A stretch of 64,000 nt of DNA from NCBI GenBank assembly GCA_028383925.1, contig JAOEWO010000001.1, positions 1-64,000 of the forward strand, in the 5' to 3' direction. Positions 1-64,000 of the stretch are shown here, piece after piece (position 1 is the stretch's first letter; the number at the start of each line of letters is the position of its first letter). The position numbers were made by a program, and so were the translations under genes. Below the pieces are notes generated by a model. It was given only the letters and a program-made list of their open reading frames with translations, was not told the DNA's origin and ran no database searches. Source of the DNA: Winogradskyella sp. (GTDB taxonomy: Bacteria; Bacteroidota; Bacteroidia; Flavobacteriales; Flavobacteriaceae).

Positions 1-95
1 ATACTCAGCAATACTGCAATTATGATTCTCTCTCTTTTATTAAATGCTCTTCTCTGACTAGTAATATCTAATTTATTAAACTCGTATAAAGTCAT
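1..95 (-). CDS. Partial CDS, unknown protein (N-terminus only)
   Basis: An ATG on the minus strand at 93-95 opens a frame that runs to the window edge without a stop. It reads about 31 residues, starting MTLYEFNKLD, then a basic stretch (SQRRAFNKRERI) followed by a hydrophobic run that could begin a membrane segment. The rest of the gene lies outside the window. I do not recognise the family. It is tandem with the next minus-strand ORFs. The call rests only on the open frame and the plausible start, so it is tentative. Confidence 0.3.
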   Translation of the reverse strand, partial: MTLYEFNKLDITSQRRAFNKRERIIIAVLLS

Positions 96-178
96 TTGTT
101 TCGTTTAAAGAAGTTGTTCTTCCACAAGTAAAATGCAGTAAATAAAAAATACGAAACCAAATGAAGAATTCATAAAGT

Positions 179-508
179 CTAATCTAAGGACTTATTTAAT
201 GGATATATAACTTTCATTTTTTGTTCTGGGTATCTTGCTATTAAAATACCCCCATCCGAATTGTATTCATTATTATATCCGTTATACTCTATGAAAAATT
301 TTATTTTTTCTCCAATAGAGCTCTCTGTATATGAAACTACTGTAGCCTTCCAATGTTTATCTCCTAAAATCGTTCTGTCCTCCAAAGGAGTTTCAAATAG
401 TGGTAAATCCCTCATTTTAGATGACATAGTAAAGTAACTATTCGAAAAACTAATATATCCATTAATTTCTAGGATGTGATTCAAATCATCCATACCATCA
501 ATCTCCAT
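179..508 (-). CDS. Hypothetical protein, 109 aa
   Basis: This short minus-strand ORF encodes a mixed polar protein with no signal peptide, membrane segment or motif that I recognise. It lies directly downstream of the frameshifted HsdR_N gene and in the same reading frame as that gene's tail: only one TAG (536-538) separates them, and the frame is open between the TAG and this ATG (the intervening codons read FTFNKSYVE). It may be an independent small gene, or the C-terminal part of the upstream protein cut off by a nonsense mutation. Base composition is AT-rich, as in the whole 1-2200 stretch. Confidence 0.4.
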   Translation of the reverse strand: MEIDGMDDLNHILEINGYISFSNSYFTMSSKMRDLPLFETPLEDRTILGDKHWKATVVSYTESSIGEKIKFFIEYNGYNNEYNSDGGILIARYPEQKMKVIYPLNKSLD

Positions 509-535
509 TTCAACATAAGACTTATTAAATGTAAA

Positions 536-1964
536 CTAGTTTTCTGTTTCTTCTTTGATTTTAGAGTCGTTGTTAAAATTAATTTTTTTCTCAAGAATCC
601 AATTTTGACGAAAAGCAAATATATCATCCTCACTTCCATCTTTTTTTGTTGAAATTAATTCATTTTCAATTTCGATATAGTGTTCTATTTTAGAGCCTAC
701 AATTTTACTTCGTCTATTTCTTTCTGTTTTTACAGATAAATTAATTACCATACTATTAGTATATTTTTTCAGATGACCAACAGTATATTTCTTGTAATAA
801 CTTATTAATGGGAATTTGACAGATAATGAATCATCGGCGAATGGTATATATGCGTCATCTATTTCTTTATAACATATTTTTTTGAAATCTTCAAATGAAT
901 AGATTTCATTCTTATCATATTTGTCTCTAACTAAATAGTTCTCATATATTCTAATTATATCATTATCAATATGGCTTTTCCATTCTAAATATTTTGGTAA
1001 TACGGCATCATTTAGAGCATTGATAGAATCTGACTTAATTTTTTCTGAAGCTAAATAAGAATCACGCTTTTTTAAATAGTAATCACCAACTACTTCATTT
1101 AACGCTTTAGTGCTACCTGATAAACCAATCTTAAATCTATTAGTTGAACAACTTGTTTCAAAAATAACTTCAGCATAATTTGAACTTTTTAATTTTTCAA
1201 TTAATTTTATTATCTGCCTTTTATCTGAATAATCTTCGTCGAAGTATCCAATTTCATTATCATTTGATGGGGTTAAAGTTATCCTTAATTTATCCTCAAA
1301 CTTACCATTAAAAGCGAATGTTATCGACGGGTAGTATTCACTACAAATTAAACTACCCGCACCTGTTATAACCCCCTCAACTGTTCCATCTTGAAATCTT
1401 TTGATTTACATCAGAAACTGGAGCAGAGGCTGGAAAGTTGTCTAAAAGAGGTCCAGCTAAAGTAAGTAAAGTATTTCTGTAAAATAGTGCAAGTTTCTCT
1501 AAATCTGAATCTGTGTATTCCTTAAGATTAAATGAGAAAAACGGTGTCTCATTTAATATAGTATTACTATGACTACTTCTTGAATAAAAGTCATAATTTA
1601 TACCGTTTGTTAAAATTCCAATCTTAACTGATTCTGTATATAAACAATACTCGTTTAGTTGACGAAAGAACTTTTCATTTAGATATGCATCAGACTTTTT
1701 ACATTCTACAAATATTACAGGCTCAGATTTACCAAAACTAATAGCCATATCAACCCTTCTACCTCTACTTGTACCCATATCTACAATATATTCGTGCAGA
1801 TAATCATCCATTTTACTGTAATTTAATATTTCAAAAAAGGGCTCAATTAAGAAGTTTCTTGTATTGGTTTCATCAGTACTGTATTTAATTGCTTTTTCGA
1901 AATCCCAATTTTGAAGTTCCTTGGATAATTGATTGCTAATTTGCTTAAGTCTCTTATTGTCCAC
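536..1964 (-). pseudogene. HsdR_N-type restriction endonuclease-like gene, frameshifted
   Basis: The first segment (1964-1377, GTG start directly preceded by an in-frame stop) encodes 195 aa of a type I restriction HsdR N-terminal-like fold. A PD-(D/E)xK-like core is visible: D72 followed by E87-C88-K89 in VIFVECKK. It then ends abruptly at a TGA. A second minus-strand frame, open without a stop from about 1406 to the TAG at 536-538, continues the protein for about 285 codons, but its first ATG is only at 751. Removing one A from the AAAA run at about 1401-1404 joins the two frames (VNQ then RFQDGTVEG) and gives 1428 nt, a whole number of codons (475 aa). The downstream half has no domain I recognise. 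No hsdM, hsdS or helicase domain is present, so it would be a solitary nuclease, perhaps for defence. The frameshift could be a real mutation, phase variation or a sequencing error. Confidence 0.75.
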
Positions 1965-2067
1965 TTATAGTACTGTTTAATAATGAGGCTCTAAAATAAT
2001 AATTATATCTTATAATGGGTGTGACTTTGAGAAAACTACCCTTCTTTTTATTAATTGAATTCACTGT

Positions 2068-2111
2068 GTCTGTCAAATGTCTGTCAAATGTCTGTCAATT
2101 GTCTGTCAATT
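2068..2111. repeat. Tandem repeat, 4 x 11 bp
   Basis: Four head-to-tail 11-bp units: GTCTGTCAAAT, GTCTGTCAAAT, GTCTGTCAATT, GTCTGTCAATT. They lie in the 306-bp gene-free stretch 1965-2270 between the HsdR_N-like gene and the tRNA-Asn terminator, about 100 bp upstream of the nuclease gene's GTG. Apart from this array and the terminator, I see no gene, riboswitch or clear promoter in the stretch. The function is unknown; regulator half-sites or a recombination substrate are possible. Confidence 0.85.
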
Positions 2112-2240
2112 TTGTATATAATATTATAACTGTAGCTACGGAGTAAATACTTATATTTGTGTAAGATTAAGTATTGTATTTATGAGGTTGAAACGTTGAG
2201 TCCCTTATATAATAAGGTTTCACAGTTGGTTAAAGAGCAT

Positions 2241-2268
2241 AAAAAAAGCCCTACATTTCTGTAAGGCT
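2241..2268 (-). terminator. Rho-independent terminator of tRNA-Asn
   Basis: Read on the minus strand, AGCCTTACA-GAAA-TGTAGGGCT forms a 9-bp stem (one G-T pair) closed by a GAAA tetraloop and is followed by seven Ts. It sits 4 nt after the 3' end of the tRNA gene. Confidence 0.9.
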
Positions 2269-2272
2269 CTTG

Positions 2273-2346
2273 CTCCTCTTCAAAGACTCGAACTTTGGAC
2301 CCTCTGATTAACAGTCAGATGCTCTAACCAACTGAGCTAAAGAGGA
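2273..2346 (-). tRNA. tRNA-Asn (anticodon GTT)
   Basis: A 74-nt cloverleaf on the minus strand. The 7-bp acceptor stem is TCCTCTT/AAGAGGA, the D-arm contains GCTCAGTTGGTTAGAGC, the anticodon loop is CTGTTAA (GTT, Asn), the T-arm contains GTTCGAGTC, and the discriminator base is G. CCA is not encoded. It is followed by its own terminator. It marks the border between the AT-rich accessory stretch (1-2200) and core genes; tRNA genes are common integration sites, but no direct repeat of the tRNA 3' end is visible inside the window. Confidence 0.97.
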
Positions 2347-2439
2347 AGGTTATTTTTCGCGTTAGCGAGCGCAAATATAAATCATTTTTTTTATTCTCAC
2401 CAAATGAAATATTATTTTTTTGCACTAATTTTTAAAAAA

Positions 2440-3786
2440 TTAATTAGTTATGGCCTTAAACACGTCATTACCATTTGCAAACAATACTAAAGCAATTAAA
2501 ATGAAGAACCCAACAACTTGTGCGCGCTCTAAAAACTTTTCGCTTGGTTTACGTCCAGATATCATTTCATATAATAAAAACATAACATGGCCACCATCTA
2601 AAGCTGGTATTGGTAATAGGTTTAAAATGGCTAACATAATAGATAAAAACGCTGTTAAACCCCAAAAGTAAGACCAGCTCCAAACCGGAGAAAACTGATC
2701 GTATATAGCCTTAAAACCACCAAGACCTTTATATGCTCCTGTACTTGGGTTAAATATTGCGGCTAATTGGTCACCGTAATTACTAATGGTTTTAGTAAAT
2801 TTAATCCAACCTGCACCAAAACTCTCATTAAAAGTATATTGCTTTCTTGTTACTTCTAAATAGCCGAGCTCATCAAAACGGCTATAGTTATTTGTCCATG
2901 GTGCTATACCAAGTATACCATCTTTATTTATAACCAGTTGTTTTTGCACAATAGTATTATCTTCTTTAAGTATATCTACAGGGACTGTTGTATTTTTTAA
3001 ATTATCTGTTATTGCATTTAACTCATCAAAATACTTTAATTCTATACCATTAATAGTCTTAATAATATCACCTTGTTTTAAATCTTTATTCGCGTTTAAA
3101 GATGTGTCTGGCACCTTACCAACCATAAAAGGAACACGATATTCAAAATTTCTTTTACTCTTACTAGAAGAATATTGTCCTAAAAAATCTTCAGGTAAAT
3201 CTATAACTTGTTCTACACCATTTCTTTTAATCGTAATAGATTTTGCACTAATTAGATTAAAACCAATATCAGAATCATTTACAATAGGAAAATCATTTAT
3301 AGCTAATACTTTGTCACCGGTTTTAAAACCAATGTCTAACAAAGCTGGGTTATCTATCCAGTAACCATCATTAAGACTATCTACTTTTACATCAGAATCT
3401 CCGTAAGCAAAAGACATTGAAACATATATTACGTAAGCCAATATAAAATTAACGGTTACACCACCTAGCATAATAATAAGACGTTGCCAAGCTGGCTTAG
3501 AACGAAACTCCCATGGTTGTGGTGGTAGTGCCATTTGCTCTTTATCCATACTTTCGTCTATCATTCCGGCAATTTTCACATAACCACCTAAAGGCAACCA
3601 ACCAATACCATAAACGGTATCACCAATTTTCTTTTTAAATAATGAAAACTTTACATCAAAAAAGAGGTAAAACTTCTCAACCTTTGTTTTAAATAATTTT
3701 GCAGGTATAAAATGTCCTAACTCATGTAAAACAATAAGTAAAGACAAACTGAGTAAAAATTGAGATATTTTTATAATGAATTCCAT
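2440..3786 (-). CDS. rseP: RIP metalloprotease RseP (site-2 protease)
   Basis: Intramembrane zinc metalloprotease that in the family cleaves anti-sigma factors and remnant signal peptides in the inner membrane. The first membrane helix carries HELGH (residues 21-25), and the second half of the active site is in NLLPIPALDGG (Asp about 397). Two PDZ-like regions lie between (about 125-290), as usual for a 448-aa RseP. The C-terminus ends in a further hydrophobic helix. It is a single gene, transcribed away from the Sco gene, with a TAnnTTTG box upstream. Nothing is missing. Confidence 0.95.
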   Translation of the reverse strand: MEFIIKISQFLLSLSLLIVLHELGHFIPAKLFKTKVEKFYLFFDVKFSLFKKKIGDTVYGIGWLPLGGYVKIAGMIDESMDKEQMALPPQPWEFRSKPAWQRLIIMLGGVTVNFILAYVIYVSMSFAYGDSDVKVDSLNDGYWIDNPALLDIGFKTGDKVLAINDFPIVNDSDIGFNLISAKSITIKRNGVEQVIDLPEDFLGQYSSSKSKRNFEYRVPFMVGKVPDTSLNANKDLKQGDIIKTINGIELKYFDELNAITDNLKNTTVPVDILKEDNTIVQKQLVINKDGILGIAPWTNNYSRFDELGYLEVTRKQYTFNESFGAGWIKFTKTISNYGDQLAAIFNPSTGAYKGLGGFKAIYDQFSPVWSWSYFWGLTAFLSIMLAILNLLPIPALDGGHVMFLLYEMISGRKPSEKFLERAQVVGFFILIALVLFANGNDVFKAITN

Positions 3787-3811
3787 GTAACTATTTTCAA
3801 ATTTCGATTGA

Positions 3812-3819
3812 CAAAAGTA
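3812..3819 (-). promoter_or_regulatory. -7 box TACTTTTG for rseP
   Basis: It matches the Bacteroidota -7 consensus TAnnTTTG on the minus strand, about 25 nt upstream of the rseP ATG. A clear -33 element was not identified. Confidence 0.55.
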
Positions 3820-3945
3820 AGGTTTTAAAGCAACTTAGAAAATAATTGTATTTCCAATCATTTTATTTTTAACATCAATTTATAATTAGCGAGTTTAAGA
3901 GCTCATTTTTATGTTAAAAATAGACCTAGAATTTAAGCCAATCCG

Positions 3946-3953
3946 TACCTTTG
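3946..3953 (+). promoter_or_regulatory. -7 box TACCTTTG for the Sco gene
   Basis: It matches TAnnTTTG and lies 24 nt upstream of the ATG at 3978. The spacing fits a short leader. Confidence 0.6.
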
Positions 3954-3977
3954 TAAAACAACTTTTAATGACACACT

Positions 3978-4658
3978 ATGTCTTTTCTTTCTTTCTTTAA
4001 GGGGTATAAAAACTTCGCCATTTTCCTCTCGGTACTTTCAATCATTATATTAATAATAATCTATAATATATTAAACGTAAAAAAGCAGCTACCTATCTGG
4101 TCACCCAATATGGTAAATGAAGAGTTGGTAGATAGCACAATTCAGCATAAAGCAAAATATCATAAAATTGCAGACTTTAGCCTCACCAATCAAAATGGTG
4201 AGACCATTACTCAAAAAAATTACAAAGATAAAATATACGTTGCCGATTTCTTTTTTACCACATGTCAAACCATCTGCCCAATAATGACAGATCACATGTA
4301 CCAAATTCAACAAGAAATTATAAATGATGATGACATTATGCTACTCTCGCACTCTGTAACACCGATAATTGATAGTGTACCTCAACTTAAAAAATACGCA
4401 AAAGAAAAAGGGGTTATTGATAGAAAATGGAACTTAGTGACAGGCGATAAAAAACAAATTTATGCACTAGCTAGAAAAAGCTATCTCGCTGTAAAGACCG
4501 ATGGTAATGGAGATGAATACGACATGATACATACCGAAAACTTTATGCTTATAGATAAAAAACAACAAATACGAGGCTTTTATGATGGTACACAGCCTGA
4601 AGATATTAAACGGCTTTTAAAAGATATTGAAACTTTAAAATACTTTGGAGGTTCTTAA
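3978..4658 (+). CDS. SCO1/SenC family copper chaperone
   Basis: Membrane-anchored thioredoxin-fold protein of the Sco family, which delivers copper to the CuA centre of cytochrome c oxidase. One N-terminal membrane helix (about residues 12-33) anchors a periplasmic domain. The copper ligands are present: C96 and C100 in TTCQTICP, and H185 in MIHTENF. The length of 226 aa is normal. It has its own promoter and is followed 98 nt later by the feoAB operon. No cytochrome oxidase genes are in the window. Confidence 0.92.
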   Translation: MSFLSFFKGYKNFAIFLSVLSIIILIIIYNILNVKKQLPIWSPNMVNEELVDSTIQHKAKYHKIADFSLTNQNGETITQKNYKDKIYVADFFFTTCQTICPIMTDHMYQIQQEIINDDDIMLLSHSVTPIIDSVPQLKKYAKEKGVIDRKWNLVTGDKKQIYALARKSYLAVKTDGNGDEYDMIHTENFMLIDKKQQIRGFYDGTQPEDIKRLLKDIETLKYFGGS

Positions 4659-4716
4659 AATAAGTTAAACCCAATAAATAACTATTAACAGGCTTTATAC
4701 ACTTAATAATTTCCCT

Positions 4717-4724
4717 TATTTTTG
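4717..4724 (+). promoter_or_regulatory. -7 box TATTTTTG of the feoAB operon
   Basis: It matches TAnnTTTG and lies 32 nt before the feoA start. It is immediately followed by a dyad that resembles the one upstream of the TonB receptor. Confidence 0.6.
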
Positions 4725-4729
4725 CTTCT

Positions 4730-4747
4730 TTAAAATTAATCTAAATA
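4730..4747 (+). promoter_or_regulatory. Candidate DtxR/MntR operator at feoA
   Basis: The 18-mer TTTAAAATTAATCTAAAT shares 14 of 18 positions with TTTTAGGTTAATCTAAAA at 16979-16996. The right halves match over 10 consecutive bases (TTAATCTAAA). It begins 5 nt after the -7 box and would cover the expected transcription start, a position suited to repression. The shape recalls DtxR/IdeR boxes (TTAGGTTA...). This is an inference from two sites. Confidence 0.45.
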
Positions 4748-4756
4748 AGGATAAGC

Positions 4757-4984
4757 TTGACATTAGCAGAATTAAAGCGCGGACAACGAGGTATTATTTT
4801 AGATGTATCCTCAATTCATATTCCCTTAAAACTCTTAGAAATGGGTTGCCTACCTGGTAATTTTGTAGAGCTAGTACAAGTTGCACCTTTTGCAGACCCC
4901 ATGTACCTAAATATTAACGGCTCGCATTTAGCAATTAGAAAAGAAACGGCTATTCATATTAAAATAGAAACCACAAATGAGTAA
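4757..4984 (+). CDS. feoA: FeoA, ferrous iron transport protein A
   Basis: A small cytosolic SH3-like protein (75 aa) required for FeoB-mediated Fe2+ uptake. The start is TTG (MTLAELKRGQ); the usual FeoA features LKRGQ...I, PLKLLEMGCLPGN and IRKETAIHI are visible. It overlaps feoB by 8 nt, so the two are translationally coupled. The -7 box and a candidate DtxR operator lie immediately upstream, suggesting iron- or manganese-responsive control. Confidence 0.93.
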   Translation: MTLAELKRGQRGIILDVSSIHIPLKLLEMGCLPGNFVELVQVAPFADPMYLNINGSHLAIRKETAIHIKIETTNE

Positions 4985-7076
4985 GCAAATTAATGTGGCC
5001 TTAATAGGAAACCCAAATACTGGTAAAACCTCCGTATTTAATGCGCTTACCGGACTTAACCAAAAAGTAGGTAACTATCCTGGTATTACAGTTGAAAAAA
5101 AAGAAGGCATCTGTAAATTACCTCGAGGTGTAAAAGCACATATTATAGATTTACCAGGCACCTACAGTCTTAATGCATCGTCGTTAGATGAAAATGTGGT
5201 TATTGAACTACTTCTTAATAAAAACGATAAAGATTTTCCTGATGTAGCAGTCGTAGTTACCGATGTAGAAAACCTTAAACGAAACTTACTCTTATTTACC
5301 CAGATAAAGGATTTAGAAATCCCAACAATTTTGGCTATTAATATGTCTGACCGAATGAAATACAAAGGTATTTCGTTAGATATTGATTATTTAGAAAAAC
5401 AATTAGAAACCAAAATTGCCTTAATAAGTACACGGAAAAGTAAAGGCATAGATAACCTAAAAGAACTCATTACTAATTATAAAGAGCTTTCTAAAAAACC
5501 TTGTATGAATGCATCTTTAATAGATGAATCGTATTTTAATAATTTAAGAAAAGCTTTTCCTAACCAGCTACTATACAAACTCTGGTTGGTTATTACACAA
5601 GATGTTAACTTCGGAAAAACAGACAGAAAAACCTTTGATAAGGTCGAAGATTTTAAAACTAAATCTAAAACAGATTTAAAACGTCTGCAACAAAAAGAAA
5701 CTATAAAACGGTATCAATTTATAAACGATGCACTAAAAAAAGGCCAAACTATAGATCTTAATTCTGCTAAAGATTTACGTATTAAACTCGATAGAGTTTT
5801 AACGCATAAAGTATGGGGTTATTTAATTTTTGGTATCATTCTACTCACTATTTTTCAAGCAATTTACGATTGGTCTAGCATACCAATGGATTTTATAGAC
5901 AGCTCATTTGCTGCCTTAAGTGAGTGGGTAAAAAACACCTTACCAGAAGGAGCATTTACCAATCTTTTAGCAGAAGGTATTATTTCTGGACTTGGTGGTA
6001 TTGTTATATTTATTCCTCAAATTGCCTTTTTATTCTTGTTTATTGCCATCTTAGAAGAAAGCGGTTATATGAGTCGTGTCGTATTTTTAATGGATCGCAT
6101 AATGCGTCGTTTTGGTCTTAGTGGAAAAAGCGTTGTGCCCCTAATATCTGGTACAGCTTGTGCCATACCAGCAATTATGGCAACGCGTAACATAGAGAGT
6201 TGGAAAGAGCGTCTCATCACCATATTAGTTACACCATTTACAACCTGCTCAGCACGCTTACCCGTGTATTTAATTATAATTTCATTGGTAATTCCTGAAG
6301 GGCGAATTTTAGGTCTAAGCTACCAAGCCTTAACCCTAATGTTACTGTATCTTATTGGCTTTGGCGCTGCAGTAGGATCTGCCTGGATTTTAAATAAGAT
6401 TCTTAAAATAAAAAGCAAAACCTTCTTTGTGGTAGAAATGCCCAACTATAAATTACCAATGTTTAAGAATGTGGCCTTAACGGTTCTCGAAAAAACAAAA
6501 TCTTTTGTCTTTGGTGCTGGTAAAATCATTTTAGCCATATCTATTGTATTATGGTTTTTAGCATCGTATGGTCCTGGTGATAATTTTAATAACGCTGAGT
6601 CTATTATAACACAACAGTATGCAACAGAAAATTTATCTGAAGACGAATTGCAACAAAAAATAGCATCTCATAAATTAGAACATTCTTTTATAGGTATTGC
6701 AGGCCATGCCATAGAGCCAGCCATTAGACCTTTAGGCTACGATTGGAAAATAGGCATTGCCATAGTAAGCTCTTTTGCTGCTCGTGAGGTTTTTGTAGGC
6801 ACTTTAGCGACTATTTACAGCGTTGGTAGCGATGAAGAAGAAACCATTAAAAACCGCATGGCAGGTGAGGTTAACCCAATACTAGGTGGCCCTTTATTTA
6901 ACTTTGCCTCAGGTATCTCATTACTCTTATTTTATGCTTTTGCTATGCAGTGTATGAGCACATTAGCTATCGTAAAAAGAGAAACTAATTCTTGGAAATG
7001 GCCTATGTACCAACTCGTAATAATGAGTGCTTTTGCTTATATTGTAGCATTAATAGCGTTTCAAGTATTAAAATAA
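4977..7076 (+). CDS. feoB: FeoB, ferrous iron transporter
   Basis: Inner-membrane Fe2+ uptake protein with an N-terminal G domain: G1 GNPNTGKT (11-18), G3 DLPG (58-61) and G4 NMSD (122-125). A cytosolic helical region follows (about 180-265), then a polytopic membrane part (about 275-699) with two Gate domains and a FeoB C-terminal region. The length of 699 aa is at the short end of the usual range. It overlaps feoA by 8 nt and is followed 41 nt later by a small Cys-rich membrane protein. Confidence 0.96.
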   Translation: MSKQINVALIGNPNTGKTSVFNALTGLNQKVGNYPGITVEKKEGICKLPRGVKAHIIDLPGTYSLNASSLDENVVIELLLNKNDKDFPDVAVVVTDVENLKRNLLLFTQIKDLEIPTILAINMSDRMKYKGISLDIDYLEKQLETKIALISTRKSKGIDNLKELITNYKELSKKPCMNASLIDESYFNNLRKAFPNQLLYKLWLVITQDVNFGKTDRKTFDKVEDFKTKSKTDLKRLQQKETIKRYQFINDALKKGQTIDLNSAKDLRIKLDRVLTHKVWGYLIFGIILLTIFQAIYDWSSIPMDFIDSSFAALSEWVKNTLPEGAFTNLLAEGIISGLGGIVIFIPQIAFLFLFIAILEESGYMSRVVFLMDRIMRRFGLSGKSVVPLISGTACAIPAIMATRNIESWKERLITILVTPFTTCSARLPVYLIIISLVIPEGRILGLSYQALTLMLLYLIGFGAAVGSAWILNKILKIKSKTFFVVEMPNYKLPMFKNVALTVLEKTKSFVFGAGKIILAISIVLWFLASYGPGDNFNNAESIITQQYATENLSEDELQQKIASHKLEHSFIGIAGHAIEPAIRPLGYDWKIGIAIVSSFAAREVFVGTLATIYSVGSDEEETIKNRMAGEVNPILGGPLFNFASGISLLLFYAFAMQCMSTLAIVKRETNSWKWPMYQLVIMSAFAYIVALIAFQVLK

Positions 7077-7117
7077 CCCTTTGGTTTAAAAATCTATTAG
7101 GCCTGTAAAATGAATTT

Positions 7118-7258
7118 ATGAATACAATAATTCAAAATATATTAGTCTTTTCAGCGCTAACTTTAGCGTTAGTATTTTTATTTAAAAAATTTATTTGGGT
7201 GCCAAAGAAAAAAACAACAAAAGCTTGTGGTACAGATGATGGTTGTGGTTGCCACTAA
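7118..7258 (+). CDS. FeoB-associated Cys-rich membrane protein
   Basis: A 46-aa ORF directly after feoB. It has one membrane helix (about residues 5-24), a basic stretch (KKFIWVPKKKTTK), and a C-terminal CGTDDGCGCH tail with three Cys and a terminal His. This is the layout of the small FeoB-associated Cys-rich proteins found in many Bacteroidota and Firmicutes. The likely role is to assist iron transfer at the FeoB channel. Start ATG 7118-7120; stop TAA 7256-7258. Confidence 0.85.
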   Translation: MNTIIQNILVFSALTLALVFLFKKFIWVPKKKTTKACGTDDGCGCH

Positions 7259-7312
7259 ATAGTGTTTACAAACTACAGTGTTAATTTTTTATCTTTTAAA
7301 TTTAAAATTTAC

Positions 7313-7320
7313 TAACTTTG
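7313..7320 (+). promoter_or_regulatory. -7 box TAACTTTG before the His-rich protein
   Basis: It matches TAnnTTTG and ends 6 nt before the GTG at 7326, so transcription would begin at or next to the start codon (almost leaderless). This is one reason for preferring 7326 over the upstream GTG at 7278. Confidence 0.45.
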
Positions 7321-7325
7321 TTAGC

Positions 7326-7724
7326 GTGAGTAAATTATGCGCCATATTACTATCGGCATTAATTCTAATGCAGAGTTTCAATTTTGGAACAGACGATGTA
7401 TTGCAATTAGATGAACTTTTAGAACATGCGAGTTTTCACAAACAAGAGTATGGAGACAATTTTTTTGTGTTCTTGTCTAAACATTATGGAGAACTTAAAG
7501 CAGATCACAGTAAAAATCATCAAGAAGAACAAAAAGACCACGAGCAGTTACCTTTTCAGTGTCAAGGTCATGCATCAACCCTTATAGCATTTCTATCTCA
7601 CCCTACTTTTATCTACACCGACGAAATTCAAATTTTAGATAGAACAGAATCTAATTTTCACTACATTAATTTCTATTCGTCACTACACGAAGAAGAACTC
7701 CTACAACCACCCAAACAGGCCTAA
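7326..7724 (+). CDS. His-rich exported protein of the czc-type operon
   Basis: A 132-aa protein starting at GTG 7326 (MSKLCAILLSALILMQS). The N-terminus looks like a signal peptide or anchor. The mature part is acidic and His-rich (HASFHKQEYGD, KHYGELKADHSKNHQEEQKDHEQ), as in proteins that bind divalent metals. The frame is open upstream to a GTG at 7278, but that start would lie ahead of the -7 box. It sits 70 nt before the RND pump gene, so it probably belongs to the metal-efflux operon. I do not know a named family; periplasmic metal binding is an inference. Confidence 0.65.
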   Translation: MSKLCAILLSALILMQSFNFGTDDVLQLDELLEHASFHKQEYGDNFFVFLSKHYGELKADHSKNHQEEQKDHEQLPFQCQGHASTLIAFLSHPTFIYTDEIQILDRTESNFHYINFYSSLHEEELLQPPKQA

Positions 7725-7794
7725 TCCATTTTTATCAAATTTTGTTTACACAACTTGTTATATAATGAGTTGACACTATTTTATTTAATGAATT

Positions 7795-10700
7795 ATGCTA
7801 TCATATATTATAAAATTCAGCCTACAGAATAAGTTTATTATTCTGCTATTTACATCATTTATTATAGGGTTTGGGTTGTATTCCCTTTCTCAAATACCAA
7901 TTGGTGCAGTGCCAGATGTTACAAACAACCAAGTACAGGTTATTACAACATCGCGCAATCTTTCTACACAAGATATGGAACAGTTTATTACCTATCCTGT
8001 AGAGTTAGAAATGGCAAATCTGCCTAGTGTAAAAGAAATTCGTTCGGTTTCTAAATTTGGCTTATCTGTGGTTACCATTGTTTTTGATGATGCTATTGGC
8101 ACCTATTTACCACGCCAACTTATAGCAGAAAAAATAAAATCTGCGACCGAAAAAATTCCGCAAGGATTCGGAACACCAGAAATGGGACCAATCACCACTG
8201 GTTTGGGCGAAATATACCAATATATTTTAGATGTAGAGCCTCAATTTAAAGACAATTATACTGCAGAAGATCTGCGTACCATACAAGATTGGATTGTAAA
8301 ACGACAATTGTCGGGTATACCTGGTGTAGTTGAAGTTAATACCTGGGGAGGGTTTTTAAAACAATATGAAGTCGCCATAGATACAGACAGACTTAACGCA
8401 ATGAATATTACAACACAAGAGGTATTTACAGCCCTTGAGATGAATAATAGTGTTGCTGGTGGTGGCTATATAGAAAAAGTAAACCAAGCTTATTTTATTC
8501 GTGGAGATGGGTTGGTAACATCTCTAGAAGATATTGGTAATAGTGTTATTAAAACCAGTGCTGGTGTACCTATTTACATTAAAGATGTTGCAAAAATTGG
8601 TTTTGGCCACGCCACACGCTTTGGCGCTATTACCGGTAATGGCGAAGGCGAAAAAGTTTTAGGGCAAGTAATGATGCTTAAAGGCGCTAACTCTAAACAA
8701 GTTATTGATGCTGTAAAAGAGCGTGTTAACTCTATTTCTAAATCGTTACCAGAAGGTGTGTATATTAATGCTTTTTTAGATCGTAGTGAGTTAATCGCTA
8801 AAACCACATTTACTATTACCGAAAACCTCATCTTAGGCTGCCTCATTGTTATTTTTGTGGTGGTTTTACTCTTAGGTAATTGGCGATCTGGCTTGGTTGT
8901 AGCCTCAGTAATACCGCTATGTTTATTATTTGCAATTTCGCTAATGTATATATTTGGCGTTGATGCTAATTTAATGAGCTTAGGTGCTATAGATTTTGGT
9001 ATTATTATTGACGGTGCTGTAATTATAGTTGAATTTATTGCTTTTCAAATTACAAAAAAAGAGATTGAAATTTCTGCGCTAAATAAGCATGACGTTCAGG
9101 CTTTTAAAGATAAAATAACACTTAACGGTGCTTCTAAAATGATGAATTCTGCCATATTTGGTCAGCTTATAATTCTTATCGTTTTTATTCCTATTCTTTC
9201 TTTAAGCGGTGTTGAAGGTAAAATGTTTAAACCAATGGCACTAACATTTAGTTTTGCGTTAATTGGTGCTATGTTGTTATGCTTTACGTACGTGCCAGTA
9301 GTTGCATCATTAATTTTAAAACCCACTAAAACTTCAAAAAATAATATTTCTACACGGTTAATGCAATGGCTAACCAACCGTTACGAACCTATAATTAATT
9401 GGGCTCTACAAAGCAAAAAAATAGTTTTAGGTATGGCCACAGTAATATTGGCAATATCTATCTATGTATTTATTAACATGGGAGGCGAATTTGTACCCAC
9501 TTTAGACGAAGGAGACTTTGTTATACAACCCGTACTTAAAACAGGAACCTCTCTAAGTAAAACCGTAGAAATTACAACTCAAATTGAAAAAATATTAATA
9601 GAAAACTTTCCCGAAGTTAAACAAGTCGTTACAAGAATTGGTGCTGCCGAAGTCCCTACAGACCCAATGTCTATGGAAGAAAGCGACGTTATTATTACAC
9701 TAAAACCAAAAGGCGAATGGGTTTCTGCAGCATCAAAAGATGAGCTTGCTAATAAATTTAAAGAAGCGCTTTCTATTATTCCTGGAATGGAAGTAGAATT
9801 TACCCAACCTATAGAAATGCGTTTTAACGAACTAATTACTGGTGTAAGAGCAGACATAGCTATAAAAATATTTGGAGAAGATCTTAGCATACTTTCAAAA
9901 AAAGGAAGTGAAATAAAATCTCTAATAGAAAATGTTGATGGCGCTGCAGATATTATAGTAGAAAAAATTGATGGTTTACCTCAAATGAGTGTTAAATATA
10001 ATCGTGCAAAAATAGCGCGCTACGGACTTAATATTGAAGACCTAAACACCATGCTATCTATGGGGTTTGCAGGTAAAATTGTTGGTAATGTTTATGAAGG
10101 AGAAAAACGCTTTGACCTTGTTGTAAGATTAGATAAAGCAAAGCGCAAAGACATAGATGATATAAAGAACCTATACATAGATGTACCAAATGGAGGAAAA
10201 GTACCAATGAGCGAGCTAGCGCTAATCACTTACAAAAAAGGGGCTGCAAAAATATCTAGAGATGATACAAAAAGACGTGTTGTTGTAGGCGTTAATGTAA
10301 GAAATCGCGATCTTGAATCTGTAGTTACAGATATTCAAAATCTTATTAATAAAAATCTAAATCTTCCTGTTGGGTATACTATCACTTATGGTGGTCAGTT
10401 TGAAAATTTACAAACTGCTAAATCTAGATTACTAATTGCTGTGCCTATTGCTTTAATCCTCATTTTTATACTACTTTACTTTGCTTTTAATTCTATAAAA
10501 GACGCACTTCTCATTTTCTCTGCTATACCATTGGCAGCCGTTGGTGGTATTTTATTACTGTGGCTTAGAGACATGCCTTTTAGTATTTCGGCAGGTGTCG
10601 GTTTTATTGCATTATTTGGTATTGCAGTGCTTAATGGTATTGTGCTTATAGAACATTTTAAAGACTTAAAAAATAAAGGTTTTAAAGATATGGAATCACT

Positions 10701-12126
10701 TATTAAACAAGGCACCAAAGACCGTCTTCGTGCAGTATTACTAACAGCGTCTGCTGCTGCTTTGGGCTTTTTACCTATGGCTATTTCAACAAATGCTGGT
10801 GCAGAAGTACAAAGACCATTAGCAACTGTTGTTATTGGCGGCTTATTTACGGCAACACTACTTACGCTTTTAGTGCTACCTGTGCTTTATTCTTATTTTA
10901 ATAGTGTAACTGATAAAAAGCGTAAACCTAACAAAGCTAATTTATCTGTACTACTTATGCTAATGGGTTTATTTACTATGACTTCTTATGGGCAAAACCA
11001 ATCAAAAACATTAGAAAATCTTATAACTATTGCGACAGAAAACAATGCAGCATTACGTGCCAATAGATTAAAAGTTGAGCAATCTAACACACTTATTAAT
11101 AGCGCATTCGATTTTAATAAAACGCAAATATATTATAGCTACGATCAAAATAATTTAGCAATTAATAATGAAGCTATTGGAGTGTTTGGTGTGCAGCAAG
11201 ATTTTCTGTTCCCAACAGTTTATACCACACAAAAAAAACTAAATAAGGCCAGTTATAATTTAGAATCTTCGCGTTATGCCATACAAGAAAAAGCGCTTAA
11301 GCGTAAAATATCAGCTCATTATTACAGTTATTTATACGCTGTTAAAAAAGCAGAGATTTACAAAAAGCTAGACAGTTTGTATCAAAACTTTGCTCAAGTA
11401 GCACAAAGGCGTTTTGAGCTCGGTGAAACTAATTATTTAGAAAAAATAACAGCAAAATCTAAACAACGACAGGTTAATCTTAACCTCATAAAAGCAGAAG
11501 AAGAGGTTACAATTGCCCACAATAAATTAATGAGTAGTGTACAAAACAAAGACAGTTTGGTTGTTGCAAAAATACCTTTACACAAAATAGCCTTAACGAT
11601 AACACGTATTAATGAAAGTCCAGAAATAGCTTATTATTCTAACACCATTTCGGTATTAACAACTAAGCGTAAGTTAGAAAAACAGTACCTATTACCAGAT
11701 ATTAGTTTAGCATATTTTCAGGGTACAAACTCTGGTATCAACACCAACTTATTTGGTTACCAAATTGGGTTAAAAATACCCTTATTATTTATGGGTAAAT
11801 CTTCAAAAATAAAAGCATCTAAAATCGCTGAAACAATTGCTATTGAAGAATTTAAAGATTACAAAATTCAATTTAATACCAAATATAATGTACTGCTATC
11901 ACAATTACATCAGCATCAAAAAGCTTTAGATTATTATGAACAAGAAGGTAACGATCTGTCTAATGAAATTTTAAAAACTGCATTAGGTAGTTTTAAAAAC
12001 GGTGAAATTGATTTTTACCAATATATAATAAGTCTAGAAAATGCTTATGAGATACAATTAAACCATCTCGAAAGCCTAAATAATTACAACCAAAACGTAA
12101 TTTTAATAAATTACTTAACCTTTTAA
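7795..12126 (+). CDS. CzcA-type RND metal efflux pump fused to a TolC-like outer-membrane factor
   Basis: Residues 1-1040 form a heavy-metal RND pump with 12 membrane helices. The TM4 motif DFGIIIDGAVIIVE places D400, D406 and E413 where Zn/Co/Cd exporters of the CzcA class have them, which favours divalent cations over Cu/Ag. GGEFVPTLDEGDF is the usual family motif. Residues 1050-1067 (SVLLMLMGLFTMTSYGQ) look like an internal signal peptide or extra helix, and 1068-1443 are a periplasmic/outer-membrane OMF (CzcC/TolC-like) with long alpha-helical hairpins. The 1443-aa fused form is seen in Bacteroidota. The adaptor gene follows 10 nt later. Confidence 0.93.
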   Translation: MLSYIIKFSLQNKFIILLFTSFIIGFGLYSLSQIPIGAVPDVTNNQVQVITTSRNLSTQDMEQFITYPVELEMANLPSVKEIRSVSKFGLSVVTIVFDDAIGTYLPRQLIAEKIKSATEKIPQGFGTPEMGPITTGLGEIYQYILDVEPQFKDNYTAEDLRTIQDWIVKRQLSGIPGVVEVNTWGGFLKQYEVAIDTDRLNAMNITTQEVFTALEMNNSVAGGGYIEKVNQAYFIRGDGLVTSLEDIGNSVIKTSAGVPIYIKDVAKIGFGHATRFGAITGNGEGEKVLGQVMMLKGANSKQVIDAVKERVNSISKSLPEGVYINAFLDRSELIAKTTFTITENLILGCLIVIFVVVLLLGNWRSGLVVASVIPLCLLFAISLMYIFGVDANLMSLGAIDFGIIIDGAVIIVEFIAFQITKKEIEISALNKHDVQAFKDKITLNGASKMMNSAIFGQLIILIVFIPILSLSGVEGKMFKPMALTFSFALIGAMLLCFTYVPVVASLILKPTKTSKNNISTRLMQWLTNRYEPIINWALQSKKIVLGMATVILAISIYVFINMGGEFVPTLDEGDFVIQPVLKTGTSLSKTVEITTQIEKILIENFPEVKQVVTRIGAAEVPTDPMSMEESDVIITLKPKGEWVSAASKDELANKFKEALSIIPGMEVEFTQPIEMRFNELITGVRADIAIKIFGEDLSILSKKGSEIKSLIENVDGAADIIVEKIDGLPQMSVKYNRAKIARYGLNIEDLNTMLSMGFAGKIVGNVYEGEKRFDLVVRLDKAKRKDIDDIKNLYIDVPNGGKVPMSELALITYKKGAAKISRDDTKRRVVVGVNVRNRDLESVVTDIQNLINKNLNLPVGYTITYGGQFENLQTAKSRLLIAVPIALILIFILLYFAFNSIKDALLIFSAIPLAAVGGILLLWLRDMPFSISAGVGFIALFGIAVLNGIVLIEHFKDLKNKGFKDMESLIKQGTKDRLRAVLLTASAAALGFLPMAISTNAGAEVQRPLATVVIGGLFTATLLTLLVLPVLYSYFNSVTDKKRKPNKANLSVLLMLMGLFTMTSYGQNQSKTLENLITIATENNAALRANRLKVEQSNTLINSAFDFNKTQIYYSYDQNNLAINNEAIGVFGVQQDFLFPTVYTTQKKLNKASYNLESSRYAIQEKALKRKISAHYYSYLYAVKKAEIYKKLDSLYQNFAQVAQRRFELGETNYLEKITAKSKQRQVNLNLIKAEEEVTIAHNKLMSSVQNKDSLVVAKIPLHKIALTITRINESPEIAYYSNTISVLTTKRKLEKQYLLPDISLAYFQGTNSGINTNLFGYQIGLKIPLLFMGKSSKIKASKIAETIAIEEFKDYKIQFNTKYNVLLSQLHQHQKALDYYEQEGNDLSNEILKTALGSFKNGEIDFYQYIISLENAYEIQLNHLESLNNYNQNVILINYLTF

Positions 12127-12136
12127 AAATAGGACT

Positions 12137-13270
12137 ATGAAATCTATATATAAATTAATTGTACTAAGTATTAGCCTTACAGTTTTGGGCTGCGAAAACT
12201 CTAAAAGTGAAACTAAAACTGAGCGTAGCACTTCACCACTAAATAATCAAATTACGGTTTCTAAAAATCAGTTTAAACAAAATAGTATGGCATTTGGCCA
12301 TATAGAAGAACAGACGTTTTCTATGGGTATTAAGGTAAATGGTATCATAGATGTTCCACCACAAAATAAAGCTGTTGTTAATGCTATTACTGGTGGTTAT
12401 ATAAGAACTATTCCTTTATTGGTAGGTGATGTTGTAAAAAAAGGACAAGTACTGGTAAGCATAGAAAACCCAGAATTTGTGCAAATGCAACAAAATTATA
12501 TGGAGGTAAAAGAACAATTAAATTACCTAAAAACAGAATTTGAACGACAAAATGAAATGTATAATGAGAACATCATCTCTAAAAAAGTTTTTCTTAAAGC
12601 TAAAAGTGAGTACAAAACAACATTGGCTAAATATAATGGTCTTAAAAAACAATTAACACTGGTACATATTAATACGGCACAAGTAGAAAAAGGCCACATC
12701 ACATCTGTCGTTAATATATATGCACCTATTAGTGGTAGTATTACAAAGGTTAACGTTACTAAAGGAGCTTATGTTTCACCCACGACCTCCATCTTAGAAA
12801 TTATAGATAACGAGCATATTCATATAGAACTGTCTGTTTTTGAAAAGGATATAATGACCATAAAAAAAGATCAACAAATACTATTTAGTATTCCCGAAAG
12901 TTCAGATAAAACTTATGAAGCTAAAGTGTATTTGGTAGGTACTGCTATTGAAGCCAACCGTACTATAAAAGTACACGGACATCCTAATGATGACGATCAA
13001 AACTTTTTAACAGGCATGTTTGTTAATGCAGAAATTATTACAGACACCTCATTAAAAATGACACTGCCCGAAACTGCCATTATAAACTTTGAAGATGCAA
13101 ATTATGTGCTTGTTTTAGAGCAAGAAAATGATGCTGATTTTTATTTTAAACAACTAAAAGTTGACATTGGAAAAACCAGTAATGGCTATACAGAATTAAA
13201 AGACACGACTACTTTAAAAAAAACAGATACAATTGTAACTCAAGGTGCTTTTAGTTTAATAGGAAACTAA
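12137..13270 (+). CDS. RND efflux periplasmic adaptor (CzcB/CusB type)
   Basis: Membrane-fusion protein linking the RND pump to the outer-membrane factor. It is a lipoprotein: the signal peptide ends LTVLGC with the lipid-bearing C19. A biotinyl-lipoyl-like half (GGYIRTIPLLVGDVVKKGQ, about 83-115) precedes an alpha-hairpin (about 115-170), the second lipoyl half (YAPISGSITKVNVTKG) and beta-barrel domains. The length of 377 aa is normal. It lies 10 nt after the pump-OMF fusion, so one operon encodes the complete tripartite exporter. Confidence 0.93.
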   Translation: MKSIYKLIVLSISLTVLGCENSKSETKTERSTSPLNNQITVSKNQFKQNSMAFGHIEEQTFSMGIKVNGIIDVPPQNKAVVNAITGGYIRTIPLLVGDVVKKGQVLVSIENPEFVQMQQNYMEVKEQLNYLKTEFERQNEMYNENIISKKVFLKAKSEYKTTLAKYNGLKKQLTLVHINTAQVEKGHITSVVNIYAPISGSITKVNVTKGAYVSPTTSILEIIDNEHIHIELSVFEKDIMTIKKDQQILFSIPESSDKTYEAKVYLVGTAIEANRTIKVHGHPNDDDQNFLTGMFVNAEIITDTSLKMTLPETAIINFEDANYVLVLEQENDADFYFKQLKVDIGKTSNGYTELKDTTTLKKTDTIVTQGAFSLIGN

Positions 13271-13279
13271 AAATGGACT

Positions 13280-13939
13280 TTAAACCTTTTTTATGTAAAG
13301 GTTTTTTGCAACATTTTGTGATACTACGATCTCTTTACCTTCTATTTCTAATTTAATAGAATTATCAAACGGTTCTTTGTGTTTAACTAGCATTAGTGTA
13401 CCTAATCCTATAGTATTACTATCTAAATATTGTAAAAATTTTGCTGACGTATCATCAACACCTATACATTTATAAGTGATACCAATATCTGCTTTTGCTA
13501 AAATAATTTTTTCAATATGAGTAAAATTACCCTCTTTGTCTGGTATAGGATCGCCGTGAGGATCGTGCGTTGGAAATTCTAAAAACGCATCGAGCTCATC
13601 AATTAATTTTTCTGATTTAATATGCTCTAACTCTTCTGCTATTTCGTGCACCTCATCCCAAGAGAAGTTGAGTTTTTTAACTAAAAACACTTCCCAAAGT
13701 CTATGCTTTCTAATAATATTTATGGCAACATATCTGCCGTCATCAGTTAATGTAACCCCTTGATATTTTTTATAATCTGCATAGTCTTTTTCAGATAACT
13801 TTTTTATCATGTCGGTTACAGAAGATGCTTTGGTACTCATAGCTTCTGCAATAGCATTGGTATTTACCGTGTCTATACCGTTGTTGCCTAAATGGTAAAT
13901 GGCTTTTAAATAATTTTCTTCTGTAAGGGTAATCTTCAT
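13280..13939 (-). CDS. DtxR/MntR family metal-dependent repressor
   Basis: A 219-aa repressor with an N-terminal winged helix (about 1-65), a dimerisation domain (66-140) and a C-terminal FeoA/SH3-like domain (about 150-219), the three-domain form. H79, E83 and H98 align with the ancillary site of DtxR. E102, E105 and H106 align with the MntR triad E99/E102/H103. The N-terminal ligand position (Met10 in DtxR, Asp8 in MntR) is N9 here, and MntR Glu11 is K12, so metal specificity cannot be read from the family. It lies 5 nt downstream of the thioredoxin gene on the same strand, probably in one operon with the receptor, and may therefore control its own synthesis through the dyad at 16979. Confidence 0.92.
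   Translation of the reverse strand: MKITLTEENYLKAIYHLGNNGIDTVNTNAIAEAMSTKASSVTDMIKKLSEKDYADYKKYQGVTLTDDGRYVAINIIRKHRLWEVFLVKKLNFSWDEVHEIAEELEHIKSEKLIDELDAFLEFPTHDPHGDPIPDKEGNFTHIEKIILAKADIGITYKCIGVDDTSAKFLQYLDSNTIGLGTLMLVKHKEPFDNSIKLEIEGKEIVVSQNVAKNLYIKKV
13282..13304. terminator. Hairpin between convergent genes
   Basis: AAACCTTT (13282-13289) and AAAGGTTT (13297-13304) form a short stem with a T-rich flank. It overlaps the last codons of the minus-strand DtxR gene and follows the adaptor stop by 11 nt. It could end transcription from both sides. Confidence 0.5.
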
Positions 13940-13944
13940 AGCTT

Positions 13945-14508
13945 CTAATCTTTCAAAAGACCTAAAAGCTCTTTTGGTGCAATGTAACGAAATAAGCGTT
14001 TTTCAATATTAATTTCTTCATCTAGAAAAACAACTGCTGGCAATAGTATGTCTTTTGTGGCGCTCCTTGCTAATAATTCTGCTATTTGGTGGTAAGCAGT
14101 GCGCGATTTTCCAATATTCAAATTTAAAAATTTTTTTCCACCAAAGGCAACGGTATCCGTAGATTCTACGTTAAATTTTACAGCGTAATAATTGGTAGAT
14201 AATTGAGCTGCAATAGCTGGCTTTGTATAAACATCTTGTTCCATTTTTTTGCAGTACACACACCAATCAGCATAGAAATGAATCATTACTTTTTTAGGCT
14301 GTGTAAGCAATGCTTGTTCTAATGCTTCAAAACTAAGCCACTCAACCGTATCTTTCTGTGCGAAAGATAGTGTTGAAAAACAGAGTAGTAAAACGACTAC
14401 AGTATGCTTAATTAAAATGGTTTTGCACGTAATAATATGTAAAAACACCCCTAAAGTCCCATTAAGGGGACAATCCATATCTAAATATTTCTGTGATAAA
14501 TTTGACAT
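13945..14508 (-). CDS. Secreted thioredoxin-like protein
   Basis: Thioredoxin fold with active site FYADWCVYCKKMEQD (CVYC), preceded by a signal peptide (TVVVLLLCFSTLSFAQ). The annotated ATG gives 187 aa with an unusually long N-region; a GTG about 22 codons downstream (VFLHIITCK...) would give a more typical signal peptide, so the start is uncertain. It probably acts in the periplasm as a thiol reductase or disulfide carrier. It sits between the TonB receptor (upstream) and the DtxR gene (downstream, 5 nt), which suggests a role in metal uptake or redox protection of the receptor. Confidence 0.85.
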   Translation of the reverse strand: MSNLSQKYLDMDCPLNGTLGVFLHIITCKTILIKHTVVVLLLCFSTLSFAQKDTVEWLSFEALEQALLTQPKKVMIHFYADWCVYCKKMEQDVYTKPAIAAQLSTNYYAVKFNVESTDTVAFGGKKFLNLNIGKSRTAYHQIAELLARSATKDILLPAVVFLDEEINIEKRLFRYIAPKELLGLLKD

Positions 14509-14594
14509 AATGGGTTCATTAATAGTAGTGCGTAATATATCATAATCATGTCACTTCAAGCGTCCCAATAATTTTATAAGGATGTATCAAGAAG

Positions 14595-16946
14595 TTAATG
14601 CATTTTACCAATTTTTATCCCAATAAAAAATGTACGTGGCAAACTGGGTCCGTAAACATAGTCTGAATCTCGTGTGGCACCCACATCAAAATCATCTTGA
14701 AAACTGTTAAACATATTTTTAATACCAGCGTTTAAAGTTAATTGAAAATCTTCAGAAAAATCAAAATGGGTTTCAGCATTAATATTGAGGTCAAAAAACG
14801 CCGGACTTTCATTAAGGCTTAAAAAACCACTATCACTGACTACTAAAGGCACAATCATTTCGCCTGTGTAAGTACCAGTTACAGATAAACTGAATCTTTC
14901 ACTTGGTGTCCAATTGGTATTTAAATAGCCATACACATTTGGGTTTCTTACAAATTCTGAAATTAAAATATCGCTTTCATTTGGGTTAGTGCCATCAGCT
15001 TCAAACAAAAGTTGGTCGGTTTCATATGCAGAACGTTGCAACGTACCACCAATTTGAAACAACCATTTTTTTGATGGTGATATGCCAAATTCAAAATTAG
15101 TACCATAGACGCGTGCACCTTCACCATTGCGAACTTCCTCTAAAATAGAACCATTATTAAACTGAACACCTGTGCTCACTAGCGCAAACGGATTAACCAA
15201 ACTAGTATAAAAACCTTCGATTAAAAAATTGGTTTGCGTGGTTTTAAAATCTTTAGTGTAGTTAAAAGAACCTGTAAAGGCGTTTGAATATTCTGGTTTT
15301 AAATCGTTAGAAAGAATGACAAACTGTGGTTCGCCACCAACGGAAGAAATGTGTAAATCTTCATTAAATGCTTGTGGCGCTCTAAAGCCTCTGGCATAAC
15401 CACCTCTAAATTTAAGGTCGTCAGTAAATTGATAAGCCAAGGTTAATCTTGGGTTTAGTGCGGTTTGCGAAACAGCAACATCGCGTTCTATATCTCCAAT
15501 TTTGTAAATGCCATCAACATTCACATAATCTAGTCGCGAGCCAATTAATGCCGAAAACTGTGTGTTTGGTTTCCATTCGTATTGCGCATAAAGACCTGTA
15601 GCATTAACATTTTGATCTATAAGCCTATTGTAACCAACAATAATATCTTCGGTACTACTTATATTGTGCTCAATACCTGTGGTTAGTATATCTCTTTTAA
15701 ACTGTTTTGTAAACTGAAATCCGTTTGCCCACGCCAAATCTTTTGTGGTACCATAAGCATTTAGTGCTGTTAAACTGTCTTGCACAGTTGTGCCGCCACC
15801 AAGGCCACCATAATAACTATCGCGATCCGTGTATTGTACAGAACTATAAAGTGAATAATTATTGGTGTTTTTTTCGTTTGAGAAATCATAACTCACGCCA
15901 CCCATAACGGTGTTATGCGTTAACTCTTCTGTAATATCAGTGAAGTGTGGTGCTAAATCTAAACGGTCGCCACCATGTCTGTATTCGTTTAAAACTGTGG
16001 CATCGATGGTTAACCGGCTTAAATCTGTAGGTTTTATATAAAACTTAATGCCAAATGTGGTGTTTTTTAATTCTACCATTTCTGTAAAGCCATCATTATT
16101 GGCATCCCAATCATCTCTATTTCTGTGCGTGCCGTAAAAAGTTGCACCACTTTTTAAATTATCTGCCACTATTGAGGTGTTAAAATTAAAAACACGGTCT
16201 GGTGTATCACCATCTACTAAGCCAAAATAACTACCCACTTGCCACGTGTTTAAAACAGGATCTTTAGTAATAATATTTACTGTACCTGCAATGGCGTTAG
16301 AACCAAATAAAGCAGATCCACCACTACGTACAATTTCTACACGATCTATAATTTGTGTTGGTATTTGCTCTAAACCATATACACTATTTAAGGCGCTAAA
16401 AACGGCACGACTGTTTACTAATATTTGCGAGTAACTACCGTCTAAGCCATTGAGTCGCACTTGTGTAAATCCACAATTTTGACAATTATTTTCTACACGT
16501 ACACCAGGCGAATAATTTAAACTCTCTGAAACAGCCAAGGCCTGCGTTGCATTTATAAGTTTTGCTCCAAGTGTATTTACTATAATGGGTGCCTCTTTTT
16601 TATTAACGCGGTTTCGGGTAGCACTTATTACAACTTCTTCTAAACCAAACAAATCTTCAACTAAAACAAGCTTTACATCGTCTTTATTTGTACTGGTAAT
16701 TTGAAATATTTGTGTTCTTACCTTTAAGCCTAAAGATGTTACTTTTAATTTGTAAGTACCATGAGGCATGCTTATTTTAAATCTTCCATTTTTATCAGAA
16801 AATGTAGTATAATTAGCAGCGCCTTTAAAATCTATTTTAGCATAAGCTACGGGTTCGTTTTCAAAAACAACAGTACCTTTTACGTTTTCATTTTGAGAAA
16901 AAGCGCAACTGAATCCAAATAGTAAAAGAAGAGTTTTTACAGACAT
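14595..16946 (-). CDS. TonB-dependent receptor, probably metal or metallophore uptake
   Basis: Outer-membrane receptor of 783 aa. It has a signal peptide (SVKTLLLLFGFSCAFSQ), an N-terminal carboxypeptidase-regulatory-like beta domain (about 20-100), a plug domain (about 110-225, with SGGSALFGSNAIAGTVNI) and a 22-strand-type barrel. The plug contains NNCQNCGFTQVRLNG, a Cys pair also seen in metal and heme receptors. It is divergent from a Zn/Mn ABC importer and heads a likely operon with the thioredoxin and DtxR genes, so a metal or metal chelate is the probable substrate. A TATATTTG -7 box and a DtxR-like dyad lie upstream. Confidence 0.9.
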   Translation of the reverse strand: MSVKTLLLLFGFSCAFSQNENVKGTVVFENEPVAYAKIDFKGAANYTTFSDKNGRFKISMPHGTYKLKVTSLGLKVRTQIFQITSTNKDDVKLVLVEDLFGLEEVVISATRNRVNKKEAPIIVNTLGAKLINATQALAVSESLNYSPGVRVENNCQNCGFTQVRLNGLDGSYSQILVNSRAVFSALNSVYGLEQIPTQIIDRVEIVRSGGSALFGSNAIAGTVNIITKDPVLNTWQVGSYFGLVDGDTPDRVFNFNTSIVADNLKSGATFYGTHRNRDDWDANNDGFTEMVELKNTTFGIKFYIKPTDLSRLTIDATVLNEYRHGGDRLDLAPHFTDITEELTHNTVMGGVSYDFSNEKNTNNYSLYSSVQYTDRDSYYGGLGGGTTVQDSLTALNAYGTTKDLAWANGFQFTKQFKRDILTTGIEHNISSTEDIIVGYNRLIDQNVNATGLYAQYEWKPNTQFSALIGSRLDYVNVDGIYKIGDIERDVAVSQTALNPRLTLAYQFTDDLKFRGGYARGFRAPQAFNEDLHISSVGGEPQFVILSNDLKPEYSNAFTGSFNYTKDFKTTQTNFLIEGFYTSLVNPFALVSTGVQFNNGSILEEVRNGEGARVYGTNFEFGISPSKKWLFQIGGTLQRSAYETDQLLFEADGTNPNESDILISEFVRNPNVYGYLNTNWTPSERFSLSVTGTYTGEMIVPLVVSDSGFLSLNESPAFFDLNINAETHFDFSEDFQLTLNAGIKNMFNSFQDDFDVGATRDSDYVYGPSLPRTFFIGIKIGKMH

Positions 16947-16963
16947 AACATCTTTTTTTTCTG

Positions 16964-16971
16964 CAAATATA
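16964..16971 (-). promoter_or_regulatory. -7 box TATATTTG of the TonB receptor operon
   Basis: A minus-strand match to TAnnTTTG 17 nt before the receptor ATG. The operator-like dyad at 16979-16996 begins 7 bp upstream, between the -7 and -33 positions. Confidence 0.6.
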
Positions 16972-16978
16972 AATATAT

Positions 16979-16996
16979 TTTTAGGTTAATCTAAAA
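16979..16996. promoter_or_regulatory. Candidate DtxR/MntR operator between receptor and ABC importer
   Basis: TTTTAGGTTAATCTAAAA is an imperfect dyad with only two central mismatches (TTTAG-g-TTAA-t-CTAAA), extended on both sides by AAATATAT/ATATATTT arms. It resembles DtxR/IdeR boxes (TTAGGTTAG...). It lies inside the receptor promoter and about 80 bp upstream of the ABC operon's likely -7 region. A related site lies at the feoA promoter. Confidence 0.55.
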
Positions 16997-17103
16997 TATA
17001 TTTTTGTTATACATAAAAAGAAGTATTAAGCGCACAGATAAATTACGACTAACAGTTAAATAGATTGATTTTTTTAGTACTTTCGTAATAAATTTTTAGA
17101 CTA

Positions 17104-18018
17104 ATGAAAAAAATAATATGTGCTATTTGTTTGTTTACCTTATTAATAACAAGCTGTAAAAACGAAACAAAAAACAACGGCAAACTTAATGTCGTTACCA
17201 CAACCTCAATGATTACAGATTTGGTAAAAAACATTGGAGGTGATGCTATAAATTTAGAAGGATTAATGGGTTCTGGTGTAGATCCGCACTTATATAAAGC
17301 AAGTGAAGGAGATGTATCTAAATTGGTAGATGCAGATATTATTTTTTATAATGGTTTACATTTAGAAGGCAAACTTGTAGAAGTTTTTGAGCAGATGAGT
17401 AGTGCAACTAAACGACCAATTGCTTTGGCCGATGCATTAGATAAAAAAGGCTTAATCGGGTCTGATTATTTTGCATCAAATTATGATCCTCATGTCTGGT
17501 TTGATATTTCATATTTTAAACAATTTGCTCAAAAAGTAACACAAGTACTTGCTGAACAAGACCCAGATAATGCTTCAATTTACAAGCAAAATGAAGTCGC
17601 TTATTTAAAAGCATTAGACAAACTACAAAATGATGTTGTTGGGGTTGTTGAAGCCTTACCAGCAGAAAAAAGAATCTTAGTTACAGCACACGATGCTTTT
17701 AATTATTTTGGTGAAGCTTACCAATTTAAAGTAGTGGGTTTACAAGGTCTTTCTACTGCAACTGAAGCTGGTGTGCAAGACGTACAAAAATTAGCTTCTT
17801 TTATAATAGAAAATAAAATTAAAGCCATTTTTGTTGAAAGTTCTGTACCAAGACGCACTATTGAAGCATTGCAAGAAGCTGTAAAATCTAAAGGACATAA
17901 TGTAACCATTGGTGGTACACTATTTTCTGATGCTTTAGGAAATGAGGGCACAGCAGAGGGTACCTACCTTGGTATGTTTAGATATAACGTAAAAACTATA
18001 GTTAGCGCTCTGCAATAA
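17104..18018 (+). CDS. Metal ABC transporter substrate-binding lipoprotein (Zn/Mn, TroA-like)
   Basis: Periplasmic cluster A-I binding protein, lipidated at C18 (LLITSCKNE). The four metal ligands are in place: H62 (DPHLY), H130 (DPHVWFD), H196 ([10 protein letters not shown]) and D277 (FSDAL). A His at the third position is as in TroA and ZnuA rather than the Glu of PsaA, so zinc is slightly favoured. It is first in a four-gene importer operon; the ATPase begins 2 nt after its stop. A TACTTTCG element at 17078-17085 is the best -7 candidate. Confidence 0.93.
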
Positions 18019-18020
18019 TT

Positions 18021-18755
18021 ATGAAAAAAATTGCCGTAAAAATAGACGATTTAACCGTGGCTTATAATTATAAGCCTGTACTTTGGGATATAGATTTAGA
18101 AATACCCGAAGGAGTTTTAATGGCCATTGTTGGCCCAAACGGCGCAGGTAAATCTACATTAATAAAAGCAATACTTGGCATATTAAAACCTATTGCTGGC
18201 AGTGTAACTATTTATGGAAAACCTTACATAAAACAACACCAATTGGTGGCTTATGTTCCTCAAAAAGGAAGTGTAGATTGGGATTTTCCTATAACGGCAT
18301 TAGATGTTGTAAAAATGGGAACCTATGGGAGTTTGGGCTGGATAAAAAGACCAGGTCAAAAAGAAAAAAAAGCAGCACTAGAAGCGTTAGAAAAGGTTGG
18401 TATGCTTCCTTTTAAAAACAGACAAATAAGTCAGCTATCTGGTGGGCAACAACAACGCATCTTCTTAGCGAGAGCTTTGGTACAAAATGCGTCTATCTAT
18501 TTTATGGATGAACCGTTTCAAGGTGTAGATGCCACTACCGAAATTGCTATTATTAATATTTTAAAAGAACTACGAAAAGCGGGTAAAACAGTCATTGTAG
18601 TGCATCACGATTTACAGACCGTACCCGAATATTTTGATTGGGTCACCTTCTTAAACGTGAAAAAAATTGCTACAGGCCCTGTAAAGGATATATTTAATGA
18701 TGATAATTTAACGAAAACCTATGGTATTAATTATAAAGTGAGTATACAAGAGTGA
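18021..18755 (+). CDS. Metal ABC transporter ATP-binding protein
   Basis: A 244-aa ATPase with Walker [10 protein letters not shown] (about 39-47), Q-loop YVPQKG, signature LSGGQQQR, Walker B IYFMDEPF and the H-loop VVHHDL. It energises the Zn/Mn importer with the two permeases downstream. It is separated from the first permease by an inverted pair of REP palindromes, the only sizeable gap in the operon. Confidence 0.95.
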
Positions 18756-18849
18756 CAAATTCCTGCGAAGGCAGGAATCTCATGAATTAAAACTAAAAAC
18801 AATAAATACAACAAAGTAGGGAGAGATTCCTGCTTTCGCAGGAATTTGT
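18755..18849. repeat. Inverted pair of REP-like palindromes (family ATTCCTGC)
   Basis: Copy 1 (18755-18781) and copy 2 (18823-18849) are 27-bp inverted repeats with one mismatch. Each also folds on itself (ATTCCTGC-gaag-GCAGGAAT and ATTCCTGC-tttc-GCAGGAAT). Copy 1 starts on the last base of the ATPase stop; copy 2 runs into the first two bases of the GTG start of the next gene. In RNA the pair could form two hairpins or one long one. Confidence 0.9.
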
Positions 18850-19975
18850 GGATATAACAGAATACATACAACTCGTCTTCACAGACTATACACTAAGAAC
18901 CATAACTCTTGGTACAGCGATTCTAGGAGCTGTTACAGGAATGTTAGGCAGTTTCGCAGTACTCAGAAAACAGAGTTTGCTTGGCGATGCCATTTCGCAT
19001 GCAGCGTTACCAGGTATTGCCATAGCTTTTTTAATTACTGGATCTAAAGACAGCAATACACTCTTAATTGGTGCACTAATTAGTGGGCTTATCGGTACCT
19101 TTTGGATTAGAGGCATTGTCACCAAAACACACTTAAAATCAGACACTGCCCTTGGTCTAATTCTATCCTTGTTTTTTGGGTTTGGTATGCTGTTACTTAC
19201 TTTTATTCAAAAACAACCCAATGCCAACCAAGCAGGCTTGGATAAATATTTGTTTGGGCAAGCCGCTACTTTAGTTGAAAGCGATGTTTGGATGATGGCT
19301 ATTGTTACCAGTATTTGCTTAATTGTACTGCTCATATTTTGGAAAGAATTTAAGATGCTTTTATTTGATGCAGATTACACCAAAACGCTCGGTTTTAATA
19401 CTAAATTTATAGATATCTTAATTACCAGCTTTATTGTACTAGCCATTGTCCTTGGCTTACAAACTGTTGGTGTTGTTTTAATGAGCGCCATGCTTTTAGC
19501 ACCTGCTGCTGCGGCAAGGCAGTGGACAAACAGTTTGGCGATGATGGTGTTTTTAGCCGCATTATTTGGCGCATTTGCAGGTGTGTTTGGCACTGCTATT
19601 AGTGCAAGCGAAAACAACCTTTCTACAGGACCTATAATTGTGCTTGTAGCAAGTGTTTTTGTAGTATTTTCATTTATATTTTCTCCAAGTCGTGGTTTAT
19701 TGTTTAAACAAATTAGATTTATTAGAAACCGACGCGACTTAGAGTTAAATAAAACACTCGCTTTTATGCATCAAATTGCAGAAACCCACGAAGATATTTC
19801 GCATCCTCATGCTGTAAAACTTTTAAATAATTTTCAAGGGTACACACGGTCCACACTTCAAAAATTAGTAGAAAAAGATTACGTACAAATTAATGGTAGT
19901 ATGTGGAATTTAACCAAAATTGGTTTTAACACAGCCGCAAATTTATATACTAAACAACAAACAAAAGATGAGTAA
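18848..19975 (+). CDS. Metal ABC transporter permease with C-terminal winged-helix-like extension
   Basis: A ZnuB/MntB-type permease of 375 aa. About eight membrane helices fill residues 15-285 (GDAISHAALPG and the late TVGVVLMSAMLLAPAAAARQ motif are family landmarks). The last 85 residues form a cytosolic extension (FMHQIAETHEDISHPHAVK...) like the DtxR-type winged helix seen on permeases of many Bacteroidota. The start is a GTG whose first two bases belong to a REP palindrome. Its stop overlaps the next permease start. Confidence 0.92.
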   Translation: MDITEYIQLVFTDYTLRTITLGTAILGAVTGMLGSFAVLRKQSLLGDAISHAALPGIAIAFLITGSKDSNTLLIGALISGLIGTFWIRGIVTKTHLKSDTALGLILSLFFGFGMLLLTFIQKQPNANQAGLDKYLFGQAATLVESDVWMMAIVTSICLIVLLIFWKEFKMLLFDADYTKTLGFNTKFIDILITSFIVLAIVLGLQTVGVVLMSAMLLAPAAAARQWTNSLAMMVFLAALFGAFAGVFGTAISASENNLSTGPIIVLVASVFVVFSFIFSPSRGLLFKQIRFIRNRRDLELNKTLAFMHQIAETHEDISHPHAVKLLNNFQGYTRSTLQKLVEKDYVQINGSMWNLTKIGFNTAANLYTKQQTKDE

Positions 19976-21128
19976 CGCACAGCTAGAAATACAACTTATT
20001 GCTAGTGTCGTTGCAGCTGCATGCGCTATACCTGGCACCTTTTTAGTACTTCGTAAAATGGCCATGATTAGTGATGCCATTAGTCATTCTATTTTACCTG
20101 GTATTGTTGTTGGTTTTTTTATTACACAAGATTTAAACTCACCGTTGCTTATTTTACTAGCTGCGTTTACTGGTATTATCACCGTGGTTTTGGTAGAGTA
20201 TATTCAAAAAACAGGCTTGGTTAAAGAAGATACAGCCATAGGTCTAGTATTTCCTGCTCTTTTTAGTATTGGTGTTATTTTAATTGCTAAAAATGCTAAT
20301 GATGTACATTTAGATGTTGATGCTGTTTTGTTAGGCGAATTAGCCTTTGCACCGTTTGATAGATTAATACTAAACGGAACAGATGTGGGTCCCAAATCGC
20401 TTTGGGTGATTGGTACTATTTTAATAATTACAATTAGCTTATTAATTGCTTTTTTTAAAGAATTAAAAGTAAGCACATTTGATAAAGGTTTGGCGGCATC
20501 GCTAGGCTTTTCACCTGCTATTATACATTACGGATTAATGTCTGTTTCTTCAGTTACAACCGTTGGTGCTTTTGATGCTGTTGGTGCTATATTAGTTGTT
20601 GCTTTAATGATTGCACCTGCTGCTGCTGCATATTTACTCACTACAAATTTAAAAAAGATGTTAGTGTTAGCCATTAGTTTTGGCATTTTTAGCGCCATTT
20701 TAGGATATTGGGTTGCGCACTGGTTAGATGCCTCTATTGCTGGTTCTATTACAACTGTTTTAGGGTTGGTATTTTTATTAGTCTATTTATTTGCACCATC
20801 TAAAGGTATTATTGCTGTAACTTATAGAGAAAAACAACAACGCATAGAAGTTTCTCTTCTTACATTTTTACTGCATCTAAAAAATCATGATGAAGTATCC
20901 GAACGACACGTAAAACATCTAAACGAGCATATTAATTGGCAAAAAGTACGTTCTAAAAGTGTTCTAGATTTAGCTCAGAAAAATAATATGATTCATATTG
21001 ATAATCATATAGTTTCGTTGACCAGCAAAGGAAATGAATTTACCTCAAAAGCTATTGACTATATTATTACTAACGAAGATTCTCAAATAGAAGACATGAA
21101 GAATGATTTCTTTTTGTTTAGAGGGTAG
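19968..21128 (+). CDS. Metal ABC transporter permease, second subunit
   Basis: A ZnuB/MntB-type permease. The ATG at 19968 (MSNAQLEIQ) overlaps the previous gene by 8 nt (ATGAGTAA); an upstream TTG-type extension is therefore not used. The 386-aa product has membrane helices to about residue 275, the SDAISHSILPG and GAILVVALMIAPAAAA landmarks, and a C-terminal cytosolic winged-helix-like extension parallel to that of the first permease. Two related permeases imply a heterodimeric channel. Confidence 0.93.
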   Translation: MSNAQLEIQLIASVVAAACAIPGTFLVLRKMAMISDAISHSILPGIVVGFFITQDLNSPLLILLAAFTGIITVVLVEYIQKTGLVKEDTAIGLVFPALFSIGVILIAKNANDVHLDVDAVLLGELAFAPFDRLILNGTDVGPKSLWVIGTILIITISLLIAFFKELKVSTFDKGLAASLGFSPAIIHYGLMSVSSVTTVGAFDAVGAILVVALMIAPAAAAYLLTTNLKKMLVLAISFGIFSAILGYWVAHWLDASIAGSITTVLGLVFLLVYLFAPSKGIIAVTYREKQQRIEVSLLTFLLHLKNHDEVSERHVKHLNEHINWQKVRSKSVLDLAQKNNMIHIDNHIVSLTSKGNEFTSKAIDYIITNEDSQIEDMKNDFFLFRG

Positions 21129-21166
21129 TTTAAAATGTTAAAACGATTTTAACTAAAACCTAATAC

Positions 21167-21955
21167 CTACTTAAACCCACGTTCTTTCTGAATATGCTCA
21201 TAAGACTCTTGCACTTGTCTAAACTTCGCTTCTGCCCCTTCTTGGTGTTCTTTACCTAAATGCCCAACGCGGTCTGGATGGTATTTTTTTGCCATAGCGC
21301 GGTACGCTTTTTTAACTTGGGTGTCTGAAACAGATTTATCAATTTCAAGAATTTTATAAGCGTTGTCACTGCTGTTATAAAACATAGCTTTAATACTTTC
21401 GTAATCTTTACTACTAATACCTAAATAGCCAGACATGGTATAAATCTGTTGTACTTCATCTTCGGTAACTAAACCATCTGCTTTGGCAATACCAAACAAA
21501 AAGTGAATGAGTTGCAAACGCGAAGCATGATCCATCATTTGGCGTATTTGAGTACACACCTGTCGCATAGAAATATTTTGCTTTGTAACCCGCTTAAACA
21601 ATTCAAAAGCGTTATTAGCACGCGCTTTACCATACATGTTTGTAAACTGCTGACGTACAAAATCTAATTCGCGCTGGTCTTGTTTACCATCTGCTTTTAT
21701 AATTATAGAGGCTAAAATTAATAAACTCACCTCAAAATCACCAGATTTGGTACGCACAGGCGCTTTTCTTCCTTGAGTAGAACGTTGACGATAAGGATCT
21801 TGCTGACGTCTACCAGTTTGGCGCTCACCAATTAATGGACTACCATTATCACCTAAATTATCAACAAAACTACCTAAAGCTAATCCTATTATTGCTCCTA
21901 TTGGGCCACCAAAAGACCAACCTAAAGCACCACCTATCCACTTTGCAAAACTCAT
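21167..21955 (-). CDS. TerB/DnaJ-domain protein (DjlA-like)
   Basis: A 262-aa protein. It has a glycine-rich N-terminal hydrophobic segment (about 8-30), a TerB-like helical domain (about 75-185, with ADGKQDQRELDFV and KADGLVTEDEV, the acidic metal-binding helices of TerB), and a C-terminal J domain with HPD at 226-228 that would stimulate a DnaK-type chaperone. The order membrane segment-TerB-J domain is that of DjlA. It stands alone on the minus strand, convergent with the ABC operon. Confidence 0.88.
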   Translation of the reverse strand: MSFAKWIGGALGWSFGGPIGAIIGLALGSFVDNLGDNGSPLIGERQTGRRQQDPYRQRSTQGRKAPVRTKSGDFEVSLLILASIIIKADGKQDQRELDFVRQQFTNMYGKARANNAFELFKRVTKQNISMRQVCTQIRQMMDHASRLQLIHFLFGIAKADGLVTEDEVQQIYTMSGYLGISSKDYESIKAMFYNSSDNAYKILEIDKSVSDTQVKKAYRAMAKKYHPDRVGHLGKEHQEGAEAKFRQVQESYEHIQKERGFK

Positions 21956-22106
21956 GTATTATTCTATATTTTGTACGACTGTAAACTTAACTCAGTAAAG
22001 ATACTATTTGTTAGTAGATAAAAATGAATTTTTGTTACTATTGAAAACCAAAATAGCACCATTTAAACTGCCAACTAAATCCGTATGGCTTGGCACTATT
22101 TTTCAG

Positions 22107-22114
22107 TATCTTTG
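22107..22114 (+). promoter_or_regulatory. -7 box TATCTTTG for the bacilliredoxin gene
   Basis: A match to TAnnTTTG 35 nt before the ATG at 22150, with a TTG at 22090-22092 as a possible -33 element. Confidence 0.55.
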
Positions 22115-22149
22115 TAATTCAATTTTGATTTAATTAAAACATAAAAAAT

Positions 22150-22560
22150 ATGTACCCAGCAGAATTAGTAAAACCAATGCGTGCCGATTTAACCAACGTA
22201 GGTTTTGAAGAATTACATACTACAGAAGCTGTAGATAATGCTATTGCAAAAGAAGGCACAACCTTAGTAGTTGTAAATTCGGTTTGTGGTTGTGCAGCAG
22301 CAAATGCAAGACCTGGAGCTCGTATGAGTTTAGAGAATGCTAAAAAACCAGACCATATTGTTACTGTTTTTGCAGGTGTAGACAAAGAGGCCGTTGATGC
22401 AGCGAGAGCGCACATGGTTCCTTTTCCTCCAAGCTCGCCATGTATGGCTTTATTTAAAGACGGAGAATTAGTACACATGTTAGAGCGTCACCATATAGAA
22501 GGTCGCCCTGCAGAATTAATTTCTGAAAATCTTATGGATGCTTACAACCAGCACTGTTAA
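22150..22560 (+). CDS. BrxA/BrxB family bacilliredoxin
   Basis: A 136-aa thioredoxin-fold protein with the CGC active site (46-48, in NSVCGCAAANARPG) typical of YphP/YqiW bacilliredoxins. In Firmicutes these remove bacillithiol from oxidised proteins; in Bacteroidota the same reaction is likely where bacillithiol is made. No bacillithiol synthesis genes are in the window. It is monocistronic, with a -7 box upstream and a strong terminator downstream. Confidence 0.92.
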   Translation: MYPAELVKPMRADLTNVGFEELHTTEAVDNAIAKEGTTLVVVNSVCGCAAANARPGARMSLENAKKPDHIVTVFAGVDKEAVDAARAHMVPFPPSSPCMALFKDGELVHMLERHHIEGRPAELISENLMDAYNQHC

Positions 22561-22583
22561 GATTATATAAAATTTAAAAAAAT

Positions 22584-22612
22584 AAAACCACGATTTTCAT
22601 CGTGGTTTTTTA
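22584..22612 (+). terminator. Rho-independent terminator after the bacilliredoxin gene
   Basis: AAAACCACGAT-tttc-ATCGTGGTTTT forms an 11-bp stem followed by T-rich sequence. It ends about 10 nt before the start of the next gene, so that gene needs its own promoter or read-through. Confidence 0.85.
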
Positions 22613-22622
22613 TTTTTATGCC

Positions 22623-23360
22623 ATGCAAAAAGTAATCGCTTATCCTCTTACCGTTATCTATTTAATTTGCTTTGGGTTGTGCTTAGTCATATTTCATCCC
22701 ATACAATGGTTTTGCCATAAATATCTTGGCTACCAAGCACATAAAAAAAGTGTAGATGCCTTACAGTTTTTTTTAATGCGATGCCTCAACCTATTAGGTA
22801 CCCGAATTTCGTTTAAGAATCCGCACCTTTTATCTACAGACCGACCCTTAATTATTGTGTCTAACCACCAAAGTATGTACGATATATCACCAATTATGTG
22901 GTATATGAGAAAACACCATGTAAAATTTGTAGCAAAGAAAGAATTAGGTAAAGGATTTCCTAGTATTTCACATAATTTAAGACACGGAGGGTCAGTTTTA
23001 ATAGACCGAAAAAACCCGAGACAAGCCTTACCAGCAATGATGAAATTTGGTGAGTATATAGAAAACACCAATCGTGCTGCCGTAATTTTTCCAGAAGGTA
23101 CCCGAAGTAAAAATGGGCATCCTAAGACTTTTAGAACAAAAGGACTTGAGGTTTTAATAAAAAAAATACCCTCTGCTTTAATTGTTCCAATTACTGTAAA
23201 TAATTCTTGGAAAATGTTACGCTACGGAAAATTCCCAATGGGAATAGGAAATCATATTAAATTTACGGTGCATAAACCTCTAGAATTAGCTAACTTTACA
23301 GATAAAGCGGAATTACTTAAACACGTTGAACAAACTATTGTAGATTCCATTAAAGTATAA
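22623..23360 (+). CDS. 1-acyl-sn-glycerol-3-phosphate acyltransferase (PlsC family)
   Basis: Phospholipid synthesis enzyme of 245 aa with an N-terminal membrane helix. The catalytic NHQSMYD motif (NHxxxxD) is followed by the substrate-binding FPEGTRSKNG motif. The ATG at 22623 (MQKVIAYPL) is chosen because the longer frame would begin inside the terminator stem. Next comes an acyl-ACP desaturase (19 nt later), which fits a lipid-related group. Confidence 0.9.
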   Translation: MQKVIAYPLTVIYLICFGLCLVIFHPIQWFCHKYLGYQAHKKSVDALQFFLMRCLNLLGTRISFKNPHLLSTDRPLIIVSNHQSMYDISPIMWYMRKHHVKFVAKKELGKGFPSISHNLRHGGSVLIDRKNPRQALPAMMKFGEYIENTNRAAVIFPEGTRSKNGHPKTFRTKGLEVLIKKIPSALIVPITVNNSWKMLRYGKFPMGIGNHIKFTVHKPLELANFTDKAELLKHVEQTIVDSIKV

Positions 23361-23379
23361 TCATTAAAACAGCGTCACA

Positions 23380-24360
23380 ATGTCGTTAAAAAATGTAAGA
23401 TTAGAAGTCATGCAACATCTCGAAAAAGATGTAGATGCACTTATAGAAAAATACTTAATTCCTATTGAAAACATTTGGCAACCCACAGATTTCTTGCCAG
23501 ACTCCACAAAAGATTCATTTTACGAAGAGGTAAGAGAAATTAGAGAATTATCTAAAGAATTACCTTATGATTTTTGGGTCGTTTTAGTTGGTGATATGAT
23601 TACAGAAGAAGCTTTACCAAGTTACGAATCTTGGCTTATGGATGTAGAAGGTATAGACCAAGTAGAGCGTAATGGCTGGTCTAGATGGATACGCCAATGG
23701 ACAGGTGAAGAAAACAGACATGGCGATGTGCTTAATAAATACTTATACCTTTCTGGTCGTGTAAACATGAAAGAAATTGAAAAAACCACACAACATTTAA
23801 TTACAGATGGTTTTGATATTGGTACAGATAGAGATCCTTATAAAAACTTTGTTTATACAAGTTTTCAAGAACTAGCAACCTATGTTTCTCATAACCGAGT
23901 TGCCAAAATTGCGAAACAAAAAGGGAACAAACAATTGGCTAAAATGTGTAAAATTATCTCGGGAGACGAGATGAGACACCACCATGCCTATTCAGAATTT
24001 GTGGAGCGTATTTTTGCAGTAGATCCTAGCCAAATGATGATGGCTTTTCATGATATGATGAAACGAAAAATAGCTATGCCAGCGCACTTCTTAAGAGAAT
24101 CTGGAGATAAAATTGGTACTGCTTTCGAAGAATTTTCTAACACAGCACAGCGTATAGGTGTTTACACTTCTAACGATTATGTAGATATTTTACAAAAATT
24201 AATAGACCGTTGGGATATTGGTAACATTAAAGGTCTAAATGAAGAAGCTGAAAAAGCTAGAGATTATTTAATGAAGTTACCACCAAGAATGTATCGTTTG
24301 TCTGAACGTGTTAAGATTCCTGAAAATTCATTTCAATTTAAATGGGTAGATCCGGCATAA
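23380..24360 (+). CDS. Acyl-ACP desaturase (ferritin-like diiron)
   Basis: A soluble stearoyl-ACP desaturase-type enzyme (326 aa) that puts a double bond into acyl-ACP. Both diiron ExxH motifs are present: E111-H114 in EENRHGD and E197-H200 in DEMRHHHA. A ferredoxin-type electron donor is not encoded nearby. It is grouped with the acyltransferase (upstream, 19 nt) and the HD protein (downstream, 6 nt). Confidence 0.92.
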   Translation: MSLKNVRLEVMQHLEKDVDALIEKYLIPIENIWQPTDFLPDSTKDSFYEEVREIRELSKELPYDFWVVLVGDMITEEALPSYESWLMDVEGIDQVERNGWSRWIRQWTGEENRHGDVLNKYLYLSGRVNMKEIEKTTQHLITDGFDIGTDRDPYKNFVYTSFQELATYVSHNRVAKIAKQKGNKQLAKMCKIISGDEMRHHHAYSEFVERIFAVDPSQMMMAFHDMMKRKIAMPAHFLRESGDKIGTAFEEFSNTAQRIGVYTSNDYVDILQKLIDRWDIGNIKGLNEEAEKARDYLMKLPPRMYRLSERVKIPENSFQFKWVDPA

Positions 24361-24366
24361 TTTTTT

Positions 24367-25023
24367 ATGAAAATATCTGCTTTAATTGAGGCTACAATAG
24401 CTTTTGTAAAAACCGAACTTACAAATGCAGAAGGCGGACACGATTGGTTTCATATAGAACGTGTTTACAAAAACACATTGCTAATTGCTAAGCACGAAAA
24501 TGTAGATATTACAGTAGTTTCTTTAGCGGCATTACTGCATGATATTGCAGATTCTAAATTTAATAATGGTGACGAAACTATTGGCCCAAAAGTAGCAAGC
24601 GCATTTTTACTAAAACAAAATGTTGATAGTGAGATTATTGAGCATGTTACGCAGATTATAGAAAACATGTCTTTTAAAAATTCGTTTGATCTAGATACGT
24701 CTTTTACCTCTAAAGAAATGAATGTTGTACAAGATGCAGACCGCTTAGATGCTATTGGAGCCATCGGTATTGCACGTTGTTTTAATTATGGTGGTTTTAA
24801 AAATAGGCCGCTTTACAATCCTGAAATTAAACCAAACCTAAACATGTCTAAAGCAGAATATAAGACTGCTAAAGCACCAACACTAAATCATTTCTACGAA
24901 AAGTTATTGCTTTTAAAAGACCAAATGCATACCAAAACAGGCAAACGTATTGCTTTAGATAGACATAAGTATATGGAAGGTTTTTTAAAGCAGTTTTATG
25001 CTGAATGGGAAGGGCACAAATAA
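24367..25023 (+). CDS. HD-domain metal-dependent phosphohydrolase
   Basis: A 218-aa HD-superfamily protein related to YedJ/YpgQ-type hydrolases. Metal ligands are visible as the His in GGHDWFHIERV, the HD pair at 58-59 (LLHDIADSK) and the Asp of QDADRLDAIGA. The substrate (probably a nucleotide or related phosphoester) is not known. It starts 6 nt after the desaturase stop and is likely co-transcribed. Confidence 0.88.
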   Translation: MKISALIEATIAFVKTELTNAEGGHDWFHIERVYKNTLLIAKHENVDITVVSLAALLHDIADSKFNNGDETIGPKVASAFLLKQNVDSEIIEHVTQIIENMSFKNSFDLDTSFTSKEMNVVQDADRLDAIGAIGIARCFNYGGFKNRPLYNPEIKPNLNMSKAEYKTAKAPTLNHFYEKLLLLKDQMHTKTGKRIALDRHKYMEGFLKQFYAEWEGHK

Positions 25024-25126
25024 AGGAGAAAACATTTTAAGCAACGCTACAATAACCGCACTAAATCATAAAGAAATCTAAACAATTTTTGTTTATCGCC
25101 TATATCACTTATTTTTAGTATTAAAA

Positions 25127-27748
25127 TTGTCTTACTTCACTAAATATCTAATTTACACGAGTGTCTTAATTGCCTATAGTTTTACATGTTTTTCTCAAAA
25201 CGAAACTAACAATTGGTACTTCGGACAAAAAGCTGGCTTAGATTTTAATAGTGGTGAAGCTATATCTTTATTAAACGGACAACTAAATACCGGTGAAGGC
25301 TGTGCAAGCATATCTAATGCAAATGGAGAGTTACTCTTTTATACAAACGGAGTTACAGTTTATAACAGAAACCACCAAATAATGCCAAATGGCAATGACC
25401 TTAACGGTGATTTCTCTAGTACAAATTCTGCTATAATTATACCCAAACCTGGTGCGCCAAATCTCTATTTTATTTTTACTGCAGACAATGAAGGCCAAGA
25501 AAACGGGTTACAATATTCTGAAGTAGATTTAAATTTAAACGCTGGCCTTGGTGATGTTACAACTATTAAAAACAAACCTTTACATACACCTATTACAGAA
25601 AAATTAACGGCCGTAAAGCATGCCACTTTAGATGCATACTGGGTAGTTAGCCATAAGTATGGTAGTGATGAGTTTTTAACCTATGCTGTAACAGAAGATG
25701 GTGTAGACGAAAACCCTATAATTAGTGCAATAGGTTCTTTTTTACCTATTACATCAGACGGCTTAAATACAACAGGGCAAATAAAAATCTCACCAGATGG
25801 CACCAAACTAGCTGTGGCCAGAACTAATGCTAGAAACACACAATTATTTGATTTTAATGCTAGTAACGGCCAAATAACAAATGCAGTTACATTATCAACT
25901 TCGTTATTTTCTTATGGAGTAGAATTTTCGTCTAACAGTCGAGTTTTATATATAAATGCAGGGTTTTTGTATCAATACGATCTTAACAGTAATAATATTA
26001 TAAATTCTAGAATAACAATTACTAACCCATCTACTGGTATAGGATCCTTGCAATTAGCATCTAACGGAAAAATTAATTTAGCAGAATGGGACAGTCCGTT
26101 TTTACATGTTATTAATGCACCTAACAATTTAGGTGAAGCCTGCGATTATCAATTACAAGCTGTAGACTTAAACGGTAGAATTTCTAAATTAGGACTACCA
26201 CCATTTATACAATCCTTTTTTCTTGTTGGGTTTCAAGTCAATAATTTGTGCGCATCTGTTGCTACCGAGTTTAACATAAACGTATCTGAACCTGTAGATA
26301 GTATAACTTGGAACTTTGGCGACGGCAGCACATCTACAGAAGAAAATCCTTTACACACCTACAGTACAGCAGGCACTTATAATGTTACTTTAACGGTTAC
26401 AATAGGCACCGATACGTCAGTAGAAACACAAACTGTAACCATATTTGCACAACCAAGCGCAACACCAATAGTAGAATTAAGACAATGCGATACAGACTTA
26501 GACGGCTTTAGTGTATTTAATCTTAACGAAGTTGTTTCAGAACTTACAGATAATGCAACAAATGAAACCATTACCTTTTATGAGTCTGAAATAGACGCTA
26601 ATACCAAAACTAATGCTCTTTCTAGTAGTACAACTTATAGTAATGAAACTGTAAGTTCTGATGTGGTTTGGGCACGGATAGAAAATTCTAGTGGCTGTTT
26701 TGCAACTGCTCAAATTAATTTAGAAGTATCAACAACACAAATACCAAGTACATTTGAACGTGTATTTTACCAATGTGATAACGGACTCGACAACTCAGAT
26801 GGTATTGCAACATTTAACTTTAGTTCAGCAGTTTCAGAAATACAAGGATTGTTTCCGACAGGGCAACAATTAATTATAAACTTCTATACTAATGAAGCTG
26901 ATGCGCTTGCAGAAATTAATCCAATTATTAATATTTCAAATTATGAAAATACAACAGCGCCAAATAGCCAAACATTGTATGTTAGAGTAGATAGCCTTAC
27001 TAACAATGATTGCTTAGGCTTAGGGCCTTATATTACATTAAATGTTGAACCTTTACCAGAGCTAAATATTATGCCAGATGCAGTAACAATTTGCGAAGGT
27101 AGCTCAGTTGCCTTGGTTGCAGAACAAGGGTATGATTCTTATACGTGGTCTACAGGTGAAACTACAAGAATAATAACAGTAAACGAAGCTGGTTTATACA
27201 CGGTTACAGTTGCTAATATTTATAATGATGGGTTGGTTTGTAGTACAAATAAAACCATTACAGTTACAGCATCTAATGTGGCCGTTATCACAGCAATTGA
27301 AACCTTAGATTGGTCGCAAAGCAATAATGTTATTTCTATTTTTGTTGAAGGATCTGGTGATTACGAATACGCTTTAAATGGTTTTAATTACCAAAATAGT
27401 AATGTGTTTTCTGGTTTAGATATAAACGAATATACAGTTTATGTTAGAGATAAAAACGGCTGTGGAGTTGTAAATGAGGATGTGTATTTACTGTATTATC
27501 CAAAATATTTCACACCAAACGGAGATGGTGTAAACGAATTTTGGCAACTTATTAATGCCGCTAAGGAGCCTCTTAATACTGTTTACATTTATAACCGTTA
27601 TGGTAAACTTATTACACAATTAAGATCTAATGACTTTAGTTGGGATGGCATGTATAGCGGAAACAGACTGCCCTCTAGTGATTATTGGTTTGTGTTAAAA
27701 CGACAAAATGGCAAAACATACACGGGTCATTTTACTTTAAAACGTTAA
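25127..27748 (+). CDS. T9SS type-B sorted surface protein with PKD domain
   Basis: A large secreted protein of 873 aa with a TTG start and a signal peptide ending FTCFSQ. An N-terminal propeller-like region (about 25-370, starting NNWYFGQKAGLDF) precedes a PKD domain (about 375-455, WNFGDGSTSTEENPLHTY). Two modules follow that begin RQCDTDLDGFSVFNL and QCDNGLDNSDGIATFNF and are shared with the neighbouring 1333-aa protein. The C-terminus (about 785-873: FTPNGDGVNEFW, YNRYGKLI, GNRLPSSDYWF, GHFTLKR) is the gliding-motility-associated type-B sorting domain. It is exported by T9SS to the surface or medium; adhesion is a guess. Confidence 0.9.
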   Translation: MSYFTKYLIYTSVLIAYSFTCFSQNETNNWYFGQKAGLDFNSGEAISLLNGQLNTGEGCASISNANGELLFYTNGVTVYNRNHQIMPNGNDLNGDFSSTNSAIIIPKPGAPNLYFIFTADNEGQENGLQYSEVDLNLNAGLGDVTTIKNKPLHTPITEKLTAVKHATLDAYWVVSHKYGSDEFLTYAVTEDGVDENPIISAIGSFLPITSDGLNTTGQIKISPDGTKLAVARTNARNTQLFDFNASNGQITNAVTLSTSLFSYGVEFSSNSRVLYINAGFLYQYDLNSNNIINSRITITNPSTGIGSLQLASNGKINLAEWDSPFLHVINAPNNLGEACDYQLQAVDLNGRISKLGLPPFIQSFFLVGFQVNNLCASVATEFNINVSEPVDSITWNFGDGSTSTEENPLHTYSTAGTYNVTLTVTIGTDTSVETQTVTIFAQPSATPIVELRQCDTDLDGFSVFNLNEVVSELTDNATNETITFYESEIDANTKTNALSSSTTYSNETVSSDVVWARIENSSGCFATAQINLEVSTTQIPSTFERVFYQCDNGLDNSDGIATFNFSSAVSEIQGLFPTGQQLIINFYTNEADALAEINPIINISNYENTTAPNSQTLYVRVDSLTNNDCLGLGPYITLNVEPLPELNIMPDAVTICEGSSVALVAEQGYDSYTWSTGETTRIITVNEAGLYTVTVANIYNDGLVCSTNKTITVTASNVAVITAIETLDWSQSNNVISIFVEGSGDYEYALNGFNYQNSNVFSGLDINEYTVYVRDKNGCGVVNEDVYLLYYPKYFTPNGDGVNEFWQLINAAKEPLNTVYIYNRYGKLITQLRSNDFSWDGMYSGNRLPSSDYWFVLKRQNGKTYTGHFTLKR

Positions 27749-27789
27749 GTATTAAAAGTGCTTTTTAAATAAAGGCACGTCTAAAAACA

Positions 27790-27831
27790 AAAAAAGTGTG
27801 ATTTTGATATATATCAAAATCACACTTTTTT
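27790..27831. terminator. Perfect 42-bp palindrome, bidirectional terminator
   Basis: Arms of 21 bp (inner 20: AAAAAGTGTGATTTTGATAT and its exact complement) meet without a mismatch between two convergent genes. A-runs on one side and T-runs on the other give a U-tract in both directions. The perfect symmetry is longer than needed for termination. Confidence 0.9.
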
Positions 27832-27849
27832 AAATTTATAAAAAACTAA

Positions 27850-28626
27850 TTAGTCTCTATATGTATAAGCAACAGAGTAGATGTTAGTTTCTGTTTCTGG
27901 CTCACCATTAAAATCTTCGTCATAACTTGTCCCTGTAACAGTACCAGATGTAGGGTAGTTAGCATCATTATACACATAATCAGCATTAATTTCGAACACT
28001 AAATTTGCGTTATTATCTCTGTAAGTTATGCCAGTAATATTATTTAAAGGAAATAATAAACGCGCTTGCACAGCTTCTGCACTAGACATATTTACCGTTA
28101 AAATTAAATCTACATTATCTAAAACATCTATTACACCTGCAGCATCTAAGGTATAGAAATAAGGATTAGGATTGGCATCATAAGAAATTTCTGCAGTATA
28201 CTCTACCTCTGTTTCAGTATCTGTAAGAAAATCATATTCATATTCTATAAACGAAATTATTTTAGGGTTTCCATTAGCATCATACTCTGTTACTTCACCA
28301 GTCTCAAAAGCATTATAAGGAGATTCGTAAAGCTCTTCTACATTTAAGTTATCACCATCACCAGTAACATTTGTTAATTCATTATTACTATATACAAAAA
28401 GGCTACTTTCAGTACCATCTGTAATACTAGATACTCTATCGTTAGCATCATAATTAACAGTTATTAAAGTGTTTTCTGAGTTGTCTTGTGCCGATATTAC
28501 AGAAACAGTTTCTATATATTTTGCAATAGCGTCTGGGTTTGCACCATCAAACTCATCTGATGTAGAATCATTACAGCTTGCTAATACTAATAAAAGACAG
28601 AAAAGGGAAGAAAATTTTAATTTCAT
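27850..28626 (-). CDS. Hypothetical lipoprotein, 258 aa
   Basis: The signal peptide ends LLVLASC, so lipidation at that Cys is expected, followed by an acidic linker (NDSTSDEFDG). The body has YD-like short repeats (VNYDANDRVSSITDGT, YDANGNPKIISF, YDANPNPYFYTL) typical of Bacteroidota lipoproteins with antiparallel beta sheets. The function is unknown. It is convergent with the T9SS protein and shares its palindromic terminator. Confidence 0.85.
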   Translation of the reverse strand: MKLKFSSLFCLLLVLASCNDSTSDEFDGANPDAIAKYIETVSVISAQDNSENTLITVNYDANDRVSSITDGTESSLFVYSNNELTNVTGDGDNLNVEELYESPYNAFETGEVTEYDANGNPKIISFIEYEYDFLTDTETEVEYTAEISYDANPNPYFYTLDAAGVIDVLDNVDLILTVNMSSAEAVQARLLFPLNNITGITYRDNNANLVFEINADYVYNDANYPTSGTVTGTSYDEDFNGEPETETNIYSVAYTYRD

Positions 28627-28754
28627 AAGTTAAGTTTTAGATTATTTTTCAATCGCAAATATAACTCATAATTTCACCCATTAAAATACACAGCTATTAA
28701 ATTTAAAAGCTAAATAGCTATCTTTAAATTAAGTAGAAATAAACGTTATAATTC

Positions 28755-28928
28755 TTAATTCTCTTTAGCAACCTCTAAAGCTGTTAATTTATATTCAATA
28801 ATAGCCATTTCTTCACCAAAATGAATAATCTCGTCTGCTGTTAAATTTGTTCTATTATTTACAGTACCTAAAATATCTTGACCTTTTTTAGTGTAATACG
28901 CTATTGTAATTTCTATACTATCTGTCAT
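28755..28928 (-). CDS. Small hypothetical protein, 57 aa
   Basis: A short minus-strand ORF starting MTDSIEITIAYYTKKGQD and ending LEVAKEN, with balanced polar composition and no membrane helix. Codon use looks coding (AT-ending codons like the neighbours). It fills most of the gap 28627-29219. No family is recognised. The remaining 291 bp upstream of the next gene (28929-29219) show no clear promoter or RNA. Confidence 0.6.
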   Translation of the reverse strand: MTDSIEITIAYYTKKGQDILGTVNNRTNLTADEIIHFGEEMAIIEYKLTALEVAKEN

Positions 28929-29219
28929 AATAATTCATCATTAAAACAGAAATGTAATTAAAATAATTAGGAGTAAGCTTATTTACACATTTATAGGAGA
29001 TTAAATTATAAATACTCAAAAAGTTAGGCCAAAAAAATTAAACATTCGCTTTTTTAAAGACCCTTTTTTACACTTTTAATTATTAGAACTATCCTTTGCT
29101 TATGAATTACACCGAAGTAATTGGTGATTTTATCAATATACTTTACCTCTATAGAAGAAATCTGTAAGAAAAATATATATTACATAGCACTTATAATTTT
29201 TTTAAAACCCTTACCATTG

Positions 29220-32200
29220 ATGTTTTTTAAAGTTTTTAAAAATCTAACATTTGTAAATTCTTATATTTTTATACTCGTTATTTTAATGGGTACGACTTCA
29301 TTATATGCCCAAACATTACTTTTTGATGGGACACCTGTTAGCGATCTCGGAAATCTTAATAATATTGGTAAAGCCAATACCAGCAGAAATATTGCCATAG
29401 ATAATGTTGGAAATATTTTTGTTGTATTTACAGGAAGTGAAGGCATAAGAGTAGCAAAAAGCACAGACAGAGGCGCTAGTTTTTTACCTAGTGTAATAGT
29501 GTCTGGTGCAACGCTAAACATTGAACCAGAAATAATTATAAATAGTCAGGGCACTATTTTTATTGCTTGGGTAGAAAACAACGATATTAGACTAAGTAAA
29601 AGTGTAGACCAAGGCTTAAGTTATTCTGCCGCACTTGTTGTAGGCCCAATTACATTATCTCAAGTTGTTCCAGAAAATATTGAAACTGTTCACATGGCTA
29701 CTTTTGGTAATAACATCTATATTTCAGAGCGGTCTGGTGCAACTATATACTCTAATGCCAATAATGGTGATGGACCATTTACCAATGTGAGTTTACCCAA
29801 TTTTGCGTTTTCAGATATATTTACAGACCAAAATGGTGTGGTTTATGCACCAAGAGACAATCCTGTTTTAGAGCTTTATAATAGTACCAATAGTGCACAA
29901 GTTTTTAATGAAATTTTACTCTCAACGTTTCCACAAGTATTTTTTTCTAGCTACACACTAAGCGATGGTCCTTGTGGCACATTTATCTTTGTTGCTGGCT
30001 CTGGTGCTACAGGTTACAAAATAGACGTTTCTAATGGTAATACAGAAGCCATTACTTTTGGAAATAGTGATGTAACAAGCCATGCAAGAACACTCTTTGC
30101 TGACAACCAAGGTACAATTATAGATGGCTACAAAAACAATCTAAGTCAGTTAGTTATAAGCGTAAGTTTTGACCAAGGTGGCAATTTTAATGCACCCATC
30201 GTAATATCTAATGGAGATAGCCACAACATTGATAGAAACACTACTTTTAACGACATTGTGGTTGCCTACAGTCAAAACGGACAAGTATTTGTCTCTGTTT
30301 ATACCGATTTATTAAAAGGTATTGAAATTATTGAACCAACACCACCAATAGATATTTGCTCTGGTACATCGTTTGATTTGCCTTTTACCTTAACTGGTGC
30401 CTTTGAGCCAAACACAGTATTCTCTGCAATATTAAGTGATGCTTCAGGTAATTTTGCAAACAGCACTAACGTTGGCGAACTTATAACCAACACAGATGGC
30501 ACAATAACAGTTACTTTACCGCAACTGTTATCGCCAAGTAGCACTTATAGATTACTTATTGAGTCGCTTGCAGACTGTACCCAAAGTCAACCTATTACAA
30601 TTAGCATAGGCAATATAGATATTGTAGAACCTACAGATATCGCTAATTGCCAAGATGAAAATGGTGAAGCAGAATTTAACTTATCCTCGCAAATAGACAC
30701 GATTCTTAATGGTATAACAAACGTAGATATTACGTTTTATGCCAGTGAAGCTGATGCTAACAACAATATAGATGCTATTACAGATACTACTAATTACACC
30801 AGTACAAGTACTACAATTTGGGTAAGAGCGCAAAGTCAAAACTCTAGTGTTTGTTATGGTATTGTTAGTTTTAATATAGATGCTTTAGCAGCACCAAATG
30901 TTGCTGAACTTATTACATTAGAGCAGTGCGATACAGACCAAGATGGCATTACAACCTTTAACCTTACAGAAGCAAACGCTATCATTACAAACGATACCAG
31001 TTTTACAATTACGTATTACACCACAAATGCTGCGGCTGAAACCAACATGGTAGCTAATCAAATAACAGCAATTACAAGCTACCAAAACCCAACAGCATTA
31101 AACAGTAGTGTGTACGCACGTGTTGCGTCTGCTACAGGCTGTTTTTCTGTTGTACAAGTGAATTTAATTGTTGAAGCTACGCAAATTCCTCAAAACTTTG
31201 AAGTAGTCTATGAGGCTTGCGATGATATAAATTTTGGTTCTAATACAGATGGTATTAGTACGTTTAACTTTAGTGATGCTACAGCACAAATTGAAGCTTT
31301 ATTTCCTTTGGGGCAAATGCTAGAAACTACATTTTACATCACAGAAAACGATGCGCTTCAAGAGTTAAACGCTATAACAAATATTACAGATTTTAGAAAT
31401 GAATTATCCCCAAATAGCCAGACTATTTGGGTGCGTGTAGATAATGCAAATAGTAATGGATGTGTGGGTTTAGGGCCTCATATTATATTAAATGTTTTAA
31501 ATGTACCTGTAAACAACCCCATCTCAAATTACCAATTATGTAGTGACAATGGCTCTGCTGTGTTTAATTTAACCTCTAAAGATACAGAGGTTATTGGCAA
31601 CCAAACTGAAGCTCTACTTATAACCTATCACGAAACACTTTTAGATGCCGAAAACAGTATTGCTATTGCAAACCCTACCAACTACACGAGTACAGGACAA
31701 ACCCTATTTGTAAGAGCTACCTACGACACCAATAGTAATGGTATTGCAGACCCAGACGAATGTTTTAGCGCTATTAATATGCAATTTAACTTGGTAATAA
31801 ATATGTTACCAATATTAGTATCACCAGATGCTATTGAGCTTTGCAGTGCGCAAGTAAATACCGTCTATGACTTAACGGTAAACACAAATCAAATCACAAA
31901 CGGAAATACCGACATAACGCTTAGTTACTTTGAAACGCAAAATGATGTTGCTACCAATAATCCTATACAAAATCCCAATACATATCTAAACACCCAACTA
32001 AATAGAACGCTATTAATTGTAGCTACAAATACTAATGGCTGTAAGTCGTTTGTAGAAATGCAATTAAACACTACACTGTTTGATAATTTTAATTTTAACC
32101 CCTCACCTATTGAAGAATGTGAAGTAGATAATGATGGTCTCGATACGTTTGACTTAACGCGGATAGAAGCTGATATTTTAAACCTATTAGATACTAATAT

Positions 32201-33218
32201 TACAAATAATCTAAATCCAGATAATTATATATTTACCTATTACCAATTAGAAAGCAATGCCGCTTTAGTAACTGAAGATTTAAGTACCGCAATTATAAAT
32301 CCGTTAGCTTTTGTAAATACAATAGCTGCAGCACAAACCATTTATGTTCGCGTTAGTAGAATTAACGGAAATAATTTACAATGCTTTGCCGTAATACCTG
32401 TAGAATTGCTTGTTAATAGTGTTGCACCAATAAATATAGAAAACCAATATGTCATTTGTTTATCTAACACAAATACTGTTATACCAAACGTTACGCCAAC
32501 ACTTTTACAAAACCCACCAATAGATACGCAACTTAGCCCTATAGAATATACCTTTCAGTGGTACACTGGCACAGAGCAAGAGGTTATTAGCAACCCAATT
32601 AATAATATACTAATAGACGAAACGCAATCTATATTTAACCCAATTGCACCAGGTACTTACACTGTAATAGCTACAAATAATAATACGGGTTGTACCATCG
32701 CTGCAACGACATTAATTAATGCATCGTATCCACCAGAAAGTATAACCTTAGAGCTATTAAGCACAGTATTTGCAGATGAAAATACTTTACAAGTGAGTGT
32801 TATAGGTAATGGCGACTACAGTTACAGTCTAGATAATGGGCAATGGCAAAGCTCACCAATATTTAGTAATGTATCTGGCGGAGACCATGAGGTTAGAGTT
32901 AGAGATATTTATAATTGTAACACGCTTTTTACGGTAAAAACAATAATAGATTATCCGTTATTTTTTACACCCAACGCGGACGGAAATCATGATACTTGGA
33001 ATATTACAAGCTTGGCCAATCAACCAGATGCTAAAATCTACATCTTTGACCGCTATGGTAAACTATTAAAAGAAATAAATCCGTTTGGGTTGGGCTGGGA
33101 TGGTATTTATAATGGCAATAGAATGCCATCTAACGATTATTGGTTTATAGTTGAATACACAGAACCTTTAGATAACACAAAACGTATTTTTAAAGCGCAC
33201 TTTACGCTAAAACGTTAG
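29220..33218 (+). CDS. T9SS type-B sorted surface protein with six repeated modules
   Basis: The ATG at 29220 (MFFKVFKNLTFVNSY) gives 1332 aa with a signal peptide ending TTSLYAQ; the frame is open 99 nt further upstream to a TTG, which would put 33 unlikely residues before the signal peptide. An N-terminal propeller-like region with SxDxGxSF repeats (SKSTDRGASF, SKSVDQGLSY) is followed by about six modules of roughly 90-110 aa, each starting with a Cys-Asp-rich turn (EQCDTDQDGITTFNL, EECEVDNDGLDTFDL). It ends with the type-B sorting domain (FTPNADGNHDTW ... AHFTLKR). It is paralogous to the 873-aa protein upstream and is probably an adhesin or matrix protein. Confidence 0.9.
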   Translation: MFFKVFKNLTFVNSYIFILVILMGTTSLYAQTLLFDGTPVSDLGNLNNIGKANTSRNIAIDNVGNIFVVFTGSEGIRVAKSTDRGASFLPSVIVSGATLNIEPEIIINSQGTIFIAWVENNDIRLSKSVDQGLSYSAALVVGPITLSQVVPENIETVHMATFGNNIYISERSGATIYSNANNGDGPFTNVSLPNFAFSDIFTDQNGVVYAPRDNPVLELYNSTNSAQVFNEILLSTFPQVFFSSYTLSDGPCGTFIFVAGSGATGYKIDVSNGNTEAITFGNSDVTSHARTLFADNQGTIIDGYKNNLSQLVISVSFDQGGNFNAPIVISNGDSHNIDRNTTFNDIVVAYSQNGQVFVSVYTDLLKGIEIIEPTPPIDICSGTSFDLPFTLTGAFEPNTVFSAILSDASGNFANSTNVGELITNTDGTITVTLPQLLSPSSTYRLLIESLADCTQSQPITISIGNIDIVEPTDIANCQDENGEAEFNLSSQIDTILNGITNVDITFYASEADANNNIDAITDTTNYTSTSTTIWVRAQSQNSSVCYGIVSFNIDALAAPNVAELITLEQCDTDQDGITTFNLTEANAIITNDTSFTITYYTTNAAAETNMVANQITAITSYQNPTALNSSVYARVASATGCFSVVQVNLIVEATQIPQNFEVVYEACDDINFGSNTDGISTFNFSDATAQIEALFPLGQMLETTFYITENDALQELNAITNITDFRNELSPNSQTIWVRVDNANSNGCVGLGPHIILNVLNVPVNNPISNYQLCSDNGSAVFNLTSKDTEVIGNQTEALLITYHETLLDAENSIAIANPTNYTSTGQTLFVRATYDTNSNGIADPDECFSAINMQFNLVINMLPILVSPDAIELCSAQVNTVYDLTVNTNQITNGNTDITLSYFETQNDVATNNPIQNPNTYLNTQLNRTLLIVATNTNGCKSFVEMQLNTTLFDNFNFNPSPIEECEVDNDGLDTFDLTRIEADILNLLDTNITNNLNPDNYIFTYYQLESNAALVTEDLSTAIINPLAFVNTIAAAQTIYVRVSRINGNNLQCFAVIPVELLVNSVAPINIENQYVICLSNTNTVIPNVTPTLLQNPPIDTQLSPIEYTFQWYTGTEQEVISNPINNILIDETQSIFNPIAPGTYTVIATNNNTGCTIAATTLINASYPPESITLELLSTVFADENTLQVSVIGNGDYSYSLDNGQWQSSPIFSNVSGGDHEVRVRDIYNCNTLFTVKTIIDYPLFFTPNADGNHDTWNITSLANQPDAKIYIFDRYGKLLKEINPFGLGWDGIYNGNRMPSNDYWFIVEYTEPLDNTKRIFKAHFTLKR

Positions 33219-33239
33219 TAATAAATTAATACTAACGTT
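33211..33239. terminator. Hairpin at convergent gene ends
   Basis: AACGTTAGTA (33211-33220) and TACTAACGTT (33230-33239) pair perfectly over 10 bp. Both flanking genes end in CGT-TAG inside the arms, so both stop codons are part of the palindrome. There is no long T-run, so termination strength is uncertain. Confidence 0.5.
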
Positions 33240-34113
33240 GCACCACCAACTTTAATTCACTTCTATACTTAGACGCGCTTTTGCCTGTAAACTCTTTAAA
33301 TAATTTATTGAAGTGAGAAAAACTATTAAAACCACATTCAAAACTTATATCTGTAATACTCATTTGGCTTTCAGATAGAAGCTTAGTGGCATGTACCACT
33401 CTATATTCGTTAACCAGTTTTGTAAACGTTTTGCCTGTTACTTTTTTAAAATAACGGCAAAAGGCAGGCACCGTCATACTCACCTTATCAGCAATTTCAT
33501 CTAAACTAATATGAGCTTGAAAGTTCTCATTAATATGTTTAAATATAAGATCTACTTTAGTACTATCTTGTGGTTCGGTTTCAAAAGCAAAACCATCTGC
33601 ATTTAAAATGGTATAATCTTCTGCTTTGGCTAAGCCATGTAAAATTTCTAACAGTACTAATATTTTTTTAAAGCCTTCTTTTTCTGGTAGCTTTTCAATC
33701 TTCTTTCCTATTTTAGATTTTGTCTTTACACCAAATAAAATACCATTTTTAGCACGTTCAAAAAGGGTACTAATACCTTCCATTTCAGGAACATTAAAAA
33801 ACTGTTCACCTAAAAACTCTGGTAAAAACTGAACTATAGTTTCAGAGCCATTAATGGTAAGTCTATCTATAAAACCATTGTGCGGTAAGTTAGCACCTAG
33901 CAGCAGTAGTTGACTATTATTAAAATAAGATAAATGGTTACCAATATGGCGCTTGCCTTTTCCTTTATTTACGTAAACCAATTCAATTTCAGGATGAAAA
34001 TGCCAAAACGGTTTTACCTCACCTCGGTAAGCATCTATATTGTGTTTTCTAACTAACATAGAGCTTCCAAACTCTGGATTTATCTTTTCTAATGTGGGTT
34101 TTCTAGATTTCAT
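33232..34113 (-). CDS. AraC family transcriptional regulator (cupin N-terminus)
   Basis: A 293-aa regulator with an N-terminal cupin-like sensing domain (FWHFHPEIELVYVNKGKGKRH, about 35-110) and a C-terminal double helix-turn-helix (about 190-288, with ISLDEIADKVSMTVPAFCRYFKKVTGKTF and the signature ITDISFECGFNSFSHFNKLFKEFTG). A sugar or small molecule is the usual ligand. It is divergent from the small secreted protein gene at 34310, which may be a target. A TAACTTTG -7 box lies 16 nt before its ATG. Confidence 0.92.
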   Translation of the reverse strand: MKSRKPTLEKINPEFGSSMLVRKHNIDAYRGEVKPFWHFHPEIELVYVNKGKGKRHIGNHLSYFNNSQLLLLGANLPHNGFIDRLTINGSETIVQFLPEFLGEQFFNVPEMEGISTLFERAKNGILFGVKTKSKIGKKIEKLPEKEGFKKILVLLEILHGLAKAEDYTILNADGFAFETEPQDSTKVDLIFKHINENFQAHISLDEIADKVSMTVPAFCRYFKKVTGKTFTKLVNEYRVVHATKLLSESQMSITDISFECGFNSFSHFNKLFKEFTGKSASKYRSELKLVVQR

Positions 34114-34128
34114 AATTAATTACACTTA

Positions 34129-34136
34129 CAAAGTTA
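34129..34136 (-). promoter_or_regulatory. -7 box TAACTTTG for the AraC gene
   Basis: A minus-strand TAnnTTTG match 15 nt upstream of the ATG. The 34114-34309 intergenic region holds divergent promoters for this gene and for 34310. Confidence 0.55.
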
Positions 34137-34277
34137 TAAGTAATGAAAATAAATTTCTATACACAATTACCAAAAAACTAGTCTAAATTAACTTACTAAA
34201 TATATAAATAAATATATAGAGTTAATTTTGAACATAAATATGACAAAATTGATGTTTTATAAATTCTAAATGCACCC

Positions 34278-34285
34278 TAACTTTG
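34278..34285 (+). promoter_or_regulatory. -7 box TAACTTTG for the 185-aa secreted protein gene
   Basis: A match to TAnnTTTG 24 nt before the ATG at 34310. Confidence 0.6.
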
Positions 34286-34309
34286 TAATGTAAATTAATA
34301 GTAAAAAGT

Positions 34310-34867
34310 ATGAAAGCGACACTCAAAAAACTCGTAGTAATAACAATGATTTTAGTATCCTACGTAAACTATGCTACTGAAACATTAAACAATTCACCTA
34401 AGTTTTATAATGTTATTAAAGGCCATTATATTTCTGTAACTGATAATTTTGGAGAAGTAATTTACAACGGTCTTATTAAACAAACCGGAAATCTAACCAC
34501 CCTATTTGACTTTACTAGACTAAAAAATGGAAACTATACCGTAGAAATCAATAAAGACTTTGAAATTGAAATTAATACAATTGTAGTTAATAATGGAACA
34601 GTGTTGCTTTTAGACGATTCTACAAAGAAAATTTTTAAACCTATTTTTAGAGTTGAAAACTCTAAAGTTCTAATCTCTAAACTAGCTCTAGACACTAACA
34701 AAATGAGTGTAGAGTTATACTATGAGGAAAAATTAATTTATACTGATAATATTGAAGGTGCAGACATCTTAAACAGGGTATACCAACTCGATAATTCACT
34801 TAAAGGAAGTTACAGTGCTATTATTAGAACTAATAGTAGGGTATATATCGAAAATTTTAGAATATAA
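34310..34867 (+). CDS. Hypothetical secreted protein, 185 aa
   Basis: The signal peptide (KKLVVITMILVSYVNYA) is followed by two similar beta-rich halves: YISVTDNFGEVIYNG...NGNYTVEI and MSVELYYEEKLIYTDN...KGSYSAIIR. This resembles small Flavobacteriaceae secreted proteins whose two halves mimic T9SS C-terminal beta-sandwiches, but no sorting signal is clear. The function is unknown. It has its own -7 box and terminator and lies divergent to an AraC regulator. Confidence 0.8.
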   Translation: MKATLKKLVVITMILVSYVNYATETLNNSPKFYNVIKGHYISVTDNFGEVIYNGLIKQTGNLTTLFDFTRLKNGNYTVEINKDFEIEINTIVVNNGTVLLLDDSTKKIFKPIFRVENSKVLISKLALDTNKMSVELYYEEKLIYTDNIEGADILNRVYQLDNSLKGSYSAIIRTNSRVYIENFRI

Positions 34868-34900
34868 ATTGTTGTTTATATATTAGTTTTATTTGCAAAA

Positions 34901-34929
34901 AAGTGGGTTTAGAGAGCCCACTTTTTTTT
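34901..34929 (+). terminator. Rho-independent terminator
   Basis: AAGTGGG-ttTAGAGAg-CCCACTT stem followed by a run of Ts, 33 nt after the stop of the 185-aa gene. Confidence 0.85.
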
Positions 34930-34982
34930 ATTAAATAATCTAATAATACTGATATATCAAATATCTTAAAACACTCAATATA

Positions 34983-35102
34983 ATGTGGAAAATATATAAA
35001 ATACAGTCGCTAATTATGGGGCCATTTCTTATAGTGGCATTCCTAATTTTAACGCCTATTTATTACATATATAAGTTTATAAATAAAGCTTGTTTTAAGT
35101 AA
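34983..35102 (+). CDS. Possible small membrane peptide, 39 aa
   Basis: An ORF starting MWKIYKIQSLIMGPF with one clear membrane helix (about 10-29) and a basic end (KFINKACFK). It lies between the terminator above and the convergent enoyl-CoA hydratase gene. No promoter or family was recognised; the evidence is the coding-like helix and a plausible start only. Confidence 0.3.
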   Translation: MWKIYKIQSLIMGPFLIVAFLILTPIYYIYKFINKACFK

Positions 35103-35122
35103 TTACGCCGTACAAATTTATA

Positions 35123-35905
35123 TTACTTACCAGAAAACTCAGCCTTACGTTTTTCTAAAAAAGCAGTAGTCCCTTCCTTAAAATCTTCTGTACCAAAGCA
35201 TTTACCAAACTGTTTTATCTCAACTTGGTAACCATCTTTACCATCTATATAATTAGCATTAATAGCCTTTATGGCTTTGGCAATAGCTACCGAAGAGTTA
35301 CGCATAATCTTACCCGCGATTTTATGGCAAAGTGGCATTAACTCCTCTAGCTCAACCACATGGTTTACTAAACCGTAACTCAACGCTGTATCAGCGTCTA
35401 TCATACCTGCAGTCATTACCATTTCCATAGCTCTGCCTTTACCTACTAATTGCGGTAAACGTTGGGTGCCACCATAACCAGGAATAACACCTAAAGAAAC
35501 TTCTGGCAATCCCATTTTAGCATTGGTACTTGCCAATCTAAAATGACACGCCATTGCCAATTCTAAACCACCACCAAGTGCAAAACCATTAACGGCAGCA
35601 ATTACTGGAGTGCCTAATTTTTCAACAAAATCGAATAAAATTTTCTGTCCTTGGGCTGCTAGCTTACCACCTTCATCTATGCCAAAATGAGCAAATTCAC
35701 TAATATCTGCACCTGCAACAAACGCTTTTTCTCCACTACCTGTTATAATAATAACCTTAGTATTGGCATCTGCATCTGCAGCATCAAAAGCACTATGCAA
35801 TTCATTAATTGTATCTTTATTTAATGCATTTAATTTCTTTGGTCTATTAATGGTAATTGTTGTAATACCATTTAAAAAGTCTAATACTATATTCTCGTAA
35901 TTCAT
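35123..35905 (-). CDS. Enoyl-CoA hydratase/isomerase family protein
   Basis: A crotonase-fold enzyme (260 aa). The oxyanion-hole segments are visible (AFVAGADISEFA and NGFALGGGLELAMACHFR), as are the catalytic Glu regions (PEVSLGVIPGYGGTQRL). It probably hydrates short-chain trans-2-enoyl-CoA in fatty-acid or amino-acid breakdown. It is followed, in its direction, by the small ORF and the terminator region. Upstream lies an HNH nuclease gene that appears inserted between it and the histidine kinase. Confidence 0.93.
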   Translation of the reverse strand: MNYENIVLDFLNGITTITINRPKKLNALNKDTINELHSAFDAADADANTKVIIITGSGEKAFVAGADISEFAHFGIDEGGKLAAQGQKILFDFVEKLGTPVIAAVNGFALGGGLELAMACHFRLASTNAKMGLPEVSLGVIPGYGGTQRLPQLVGKGRAMEMVMTAGMIDADTALSYGLVNHVVELEELMPLCHKIAGKIMRNSSVAIAKAIKAINANYIDGKDGYQVEIKQFGKCFGTEDFKEGTTAFLEKRKAEFSGK

Positions 35906-36101
35906 TAAAATTTGGTTTTATTCTGTAATTAAATTAACACGTTTTTGCATTTTGATAAGATTTATATCGAGAAGCAAAATTTAAACTTTTATAATAGTTC
36001 TCAATACTATTTTTAGTACCTCAAAATCACTCAAACTAACGTTCTTTTTATATTTTAGTAAAAAATGCACAACGTAATTTACGTATTAATTACTAACGTT
36101 T

Positions 36102-36647
36102 TTATTCCGTAACTGAACTCCAATTTTCACCTGTTTTTATTCTGTGAATTTGCATATCAGAAACCCCAAAACGTTTTGCAATCATGTTCATTCTATTATT
36201 ACTATTTTTTAATTGACGTTTTATAATCTTTACTTTTCCTTCATTTAATTTTCCAATGTTTTTGCTTCGCTTTTTAACAACTTCTGCCCAATTTGGATGG
36301 TTAAATTGATGAAGTTCTTTTTCTCGTTTAGTTGCCCATTTTAAGTTTTCAATTCGGTTGTCTGTTTTATCATAGTTTAAGTGAATAACACAAATTCCGT
36401 TATTTTTTTCAAGAAAATGTTCAGCAACAAGTTTATGAACGTATCTGCTGGTCTGCTTTCCGTTATTTTTTTGTTTCATAGGTAAATTTTGATATCCGTT
36501 TATAAAATATTCTTTTACAATAAATTCTTCGTCTGTTTTACAGTTTATTAATCTACCGTAATTTGATATTTTAAACTTCTCCTTTTCAGAAATTTTGTCA
36601 TCAAACTTAACCTCTTTCCATTTTTCATTCCAATAATTTCGTATCAT
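36102..36647 (-). CDS. NUMOD4/HNH homing-endonuclease-like protein with C-terminal HTH
   Basis: A 181-aa free-standing nuclease of phage/homing type. The N-terminal NUMOD4-like segment (WKEVKF...KISNYGRLINCKTD, about 8-40) is followed by an HNH core (CVIHLNYDKTDNRIENLKWAT, about 86-106, with H89, N101 and W104). The usual first His-Asp (DH) reads IH here, so catalytic competence should not be assumed. A C-terminal helix-turn-helix (MIAKRFGVSDMQIHRIKTGENW) would bind DNA. It lies between metabolic genes with no phage gene nearby, so it looks like a lone mobile gene. Confidence 0.85.
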   Translation of the reverse strand: MIRNYWNEKWKEVKFDDKISEKEKFKISNYGRLINCKTDEEFIVKEYFINGYQNLPMKQKNNGKQTSRYVHKLVAEHFLEKNNGICVIHLNYDKTDNRIENLKWATKREKELHQFNHPNWAEVVKKRSKNIGKLNEGKVKIIKRQLKNSNNRMNMIAKRFGVSDMQIHRIKTGENWSSVTE

Positions 36648-36707
36648 TTTTCGGTCTTTATCTTAGATATTGGGGATGAATCTAAAGTAAGTTTAGCTTA
36701 TTACTAT

Positions 36708-38162
36708 TTATTCTTTTGGAAAAGCGACTGTAAACGTTGTTCCTTTTCCTAGTTGCGATGTAAAGGTAATACTTCCATTATAAGTTTCTACAATATTTTT
36801 TACCATGGCCAAACCTAGTCCCATACCACTAGATTTGGTGGTAAATTTTGGTTCAAATATTTTAGATTTTGTATCTTCAGCTATACCAAAACCATTGTCC
36901 TCTACGGTAATCATAACACTATCGTGTTGTGCAAAAACACGTACGTGTATTTTTGGGTCTCTAGTGTCTAGAGCTATTGCCTGTATACTGTTTTTAACCA
37001 AATTGGTAACGACTCTAATTAATTGTGTTCTATCAAATTTGGCTATAATAGTTTCAGACTCTGGATTAAATGTTATGTAATGCTCATTAAAAATGTCTAG
37101 GGCTAATTTTACAATATGTACTACATTAAGCTGTTCGCTTTTTTGAGCAGGCATTTTAGCAAAATTAGAAAATGCTGAAGCAATAGAACTCATGGTGTCT
37201 ATTTGCTGTATTAATGTATTACTGTATTCTTCAACTTTTTGATGTATATTTTCATCTTCAGGATTAAACTTACGCTGAAAACTTTGCACACTCAAACGCA
37301 TAGGCGTTAATGGATTTTTAATCTCGTGTGCTACTTGTTTTGCCATCTCTCGCCAAGCTTGTTCGCGCTCGCTTGTTGCGAGCTTTACAGCACTAGCCTC
37401 TAACTCATCAATCATACTATTATAAGAGTTAACCAATGTTTCAATTTCTTCGCTAGAGGATTCTATCTGTATTTTCTTATTGCGTTTTTCTAACCGTATT
37501 TCATTCATTTTATCACTTATTGTTTTAAGTGATCTTGTTATAAATTTTGAAATAAAATAGGCAAAAATAATAGCAACAATAATCATTACTAAATAGGTAT
37601 AGCCCAAACGCATTAAAAACTCTTTTAGCTCTCTATTTAAAAAATCGTCGTTCTCTAAATAAGGTAAATTTAAAATCGCTAAATTTTTAAATTTTTCGTC
37701 GGTAATATAGGTATATGAAGATTGAAATACTTGTCCGTTTTCTTCATTTTTTACAACAAAACGGTGTTCTACAGTATTTGCTAGTACGTTAAGCACCTCA
37801 GCATCTAAACAAATTTCGGTGGAATCTCTTTGTAGTGATCTTTTAGAGCTTTTTAGTAATTGCCCTTCTAAATCGTAAAGGTTAATTTGAAGATTATGAA
37901 TCGCATCTATATCAAAAATTTCCTTTTTAAAAATGAGAGGAATATTTTCTGTGGTAACAGGATATGTCGTCTCTTTAAGCGCAAAGTTAATACTACTTCT
38001 AATCGCTTTTTCTTTACGCTCTAAGCGGTCTCTATGGTAATCTTTTGCCTCTTCATTGTACTGATAAATAGTAACTGCTGCTATTAAAACAGAAGCCAAT
38101 AACACCAAAAGTATCATGGCTACAAATATTCGGGCTCTTAAAGACAGTCTTTTTATTTTCAT
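36708..38162 (-). CDS. Sensor histidine kinase, NtrY-like
   Basis: A 484-aa membrane kinase. Two membrane helices (about 11-33 and 186-206) flank a periplasmic sensor region, followed by HAMP (about 207-260), the HisKA box with phospho-acceptor H279 (KQVAHEIKNPLTPMR, the NtrY-type H box) and a HATPase domain with N-box LVKNSIQA and G-boxes DNGFGIA and GMGLGLA. No response regulator is adjacent. It is followed by the HNH gene and preceded by hemJ on the same strand. Confidence 0.93.
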   Translation of the reverse strand: MKIKRLSLRARIFVAMILLVLLASVLIAAVTIYQYNEEAKDYHRDRLERKEKAIRSSINFALKETTYPVTTENIPLIFKKEIFDIDAIHNLQINLYDLEGQLLKSSKRSLQRDSTEICLDAEVLNVLANTVEHRFVVKNEENGQVFQSSYTYITDEKFKNLAILNLPYLENDDFLNRELKEFLMRLGYTYLVMIIVAIIFAYFISKFITRSLKTISDKMNEIRLEKRNKKIQIESSSEEIETLVNSYNSMIDELEASAVKLATSEREQAWREMAKQVAHEIKNPLTPMRLSVQSFQRKFNPEDENIHQKVEEYSNTLIQQIDTMSSIASAFSNFAKMPAQKSEQLNVVHIVKLALDIFNEHYITFNPESETIIAKFDRTQLIRVVTNLVKNSIQAIALDTRDPKIHVRVFAQHDSVMITVEDNGFGIAEDTKSKIFEPKFTTKSSGMGLGLAMVKNIVETYNGSITFTSQLGKGTTFTVAFPKE

Positions 38163-38235
38163 AGAATTGCCCGAGAAAACGGGTAGCTGTTAAATCTGTT
38201 TTTGAGACTTAAAGATAACAATAATCAAGCCAACA

Positions 38236-38784
38236 CTAGGCCTCAGAATTTTTGGATCTTATATTTTTATAAAGCTTAAAACCTAACATAATAAGAATAC
38301 CTAAAACTAGAATTCCGATAACACCAAAAATCCAATTTATAGAGTTTTTTAAGATCACTAAAAACACTACAGCAAATAAGATGAATGTTGCACCTTCATT
38401 CCAAATTCTCATAAAATTAGATGTTACTTTTATCTCATCTTTCTGAAGCTGTTTGTAATATATATGTGTTTTGTATTGATATAAGTATAATAATAAAACA
38501 AAACCTAGTTTCACGTGCATCCAAGGTTGTTCTAACCAACTTGGTATTAAAATTAATAAGCAAATGGCAAATAATGTGGCTAATATTGCTGAAGGCCACG
38601 TAATAATAAACCATAATCGTTTTGACATCAGTTTAAGCTGTTTGCCTAAAATTTCTTTATCTGGCGAGGGTTTATGAAAGGCTTCGATTTGGTACACGAA
38701 TAATCTGGGAATGTAAAACAAGCCAGCGAACCATGTAATAACAAAGATTAAGTGTAATGATTTTATGTAGTTATAGTATTCCAT
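38236..38784 (-). CDS. hemJ: HemJ-type protoporphyrinogen IX oxidase (CopD family)
   Basis: A 182-aa membrane protein with four to five helices. HemJ landmarks are the His in SLHLIFVITWFAGLFYIPRL and the Lys in SKRLWFIITWP. It oxidises protoporphyrinogen IX to protoporphyrin IX, the step between HemF and HemH; no HemG or HemY is in the window. The ATG at 38784 (MEYYNYIKS) is preferred; the longer frame to 38832 would be translated from a REP palindrome. Some databases label the family CopD-like. Confidence 0.85.
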   Translation of the reverse strand: MEYYNYIKSLHLIFVITWFAGLFYIPRLFVYQIEAFHKPSPDKEILGKQLKLMSKRLWFIITWPSAILATLFAICLLILIPSWLEQPWMHVKLGFVLLLYLYQYKTHIYYKQLQKDEIKVTSNFMRIWNEGATFILFAVVFLVILKNSINWIFGVIGILVLGILIMLGFKLYKNIRSKNSEA

Positions 38785-38812
38785 AATTAAATAGTAGCTC
38801 GATTTTACATGG

Positions 38813-38888
38813 GTCTCGACTACGCTCGACAAGACAGAAAGGGTACATTGAAATTTTAGTTAGACTGTCACTTCGAGCGTAGTCGAGA
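38813..38888. repeat. REP-like inverted pair A/B (family TCGACTACGCTCGA)
   Basis: Copy A (38813-38836, GTCTCGACTACGCTCGAC...) and copy B (38866-38888, inverted) share a 16-bp core TCTCGACTACGCTCGA. They are separated by 29 bp and lie between hemJ and the GIY-YIG gene. Confidence 0.9.
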
Positions 38889-38914
38889 AGCTTTCATAAT
38901 TCAAATTTAAGAAC

Positions 38915-39214
38915 CTATTTCTTATAATTCTCAGAATTAGTTTCATTTTTACAAATTGATAAATCTTTCAATAATTCAAAATCTTCATTTGCTAGTGCTA
39001 ACTTTTTACTTCTACTCCACTTCTTAATTTTCTTTTCGTAATACTCAGCTTGTTCAAACTGCCTAAATTCTTGATGGAAAATTAATTTTAATGGTCTTCT
39101 TTTAAATGTGTAACATTCTTTATTTAGTCCTAATCGATGTTCTTCTAATCTTCTATCTATTGTATTTGTTAATCCTGTATAGATGGAATCATCAGAACAT
39201 TTTAACATATACAT
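38915..39214 (-). CDS. GIY-YIG nuclease family protein, 5' end shifted
   Basis: A 99-aa UvrC-type nuclease domain. The YIG side (IYTGLTNTIDRRLEEH: Y12, R21, H26) and the conserved Glu region (FEQAEYYEKKIKKW) are present, with a Lys-rich end. The usual first strand is damaged: the codons just upstream read MKFYYVY in another frame (ATG at 39225-39227), and inserting the dinucleotide AT into the GTATATG run would restore MKFYYVYMLKCSDD. The present start keeps MYMLKC. REP-like palindromes flank it on both sides. Confidence 0.85.
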   Translation of the reverse strand: MYMLKCSDDSIYTGLTNTIDRRLEEHRLGLNKECYTFKRRPLKLIFHQEFRQFEQAEYYEKKIKKWSRSKKLALANEDFELLKDLSICKNETNSENYKK

Positions 39215-39253
39215 AATAAAATTTCATATTAAAATTATGTTTTTAGTCTAATT

Positions 39254-39396
39254 GTGTCTCGACTACGCTAGACATGACAGCAGAAGATGACTTAATAAAA
39301 ACACACTGCTACTTCACGTACTTCGACTACGCTCTATATAACAGAGGAATAAGCATTAATACAAATATACTGTCATGTCGAGCGTAGTCGAGACAC
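39254..39396. repeat. REP-like palindromes C, D, E (family TCGACTACGCTCGA)
   Basis: Copy C (39254-39279) and copy E (39371-39396, inverted) are 26-bp inverted repeats with one mismatch. Copy D (39321-39343) is a degenerate direct copy (TTCGACTACGCTCTATATAACA). They lie on the 5' side of the GIY-YIG gene and mirror the A/B pair on its 3' side. Confidence 0.9.
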
Positions 39397-39406
39397 TTTA
39401 TTAATT

Positions 39407-42400
39407 TTAATCCTCAACAAATAAATAATTTAACTGCTTCGCATTAAACGCAGCATTAAACGCTTTTACCTCATCATTCAAAATGGTATTAAAGGCTTTT
39501 AATTGCGTTTCTATTTTTGCCGATAACTCATTTTTTACAGCAATATCTTGTTCGGTTGGTGCGAAATCTCCCATTCGCACTAACGCATTTAAATGCCCTA
39601 ATTTGTTGGTTAATCGAATTGGGAAGTTTAAAGGATCTTGCCCACTTCTGTTTTGGGTTTGGTAGAGTTCCTTCTCAATAGTAGAGAGTTGCGCTTCTAA
39701 AGCTTTTGCTTTTTCAACCAATTCTTTTACAGTTTCATCATCCTTGTATTGTTTTTGAAATGCACCAAGTTGTTTGTTGACTGTACGTATTTTTTTGATG
39801 GATTGGTGCGCATCATCCATGGTTTTATTCACATCTTCAATAAAATCGAATTGCTTTTGCATATCGGCTTGCGTGCTTTCTGATCTTGGGTCTGCTAAAA
39901 TTGTAAAGGGTTGCGCCTGTTGGTTTCCGTTTATATTTAAACTCACTTTATAGGTTCCTGGTATCGCTTTTGGCCCTTCTAAACTTGCCCACCACAAAAT
40001 CATGCCTTCTAACTTTTCTGCGCCATCATACGTCATGTCCCAAACAAATTGATTGGCCCCTTTCTTAACTTTTAGTTTGTTCTTTTTATCTGAAGATGAA
40101 AAGGTCTTTATCGTATCTCCTTTAGTATCAAAATAGGTTAAGGATACTTTATCGTCTTCTTTTAAATCTTTCAAATTGAAATACGTCATCACACCATTAG
40201 GATGGTTGGTGCCATTGGTTTTACTACCTTTTCTGCTTCCACCTCGCATTCTGTAAGTATCTTTTGGTTTGAACACTACCGTTTTACTTAAATCTGCATC
40301 GTACAATTGGTGGATTACGGTTAAATCATCTAGCATCCAAAGGCTTCGTCCTTGAGTAGCTACAATTAAATTATTGTCTTTTATAGTTACATCTGTAATA
40401 GCCACAATTGGTAAATTGAGTTGAAACGGTTTCCAATCTTTACCATCATTAAACGATATATACATGCCTGTTTCTGTACCAGCATATAATAAACCTTTTC
40501 GTTTTGGATCTTCTCTCAAGACTCTTGTAAAGTGCTCTTCGTTGATGCCGTTTGTAATCTTTGTCCAGCTCTTTCCGTAGTTGGTGGTTTTGTATAAGTA
40601 AGGTGCAAAATCGCCAGTTTTGTATTTTGTTCCGGCAACGTAGCAGGTGCCTTCATCAAACGCACTTGGTTCAATGCTGTTAATCATCATCCACTCTGGC
40701 ATGCCTTTAGGTGTCACATCAGTCCATGTTTTTCCTCCGTCTTGAGTGACATTAATTAAACCATCATCGCTACCAACCCAAAGTAATCCTTCTTTTAATG
40801 GTGATTCGTTAGCTGCAAAAATGGTACAATAATATTCTACTGACGTATTATCTTGCGTGATTGGACCTCCTGACGATTTTAATTTTTCAGGATCATTTCG
40901 CGTTAAATCCGGACTAATAATATCCCAAGATTGGCCTTCATTTTCCGTCACATGCACATGTTGCGAAAAGGTGTATAATCGGTTTGGATTATGTCTCGAA
41001 AATATAATCGGAAAATTCCACTGAAAGCGATATTTCATGCCTTCTGCTCCGTGACCCATTGGGTTGTCTGGCCACACATTTATGGCTCTAACAGTTCCTG
41101 TTTTGTGATTTTTTCGCGTTAAAAAGCCGTCGTAACTGCCACCATAAACAATATCATTATCTTTTGGATCTACCGCAATATGGGCAGATTCGCCTCCAGC
41201 TGTGCTTTCCCAATCGTCTTCTGTGATGGCACTTCCATCTGTTCTGTGTGGAATTCTAATGGTTGAATTATCTTGTTGCGCCACATAAATTCGGTATGGA
41301 AATGCATTATCTGTGGTTACTCTGTAAAACTGTGAGGTGGGTTGATTGTAGTACGTACTCCATGTCTCGCCGCCATCATAAGTGACTTGTGCTCCACCAT
41401 CATCTCCAATAATCATACGTTTTGGATCTTCTGGTGCAATCCATAAATCGTGATGATCTCCGTGAGGTGCATTATACGTGTTAAAATTTTTACCTCCATC
41501 TGTACTTTTATGGTAACGTACATTTAATACATAAACGGTATTGACATCTTCCGTATCTGCATAAAGTCGTGTGTAATACCAAGCACGTTGACGCAATTTA
41601 CGTTCGCTATTGACTTGCGTCCATGTGTCGCCACCATCATCACTTCGGTACAAACCTCCTTTATCTTTATTTTCTATAATCGACCAAATGCGTTGGCTAT
41701 TTAAAGGTGAAACCGTAACTCCAATAATTCCTAAAGTGCCTTCAGGAAATCCTTTGTTGGTTGAAATTTCCGTCCATGTTTCTCCACTATCTGTACTTTT
41801 CCATAAGGCAGAACCTTCACCACCAGAATTTAAACTGTATGGTGTTCTGTTGATTCTCCAAGTAGAGGCATACAACACTCTTGGGTTTGTAGGATCCATT
41901 ATTAAATCGACAACACCAGCATGTGCATTTGAGAATAAGGTTCTCTTCCACGTTTTTCCTCCGTCAATACTTTTATAAACTCCACGTTCTTCTGTGGGCA
42001 TGTAAAGATTACCCATGACGCCTGCGTAAACAATATTATGATTTGAAGGATGCACCGCAATACGTGGTACATGTCTTGAGTTTTTTAATCCTGAGGCTTT
42101 CCAAGTTTTACCAGCATCTTCACTTTTCCAAATACCGTAACCAGAAGATACATTTCCTCTTACGGTTTTTTCACCACCACCTATATAAATTACATTAGGA
42201 TCGCTTTTAGAAACGGTTATGGCACCAATACTTCCACCAAAAAATCCATCTGAAATATTTTCCCATTGGCGACCTCCATTGGTTGTTTTCCAAATACCAC
42301 CACCTGTGGCTCCGAAGTAATACAAGTTGGGTTGATTTGGCACTCCGGTTACTGCAGCACTTCGTCCGCCTCTAAAAGGTCCCAAAAGGCGATACTCCAA

Positions 42401-42493
42401 GGCATCGTAATCGGATTCTTGAAAATTTTGTGATTGCAAGTTTAGGCTGAAAAAAGAGAATAGTAAAACTGAAATAATGGATAATGATTTCAT
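39407..42493 (-). CDS. VPS10/sortilin-like BNR-repeat secreted protein
   Basis: A 1028-aa secreted protein starting MKSLSIISVLLFSFF (the ATG 24 nt upstream would lengthen the signal peptide without reason). Multiple Asp-box (SxDxGxTW) repeats build a beta-propeller: SEDAGKTW, SIDGGKTW, STDSGETW, SDDGGDTW, TYDGGETW and TQDGGKTW. A helical C-terminal part (about 880-1028) follows. Such proteins are labelled glycosyl hydrolase or sortilin-like, but catalytic residues cannot be assigned. It has no clear T9SS sorting domain at its end. Confidence 0.88.
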   Translation of the reverse strand: MKSLSIISVLLFSFFSLNLQSQNFQESDYDALEYRLLGPFRGGRSAAVTGVPNQPNLYYFGATGGGIWKTTNGGRQWENISDGFFGGSIGAITVSKSDPNVIYIGGGEKTVRGNVSSGYGIWKSEDAGKTWKASGLKNSRHVPRIAVHPSNHNIVYAGVMGNLYMPTEERGVYKSIDGGKTWKRTLFSNAHAGVVDLIMDPTNPRVLYASTWRINRTPYSLNSGGEGSALWKSTDSGETWTEISTNKGFPEGTLGIIGVTVSPLNSQRIWSIIENKDKGGLYRSDDGGDTWTQVNSERKLRQRAWYYTRLYADTEDVNTVYVLNVRYHKSTDGGKNFNTYNAPHGDHHDLWIAPEDPKRMIIGDDGGAQVTYDGGETWSTYYNQPTSQFYRVTTDNAFPYRIYVAQQDNSTIRIPHRTDGSAITEDDWESTAGGESAHIAVDPKDNDIVYGGSYDGFLTRKNHKTGTVRAINVWPDNPMGHGAEGMKYRFQWNFPIIFSRHNPNRLYTFSQHVHVTENEGQSWDIISPDLTRNDPEKLKSSGGPITQDNTSVEYYCTIFAANESPLKEGLLWVGSDDGLINVTQDGGKTWTDVTPKGMPEWMMINSIEPSAFDEGTCYVAGTKYKTGDFAPYLYKTTNYGKSWTKITNGINEEHFTRVLREDPKRKGLLYAGTETGMYISFNDGKDWKPFQLNLPIVAITDVTIKDNNLIVATQGRSLWMLDDLTVIHQLYDADLSKTVVFKPKDTYRMRGGSRKGSKTNGTNHPNGVMTYFNLKDLKEDDKVSLTYFDTKGDTIKTFSSSDKKNKLKVKKGANQFVWDMTYDGAEKLEGMILWWASLEGPKAIPGTYKVSLNINGNQQAQPFTILADPRSESTQADMQKQFDFIEDVNKTMDDAHQSIKKIRTVNKQLGAFQKQYKDDETVKELVEKAKALEAQLSTIEKELYQTQNRSGQDPLNFPIRLTNKLGHLNALVRMGDFAPTEQDIAVKNELSAKIETQLKAFNTILNDEVKAFNAAFNAKQLNYLFVED

Positions 42494-42539
42494 ATTGAAA
42501 AGTGGTTGGTTAATCAATCTTAAAATTACGGATTATATC

Positions 42540-43895
42540 TTATTTATCTGCTTTCGGCAATAAATTTAACTTTACCTCACGATGTAAAAAGTAAGCCGTT
42601 ACCACTGTTGAGAGTACATCTGAAATTGGAAATGCAATCCAAATGCCTAATTCCCCAAAATATAAAGGTAAAATATACATCAACGGAATAAAGAAAATAG
42701 CCTGTCTTGTCAGTGTTAATATAAGTGCTGGCAGCGCTTTACCAACAGCCTGAAAATAGGCAGCACCAATTAATTGTAAGGCCAAAATTGGTACAGCTGC
42801 AAAAGCCAGTCGCATATTGTTTGGTGTCATATTTATCACATCGACATCTGTTGTAAACCATTTGGTAATAACTTCAGGAAACAGCATTAGACTCACAAAT
42901 ACAATCGTTGCTAAAATACTGGCATATTTAATGGCTGTGAATATGGATTCTTTAACGCGTTCATATTGATTTGACCCATAGTTATAACCTGCAATAGGAA
43001 TAAAACCTTGAGTAATGCCATAAATAGGAAATAATGCAAACATGCTCAATCTCCCAATAATAGCATATGCGGTTACAGACGTTTCACCTCCAAAATTAAA
43101 AAGTGCATTGTTGACTAATAAAAACGTTACGCTAACTACCGCTTGTCTGGTTAATGTTACAAAACCTAACGACCCAATTTCTGAAACAATAACTTTATCT
43201 AATGCAAAATGAGAACTGTTGATTTTTAATTCGGAATTTTTAGATAAAAAATACCAAAATATAAACACAAACGAGACAATATAAGAACCTGTTGTGGCCC
43301 AAGCTGCTCCTGCCATTCCGTAATCCAAAACATTGATAAATAGATAATCTAATACCAAATTCCCAACGGACGGAATCATCATGGCATACATAGCAAATTT
43401 CGGTTTTCCTTCTGCTCTAATAACGGTATTTCCCATCATAACAAAGCCTAAAACAGGAACTCCATAAAGAATGATTTCGTAGTAAATTTTTGCAGGCTCA
43501 AAGATGTTGCCCTTTCCACCAAAAGCAGGAATTAAGGTATCTACAAAATACAACCCAAATATGGCGAATGATACGGTGAATAAAAACGTTAGTGTCAGTT
43601 GATTTCCAAACGTTTTAAGCGCTTTTACATTATTATCAGCACCTAAAGCTCGCGATATGATGGAAGAACCTCCAATACCAATGGCCATACCCAAAGCCGC
43701 AATAAAAAACGACACAGGCAATACCACGTTTATGGCTGCTATGGCTGTAGAACCAATCCAATTGCCAACAAAAATAGTATCAACTAAGATATTAAGAGAC
43801 ATCACCAAAATACCAATAGATGCTGGTACGGCTTGTTTAATCAGTAATTTACCGATAGGTTCAGTGCCTAAATCTTGAGATGCTATTTTTGCCAT
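42540..43895 (-). CDS. MATE family efflux transporter
   Basis: A 451-aa polytopic membrane protein with twelve predicted helices in two bundles and the typical opening GKLLIKQAVPASIGILVMSLN. It exports drugs or metabolites using a Na+ or H+ gradient; the substrate is unknown. It starts with a 1-nt overlap with the hemH stop (TAATG), so it is coupled to ferrochelatase; export of a porphyrin or heme is a possible but unproven link. Confidence 0.93.
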   Translation of the reverse strand: MAKIASQDLGTEPIGKLLIKQAVPASIGILVMSLNILVDTIFVGNWIGSTAIAAINVVLPVSFFIAALGMAIGIGGSSIISRALGADNNVKALKTFGNQLTLTFLFTVSFAIFGLYFVDTLIPAFGGKGNIFEPAKIYYEIILYGVPVLGFVMMGNTVIRAEGKPKFAMYAMMIPSVGNLVLDYLFINVLDYGMAGAAWATTGSYIVSFVFIFWYFLSKNSELKINSSHFALDKVIVSEIGSLGFVTLTRQAVVSVTFLLVNNALFNFGGETSVTAYAIIGRLSMFALFPIYGITQGFIPIAGYNYGSNQYERVKESIFTAIKYASILATIVFVSLMLFPEVITKWFTTDVDVINMTPNNMRLAFAAVPILALQLIGAAYFQAVGKALPALILTLTRQAIFFIPLMYILPLYFGELGIWIAFPISDVLSTVVTAYFLHREVKLNLLPKADK

Positions 43896-44932
43896 TAAGC
43901 CGTTACTGATGCTTCAGTATGCGCCCATTCTTCAACAATGTTAGTAAGTACTTGTGCAAAATCTTCACGCTCATTAAGACATGGAATCACTGTAAATTCC
44001 TTACCTCCTACTTCGTGAAAAATTTCTTCGCCTTCCATCGCAATTTCTTCCAAAGTCTCTAAACAATCGCTCACAAAAGCAGGTGTTACAATCGCCATTT
44101 TTTTGGTTCCTGCCTTACCCATTTTTTCAATAGTTCGGTCTGTGTACGGTGTTAACCATGGATCAAAACCTAATCGCGATTGAAACGTAGTAGAATACGT
44201 TCCATTTTTTAAACCTAATTTTTTAGCCACATTTACTGTGGTAATCTCACATTGGTGACGGTAACAAAATTCGTGTTGCTCACTGCCCTTTTTAAAACAG
44301 CACTTGCCATCCATTTTGCAGTTGCCTTTAGTGACATCACTTTTACGAATGTGGCGTTCTGGAACACCGTGATAACTAAATAAAATGTGTTCGTAATCTA
44401 ACGTATCTAAAACTTCACCAATACTTTTAGAAAGTACGTTTATATAATCTTGGCGCTTATAAAACGCAGCAGTTCTTGTAATAGTTACATTTGGAAAATG
44501 CGCTGCTACCAATTCATCTATTTTTACATCAATAGTTTCAGTGGTGGCCATCGCAAATTGCGGATATAAGGGAATTGTTTTTATTTCTGTGCATCCTTTA
44601 TCAACCAATTCTTGCAAGCCGTTTTTAATCGTCATACTTCCGTAACGCATGGCTAAAGCCACAGGATATTCTACTTTTTCTTGTACTTTTTCTTGAAGTC
44701 TTTCAGATAATACAATTAAGGGCGAACCGTCTTCCCACCAAATCTTTTTATAGGCTTTAGCAGACAGCTTTGGTCTTGTATTTAGAATAATTCCTTTTAC
44801 TAAGAGTGTACGTGCCCAAAGTGGCACATCTATAACACGCTCATCCATTAAAAATTCACCTAAGTATTTTTTTACATCCTTTGGTTCTGGACTATCTGGC
44901 GAGCCTAAATTGACTAATAAAATTCCTTTCAT
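43895..44932 (-). CDS. hemH: Ferrochelatase
   Basis: Inserts Fe2+ into protoporphyrin IX to make protoheme. The 345-aa product has the catalytic His in LFSYHGVPERH and the conserved ending acidic motif (CLETLEEIAMEGEE). A Cys-rich insertion (NCKMDGKCC ... FCYRHQC) follows the active-site His; it is a feature of Bacteroidota enzymes and may bind metal. The MATE gene overlaps its stop. A TATTTTTG box lies about 145 nt upstream, so the leader is rather long. Confidence 0.95.
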   Translation of the reverse strand: MKGILLVNLGSPDSPEPKDVKKYLGEFLMDERVIDVPLWARTLLVKGIILNTRPKLSAKAYKKIWWEDGSPLIVLSERLQEKVQEKVEYPVALAMRYGSMTIKNGLQELVDKGCTEIKTIPLYPQFAMATTETIDVKIDELVAAHFPNVTITRTAAFYKRQDYINVLSKSIGEVLDTLDYEHILFSYHGVPERHIRKSDVTKGNCKMDGKCCFKKGSEQHEFCYRHQCEITTVNVAKKLGLKNGTYSTTFQSRLGFDPWLTPYTDRTIEKMGKAGTKKMAIVTPAFVSDCLETLEEIAMEGEEIFHEVGGKEFTVIPCLNEREDFAQVLTNIVEEWAHTEASVTA

Positions 44933-45075
44933 GCGTTTAAATCTATTGTTTTTTTGGTCACATGCTCTTCGCTATTAACCATTCCATTAGGTTATAAAAT
45001 CCTTAACATGCTCGTTTCATGCTGAATTTATTTCAGTGACTTTTAAAAGATACTTTGGGTTTTCTTTTTCATTTG

Positions 45076-45083
45076 CAAAAATA
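45076..45083 (-). promoter_or_regulatory. -7 box TATTTTTG for hemH
   Basis: A minus-strand TAnnTTTG match 144 nt before the hemH ATG. The 295-bp region 44933-45227 holds this box and otherwise no gene; I found no riboswitch or stable hairpin in it by eye. Confidence 0.45.
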
Positions 45084-45227
45084 CAACTCTATCTGCAATG
45101 GTTTACATATCTCACCATTGGTTTTATTTATAATTGTATCAAAAAAATGAAACCCTAGTTTGTTAATGCATTTATACAGAAACTATTTAATTACAGTGAT
45201 ACAAAAAGCCAAATTTTAACTTGTGTA

Positions 45228-46127
45228 TTAACTAGATCCCATTATATACTTCTTAGGTGTTGTACCAAACTTCTTTTTAAAAGCTGCTATAAAATGGCTA
45301 GAGGTGCTGTAACCTACTTTTAAACCAACTTCATTTACGTTGTGATCACCAGACTCTAAAAGTTTTCTCGCCACTTCCATCTTGTAGTCAAATAAGAAAC
45401 TATAAACCGTATCACCATAAATTTGTTTAAAACCTTCTTTTAGTTTTTTAAGACTTAAGCCTATAGTATCTGCCAATTCTTGTAACGTAGGAGGCTCAGA
45501 CATATTTGCGATAATAATAGCTTTAGCTTTTTTAAGTTTTGCCACATTAACTTCATCTACCAAAAACGGACATTGTTCTATGTCTGCATCTTCACTTCTA
45601 TTAAAAAACAAGCTTAATAACTCATACGCTTTACCTTTAAAATAAAGCGATTTAATAGAGTTGTTAAGATTAAAACTCATTAACTGATTTAAAACTACAG
45701 CCATTGATGGCGAAATTTTTCCGTCTTTATAATACTTCTTATCTCTGTTATCATCCGTTAAAAAAGTAACATAATTAGCATCTTCTGAAAAAAGACTATG
45801 AAACTTTTTAATAGAAATTACCAAAGAAACCAACCAAGAGTGTGGCTTCATTTCTAAATGAATTGGCAAATCGCGTTGCGGATTATAGAGTAAAAGAGAT
45901 GTATCTTCATTTATATTTAGCGTATAAGTACCTTGGTTAAATACAAAATCAGCAGATCCTTTACTGCAAAAATGAAACTGAATATAACTGCTATCAATAT
46001 CACGTTCAAGAATTTGAAGCATGTCATTTTCATTTTTATGCGCTAACACAAAAAAGCCCTCTTCTATAAAAGTTTCGTCAAAAGTACCTTTAGCGTTACT
46101 TTTTTGTGTATTATTTTCAGTTTGCAT
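45228..46127 (-). CDS. AraC family transcriptional regulator, divergent from hemA
   Basis: A 299-aa regulator when started at MQTENNTQKSN; a further ATG 30 nt upstream is possible. The N-terminal half is a ligand-binding region without a recognised motif. The C-terminal double helix-turn-helix spans about 215-295 (PTLQELADTIGLSLKKLKEGFKQIYG and VNEVGLKVGYSTSSHFIAAFKKKFGTTPKKY). Its position next to and divergent from hemA, in a heme gene cluster, suggests control of heme synthesis or iron supply; it may act like Fe-responsive AraC regulators. This is an inference. Confidence 0.9.
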   Translation of the reverse strand: MQTENNTQKSNAKGTFDETFIEEGFFVLAHKNENDMLQILERDIDSSYIQFHFCSKGSADFVFNQGTYTLNINEDTSLLLYNPQRDLPIHLEMKPHSWLVSLVISIKKFHSLFSEDANYVTFLTDDNRDKKYYKDGKISPSMAVVLNQLMSFNLNNSIKSLYFKGKAYELLSLFFNRSEDADIEQCPFLVDEVNVAKLKKAKAIIIANMSEPPTLQELADTIGLSLKKLKEGFKQIYGDTVYSFLFDYKMEVARKLLESGDHNVNEVGLKVGYSTSSHFIAAFKKKFGTTPKKYIMGSS

Positions 46128-46286
46128 ATTATTCTTATTTAGATTGGTTCTAAACAAAAGGCTAGAAAACCCTTGAATTCACTGTAAAAATATGATAAAA
46201 ATCATGTTTTTAGAAAAAACAATCTTAAAAAACCAGAAACGATACTTTAAGTTCTTCTAGCGTTACTTTTTTGAAGATAACAAAAT

Positions 46287-46294
46287 TATTTTTG
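46287..46294 (+). promoter_or_regulatory. -7 box TATTTTTG of the hemA operon
   Basis: A match to TAnnTTTG 34 nt before the hemA ATG. A TTTG at 46270-46273 may serve as -33, but the spacing is short. Confidence 0.5.
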
Positions 46295-46328
46295 CATGGC
46301 AATAATCTCAGTCAGGTAAAACGAGCAA

Positions 46329-47579
46329 ATGCAGCAACAAAAAAGTACGTATTTCTACGCTATAGGTCTCAGCTATAAAAAAGCAGATGCAGAAGTGCGT
46401 GGTCATTTTAGCTTAAGTGATAACGCTAAGCAAACCATTTTAGCAGATGCTAAAAAAAATGGAATAGAGAGTGCCTTATTGGTTTCTACCTGTAACCGAA
46501 CAGAAATTTATGGTTTTGCAGAGCACCCTTATCAACTGATACATTTGTTGTGTGAAAACACAAAAGGAACAGTTGAAAAATTTCAGGACGTCGCCTACAT
46601 TCACAAAAACAAAGAGGCTATTAACCACATGTTTCGTGTTGGGTCTGGCTTAGACAGCCAAATACTTGGTGATTTTGAAATTATTAGTCAGCTTAAATTT
46701 GGCGCAAAAGCCTCAAAAAAAGTAGGCTTACTCAACTCATTTACAGAACGCTTAGTTAATGCTGTTATACAAGCTAGTAAGCGTATTAAAAATGAAACCG
46801 AGCTATCATCTGGTGCAACATCTGTGTCATTTGCTTCAGTTCAGTATATTATGAATACGGTTCAAAATATTAATGAAAAAAACATTCTTCTTTTTGGTAC
46901 AGGTAAAATAGGACGAAACACTTGCGAAAATTTAGTAAAACACACTAAAAATTCTCACATTACACTTATTAATAGAACAAAAGATAAAGCAGAAGAGGTT
47001 GCTGGTAAATTTAACTTAATTGTTAAAGATTATGAGAATCTAGAAGAAGAAGTTAATGCATCTGATATACTTATTGTAGCAACAGGTGCACAAAACCCAA
47101 CCATTTACAAATCGCTGATAAAGACTAAAAAGCCGCTTCTAATTTTAGATTTATCAATACCTAAAAATGTAAATGAAGATATTAGAGCACATGCTAATAT
47201 AACGCTAGTGCATTTAGATGATTTGGCAAAAATTACGGATGATACTCTAGAAAAACGGAAAGCATTTATACCAGATGCAGAGGGTATTATTGCTGATGTA
47301 ATGTCAGAATTTAATGCTTGGTTAGACACGCTTAAATTTGTACCAACCTTACAAGCTATAAAACACAAATTAACCGATTATAAAAATTCTGAATTTAGTA
47401 CACAACGTAAAAAAATGGTCGATTTTAATGAAGATCAGGCCGAATTAATTACGAATAATCTCATTCAGAAAATTACCAATCAGTTTGCACACCACCTTAG
47501 AGAAGATAGCAATACATCAGATGAAAGTATTGAACTTATCAAAAAAATATTTCAGTTAGAAACTACAGACAATGTCTAA
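46329..47579 (+). CDS. hemA: Glutamyl-tRNA reductase
   Basis: First enzyme of the C5 pathway: reduces glutamyl-tRNA to glutamate-1-semialdehyde. The 416-aa product has the catalytic C55 in LLVSTCNRTEIYG, the conserved GSGLDSQILGDFEI segment, a Rossmann fold (LLFGTGKIGRNT) and the C-terminal dimerisation helix. It is the first gene of the hem operon and overlaps hemCD by 8 nt. The aminotransferase HemL that completes ALA synthesis is not in the window. Confidence 0.96.
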   Translation: MQQQKSTYFYAIGLSYKKADAEVRGHFSLSDNAKQTILADAKKNGIESALLVSTCNRTEIYGFAEHPYQLIHLLCENTKGTVEKFQDVAYIHKNKEAINHMFRVGSGLDSQILGDFEIISQLKFGAKASKKVGLLNSFTERLVNAVIQASKRIKNETELSSGATSVSFASVQYIMNTVQNINEKNILLFGTGKIGRNTCENLVKHTKNSHITLINRTKDKAEEVAGKFNLIVKDYENLEEEVNASDILIVATGAQNPTIYKSLIKTKKPLLILDLSIPKNVNEDIRAHANITLVHLDDLAKITDDTLEKRKAFIPDAEGIIADVMSEFNAWLDTLKFVPTLQAIKHKLTDYKNSEFSTQRKKMVDFNEDQAELITNNLIQKITNQFAHHLREDSNTSDESIELIKKIFQLETTDNV

Positions 47580-49152
47580 AATAATTCGCATTGGCACACG
47601 CGACAGCCAGCTCGCTATGTGGCAAGCAAAAACCGTACAATCTCAACTTGAGCACTTAGGTCATAAAACTGTTTTAGTACCCATAAAATCTACAGGAGAT
47701 TTGGTGCTAGACAAGCCTTTATACGAATTAGGGATTACAGGTATTTTTACCAAAACTCTAGATATCGCCATGCTTAAAGGCATTATAGATATTGCTGTAC
47801 ATTCATTAAAAGATGTACCAACCGTTTTGCCAAAAGGTATTATACAAGCTGCGGTTTTAAAACGAGGAAACATTAACGATACCCTAGTTTTTAAAGACAA
47901 CGAAGAGTTTTTATCGCAACGCGATGCCATAATTGCAACTGGCAGTTTACGCAGACGTTCTCAATGGCTTAACCGTTACCCAACCCATACTATTGTTGGC
48001 TTAAGAGGTAATGTAAATTCGAGATTAGAAAAACTAGACACAAACGAAGACTGGGATGCTGCAATATTTGCAGGCGCAGGATTAGGACGTTTAAATATAA
48101 CACCAGAAAACTCAATTAATTTACATTGGATGGTCCCAGCACCAGGCCAAGGTGCTATTATGATTACGGCGTTAGAAGCAGATGAAGAGACCAGAGCCAT
48201 TTGTACAGAAATTAATGACGAAGTCACTGAAATTTGCACAAAAATAGAGCGCGAATTTCTAAATCGTCTCGAAGGTGGTTGCACGGCTCCAATTGGTGCG
48301 ATAGCTTACATTAATAAAGAAGAAGAATTAAATTTTAAAGGTGTTCTTCTAAGTAAAGATGGGAGCAAAAAAATAGAAGTTACCAAAGTAGTACCTGTTG
48401 AAAATCGCCACAATGTTGCAGAATTCTGTGCCGATTATATTATTGGTAAAGGCGGAAAAGTCTTAATAGATCAGATACAACGCGACGGTAAAGCAACTAA
48501 TATCTATTCTACCAAAAAACTAACCGAAGACCAACGTTTATCATTTAATGACGCTGTAGTTGCAGATAGTCACAATGCTATAAAAATTAGCTCTAATAGA
48601 CTTTCTAAAAGTGTGGTTAGAAATGAAATAGAAAATGTAATTATAACAAGTAAAAATGCTGTAGAATCTTTATTAACTAACTTTTCTGCACCCGAGCTAC
48701 AGTTTAAAAACATTTACTGCGTAGGTAGAAGAACCAAACGCATGGTAGAAAAGCGTATTGGTAAAGTTAAACATACAGAACAAAGCGCTAAAAAACTTGC
48801 TGACTATTTAGTTGACTATATTGATGGGACAAAAGTCACCTATTTTTGTAGTGATTTAAGACTAGATGATTTACCTCAAATCTTAACCGAAAACAATATT
48901 GAGGTGAATGAGGTTGAAGCATACCAAACAAAATTTGATGCAGAAAAAGTAGACGCTAATTTAGATGGTATTATGTTTTATAGCCCATCTACAGTAGAGA
49001 GCTATTTAAAAGAAAATAAAGCAAACGGTATTGCATTTTGTATTGGTGAAACAACTGCAAAAGAAGCAAAAAAATACTTTGAAGATGTCAGAGTTGCAAA
49101 AGTACCGACCGTAGAAAGTGTAATAGAATTAGTAAACGAACATTACGTTTAG
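47572..49152 (+). CDS. hemC: HemC-HemD fusion: hydroxymethylbilane synthase and uroporphyrinogen-III synthase
   Basis: A 526-aa bifunctional protein. Residues 1-305 are HemC, with the dipyrromethane-cofactor Cys237 in [11 protein letters not shown] and the [14 protein letters not shown] opening. Residues from about 310 to 526 show the uroporphyrinogen-III synthase pattern ([56 protein letters not shown]). It converts four porphobilinogens to uroporphyrinogen III without release of the unstable bilane. It overlaps hemA (8 nt) and precedes hemE by 2 nt. Confidence 0.95.
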
Positions 49153-49154
49153 AC

Positions 49155-50186
49155 ATGATTAAAAACGATTTATTCTTAAGAGCATTAAAAGGTGAAACAG
49201 TAGACCGTCCGCCAGTGTGGATGATGCGCCAAGCAGGGCGTTACTTACCAGAGTTTATGGAAATTAAAGCAAAGTATGATTTCTTTACACGTTGCCAAAC
49301 ACCAGAGTTAGCGAGTGAAATTACTGTACAACCTATTCGCCGTTACGGCATGGACGCTGCAATTTTATTTTGTGATATTCTAGTGATTCCTCAAGCCATG
49401 AATATTGAGGTTCAAATGAAGCCTAACTTTGGGCCTTATTTACCAAACCCAATTCGTACATCAAAAGATGTTGATAATGTTATTGTACCAGATGTAAAAG
49501 ACGCTTTAAGTTATGTTTACGAAGCCATAAAAGCAACTAAAGAAAAACTTAATGATGAAATTCCGTTAATTGGTTTTGCAGGTTCACCATGGACAATTCT
49601 ATGTTATTGTGTACAGGGACAAGGCTCAAAAAACTTTGATAAGGCTAAAGAATTTTGTTTTACAAATCCTGTTGCGGCACATTTGTTATTGCAGAAAATT
49701 ACAGATACAACCATTGCTTATTTAAAGGAAAAAGTGAAAGCAGGAGTTAACGCTGTTCAAGTTTTCGATTCTTGGGGAGGTATGTTATCGCCAGTTGATT
49801 ATCAAGAATTTTCTTGGCAATACATTCAGCAAATCATCGATGCCTTAAAAGATGAAACACCAGTCATTGCGTTCGGAAAAGGCTGTTGGTTTGCCTTAGG
49901 CGAGATGGCAAAATCTGGAGCATCTGCTTTAGGAGTTGACTGGACGTGCTCTGCTCGTAATGCGCGTTACTTAACAGGAGGAAATATTACTTTACAAGGT
50001 AATTTTGACCCAACACGTTTGTTTTCGCCACCATCTGAAATTAAAAAGATGGTGCATCAAATGATTAACGAGTTTGGAAAGGATAAATACATTGTAAATT
50101 TAGGGCATGGTATTTTACCTAATATTGGTTTAGATAATGCAAAGGCGTTTATAGATGCTGTAAAGGAATATAAAAGCCCAAATTAA
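49155..50186 (+). CDS. hemE: Uroporphyrinogen decarboxylase
   Basis: Removes the four acetate carboxyls of uroporphyrinogen III to give coproporphyrinogen III. The 343-aa product starts with the diagnostic [16 protein letters not shown] and continues with [25 protein letters not shown] and the closing NLGHGILPN. It lies 2 nt after hemCD. A MITE-like element follows before the next gene, so the operon may end here or be read through. Confidence 0.96.
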
Positions 50187-50292
50187 TTTTATAAAAGATT
50201 CTAAACTATTTTCCCAAAAAAATTGATTTTAAGATTCAATTAGGAGCTTAAAAAATGTAACATTATTCCACATAAAACGTCTATTTTTATAG

Positions 50293-50456
50293 TAATGTAA
50301 CCCGTTGTGCATTTTGGCATAAAAAACATCAAAATGTCTAAAATTTTCGCTTTTTTCCTCAATCCTAAAGGATAAATCGAAAATTTCATCGATATTACCT
50401 TTAAGGTTAGGGCAAAATTGATGAAATTAACCAAAATGCACAACGGGTTAATGTAA
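50293..50456. mobile_element. MITE-like element, 148 bp, with 17-bp TIRs and 8-bp target duplication
   Basis: The TIRs CCCGTTGTGCATTTTGG (from 50301) and its exact complement (50431-50447) enclose non-coding DNA. With the flanks, the perfect arms reach 20 bp (50298-50317 and 50431-50450). The 8-mer TAATGTAA occurs directly at both ends (50293-50300 and 50449-50456), as a target duplication would. Two inner stems are present (AAATTTTCG/CGAAAATTT, and ATTTCATC/GATGAAAT), plus ATCC-taaa-GGAT. It occupies most of the 317-bp gap 50187-50503; no transposase is encoded. Confidence 0.75.
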
Positions 50457-50503
50457 GTGATAAATAAATCACTTTTTCTTTAGAAAAGGTAAGGGATAGG
50501 ATT

Positions 50504-51283
50504 ATGATTCAAAATATATTTAAAGGACTTCAAGTTTATACAGGTGCTTATGCTTTAATTTCTAAATTGAAATTATGGAAGTACTTTATCATTCCTATGC
50601 TTATTAGTCTTGTTGTGTTTATTTTGATTTTTGTTTCTGCATATGGCCTTTCTGATAATCTGGGTGAATGGATTGCAGGTATTTGGGTGTGGGAATTTGG
50701 TAAGGCAACATTTACAGCAATTTCTACCTTTATTGGTGGTATTGTTATATTCACCATCGGAATCATTCTATACAAACATATTATTATGGCACTATCGTCG
50801 CCATTTATGAGTCCTGTTTCAGAAAAAATCGAAGCGTATTTTACTGGTAAACCCGTCAAAAACAGAATTAACACATCATTTACAAAACAATTACTAAGGG
50901 GTATTAAAATCAGTTTAAGAAACTTAACTCAAGAATTATTATTTACCATTCCTATTTTACTCCTAAAATTTATACCAGTCGTAAATATTTTTTCTACAGC
51001 ATTACTGTTTTTAGTTCAAGCGTATTATGCTGGTTTTGGCAATATGGACTATACCTTAGAACGTCATTTCACCTATAATGAAAGTGTTGCTTTTATTAGA
51101 AAAAATAGAGGCCTAGCCATAGGAAATGGTATTGGCTTTTTACTGTTACTACTTATTCCAATTGTAGGAGTAGTCTTAGTATTACCATTAAGCGTAACCT
51201 CTGCATCGGTTATTTCTGTTGATTTACTTTTTGATGATGATGGTACTATTGGTTTTGAACCTTTTGATAAACTAAACGCATAA
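50504..51283 (+). CDS. EI24 domain-containing membrane protein
   Basis: A 259-aa protein with four main hydrophobic regions (about 28-50, 70-95, 150-175, 205-235), resembling the EI24/CysZ family. CysZ members transport sulfate, but the Bacteroidota members are not characterised and this one lies among heme genes, so the function is open. It ends 3 nt before the GNAT gene and is likely co-transcribed with it. Confidence 0.8.
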   Translation: MIQNIFKGLQVYTGAYALISKLKLWKYFIIPMLISLVVFILIFVSAYGLSDNLGEWIAGIWVWEFGKATFTAISTFIGGIVIFTIGIILYKHIIMALSSPFMSPVSEKIEAYFTGKPVKNRINTSFTKQLLRGIKISLRNLTQELLFTIPILLLKFIPVVNIFSTALLFLVQAYYAGFGNMDYTLERHFTYNESVAFIRKNRGLAIGNGIGFLLLLLIPIVGVVLVLPLSVTSASVISVDLLFDDDGTIGFEPFDKLNA

Positions 51284-51286
51284 TTT

Positions 51287-51832
51287 ATGATAGCTCAGTT
51301 TAATGGCTTTGAAATAAACGCTGTTCATGAAGGTGATGCATGGAAACTTTGTAATTTCATGATTGCAAATGCAGACCGTTTAAAACGTTACTTTCCTAAA
51401 ACCTTAGAGCAGAACTTAAACCCAACGTTGTCGCAACTATTTGTTGAGAAAATGGTAAAACAGTTTGAACTAAAAGATGAATTTTTATTCACCCTAAAAC
51501 ATTCTGAAACGAGAGAACTCGCAGGTGTCATTTACATTAAAGAACTCGATTGGGATAAAAAACAAGGTGAATTTGCTTATTGTATTGGTTACACTTTTAA
51601 AGGACAGGGCGTAACTTCTAAAGCTATAAAAGAATTATCAAAATATGCTTTTAACGATTTAGAATTAGAAACACTTCAAATCATTGCCCACAAAGACAAT
51701 TTACCAAGTGTAAACGTTGCTCTAAATACTAAATTCAGATGGCAAAAAACATTAAAAAACGAATTTACACCAACAGGCGAACAACCCTTAGATATGGAGT
51801 TGTTTGAATTACACAGACCTAGCAGGTTTTAA
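51287..51832 (+). CDS. GNAT family N-acetyltransferase (RimJ/RimL-like)
   Basis: A 181-aa acetyltransferase of the ribosomal-protein N-acetyltransferase type (ELAGVIYIKELD, GEFAYCIGYTFKGQGVTSKAIKE with the acetyl-CoA loop, and the late ALNTKFRWQKTLKNEF). Codons 177-181 plus the stop (RPSRF) are part of a REP palindrome that begins at 51815, so the natural C-terminus has been replaced by repeat sequence. It starts 3 nt after the EI24 gene. Confidence 0.88.
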   Translation: MIAQFNGFEINAVHEGDAWKLCNFMIANADRLKRYFPKTLEQNLNPTLSQLFVEKMVKQFELKDEFLFTLKHSETRELAGVIYIKELDWDKKQGEFAYCIGYTFKGQGVTSKAIKELSKYAFNDLELETLQIIAHKDNLPSVNVALNTKFRWQKTLKNEFTPTGEQPLDMELFELHRPSRF

Positions 51833-51847
51833 AAACCTAGCAGGTCT
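51815..51847. repeat. REP-like palindrome, left end of the RAYT unit
   Basis: It contains two direct ACCTAGCAGGT units. The element overlaps the GNAT stop and is inverted relative to the copy at 52425-52456 (30 of 32 positions identical). Together they bracket the RAYT coding sequence. Confidence 0.92.
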
Positions 51848-51872
51848 ATATTTATTCGATTAAAATAATACA

Positions 51873-53372
51873 ATGGAAATACTAGAAAAAGGAAATTATT
51901 ACCACATTTACAATCGAGGAATTAACAGCGAATCTATTTTTAAGAATGATGAGAATATGTCCTATTTTCTGAAACTAGTCGAAAAACACCTCTATCCTAA
52001 AGCCAATATTTTAGCCTATTGTTTACTAAATAATCATTTTCATTTTGCAATTGAAGTTACATCCGAAACTAAAGAAATTTCACAAGCATTTTCTAACCTA
52101 TTCAATGCCTATACTAAAGCTTATAATAAGCTTAACTCAAGAACAGGAGCTTTACTCGAAAGGCCCTTCAAAAGGAAACAAATTAAGGATGAAAATTATT
52201 TAAAACAGCTCATTTTATATATTCATAAAAATCCTGAAAATCATAAAATTATCGCTGATTTTAAATCCTATGAATTTTCATCATTTCAGCATTTTTTCAA
52301 CAAAAACGAAACAATTATCAGTCAAAGAAAAACATATATTATTAACCTTTTTAACAACTTGGAAAATCTTTTGTTTGCACATGACAGTTCATCGAAAAAT
52401 TTAAATTTAGATTTTGATAATTTAAGACCTGCTAGGTTTGAAAAACCTGCTAGGTCATATAACCACAACATGAAAGACAAATTCTTCAAGTACATACACG
52501 AACTACAAGAGACAATAACTACTAAACTAGAGGCCGTTGACGGCAAAGCCAAATTCCAAGAAGATATTTGGAAACGACCAGAAGGTGGTGGTGGCAGAAC
52601 ACGCGTTATAGAAAATGGTGCTGTTTTTGAAAAAGGCGGAGTCAATATTTCTGGTGTACATGGCAAATTACCAGACAGCATGCAAAAATATTTTGGTGTA
52701 GAAGATGCCGATTTTTTTGCTTGTGGCTTAAGTCTCGTTTTACACCCAACAAATCCGATGGTACCAACCGTACATGCCAATTGGCGCTATTTTGAAATGT
52801 ATGATAAAGACGGTAATATCGTTGACCAGTGGTTTGGTGGTGGACAAGATTTAACACCTTATTATCTCTTTGATGACGATGCGATGCACTTTCACCAAAC
52901 TTGTAAAACGGCTTGCGATAAGCACCATCCAGAATTCTACCCAAAATATAAAGCACGTTGCGACGACTACTTTTATAATGCACACAGAAACGAAGGGCGT
53001 GGTATAGGAGGTTTATTTTTTGATTATTGTAAAGCATCAGATGAGATGACCATGCAAAACTGGTACGATTTTGTTACTGAAGTTGGTAACAGTTTCCTTG
53101 AAGCTTATGTGCCAATTGTTGAAAAACGCAAAGCTTTACCCTACACTGCAGACCAACGTAATTGGCAAGAAATAAGACGTGGACGTTATGTAGAATTTAA
53201 TTTAGTACATGACAAAGGCACTTTATTTGGACTGAAAACCAACGGAAGAATTGAAAGTATCCTTATGAGTTTACCTCCACATGTACAATGGGTTTATGAT
53301 CATAACCCAAAAGTTGGTAGTGAAGAAGAACGCTTAATTAAAATATTACAAAATCCCGTTGATTGGGTGTAA
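51873..53372 (+). CDS. RAYT transposase (Y1) fused in frame to HemF
   Basis: One ORF of 499 aa. Residues 1-184 are a REP-associated tyrosine transposase: the opening GNYYHIYNRG, the metal-binding HFH (55-57, in NNHFHF) and the catalytic Tyr116 in LYIHKNPENH are all intact. Residues 185-195 (RPARFEKPARS) are the translated right REP, and residues 200-499 are complete coproporphyrinogen III oxidase. The RAYT stop codon is absent. Whether a fusion protein is made, or whether HemF starts at its own ATG (52470), cannot be told from sequence. Confidence 0.85.
   Translation: MEILEKGNYYHIYNRGINSESIFKNDENMSYFLKLVEKHLYPKANILAYCLLNNHFHFAIEVTSETKEISQAFSNLFNAYTKAYNKLNSRTGALLERPFKRKQIKDENYLKQLILYIHKNPENHKIIADFKSYEFSSFQHFFNKNETIISQRKTYIINLFNNLENLLFAHDSSSKNLNLDFDNLRPARFEKPARSYNHNMKDKFFKYIHELQETITTKLEAVDGKAKFQEDIWKRPEGGGGRTRVIENGAVFEKGGVNISGVHGKLPDSMQKYFGVEDADFFACGLSLVLHPTNPMVPTVHANWRYFEMYDKDGNIVDQWFGGGQDLTPYYLFDDDAMHFHQTCKTACDKHHPEFYPKYKARCDDYFYNAHRNEGRGIGGLFFDYCKASDEMTMQNWYDFVTEVGNSFLEAYVPIVEKRKALPYTADQRNWQEIRRGRYVEFNLVHDKGTLFGLKTNGRIESILMSLPPHVQWVYDHNPKVGSEEERLIKILQNPVDWV
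52425..52456. repeat. REP-like palindrome, right end of the RAYT unit
   Basis: Two inverted-family units ACCTGCTAGGT flank a short spacer. It exactly covers codons 185-195 of the fused ORF, in frame and with no stop, and is the inverted partner of the repeat at 51815-51847. Confidence 0.92.
52433..52440 (+). promoter_or_regulatory. Possible REP-borne -7 box TAGGTTTG for hemF
   Basis: A match to TAnnTTTG inside the right REP, 29 nt before the hemF ATG, with TTTG at 52413-52416 at near-consensus spacing. The left REP copy lacks the match because it differs at the two central bases. Confidence 0.3.
52470..53372 (+). CDS. hemF: Coproporphyrinogen III oxidase, oxygen-dependent (HemF part)
   Basis: From its own ATG (MKDKFFKYIHELQE) this is a full 300-aa HemF, the same size as the well-known bacterial enzymes. 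It converts coproporphyrinogen III to protoporphyrinogen IX using O2. Family motifs are GGGGRTRVIENGAVFEKGGVN, HANWRYFEMYD, WFGGGQDLTPYY, the metal-site His region FHQTCKTACDKH and RRGRYVEFNLVHDKGT. It is in frame with the upstream RAYT. The next gene, hemB, follows 94 nt later. Confidence 0.93.
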   Translation: MKDKFFKYIHELQETITTKLEAVDGKAKFQEDIWKRPEGGGGRTRVIENGAVFEKGGVNISGVHGKLPDSMQKYFGVEDADFFACGLSLVLHPTNPMVPTVHANWRYFEMYDKDGNIVDQWFGGGQDLTPYYLFDDDAMHFHQTCKTACDKHHPEFYPKYKARCDDYFYNAHRNEGRGIGGLFFDYCKASDEMTMQNWYDFVTEVGNSFLEAYVPIVEKRKALPYTADQRNWQEIRRGRYVEFNLVHDKGTLFGLKTNGRIESILMSLPPHVQWVYDHNPKVGSEEERLIKILQNPVDWV

Positions 53373-53466
53373 ATTTGTAATTGAGAACAAAATGAAGAAT
53401 CTCTTAATACAACTATATGTAAAGATTCTACGTGCCGCGCTTAATTACATTTTAAATTAAATAATT

Positions 53467-54456
53467 ATGTTTCCAATTAGAAGAAATAGAAGACTTAGAA
53501 CCAACGAAGCTATTAGAAGTTTAGTACGAGAAACCAGCATCTCACCAAACGATTTTTTAGTACCACTTTTTATTGTTGAAGGCAAAGGTATAAAAGAAAA
53601 AATTGCATCGATGCCCAATTATTATCGTTTCAGTTTAGACAAGTTAAAAGCTGAAGTAAAATTACTTTGGAGCTTAGGTTTAAAGTCCGTTTTACTTTTT
53701 GTTAAGGTTGAAGATGCGCTAAAAGACAATATAGGTACAGAAGCTTTAAACCCAAACGGCTTAATGCAGCGTGCTATTAAAACGGTAAAAGACGTTTGTC
53801 CTGACATGTTGGTAATGACAGATGTGGCTTTAGATCCGTTTTCTGCTTATGGACACGATGGAATTATTGAAGGCGGAAGAATCATAAACGACGCTACTGT
53901 TGAAGTTTTAGCGGATATGAGCATTTCTCATGCCGAAGCTGGAGCCAATTTTGTAGCACCAAGTGATATGATGGATGGCCGAATTTTGGGTATTCGCGAG
54001 GCCTTAGATCAATCTAATTTTATTGATACTGGCATAATGAGTTACTCTGCAAAATATGCCTCTGCCTTTTATGGACCTTTTAGAGATGCTTTAGATTCTG
54101 CACCTGTAGATATGGGAGATGTCCCTAAAGACAAAAAAACGTATCAAATGGATTTTGCCAATAGAAACGAAGCCCTTAGAGAAACGGAAATGGATATTAA
54201 TGAAGGTGCAGATATCGTTATGGTAAAACCTGGTTTAGCTTATTTAGATATTGTTAGAGATATTAAAAACAATTTTGATGTGCCTATTGCTGTATATCAA
54301 GTTTCTGGAGAATACGCCATGTTGAAAGCTGCTGCAGAAAAAGGATGGCTAGACCACGATGCTGTAATGCTAGAACAAATCACTTCTATAAAGCGCGCAG
54401 GTGCTGATGTAATTGCGAGTTATTTTGCTAAAGATGTTGTTAAACTATTATTTTAA
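53467..54456 (+). CDS. hemB: Delta-aminolevulinic acid dehydratase (porphobilinogen synthase)
   Basis: Condenses two ALA to porphobilinogen. The 329-aa product has the two active-site lysines K196 (SYSAKYASAFYGPFR) and K254 (VMVKPGLAYL). The catalytic-zinc cysteines are missing: the site reads DVALDPFSAYGHDG (119-132), the form found in zinc-independent, Mg2+-activated enzymes. It is the last gene of the heme cluster, convergent with the MG2/plug protein. Confidence 0.95.
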   Translation: MFPIRRNRRLRTNEAIRSLVRETSISPNDFLVPLFIVEGKGIKEKIASMPNYYRFSLDKLKAEVKLLWSLGLKSVLLFVKVEDALKDNIGTEALNPNGLMQRAIKTVKDVCPDMLVMTDVALDPFSAYGHDGIIEGGRIINDATVEVLADMSISHAEAGANFVAPSDMMDGRILGIREALDQSNFIDTGIMSYSAKYASAFYGPFRDALDSAPVDMGDVPKDKKTYQMDFANRNEALRETEMDINEGADIVMVKPGLAYLDIVRDIKNNFDVPIAVYQVSGEYAMLKAAAEKGWLDHDAVMLEQITSIKRAGADVIASYFAKDVVKLLF

Positions 54457-54462
54457 AAAAAT

Positions 54463-57225
54463 CTAGCGCTCAGCTTCTTTAATCGTGTAGGTGTTTTCTA
54501 AATTCCCTAATTTACCATCTTTAGAAATGGCTTCTACAATTACAGCTACATCACCAACATAATCATCATTGTAAAATTCTAAAGTGTATTCTCCTTTAGC
54601 ATTTAAAACAACATTTGGCGACCAATGAATCACACTTCTATTGTCTGGTATGGTCCAATCTTGGCTGGTTAAGACTTCATACGTTGGTGCGTAAAAAGCA
54701 ACAGACTCTGTGAAGCCAGATATTTCATCGGTACGGACACCCTTGGCTCTTTTAGCGCCATATAACCCATTTTTAGAAAAAGTATATATATTTAAAAATG
54801 CGACTTCTACAGGGCAGTTTAATGTAGATCTAAATACCTCAAAAAAATACTGGGTCTTATCTTTTGGGTGTTTAATAATGTCAATACTCATAACCTCCTC
54901 AATAGGGAAATCTGGAACAAGACCATATTCTGACATTGACACTGGAATATTATCAAAAAGAATATAGGTGAACTTTACACCTACAACTTCAGGAACCAGA
55001 AGAGGGTTACTTAAACTACCTATGTCTTCTATACGTATAATACTTGGATACTTAGCTTTCAAAACACTAAATAAGCCATAGGACCAATCTGGTGCAACTT
55101 CTACCAATTCTTCACCATCAATAACAATATCTGGTTCACCATGTAACTCAATTGAAGTTACACGTTGAGGAATTAATTCATAAGCTCTAAGCTCTACTTC
55201 CTCTAAGGCAATGGTGTTGTAAAACGTTTCATAATCTTGTTGGCGCTTATTGGTAATTGCTGTTGTTTGTGTAAATGCTGTTACCATCTGTTCTGGTAAT
55301 ACAATGTCTTGTGCCTTTGTTAGCTCTACGTCTGGTTCCCATTTCTTGTCCATGTTTATGCCAAAGTTTATAGGTTCACCCTTCTTATCTACAACCTGCA
55401 TAAATACTTCTGTATTTGGTTTATAGATATCATCGAGATCAAAACGGTATCTCCCACTAGAATCTATTTCTTGTTTGTAAATAGCGGCTGGCTCATCATA
55501 GACAATCATGTTTAAATCTAAAGCCTTCTTTGGGCGCTTTAATGGATTAAAATACTCTCCTATTGTGCCTGTTACTGTGAGACCCTTCTCTGCTTTGTGT
55601 TTGTAAAATGTGCTCGGTACACTCTTATCATACTTATAGGCGCGCCAACCTTGGGTAAGCATTAAGGCGTCTAAATCTAATGTGCTGTCTGCATTGGTAA
55701 CATCGAAGTATGATGATGGATTTTCTATAAATCCTTTCAACTCTGAGTTAAGTAACATCTGAGCCAGTAAATTAGGCTTAAACTGTTGTGAAGCTTCTAA
55801 CTTATCTTTTTGTAAGACCAATACTGAAATACTTGTCGTATTCGATAGTTTAGGACTGTCTAGTTTTAAGGTGAGACTTGCCTTATCGCGTTGAAAGTAG
55901 TTCTCTCGGATTCCACTTAAGGACAGGTTTATACGTTTGTCTGCTCTATGATTAAAGTACAACCGTTCACTTATAACTTGATTACTTGGGTTGTAAACAC
56001 TTAGCTTAACTATACCGTCTGGCAATGCACTTTTTGGTATGCTAGCAATCGCTTTTTGGTCTTTTAATTGCATATTAAAATCATGATAAACAACACCTCG
56101 AGACGCCGTCTTTACTCGAACACTACTTAAATTGGTAGCACTGTGCATTAGAGATAAACGTATGTGATCGTTTAAATTGGCTACGCTTAAGACGCTTCCG
56201 CTTGCTTTTGCCTTTGGTAATGGATATGTATAAACCACATCTTGCTTATAAATCTCTGCATAGTAATTCTTGCCTTGCTCTGGTAATAACTTAAAGGTAC
56301 ACATCCCTAAATTGTTACTGCTAAAAGTGGTCATTACTGTGCCGTCAGTATTTTTTATGCTTCCTGAGACCTTATAACCTAAACCTTTATAATCTAATGA
56401 CTTTAACCCAACTGTACTGAGTAGACCATTGACCATATCACCTCCTTCGGGAAAAAACTGAACGTCTAAAAAATCTTTATCTATAATAACAGTCTTACTA
56501 TAAACGTCTTCTGTGCTTGTATTAAAAAACGTGTCTTCTGAGGTAATATTAAAGCTCAACTTAGCTTGGCTAATACGCTCTGGTAATTGGTAATTGAGCT
56601 TGTAAATATTAGTGGCATCTTTAGTCAGTTCTACTGAATCTAGCGCTAGATCTGTCTTTATATACAACTTAAGTTTTCCTCTATATTTTGCATCGACAAC
56701 TCTAGGGTTAATGTCTGCTGTTAATACATTACGTTCTCCTACGGTGACTAATGCATTGATTATAGGATGCTTTACCTCGTCCTTCTCTTTTAAATTAAAG
56801 ACATCTATTGGCTGGCTGAATATAAAATCAGTTTCGAAATTCCTGTTCCAATGGGTATAAGCACGGATAACGTATTTACCTGTTTTGTAACTCTCTTGTA
56901 AATTAAAAGAACCATCTGCTATACCTTCATTAAGTTTTAAAATTCTTTTCTCAAGAATTTCTTCCTTATCATCTATAAGATCCACATAAATAATACCACT
57001 AATATCTGATAAACTGTTGTCAAACGATTTTGAAACTATTGCCTTAAACCAAACCGTCTCACCTGTTTGGTAGAGCGTATTATCTATCTGTAAATAAATC
57101 TTCTCGGCTAAACTCTTATTGGTTAAACTAGGCTTAGTAATGTTGTTGGGGATTTGGGCGCTGATCGTTTGAAAATTAATTACAGTAAGAAACATCACTA
57201 TAATAATCGGAACATGTAAGCGCAT
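54463..57225 (-). CDS. MG2-domain, TonB-plug-like outer-membrane-associated protein
   Basis: A 920-aa exported protein starting MRLHVPIIIVMFLTV (the ATG 48 nt upstream would put a basic, non-signal stretch first). It has an N-terminal MG2-like bait-domain fold (AEKIYLQIDNTLYQTGETVWFKA), further macroglobulin-like beta domains, and a late plug-like segment (PDIVIDGEELVEVAPD ... GLVPDFPIEEVMSIDIIKHP). Such proteins are common beside TonB systems in Bacteroidota; no beta-barrel follows. The role is unknown, perhaps surface protein assembly or a receptor partner. The -7 candidate is CAAAACTA (57291-57298, minus strand). Confidence 0.8.
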   Translation of the reverse strand: MRLHVPIIIVMFLTVINFQTISAQIPNNITKPSLTNKSLAEKIYLQIDNTLYQTGETVWFKAIVSKSFDNSLSDISGIIYVDLIDDKEEILEKRILKLNEGIADGSFNLQESYKTGKYVIRAYTHWNRNFETDFIFSQPIDVFNLKEKDEVKHPIINALVTVGERNVLTADINPRVVDAKYRGKLKLYIKTDLALDSVELTKDATNIYKLNYQLPERISQAKLSFNITSEDTFFNTSTEDVYSKTVIIDKDFLDVQFFPEGGDMVNGLLSTVGLKSLDYKGLGYKVSGSIKNTDGTVMTTFSSNNLGMCTFKLLPEQGKNYYAEIYKQDVVYTYPLPKAKASGSVLSVANLNDHIRLSLMHSATNLSSVRVKTASRGVVYHDFNMQLKDQKAIASIPKSALPDGIVKLSVYNPSNQVISERLYFNHRADKRINLSLSGIRENYFQRDKASLTLKLDSPKLSNTTSISVLVLQKDKLEASQQFKPNLLAQMLLNSELKGFIENPSSYFDVTNADSTLDLDALMLTQGWRAYKYDKSVPSTFYKHKAEKGLTVTGTIGEYFNPLKRPKKALDLNMIVYDEPAAIYKQEIDSSGRYRFDLDDIYKPNTEVFMQVVDKKGEPINFGINMDKKWEPDVELTKAQDIVLPEQMVTAFTQTTAITNKRQQDYETFYNTIALEEVELRAYELIPQRVTSIELHGEPDIVIDGEELVEVAPDWSYGLFSVLKAKYPSIIRIEDIGSLSNPLLVPEVVGVKFTYILFDNIPVSMSEYGLVPDFPIEEVMSIDIIKHPKDKTQYFFEVFRSTLNCPVEVAFLNIYTFSKNGLYGAKRAKGVRTDEISGFTESVAFYAPTYEVLTSQDWTIPDNRSVIHWSPNVVLNAKGEYTLEFYNDDYVGDVAVIVEAISKDGKLGNLENTYTIKEAER

Positions 57226-57336
57226 AACTCTGTAATTTAAAACGTAGTATAAGATATCTTTTTTAATCCGCAAAAACGTTAAAATTCTTACAAAACTAAA
57301 TAGACTTTATAGTTAAGAGGCTAGAAAATATTGAAT

Positions 57337-58065
57337 CTAATTATCAGAAAAAATATTACCACTAAAATCTACAAACTCTTCTTGCGTCATTAAATCTCCT
57401 TCAATAGGTTCTACAATAGTGTCTGCTTCTTTATTATCAAAATCAATTTTAACAATCTTCCATGTATATATTACATCTTCAATTTCCATAATTAAACCCG
57501 GTAGACCACTAAAACCTCTCGGTCCATGTTTTACAGGAATTTTTGGTGTAAACCACGCTCTTAATTTCTTATTATTGAGTTTGTCTTTTGTCGCTAAATA
57601 ACAGGTATAACCATCTATTTCTTTCGTTTCATCAGTGATTGTCCATTCCACAGGTTTGCTCATGATTCTTACGGTCGGACCCATTATGGCATTTTGAGTA
57701 ATAGAGAAATCTCTGCTTAAATCTGCATAATAGATAGAATTTCCACCAGCCATAAACCAAGTTAAATTTATACCACTAGGTGTTATGGTAAGATTATCAT
57801 TTGTATTATTCCACTGTGGTATATCATTTTTAGGTTCAACATTATAAATAGATATACTATCATTAAACACCAAATACCCTTCCACAGGTAAAGATTCGTG
57901 CATCATTTCTAAAGCATCATTTTGCGCATCTGTATTTTCTGGGTTTGCATAAGGTTGTTCTAAACTGTCCTTTTGGGTAGACACTTTATACGTTATCTTT
58001 CCTTTGAGTTGTGCAGACAAAGACCAACTGGCCATTAAAACGAGTACTAAAACTGAATTTTTCAT
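57337..58065 (-). CDS. GLPGLI family protein
   Basis: A 242-aa exported protein with a signal peptide (SVLVLVLMASWSLSAQ) that contains the name-giving motif, here FSGLPGLIMEIED. The family is restricted mainly to Bacteroidota and is uncharacterised, though often next to TonB/MG2-type proteins, as here. The region between this gene and the MG2 gene has no other ORF. Confidence 0.93.
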   Translation of the reverse strand: MKNSVLVLVLMASWSLSAQLKGKITYKVSTQKDSLEQPYANPENTDAQNDALEMMHESLPVEGYLVFNDSISIYNVEPKNDIPQWNNTNDNLTITPSGINLTWFMAGGNSIYYADLSRDFSITQNAIMGPTVRIMSKPVEWTITDETKEIDGYTCYLATKDKLNNKKLRAWFTPKIPVKHGPRGFSGLPGLIMEIEDVIYTWKIVKIDFDNKEADTIVEPIEGDLMTQEEFVDFSGNIFSDN

Positions 58066-58219
58066 ATTACAATTTAAGAAAAACCTTTCTTTTTAATACC
58101 GAACAAAAGTTAATATTTTTATATTAAGACTTAATAATCAAATAGCTAAGAATGAAAATTGTTTAACGCATTTAAACATTCATTTTGTAACTTCGCAATA
58201 ACTAAACTTCTATGCTTTA

Positions 58220-59344
58220 ATGGGCTTACTCATTTTTTACGCCGTTATATCTATTTTCTTTTCGTTTTTGTGCTCTATTTTAGAGGCTGTACTCCTTAGT
58301 TTAACTCCGACATTTCTTAATTTAAAGAAAAAGGAAAATAAAGCTTATGCTTTCGATTTAGAGGTTCTTAAGAAAGATGTAGATCGTCCTTTAATTGCTA
58401 TTCTTACACTAAATACTATAGCTCATACTGTTGGTGCAATTTTAGTTGGTGTACAAGCAAAAGTAGCTTATGTAGAAATGTATGGCTCAACCAAACAAAC
58501 TCTGTTAGGTATTAGCTTTACAGAAGATTTAATGGTTGGTGTTGTATCTACGGTTATGACGATTCTTATTTTAGTAGCTTCAGAAATTATACCAAAAACT
58601 ATTGGTGCTACCTACTGGAAAAAGCTTGCCAACTTTACCTCTAAAGCACTTAACGTTTTAATATTTCCTTTAAAATATACAGGTATTCTATGGGTACTTC
58701 AGCTTACAACAAAATTAATTGGTGGTAAAGGTCACGGCAGTGTCTTAAGTCGTGAAGGCTTTGTGGCTATGACAGAAATGGCTCACGAAGAAGGTGTTTT
58801 TGAAGAAAATGAAAGTAAAATTATTAAAAATCTACTCACCTTTAAAGAAGTCTTTGCAAAAGATATTATGACACCCAGAACGGTAATGAAAGCTGTAGAT
58901 GAAAACACAACTGTTGAAGAATTTTTTCAGAAAAATATGAATGTGCGCTTTTCTAGAATTCCTATGTATAGTGATGATGCTGATAATATTAAAGGCTTGG
59001 TCTTAAAGGATGAAGTTTTTAAAGAAATGGCTTTAAATAATGGCTCTAAAAAACTCATTGAATTAAAACGAAACATTATTGTTGTAGAACGTAATTTACC
59101 TATTCCTAAATTATTTGAACAACTCGTAGAAAGCCGCAATCACATGGCATTAGTTGTAGACGAATACGGCTCTGTAAGTGGCTTGGTAACAATGGAAGAT
59201 GTGATTGAAACCTTACTTGGCCTTGAGATAATGGATGAAAGTGATAATGTATCTGACTTACAACAAATGGCCAGAAAAAGCTGGGAAGCTAGAGCTAAAA
59301 AACTAGGAATTCTTAGCGATAAACCTTCAGAAGAAAACGAGTAA
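58220..59344 (+). CDS. CNNM/CorC-type membrane protein (hemolysin family)
   Basis: A 374-aa protein. It has an N-terminal DUF21 (CNNM) membrane domain with four helices (about 1-155), a linker, and two CBS domains (about 215-335, with DIMTPRTVMKAV and HMALVVDEYGSVSGLVTMEDVIETLLG). It lacks the C-terminal CorC_HlyC domain, so it is a short form. The likely role is Mg2+ or other cation transport or sensing. A TAACTTCG element at 58189-58196 could be its -7 box. It heads a run of closely spaced genes. Confidence 0.9.
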   Translation: MGLLIFYAVISIFFSFLCSILEAVLLSLTPTFLNLKKKENKAYAFDLEVLKKDVDRPLIAILTLNTIAHTVGAILVGVQAKVAYVEMYGSTKQTLLGISFTEDLMVGVVSTVMTILILVASEIIPKTIGATYWKKLANFTSKALNVLIFPLKYTGILWVLQLTTKLIGGKGHGSVLSREGFVAMTEMAHEEGVFEENESKIIKNLLTFKEVFAKDIMTPRTVMKAVDENTTVEEFFQKNMNVRFSRIPMYSDDADNIKGLVLKDEVFKEMALNNGSKKLIELKRNIIVVERNLPIPKLFEQLVESRNHMALVVDEYGSVSGLVTMEDVIETLLGLEIMDESDNVSDLQQMARKSWEARAKKLGILSDKPSEENE

Positions 59345-59346
59345 TA

Positions 59347-59820
59347 TTGGAGACCTGCATCATTAATACACCTTTAGGTTCTGCTAAAATTTGTGGTGAT
59401 ATAAATGGCATATCTTCCGTTTGCCTATTAAATAGTGAAGCACAATTATCTGAAGTTATTCCAGAAGTCCTTTTAGAATGCGTCACACAACTTAAAAGTT
59501 ATTTTAAAAACGAACGTAAAAGTTTCGATTTAAAGCTAAATCCTGAAGGTACTGTTTTTCAGAAAAACGTATGGCATCAGCTAGAAACCATACCTTATGG
59601 TAAAACAATGTCGTATTTAGAACTCGCAAAACAACTTGGCGATGCAAACGTTATTAGAGCTGCTGCAAGCGCCAATGGTAAAAATCCGTTATGGATTATT
59701 GTACCATGCCATCGCGTCATTAGAAGCGACGGAAGCCTTACGGGTTATGCTGGTGGATTACACAGAAAACAATGGCTCATTAACCACGAAAGTGACTATA
59801 AACAACAATCCCTGTTTTAA
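59347..59820 (+). CDS. ogt: Methylated-DNA--protein-cysteine methyltransferase
   Basis: Repairs O6-methylguanine by suicidal methyl transfer. The 157-aa product has the acceptor C121 in IVPCHRVI, the helix-turn-helix region (TMSYLELAKQLGDANVIRAAASANGKNP) and an N-terminal domain typical of Ogt-type enzymes. The start is TTG (METCIINTPL), 2 nt after the previous stop. The next gene overlaps its stop by 1 nt (TAATG). Confidence 0.93.
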   Translation: METCIINTPLGSAKICGDINGISSVCLLNSEAQLSEVIPEVLLECVTQLKSYFKNERKSFDLKLNPEGTVFQKNVWHQLETIPYGKTMSYLELAKQLGDANVIRAAASANGKNPLWIIVPCHRVIRSDGSLTGYAGGLHRKQWLINHESDYKQQSLF

Positions 59821-60341
59821 TGTATAAAGTAGCTACAGATTTTTTAAAACGCTTCATAAAAGTGTCTACAATTTATAAATATGGTTTTAATTGGTCACCT
59901 ATGTACCGACGCTCTACCTCAAAATTAATTGAAGTAAGCGACGATTTACACTATGTAAAAATTAGACTAAAACTAAACTGGAAAAACAGAAACTATGCTG
60001 GTTCTATTTTTGGAGGAAGTATGCTAGCTGCTACAGATCCAATTTATATGATACAGTTAATTCAAATACTTGGAGACGACTATGTCGTTTGGGATAAAGC
60101 TGTAGAAGCACGTTACAAAAAACCTGCAAAAGGCACAATTTATGGCGAATTTAAATTTACTACAGAAGAGATTGTTATCATAAAACAATTGGTCTCACAA
60201 AACAATGAAACCGATATTATTAAGACCATGAATTTGGTGGACAGTAATCAACATATAATTGCTACTTTTAATAAAACCGTTTACATTGCTAACAAAGCAT
60301 TCTACAAAGAAAAACTAAAAAAACGCAAAGCCACTAATTAA
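59820..60341 (+). CDS. DUF4442 hotdog-fold protein
   Basis: A 173-aa protein similar to DUF4442 thioesterase-like hotdog proteins: SPMYRRSTSKLIEVSDDLHYVKIRL, NYAGSIFGGSMLAATDPIYMIQL and WDKAVEARYKKPAKGTIYGEF are the conserved stretches. Acyl-CoA or acyl-ACP thioesterase activity is suggested by the fold but not shown. It is tightly coupled to the MGMT gene upstream (TAATG) and lies 11 nt before the serine hydrolase. Confidence 0.82.
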   Translation: MYKVATDFLKRFIKVSTIYKYGFNWSPMYRRSTSKLIEVSDDLHYVKIRLKLNWKNRNYAGSIFGGSMLAATDPIYMIQLIQILGDDYVVWDKAVEARYKKPAKGTIYGEFKFTTEEIVIIKQLVSQNNETDIIKTMNLVDSNQHIIATFNKTVYIANKAFYKEKLKKRKATN

Positions 60342-60352
60342 TACCTATCGCA

Positions 60353-61504
60353 ATGAAATACCTTAAAAAAATATTAAAATTTGTCCTTGTTTTATTAGCC
60401 ATCACTGTGGCTGTTCTCTACATTACAGATACAGATTATTTAATAAAAGCGGTAAGAACCATCTATATGAAAGGGCACACTACAGCTTATTTAGAAGATT
60501 ATAAAGAATTCGATAATCAAACCATTGCTGCAAGCGCTAGTCCACAACCTTGGCCTAATCATGCCAATTACAATAGCACAACAGAAACTAAAACATTAAG
60601 CGAACTAAATAGTTTAACTGGCACAGTAGCCTATGTTATTATAAAAAACGACAGTATTTGGTTTGAAAATTATTACGACGGTTTTAACAAAAACTCAAAA
60701 TCTAATAGTTTTTCTATGGCAAAAAGTTATGTGTCTGGTTTAATGCAAAAAGCAATACAAGATGGTTATATAAAAAGTTTAGAGCAACCTGTTTGTAATT
60801 TTTTACCTGCATTTTGTGACGGTGAAGCTGCAAAGATGACCGTTGGTGATTTATCTAGCATGAGCTCTGGCACCAATTGGGATGAGGCTTATTATTCACC
60901 TTTATCCATAACTACACGTGCTTACTTTGATGATGATTTGGCTAAAGTTATGAATGGCCTAAAAATGGAAACTGAACCTGGCCAAAGCTTTAAATACGCA
61001 AGTGGTGATACACAAATGCTAGCTATGGTTATAGAAAAAGCAAGTGGTAAAAAGCTATATAATTATTTTGAAGACAGCTTTTGGAAACCCCTTGGTGCAG
61101 AGAACGAAACACTTTGGCAAGTTGATAGTGAAGATCACGATCTTGTAAAAGCCTATTGCTGTATTGCAAGTAATGCTAAAGATTTTGCGCGTTATGGTAA
61201 ATTATTTAAAAACCATGGCCAATGGAATGGTAAACAAATTTTAGATTCTGCTTTTGTAGCTAAATCTATAAAACCACGCTTTAATGACGGACCAATGTAT
61301 GGTTACGGTTGGTGGTTAGCAGAGTTTAACGAAAAAGAGATCTTCTATATGCGTGGCCATTTAGGACAATTAGTTATTGTTATACCAAAAGATGATTTAA
61401 TAATAGTTAGACTTGGGCACCAAATTACTAAAGTAGTTGGTGACGCACATTCACCTGATTTTTATACCTTTATAGATGAATCTTATGAAATGTTAGAAAA
61501 ATGA
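60353..61504 (+). CDS. Membrane-anchored serine hydrolase (beta-lactamase/PBP4* family)
   Basis: A 383-aa protein with an N-terminal membrane helix (about 7-25) and a class C beta-lactamase-like domain. The catalytic SxxK is S121-M-A-K124 in SFSMAKSYVSG; the second motif region is YASGDTQMLA, and the third is probably RGHLGQ. It could act on peptidoglycan or a small ester or amide. Its stop overlaps the next ATG (ATGA). Confidence 0.9.
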   Translation: MKYLKKILKFVLVLLAITVAVLYITDTDYLIKAVRTIYMKGHTTAYLEDYKEFDNQTIAASASPQPWPNHANYNSTTETKTLSELNSLTGTVAYVIIKNDSIWFENYYDGFNKNSKSNSFSMAKSYVSGLMQKAIQDGYIKSLEQPVCNFLPAFCDGEAAKMTVGDLSSMSSGTNWDEAYYSPLSITTRAYFDDDLAKVMNGLKMETEPGQSFKYASGDTQMLAMVIEKASGKKLYNYFEDSFWKPLGAENETLWQVDSEDHDLVKAYCCIASNAKDFARYGKLFKNHGQWNGKQILDSAFVAKSIKPRFNDGPMYGYGWWLAEFNEKEIFYMRGHLGQLVIVIPKDDLIIVRLGHQITKVVGDAHSPDFYTFIDESYEMLEK

Positions 61505-62214
61505 TTAGTAAACTCAACTTAGAAAACATACTATTTTTAGATATAGAAACGGTTCCAGAAACAGAAAACTTCTCAGATTTAGATGCTACCAAACAAGACC
61601 TTTGGGATGCAAAATCGCGTTACCAAAGAAAAGAAGAATTCTCGGCTGAAGAGTTTTACGACAGAGCTGGTATTTGGGCAGAATTCGGAAAAATAATCTG
61701 TATTTCTGTAGGCTATTTTAAAATGGAAGGCGATATAAGAACCTTTAGAGTTACCTCTTTTTATGGTGATGAACCAAAAATTCTAAAAGATTTTAAAAAC
61801 TTATTGATTTCACATTTTAGCTCAAATAAACATTTACTCTGTGCGCATAATGGTAAAGAATTCGATTTTCCGTACATAGCAAGACGTATGATAATTCATA
61901 ATATAGAATTGCCACACAAACTAAATCTCTTTGGCAAAAAACCTTGGGAAGTGCCGCATCTTGATACTTTAGAACTCTGGAAATTTGGCGACTACAAAAC
62001 CTATACCTCGTTAAAATTATTAACCAATGTATTGGGCATTCCGTCACCAAAAGATGATATTGATGGTAGTGAAGTCTACCGCGTCTATTATAAAGAGAAA
62101 GAGATAGACCGTATCATTATCTATTGCGAAAAAGACACCATTGCGGTTGCACAAATATTTCTTCGTCTTAGAGGAGATGAATTATTACAGGACAACGAAA
62201 TAAGACATGTATAA
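61501..62214 (+). CDS. 3'-5' exonuclease, PolB-exo2-like (DEDD)
   Basis: A 237-aa RNase H-fold exonuclease. Acidic motifs are FLDIETVP (D14, E16), AHNGKEFDFPYIARRM (exo II) and YCEKDTIAVAQIFLRL (exo III). It lies after the serine hydrolase with a 4-nt overlap and before a strong terminator, closing the operon that began at 58220. The role is probably DNA repair or nucleotide processing. Confidence 0.88.
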   Translation: MISKLNLENILFLDIETVPETENFSDLDATKQDLWDAKSRYQRKEEFSAEEFYDRAGIWAEFGKIICISVGYFKMEGDIRTFRVTSFYGDEPKILKDFKNLLISHFSSNKHLLCAHNGKEFDFPYIARRMIIHNIELPHKLNLFGKKPWEVPHLDTLELWKFGDYKTYTSLKLLTNVLGIPSPKDDIDGSEVYRVYYKEKEIDRIIIYCEKDTIAVAQIFLRLRGDELLQDNEIRHV

Positions 62215-62249
62215 AAAAACCCAGAGACAAAGCCTCTGGGTTTAAAAAA
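62213..62249 (+). terminator. Rho-independent terminator, also usable from the minus strand
   Basis: AAACCCAGAG-acaaag-CTCTGGGTTT forms a 10-bp stem. A-rich flanks give a U-tract in both directions between the exonuclease gene and the convergent T9SS protein. Confidence 0.88.
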
Positions 62250-62269
62250 TTAAGGGTTAATTATTGGTT

Positions 62270-64000
62270 TTAGTTCTTAATAAACTTCTTAGTGAGTATC
62301 TCATCACCATCATTTACTTTTATAAAATATATACCACCTTCTAACGTACTTACATTAATTTTTCCGTCAGATTTACCTTTTAAAACCGTTTTTCCTACCA
62401 TATCTATAATACTATAGTTAAAGAATTCTAAACTAGCAACGCTAACATTTAGTACATCACCTTTAACAGGATTTGGATAAATCTCTAAATCAATTTCAGA
62501 AACTTCTAGAGAGTCTCCATAACCAACAAGCTCTAATTTATCTTTTGTCCCTCTCGATGTTCCATTTTTACCCGTTATTACAACTTGATCTATAAATATT
62601 TGATCTTGATTACCTGACGCATCATTTTGGAATCTAAATCCTGAATTTACGGCGAAATTATATTGTGCAGGCGTTATAGAAACTGTGGCATTATAAAATG
62701 TGTTGTTATCTATATCTACACCTCTAGTCCAAGTTTGTGCGGTATTCCAAACAGAACCATCAAAGAAACGTAACCAAAAATCTTCCCCATTTTCCATACT
62801 AAATACGTAGAAGTGAAAATCGACTTCAATTTCTGTAAAAGACGTAACATCAATATTTGACAATGTCATAGATGAAGCCACACCAGAGTTATCTCTAATT
62901 CTCACTGAGAAGTTACCCTCAAAAGAATTTGCAGAGTTTACTCTTGCACAATCGTTTCCACCATCTACCCATCCGTCGAGACCAGTTTCAAAAAATCCTT
63001 CATTTAAAACAATATCTGCTGTACTACAAGGTTGACAAGACGAGCCACCACAATCTACACCTGTTTCATCACCATTTTGAATACCATCAATACAAGTTGC
63101 CGCTACAGGCTCAAATAACTGCACATCATCTATGGCAATATCTGCTTGCCACGTACTACCAACAAAACGATTAAATCTTAATTGAATATTACTACCTGCG
63201 TAAACAGACACGTCTAAATCTACGGTTAACCACTGATTGCCTTGGTTACCAGTTTGACTCCATAAACTTGTCCATGAAGCACCGTCATCATCAGAAACTT
63301 CTAGAGCAATAGAACCCATATCTGCCGCACCAAACATGTGGTACTTAAAGCTAAATATTGGACTTGTTAATGCTCCTAAATCAAAACAAGGAGATTTAAT
63401 AATTGCGCGTTTATCTGGATAACCTGTGCCTTGCACTGAAGCTTCTACAAAAATATAATCTGAACCTTGGACTGCTGATGGTCCTGTATTGGCTGATGGT
63501 GTGCCACCTGCATCTACTAACCAATTTAAATTATCTGTTATTGACTGTGACCAAGCACCAATAGAACCTTCAAAACTTTCTGTATAAGGGAAAGTAGAAA
63601 TACCACTTACACAACCAGAAGATGGATCTGATACATTAACCGTTCTTATAACCTCAGCAGCAGCATTACCTGCTGTATCACTCACATTATAAGTAACAGT
63701 ATAAGAACCAATTATATTGGTATTTACATTACCTGCAATTACAATACTGTTAGTTAAATTACCATCTAAATTATCTGTTGCTGTTGCACCTAATTCATTA
63801 TAGGCCTCACCAACTACTAAATTAAGCGTAGCTGCACCTACTAATACTATAACTGGAGGTGATGTATCTGCTGTTATATTAATAGTTCTTGTAACTTGGC
63901 TGGCCGCATTACCAGACGAATCACTCACATTATAATTTACAAAATAGGTACCTGCTATCGCAGTATCTAAAAACCCTGTAATTAAAATATTATCACTAAT
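62270..64000 (-). CDS. T9SS type-A sorted protein with DUF5011/HYR-like and MAM-like domains (N-terminus outside window)
   Basis: The frame is open to position 64000 with no start inside the window, so the protein is partial (about 576 codons visible). In order it has DUF5011-like immunoglobulin repeats (PPVIVLVGAATLNLVVGEAYNELG ... SYTVTYNVSDTAGNAA), a MAM-like jelly roll (FPYTESFEGSIGAWSQ ... AIDDVQLFEP), a Cys-rich turn (CIDGIQNGDETGVDCGGSSCQPC), a second jelly roll, and the type-A sorting domain (LEIYPNPVKGDVLNVS ... GGIYFIKVNDGDEILTKKFIKN). It is a surface or secreted protein, perhaps carbohydrate-binding. Confidence 0.88.
   Translation of the reverse strand: MSDNILITGFLDTAIAGTYFVNYNVSDSSGNAASQVTRTINITADTSPPVIVLVGAATLNLVVGEAYNELGATATDNLDGNLTNSIVIAGNVNTNIIGSYTVTYNVSDTAGNAAAEVIRTVNVSDPSSGCVSGISTFPYTESFEGSIGAWSQSITDNLNWLVDAGGTPSANTGPSAVQGSDYIFVEASVQGTGYPDKRAIIKSPCFDLGALTSPIFSFKYHMFGAADMGSIALEVSDDDGASWTSLWSQTGNQGNQWLTVDLDVSVYAGSNIQLRFNRFVGSTWQADIAIDDVQLFEPVAATCIDGIQNGDETGVDCGGSSCQPCSTADIVLNEGFFETGLDGWVDGGNDCARVNSANSFEGNFSVRIRDNSGVASSMTLSNIDVTSFTEIEVDFHFYVFSMENGEDFWLRFFDGSVWNTAQTWTRGVDIDNNTFYNATVSITPAQYNFAVNSGFRFQNDASGNQDQIFIDQVVITGKNGTSRGTKDKLELVGYGDSLEVSEIDLEIYPNPVKGDVLNVSVASLEFFNYSIIDMVGKTVLKGKSDGKINVSTLEGGIYFIKVNDGDEILTKKFIKN

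Follow-up and report, generated by a model that had tools for sequence, protein, structure and literature searches.

RAYT-HemF chimeric reading frames at the hemF start in Flavobacteriaceae

Described mobile modules and the RAYT-HemF frame

The persistence and role of RAYT transposases are usually explained by host benefit combined with vertical inheritance. Inteins and in-frame homing endonucleases are mobile modules that share the reading frame of a housekeeping protein, and a frameshift that removes the module damages the host gene as well. RAYTs of subclass 2.6 (Bertels group 5) are mostly from Bacteroidetes, ~180 aa long and marked by the motifs NH[LIV]H and YIH[QN]NP, with associated structures termed atypical (PMC6006769). 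Single-copy RAYTs with REPINs are described as vertically inherited for millions of years (PMC8049555). The WHO elements of Torulaspora and Lachancea home into the aldolase gene FBA1; they are endonuclease-zinc finger genes that lie downstream of FBA1 and replace its 3' end by break repair (PMC7282813). STALEMATE is an engineered sequence entanglement that provides pseudo-essentiality (PMC12455656).

In the window, a 64,000-nucleotide stretch of Winogradskyella sp. DNA, a RAYT and HemF lie in one reading frame (Table 1). The initial annotation had described near-identical inverted REPs around a RAYT with HFH and Tyr116, joined without a stop, through codons formed by the right REP, to a full 300-aa HemF with its own ATG at 52470. 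All of this was confirmed. No stop interrupts the 499 codons, the inverted arms (51816-51855 and 52417-52456) are 40 nt long and 88% complementary, alignment recovers the catalytic residues, and the HemF ATG is residue 200 of the chimera. The upstream GNAT ORF terminates inside the left REP, its last residues reading HRPSRF with the stop within the loop. The 329-aa ORF downstream was recognised by eye as what we take to be HemB.

Table 1. Coordinates of the chimeric ORF, its parts and its neighbours in the window
Feature	Position	Strand	Basis or remark
RAYT-HemF chimeric ORF, 499 aa	51873..53372	+	ORF list, profile searches; architecture present at 56 distinct loci, window included
RAYT (Y1/HUH transposase) domain, HFH 55-57, Tyr116	51873..52421	+	NF047646 (below cut-off), alignment, 4er8 fold match
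Left REP palindrome, A type (GACCTAGCAGG...), contains GNAT ORF stop codon	51816..51846	.	sequence
Right REP palindrome, read as linker residues 185-195 (RPARFEKPARS)	52426..52456	.	loop TTTGAAAAA without in-frame stop
Interdomain linker	52422..52469	+	AlphaFold model residues 175-198: pLDDT <50
HemF domain of 300 aa (oxygen-dependent coproporphyrinogen oxidase), with its own ATG	52470..53372	+	PF01218, PRK05330
GNAT acetyltransferase ORF, upstream; final codons within left REP	51287..51832	+	ORF list, Pfam
EI24/CysZ-family membrane protein, context	50504..51283	+	Pfam
ORF of 329 aa, context	53467..54456	+	ORF list

The HemF part matched Pfam PF01218 (Coprogen_oxidas) over the full domain (E 5.3e-133, 442.7 bits against a cut-off of 31.8) and PRK05330 (E 4e-125, 416.7 bits against 297). 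The RAYT part matched NCBIfam NF047646 (REP_Tyr_transpos; E 1.4e-13) at 50.9 bits, under the curated cut-off of 80, and Pfam Y1_Tnp at 15.3 bits, under the cut-off of 23. The AlphaFold model of the chimera had a mean pLDDT of 74 and a pTM of 0.51. A fold search with this model placed HemF structures on top (best 1.0e-22). Further down, at rank 20 with E 1.2e-5, came 4er8, the structure of a RAYT in complex with a REP hairpin; phmmer of the RAYT against PDB sequences gave no match, so that only the fold search recovered 4er8. The RAYT motifs, NNHFHF and YIHKNP, deviate from the published subclass 2.6 consensus in the F of the HUH motif and the K of the Tyr motif, and the host phylum agrees with that subclass (Bacteroidetes). 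The window REPs, which read GACCTNNNAGGTTT...AAACCTNNNAGGTC, lack a 5' GTAG-type guide tetranucleotide, a guide that we do not require of subclass 2.6 because its structures are termed atypical in PMC6006769.

The hemF-RAYTs share with inteins the in-frame mobile module whose loss by frameshift would likewise harm the host gene. They differ in that no Hint or intein splicing domain was found among the Pfam or NCBIfam matches of the chimera, and the module appears to remain as an N-terminal domain. With REPtron/RAYT (TnpA_REP) subclass 2.6 they have in common Y1/HUH proteins of ~180 aa with NHxH and YIHxNP motifs and flanking palindromes, of which cognate copies may lie elsewhere in the genome, and they differ from the systems in PMC6006769 in being in frame with hemF, usually via a translated REP. 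As in WHO elements, a diverse family occupies one end of a housekeeping gene, with serial replacement, decaying older copies alongside and discordant trees (PMC7282813); the hemF-RAYT is, however, a bacterial Y1 transposase joined to hemF at the 5' end, and its cleavage activity is putative. STALEMATE also guards a dispensable gene by reading-frame linkage, but it is synthetic with overlapping frames (PMC12455656), whereas RAYT-HemF is natural and tandem in one frame. As with the single-copy RAYTs of PMC8049555, one RAYT match was found in 21 of the 23 matched Winogradskyella genomes and REPs are more numerous where the RAYT is present; in contrast to those vertically inherited RAYTs, the hemF-RAYTs appear to have been swapped among species at a fixed position. 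No report of a RAYT-HemF protein was found in the literature searched, some candidates being judged by title and the start of the abstract, in keeping with the initial annotation, which knew of none. RAYT-HemF flags a protein class that a family survey discarded as fusions or annotation errors.

Recurrence of the fusion and the HemF start codon

HemF was in frame with a RAYT in 26 of 68 Winogradskyella genomes, the other 42 having no fusion, and, with the HemF frame checked, in 17 of 397 genomes of a Flavobacteriaceae draw, in 16 genera. After 15 duplicates had been dropped from 135 collected loci, 56 distinct fused loci were counted, among them loci in single-contig genomes (G011, G028, G184, G226, G306 and G403) and named isolates. 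Chance in-frame joining is excluded by these 56 loci, and the RAYT-HemF chimera itself is well supported by the sequences. A lone accident was likewise ruled out by recurrence across genomes, as was an assembly or sequencing artefact: the window genome is a draft of 101 contigs and 83% completeness, but the like architecture of the other loci leaves this explanation with a negligible probability. A transposition of the unit to the exact hemF spot had been suggested initially. The REP/RAYT unit does lie precisely between GNAT and hemF, but the presence of fusions in so many Winogradskyella and in other genera, with diverse RAYT and REP types, argues against a single chance insertion. Comparison of the GNAT-hemF junction in a close relative revealed a unit-free site: the flanks of fused L042 and unfused L154 are 93.5% and 94.3% identical, with ~645 nt between them in the former and 11 nt in the latter.

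RAYTs had been expected to end on their own, and self-ending RAYTs do adjoin hemF: 13 lie within 300 nt of it, and 22 loci were counted with a separate RAYT upstream. The fusion is thus one state of the RAYT-hemF neighbourhood, with 56 of 69 close neighbours forming one open frame in a sample biased to RAYTs like the fused ones. In the linkers of the 56 fused loci, frame 0 is stop-free by definition of 'fused', and the other two frames are closed in 46 and 54. Fusions outside Flavobacteriaceae were absent among the RAYT matches listed for an order draw of 395 genomes, and none of 42 'other' RAYTs was fused to a non-hemF gene (frames of 84-326 aa, the 326 reaching a contig end). Four weak matches in the family draw have frames of 475-1029 aa (G331, G371, G112 and G282).

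We consider it probable that a dedicated REP-RAYT lineage sits at the hemF start and is translated as the N-terminal domain of HemF, which would protect the RAYT from loss. In this proposal, a REP-flanked RAYT lineage specialised on the hemF start in Flavobacteriaceae would abut codon 1 of HemF, with the right REP usually translated as a flexible linker and a single RAYT-HemF polypeptide as the product. The HemF start codon would then decay in many species, leaving the chimera as the only apparent source of HemF. A stop or frameshift in the RAYT would also abolish HemF, and the transposase would therefore be pseudo-essential, which may be the reason the fusion persists. As an N-terminal HemF domain, the RAYT would be shielded from loss while selection keeps it as a catalyst, and modules of different types would displace each other at hemF, leaving left-REP scars. 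This would be a natural case in which a transposase may persist because it forms the N-terminus of a core enzyme, and in which species trade its type at a single site.

The first HemF codon is something other than ATG, GTG or TTG in 31 of the 56 fused loci. None of the 22 loci whose RAYT is separate from hemF shows this (Fisher p=1.2e-6), and among 41 unfused Winogradskyella it is seen in 6 (p=4.7e-5), kinship being uncorrected in both comparisons. Among these 31 lost-codon loci, 22 have no ATG, GTG or TTG from -20 to +40 codons and 14 have none from -30 to +40. Codon 1 is not even a rare initiator in 11, and it is ATC or ATA in 20, which could in principle use these as rare starts. Hanstruepera flava NBU2984 (L184) and Winogradskyella litoriviva KMM6491 (L218) are fused isolates in which codon 1 is not a start and none lies nearby; W. 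psychrotolerans is fused and keeps the HemF start codon. With the start codon lost in over half of the fused genes found in these marine Flavobacteriaceae, HemF seems to be made there only as part of the RAYT chimera.

Alternatively, the fused frame may be translated or merely transcribed and HemF made from internal starts, at its own ATG or at an ATG, GTG or TTG in the linker, with RAYT-HemF a by-product. HemF retains an ATG in 22 of the 56 fused loci, including the window, and a GTG or TTG in 3 more, and the fused loci of group B have an ATG at -21, inside the RAYT tail. The ex-fusion L147, a RAYT relic with stops, has its sole nearby ATG at -26 in the former linker, at about the place of the group B ATG, and the ex-fusions L171 and L174, which keep a REP scar, have a start ATG at -5 in the former linker. 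The six unfused Winogradskyella without codon 1 start 2 to 26 codons upstream, three of them having neither a RAYT nor a REP scar. Internal starts would, however, not require so many close neighbours to share one frame, nor strong purifying selection on the RAYT, and they fit poorly with the 14 lost-codon loci that are devoid of starts over the wider interval. We regard this alternative as unlikely for the loci as a whole. The window RAYT belongs to a group in which 10 of 11 members keep the HemF ATG, itself included, so that this group may also produce a 300-aa HemF on its own and internal initiation is possible in the window species. Of the outcomes foreseen initially, a fused protein is thus strongly favoured in relatives without a HemF start codon, and HemF from its own ATG remains an option in the window species. 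The chimeric protein is predicted to be made and to stay joined.

HemN was above cut-off in 57 of the 68 Winogradskyella genomes, the window's included, and the earlier term 'essential' for HemF is conditional because HemN also serves its step. Four kinds of allele occur within Winogradskyella: empty, fused with the HemF ATG, fused without it, and ex-fused.

Selection on the RAYT, and the REPs around it

All 56 fused RAYTs fell in one 67-row clade with an SH-aLRT of 95, in a quick tree of 118 of 120 loci whose rows were picked by likeness to fused RAYTs. The other members are 10 RAYTs adjacent to hemF and one cut by a contig end, so that 66 of the 67 adjoin or are in frame with hemF. HxH is present in 55 of 56 fused RAYTs and the Tyr motif YxHxN in all 56; in the RAYT alignment H57 and Y116 are invariant in 30 of 30 sequences and H55 in 29. 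The RAYT dN/dS was 0.05-0.20 in all 14 fused pairs (of 20) with a RAYT dS of at least 0.3, and 0.15-0.66 or undefined in the six pairs with a dS <0.1, which hold few changes. Sequence comparison shows in this way that the RAYT stays under purifying selection with its catalytic residues retained. The RAYT may also be active and maintain the REPs.

The linkers of the fused loci span 16-105 codons. Inverted flanking REPs were seen at fused loci, but some lack a full REP in the linker; the 44 full linker REPs fall in three reading registers, a hairpin repeat serving as a protein linker in each of them. Of 52 REPs located upstream of these RAYTs, 15, 22 or 49 would contain stops, depending on the register. 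REP copies at other genomic positions had a median of 13.5 in the 26 fused genomes and 0 in 41 of the 42 unfused ones (p=5e-10), an association that may reflect kinship, as a phylogeny-aware test found just 2 independent pairs on supported branches. The window genome has general-form palindromes outside the locus too, 14 strict ones in all, but no A-type REP outside the locus with one mismatch allowed. Matching of RAYT and REP types was dropped as evidence: the A-type share gave p=3.3e-4, but p=0.11 after removal of the locus copies (10 vs 11 genomes, with four B-type genomes left out and one C-type genome having no remaining copies).

The strong purifying selection on the RAYT would also be expected of a fully domesticated domain that no longer transposes and serves the host as a regulatory arm of HemF, binding DNA or RNA. 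The shared neighbourhood of unfused relatives and the missing A-type copies in the window genome are consistent with this. Retention of the catalytic His and Tyr motifs is not, and the scattered RAYT types, the fusion-free majority of Winogradskyella genomes and the greater frequency of REP copies where the fusion exists fit a mobile element better. Full domestication is thus improbable.

Exchange of modules at the hemF site

For the 26 fused Winogradskyella, the RAYT tree accommodates RAYT type with 2 changes, whereas the HemF DNA tree of these rows needs 11; both are quick trees with many weak forks. Shuffling the types on the HemF tree gave a mean of 11.3 changes, and as few as 11 in 108 of 200 shuffles. 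The types are thus scattered on the HemF tree as if at random, suggesting that modules replace one another at a single site. One old fusion with purely vertical descent was ruled out by the same 26 rows. For the fused label itself, the 118-row RAYT tree gives 7 changes and the 140-row HemF tree gives 24, counts that are not comparable as the row sets differ.

Individual pairs showed the same discordance in both directions. L035 and L047 have HemF genes of 95.4% nt identity and RAYTs of 51.2% aa identity. Conversely, the module of L049 and L050 is 94-100% identical in 100-nt windows from the left half-REP to HemF codon 1, compared with 81-93% for HemF, with a dS of 0.034 vs 1.00. In five pairs with near-identical modules, identity drops at HemF codon 1 or within the first 100 nt, the drop being small in L041/L042. 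Together, the sequences show module replacement, recurrent fusion, start-codon loss and a module whose right edge lies at codon 1 of HemF.

The replacement may be driven by ordinary homologous recombination between related species across the GNAT-hemF region, with no role for the RAYT; this is a serious possibility, though we would not put it at even odds. The flanks are homologous, and L044/L099, L051/L053, L051/L093 and L041/L042 are highly identical far upstream of the module, leaving the left edge unclear. Recombination breaks inside hemF should scatter, yet all five drops fall at its very start, and L049/L050, the one pair with a sharp left module edge, also shifts at the left half-REP. 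The RAYT may itself drive site-specific replacement, and RAYT-driven homing is no more than moderately supported. In a fuller version, somewhat less likely than not, the RAYT modules of this clade would be HUH/Y1 single-strand homing elements that recognise the hemF start, insert flush at codon 1, supply an in-frame junction and gain HemF as a C-terminal domain; start-codon loss would lock host and element together, and rival REP types would displace the resident.

In L039 and L071 a possible hemF-start footprint (ATGAAAGAT or ATGAAAGAC) directly abuts the left REP, a post hoc observation in 2 of 56 loci that is given no evidence weight. REP scars and a dead RAYT piece lie upstream of fused modules.

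A continuous RAYT-HemF frame in the window

The initial annotation described a RAYT bracketed by nearly identical, inverted REPs and in one frame with a full HemF. Both points stood: the frame is uninterrupted by a stop (see table), and the REP pair forms 40-nt arms that are 88% complementary.

Features of the fused locus, in window positions
Feature	Position	Description
RAYT-HemF ORF	51873-53372	499 aa, stop-free from RAYT through REP palindrome into complete HemF
Left REP	about 51816-51846	inverted copy of right REP
Right REP	about 52426-52456	inverted copy of left REP

The HemF part matched PF01218 (5.3e-133). The RAYT part scored 50.9 bits against NF047646 and 15.3 bits against Pfam Y1_Tnp, under the curated cut-offs of 80 and 23, respectively. 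A fold model of the chimera, of moderate confidence (mean pLDDT 74, pTM 0.51), matched the RAYT-REP complex structure 4er8 at rank 20, below HemF structures (E 1.2e-5, TM by target 0.70). Residues 175-198, which form the linker, had a pLDDT <50 in this model, as expected for a flexible tether. The left REP contains the 3' end of the upstream acetyltransferase (GNAT) ORF and carries a stop in the register of GNAT; the loop of the linker REP, TTTGAAAAA, has no stop in the register read. The ATG of HemF is retained in this species, so that both the chimera and free HemF may be made there.

No report of a RAYT-HemF protein was found in a literature search limited to open-licence PMC papers. A passage of a TnpA_Y1 survey states that unexpectedly long proteins were excluded as fusions or annotation errors, and its subclass 2.6, as described there, is the class nearest to the hemF RAYTs (PMC6006769). 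Two more Y1 transposase matches were observed in the window's genome (G000:C47:7124-7456 and G000:C9:31918-32151), one with an internal TAA; neither was matched when a hemF-type RAYT protein was used as the query on this genome. At one mismatch, no REP of the window's type (A) was found outside the locus in this genome.

Distribution of the fusion

The fusion was initially read as a single-genome event, which was not borne out. HemF was found in all 68 genomes of the genus, Winogradskyella (from named records); its frame was at least 490 aa long in 26, and all 26 had a RAYT within that frame. Among 397 family genomes that were drawn evenly, at least 332 of which have HemF, a RAYT search matched 67, and HemF was in frame with the RAYT in 17 of these, from 16 genera. 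Named contigs add Algibacter, Flavivirga, Hanstruepera, Aestuariivivens, Polaribacter, Gelidibacter, Aequorivita, Mariniflexile, Luteirhabdus and one Maribacter MAG. In a draw from the order, no long-frame RAYT was found outside Flavobacteriaceae among the matches listed.

Removal of 15 duplicates from 135 loci left 120 RAYT loci, which do not include a RAYT relic (L055) and a fragment (L057). They comprise 56 fused, 13 adjacent (<300 nt), 9 near hemF and 42 elsewhere. One RAYT clade takes in all 56 fused RAYTs, along with 10 of the adjacent RAYTs and one that is truncated at a contig end. Single-copy RAYTs are described as vertically inherited in PMC8049555. In Flavobacterium, related RAYTs lie unfused 0.4-2.1 kb upstream of hemF (L198, L201, L202, L215 and L233), suggesting that the RAYT-hemF neighbourhood may predate the fusion. 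Another unfused RAYT (L075, in genome G270, grouping with Arenibacter) has REP arrays in the RAYT-hemF gap and on its other side. In Maribacter aquimaris (L200, 2501-3460) the RAYT frame reaches the contig end and is probably a truncated fusion; its linker has REP-coded peptides in two repeats (DLQGSGNLAG... DLQGVVDEGDLLVG...), a tandem expansion within coding sequence. Weak RAYT matches within frames of 475-1029 aa in genomes G331, G371, G112 and G282 are possible other Y1 fusions.

Insertion and replacement of modules at the hemF start

Insertion of the REP-flanked RAYT module before hemF, as proposed initially, agrees with the GNAT-hemF junction in close relatives: between a fused (L042) and an empty (L154) locus, the module is the sole difference between GNAT and hemF, and its flanks are 93.5% and 94.3% identical. 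Sequence comparison further indicates that modules replace each other at the hemF start. The fused Winogradskyella RAYTs are of types A (10 genomes), B (4) and C (12). Over these 26 rows, type changes twice on the RAYT tree and 11 times on the HemF DNA tree, where shuffled types gave a mean of 11.3 and 108 of 200 shuffles were as low as observed. Loci L035 and L047 are 95.4% identical in HemF DNA and 51.2% in RAYT protein. Conversely, the L049 and L050 modules are 94-100% identical (100-nt windows) from the left half-REP to HemF codon 1, the position of HemF's own start, compared to 81-93% in HemF and mostly 74-95% in the upstream 2.5 kb; dS is 0.034 for RAYT and 1.00 for HemF. In all five pairs with near-identical modules, identity drops at codon 1 or in the first 100 nt of HemF (only slightly in L041/L042), and a clear left edge is seen in L049/L050 but not in the other four. 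Plain recombination, with no part played by the RAYT, could have swapped the modules; we lean slightly against this.

Remnants consistent with module replacement lie left of the resident modules: a B-type REP scar (L048, L050) or an A-type half-REP (L049, L050, L051, L053, L093) beside C modules, and, in L045, a dead RAYT piece beside a B module and behind a C-type half-REP, with A-type RAYTs as its closest protein matches. The WHO elements at yeast FBA1, in the portion of PMC7282813 that describes them, are alike in their serial replacement at one end of a housekeeping gene and in the decaying older elements beside the resident. In L039 and L071, the usual hemF start, ATGAAAGAT or ATGAAAGAC, directly abuts the left REP, a layout that might reflect entry of the module at hemF codon 3 with the start rebuilt to its right.

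Fused linkers span 16-105 codons, and between fused pairs the linker dN/dS is loose (0.24-1.82 where defined). The 44 full linker REPs use three registers 35, 7 and 2 times, all without a stop, which is part of the definition of fused. Of the 52 REPs on the upstream side of the fused RAYTs, 22, 15 and 49 would have a stop if read in the respective registers, so linker REPs have different loops. REPs within genes are noted in a section of PMC3733652.

HemF start codon and retention of the RAYT

Every one of the 22 loci with a separate upstream RAYT has ATG as HemF codon 1. Fused loci have ATG (22), GTG (2) or TTG (1), or else ATC (15), ATA (5), GTC (2), GTT (2), GTA (1), TTT (2), ACC (2), CTC (1) or CTA (1). 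The start codon is thus lost in 31/56 fused compared to 0/22 separate loci (Fisher p=1.2e-6, kinship not corrected). No ATG, GTG or TTG occurs between -20 and +40 codons in 22 of the 31, between -30 and +40 in 14, and between -60 and +40 in two. Among 41 of the 42 unfused Winogradskyella HemFs (G460 left out), codon 1 is TTG in 19 (e.g. L154, L096, L145) and ATG in 16, 35 in total, and neither in six (p=4.7e-5 against fused). These six have an ATG 2, 5 or 26 codons further upstream; three look like former fusions, since a REP scar (L171, L174) or a RAYT relic with stops (L147) is retained, and no scar was found in L164, L168 and L172. Judging from the codons, the chimera is probably the protein made from fused loci.

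RAYT dN/dS was 0.05-0.20 in 14 of 20 fused pairs, those with a RAYT dS of at least 0.3, and 0.15-0.66 or without value in the other six (RAYT dS <0.1); HemF dN/dS was 0.00-0.13 over the 20 pairs (dS saturated in one). Of the 56 fused RAYTs, 55 have HxH (L070 has QFH instead) and all have the Tyr motif. This conservation points to selection on the catalytic function of the fused RAYTs. REPs elsewhere in the genome had a median of 13.5 in fused (n=26) compared to 0 in unfused (n=41) genomes (p=5e-10), an excess that kinship could explain because there are only two supported independent pairs. An initial match between RAYT type and genomic REP type (p=3.3e-4) was not significant once locus copies were removed (p=0.11).

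The hemF start lies no more than a few bases from the GNAT stop in many empty alleles and is often TTG, which suggests that the two genes are translationally coupled. A module landing between them would have to pass ribosomes on to HemF, and an in-frame junction would deliver them. With HemF translated from the RAYT start, its own start codon would be free to decay, and simple mutation could no longer remove the RAYT. HemN, which is oxygen-sensitive, was above cut-off in 57/68 genus genomes, making such protection conditional and probably strongest under oxygen; the fused genomes G012 and G043 had only weaker HemN matches, taken for HemW.
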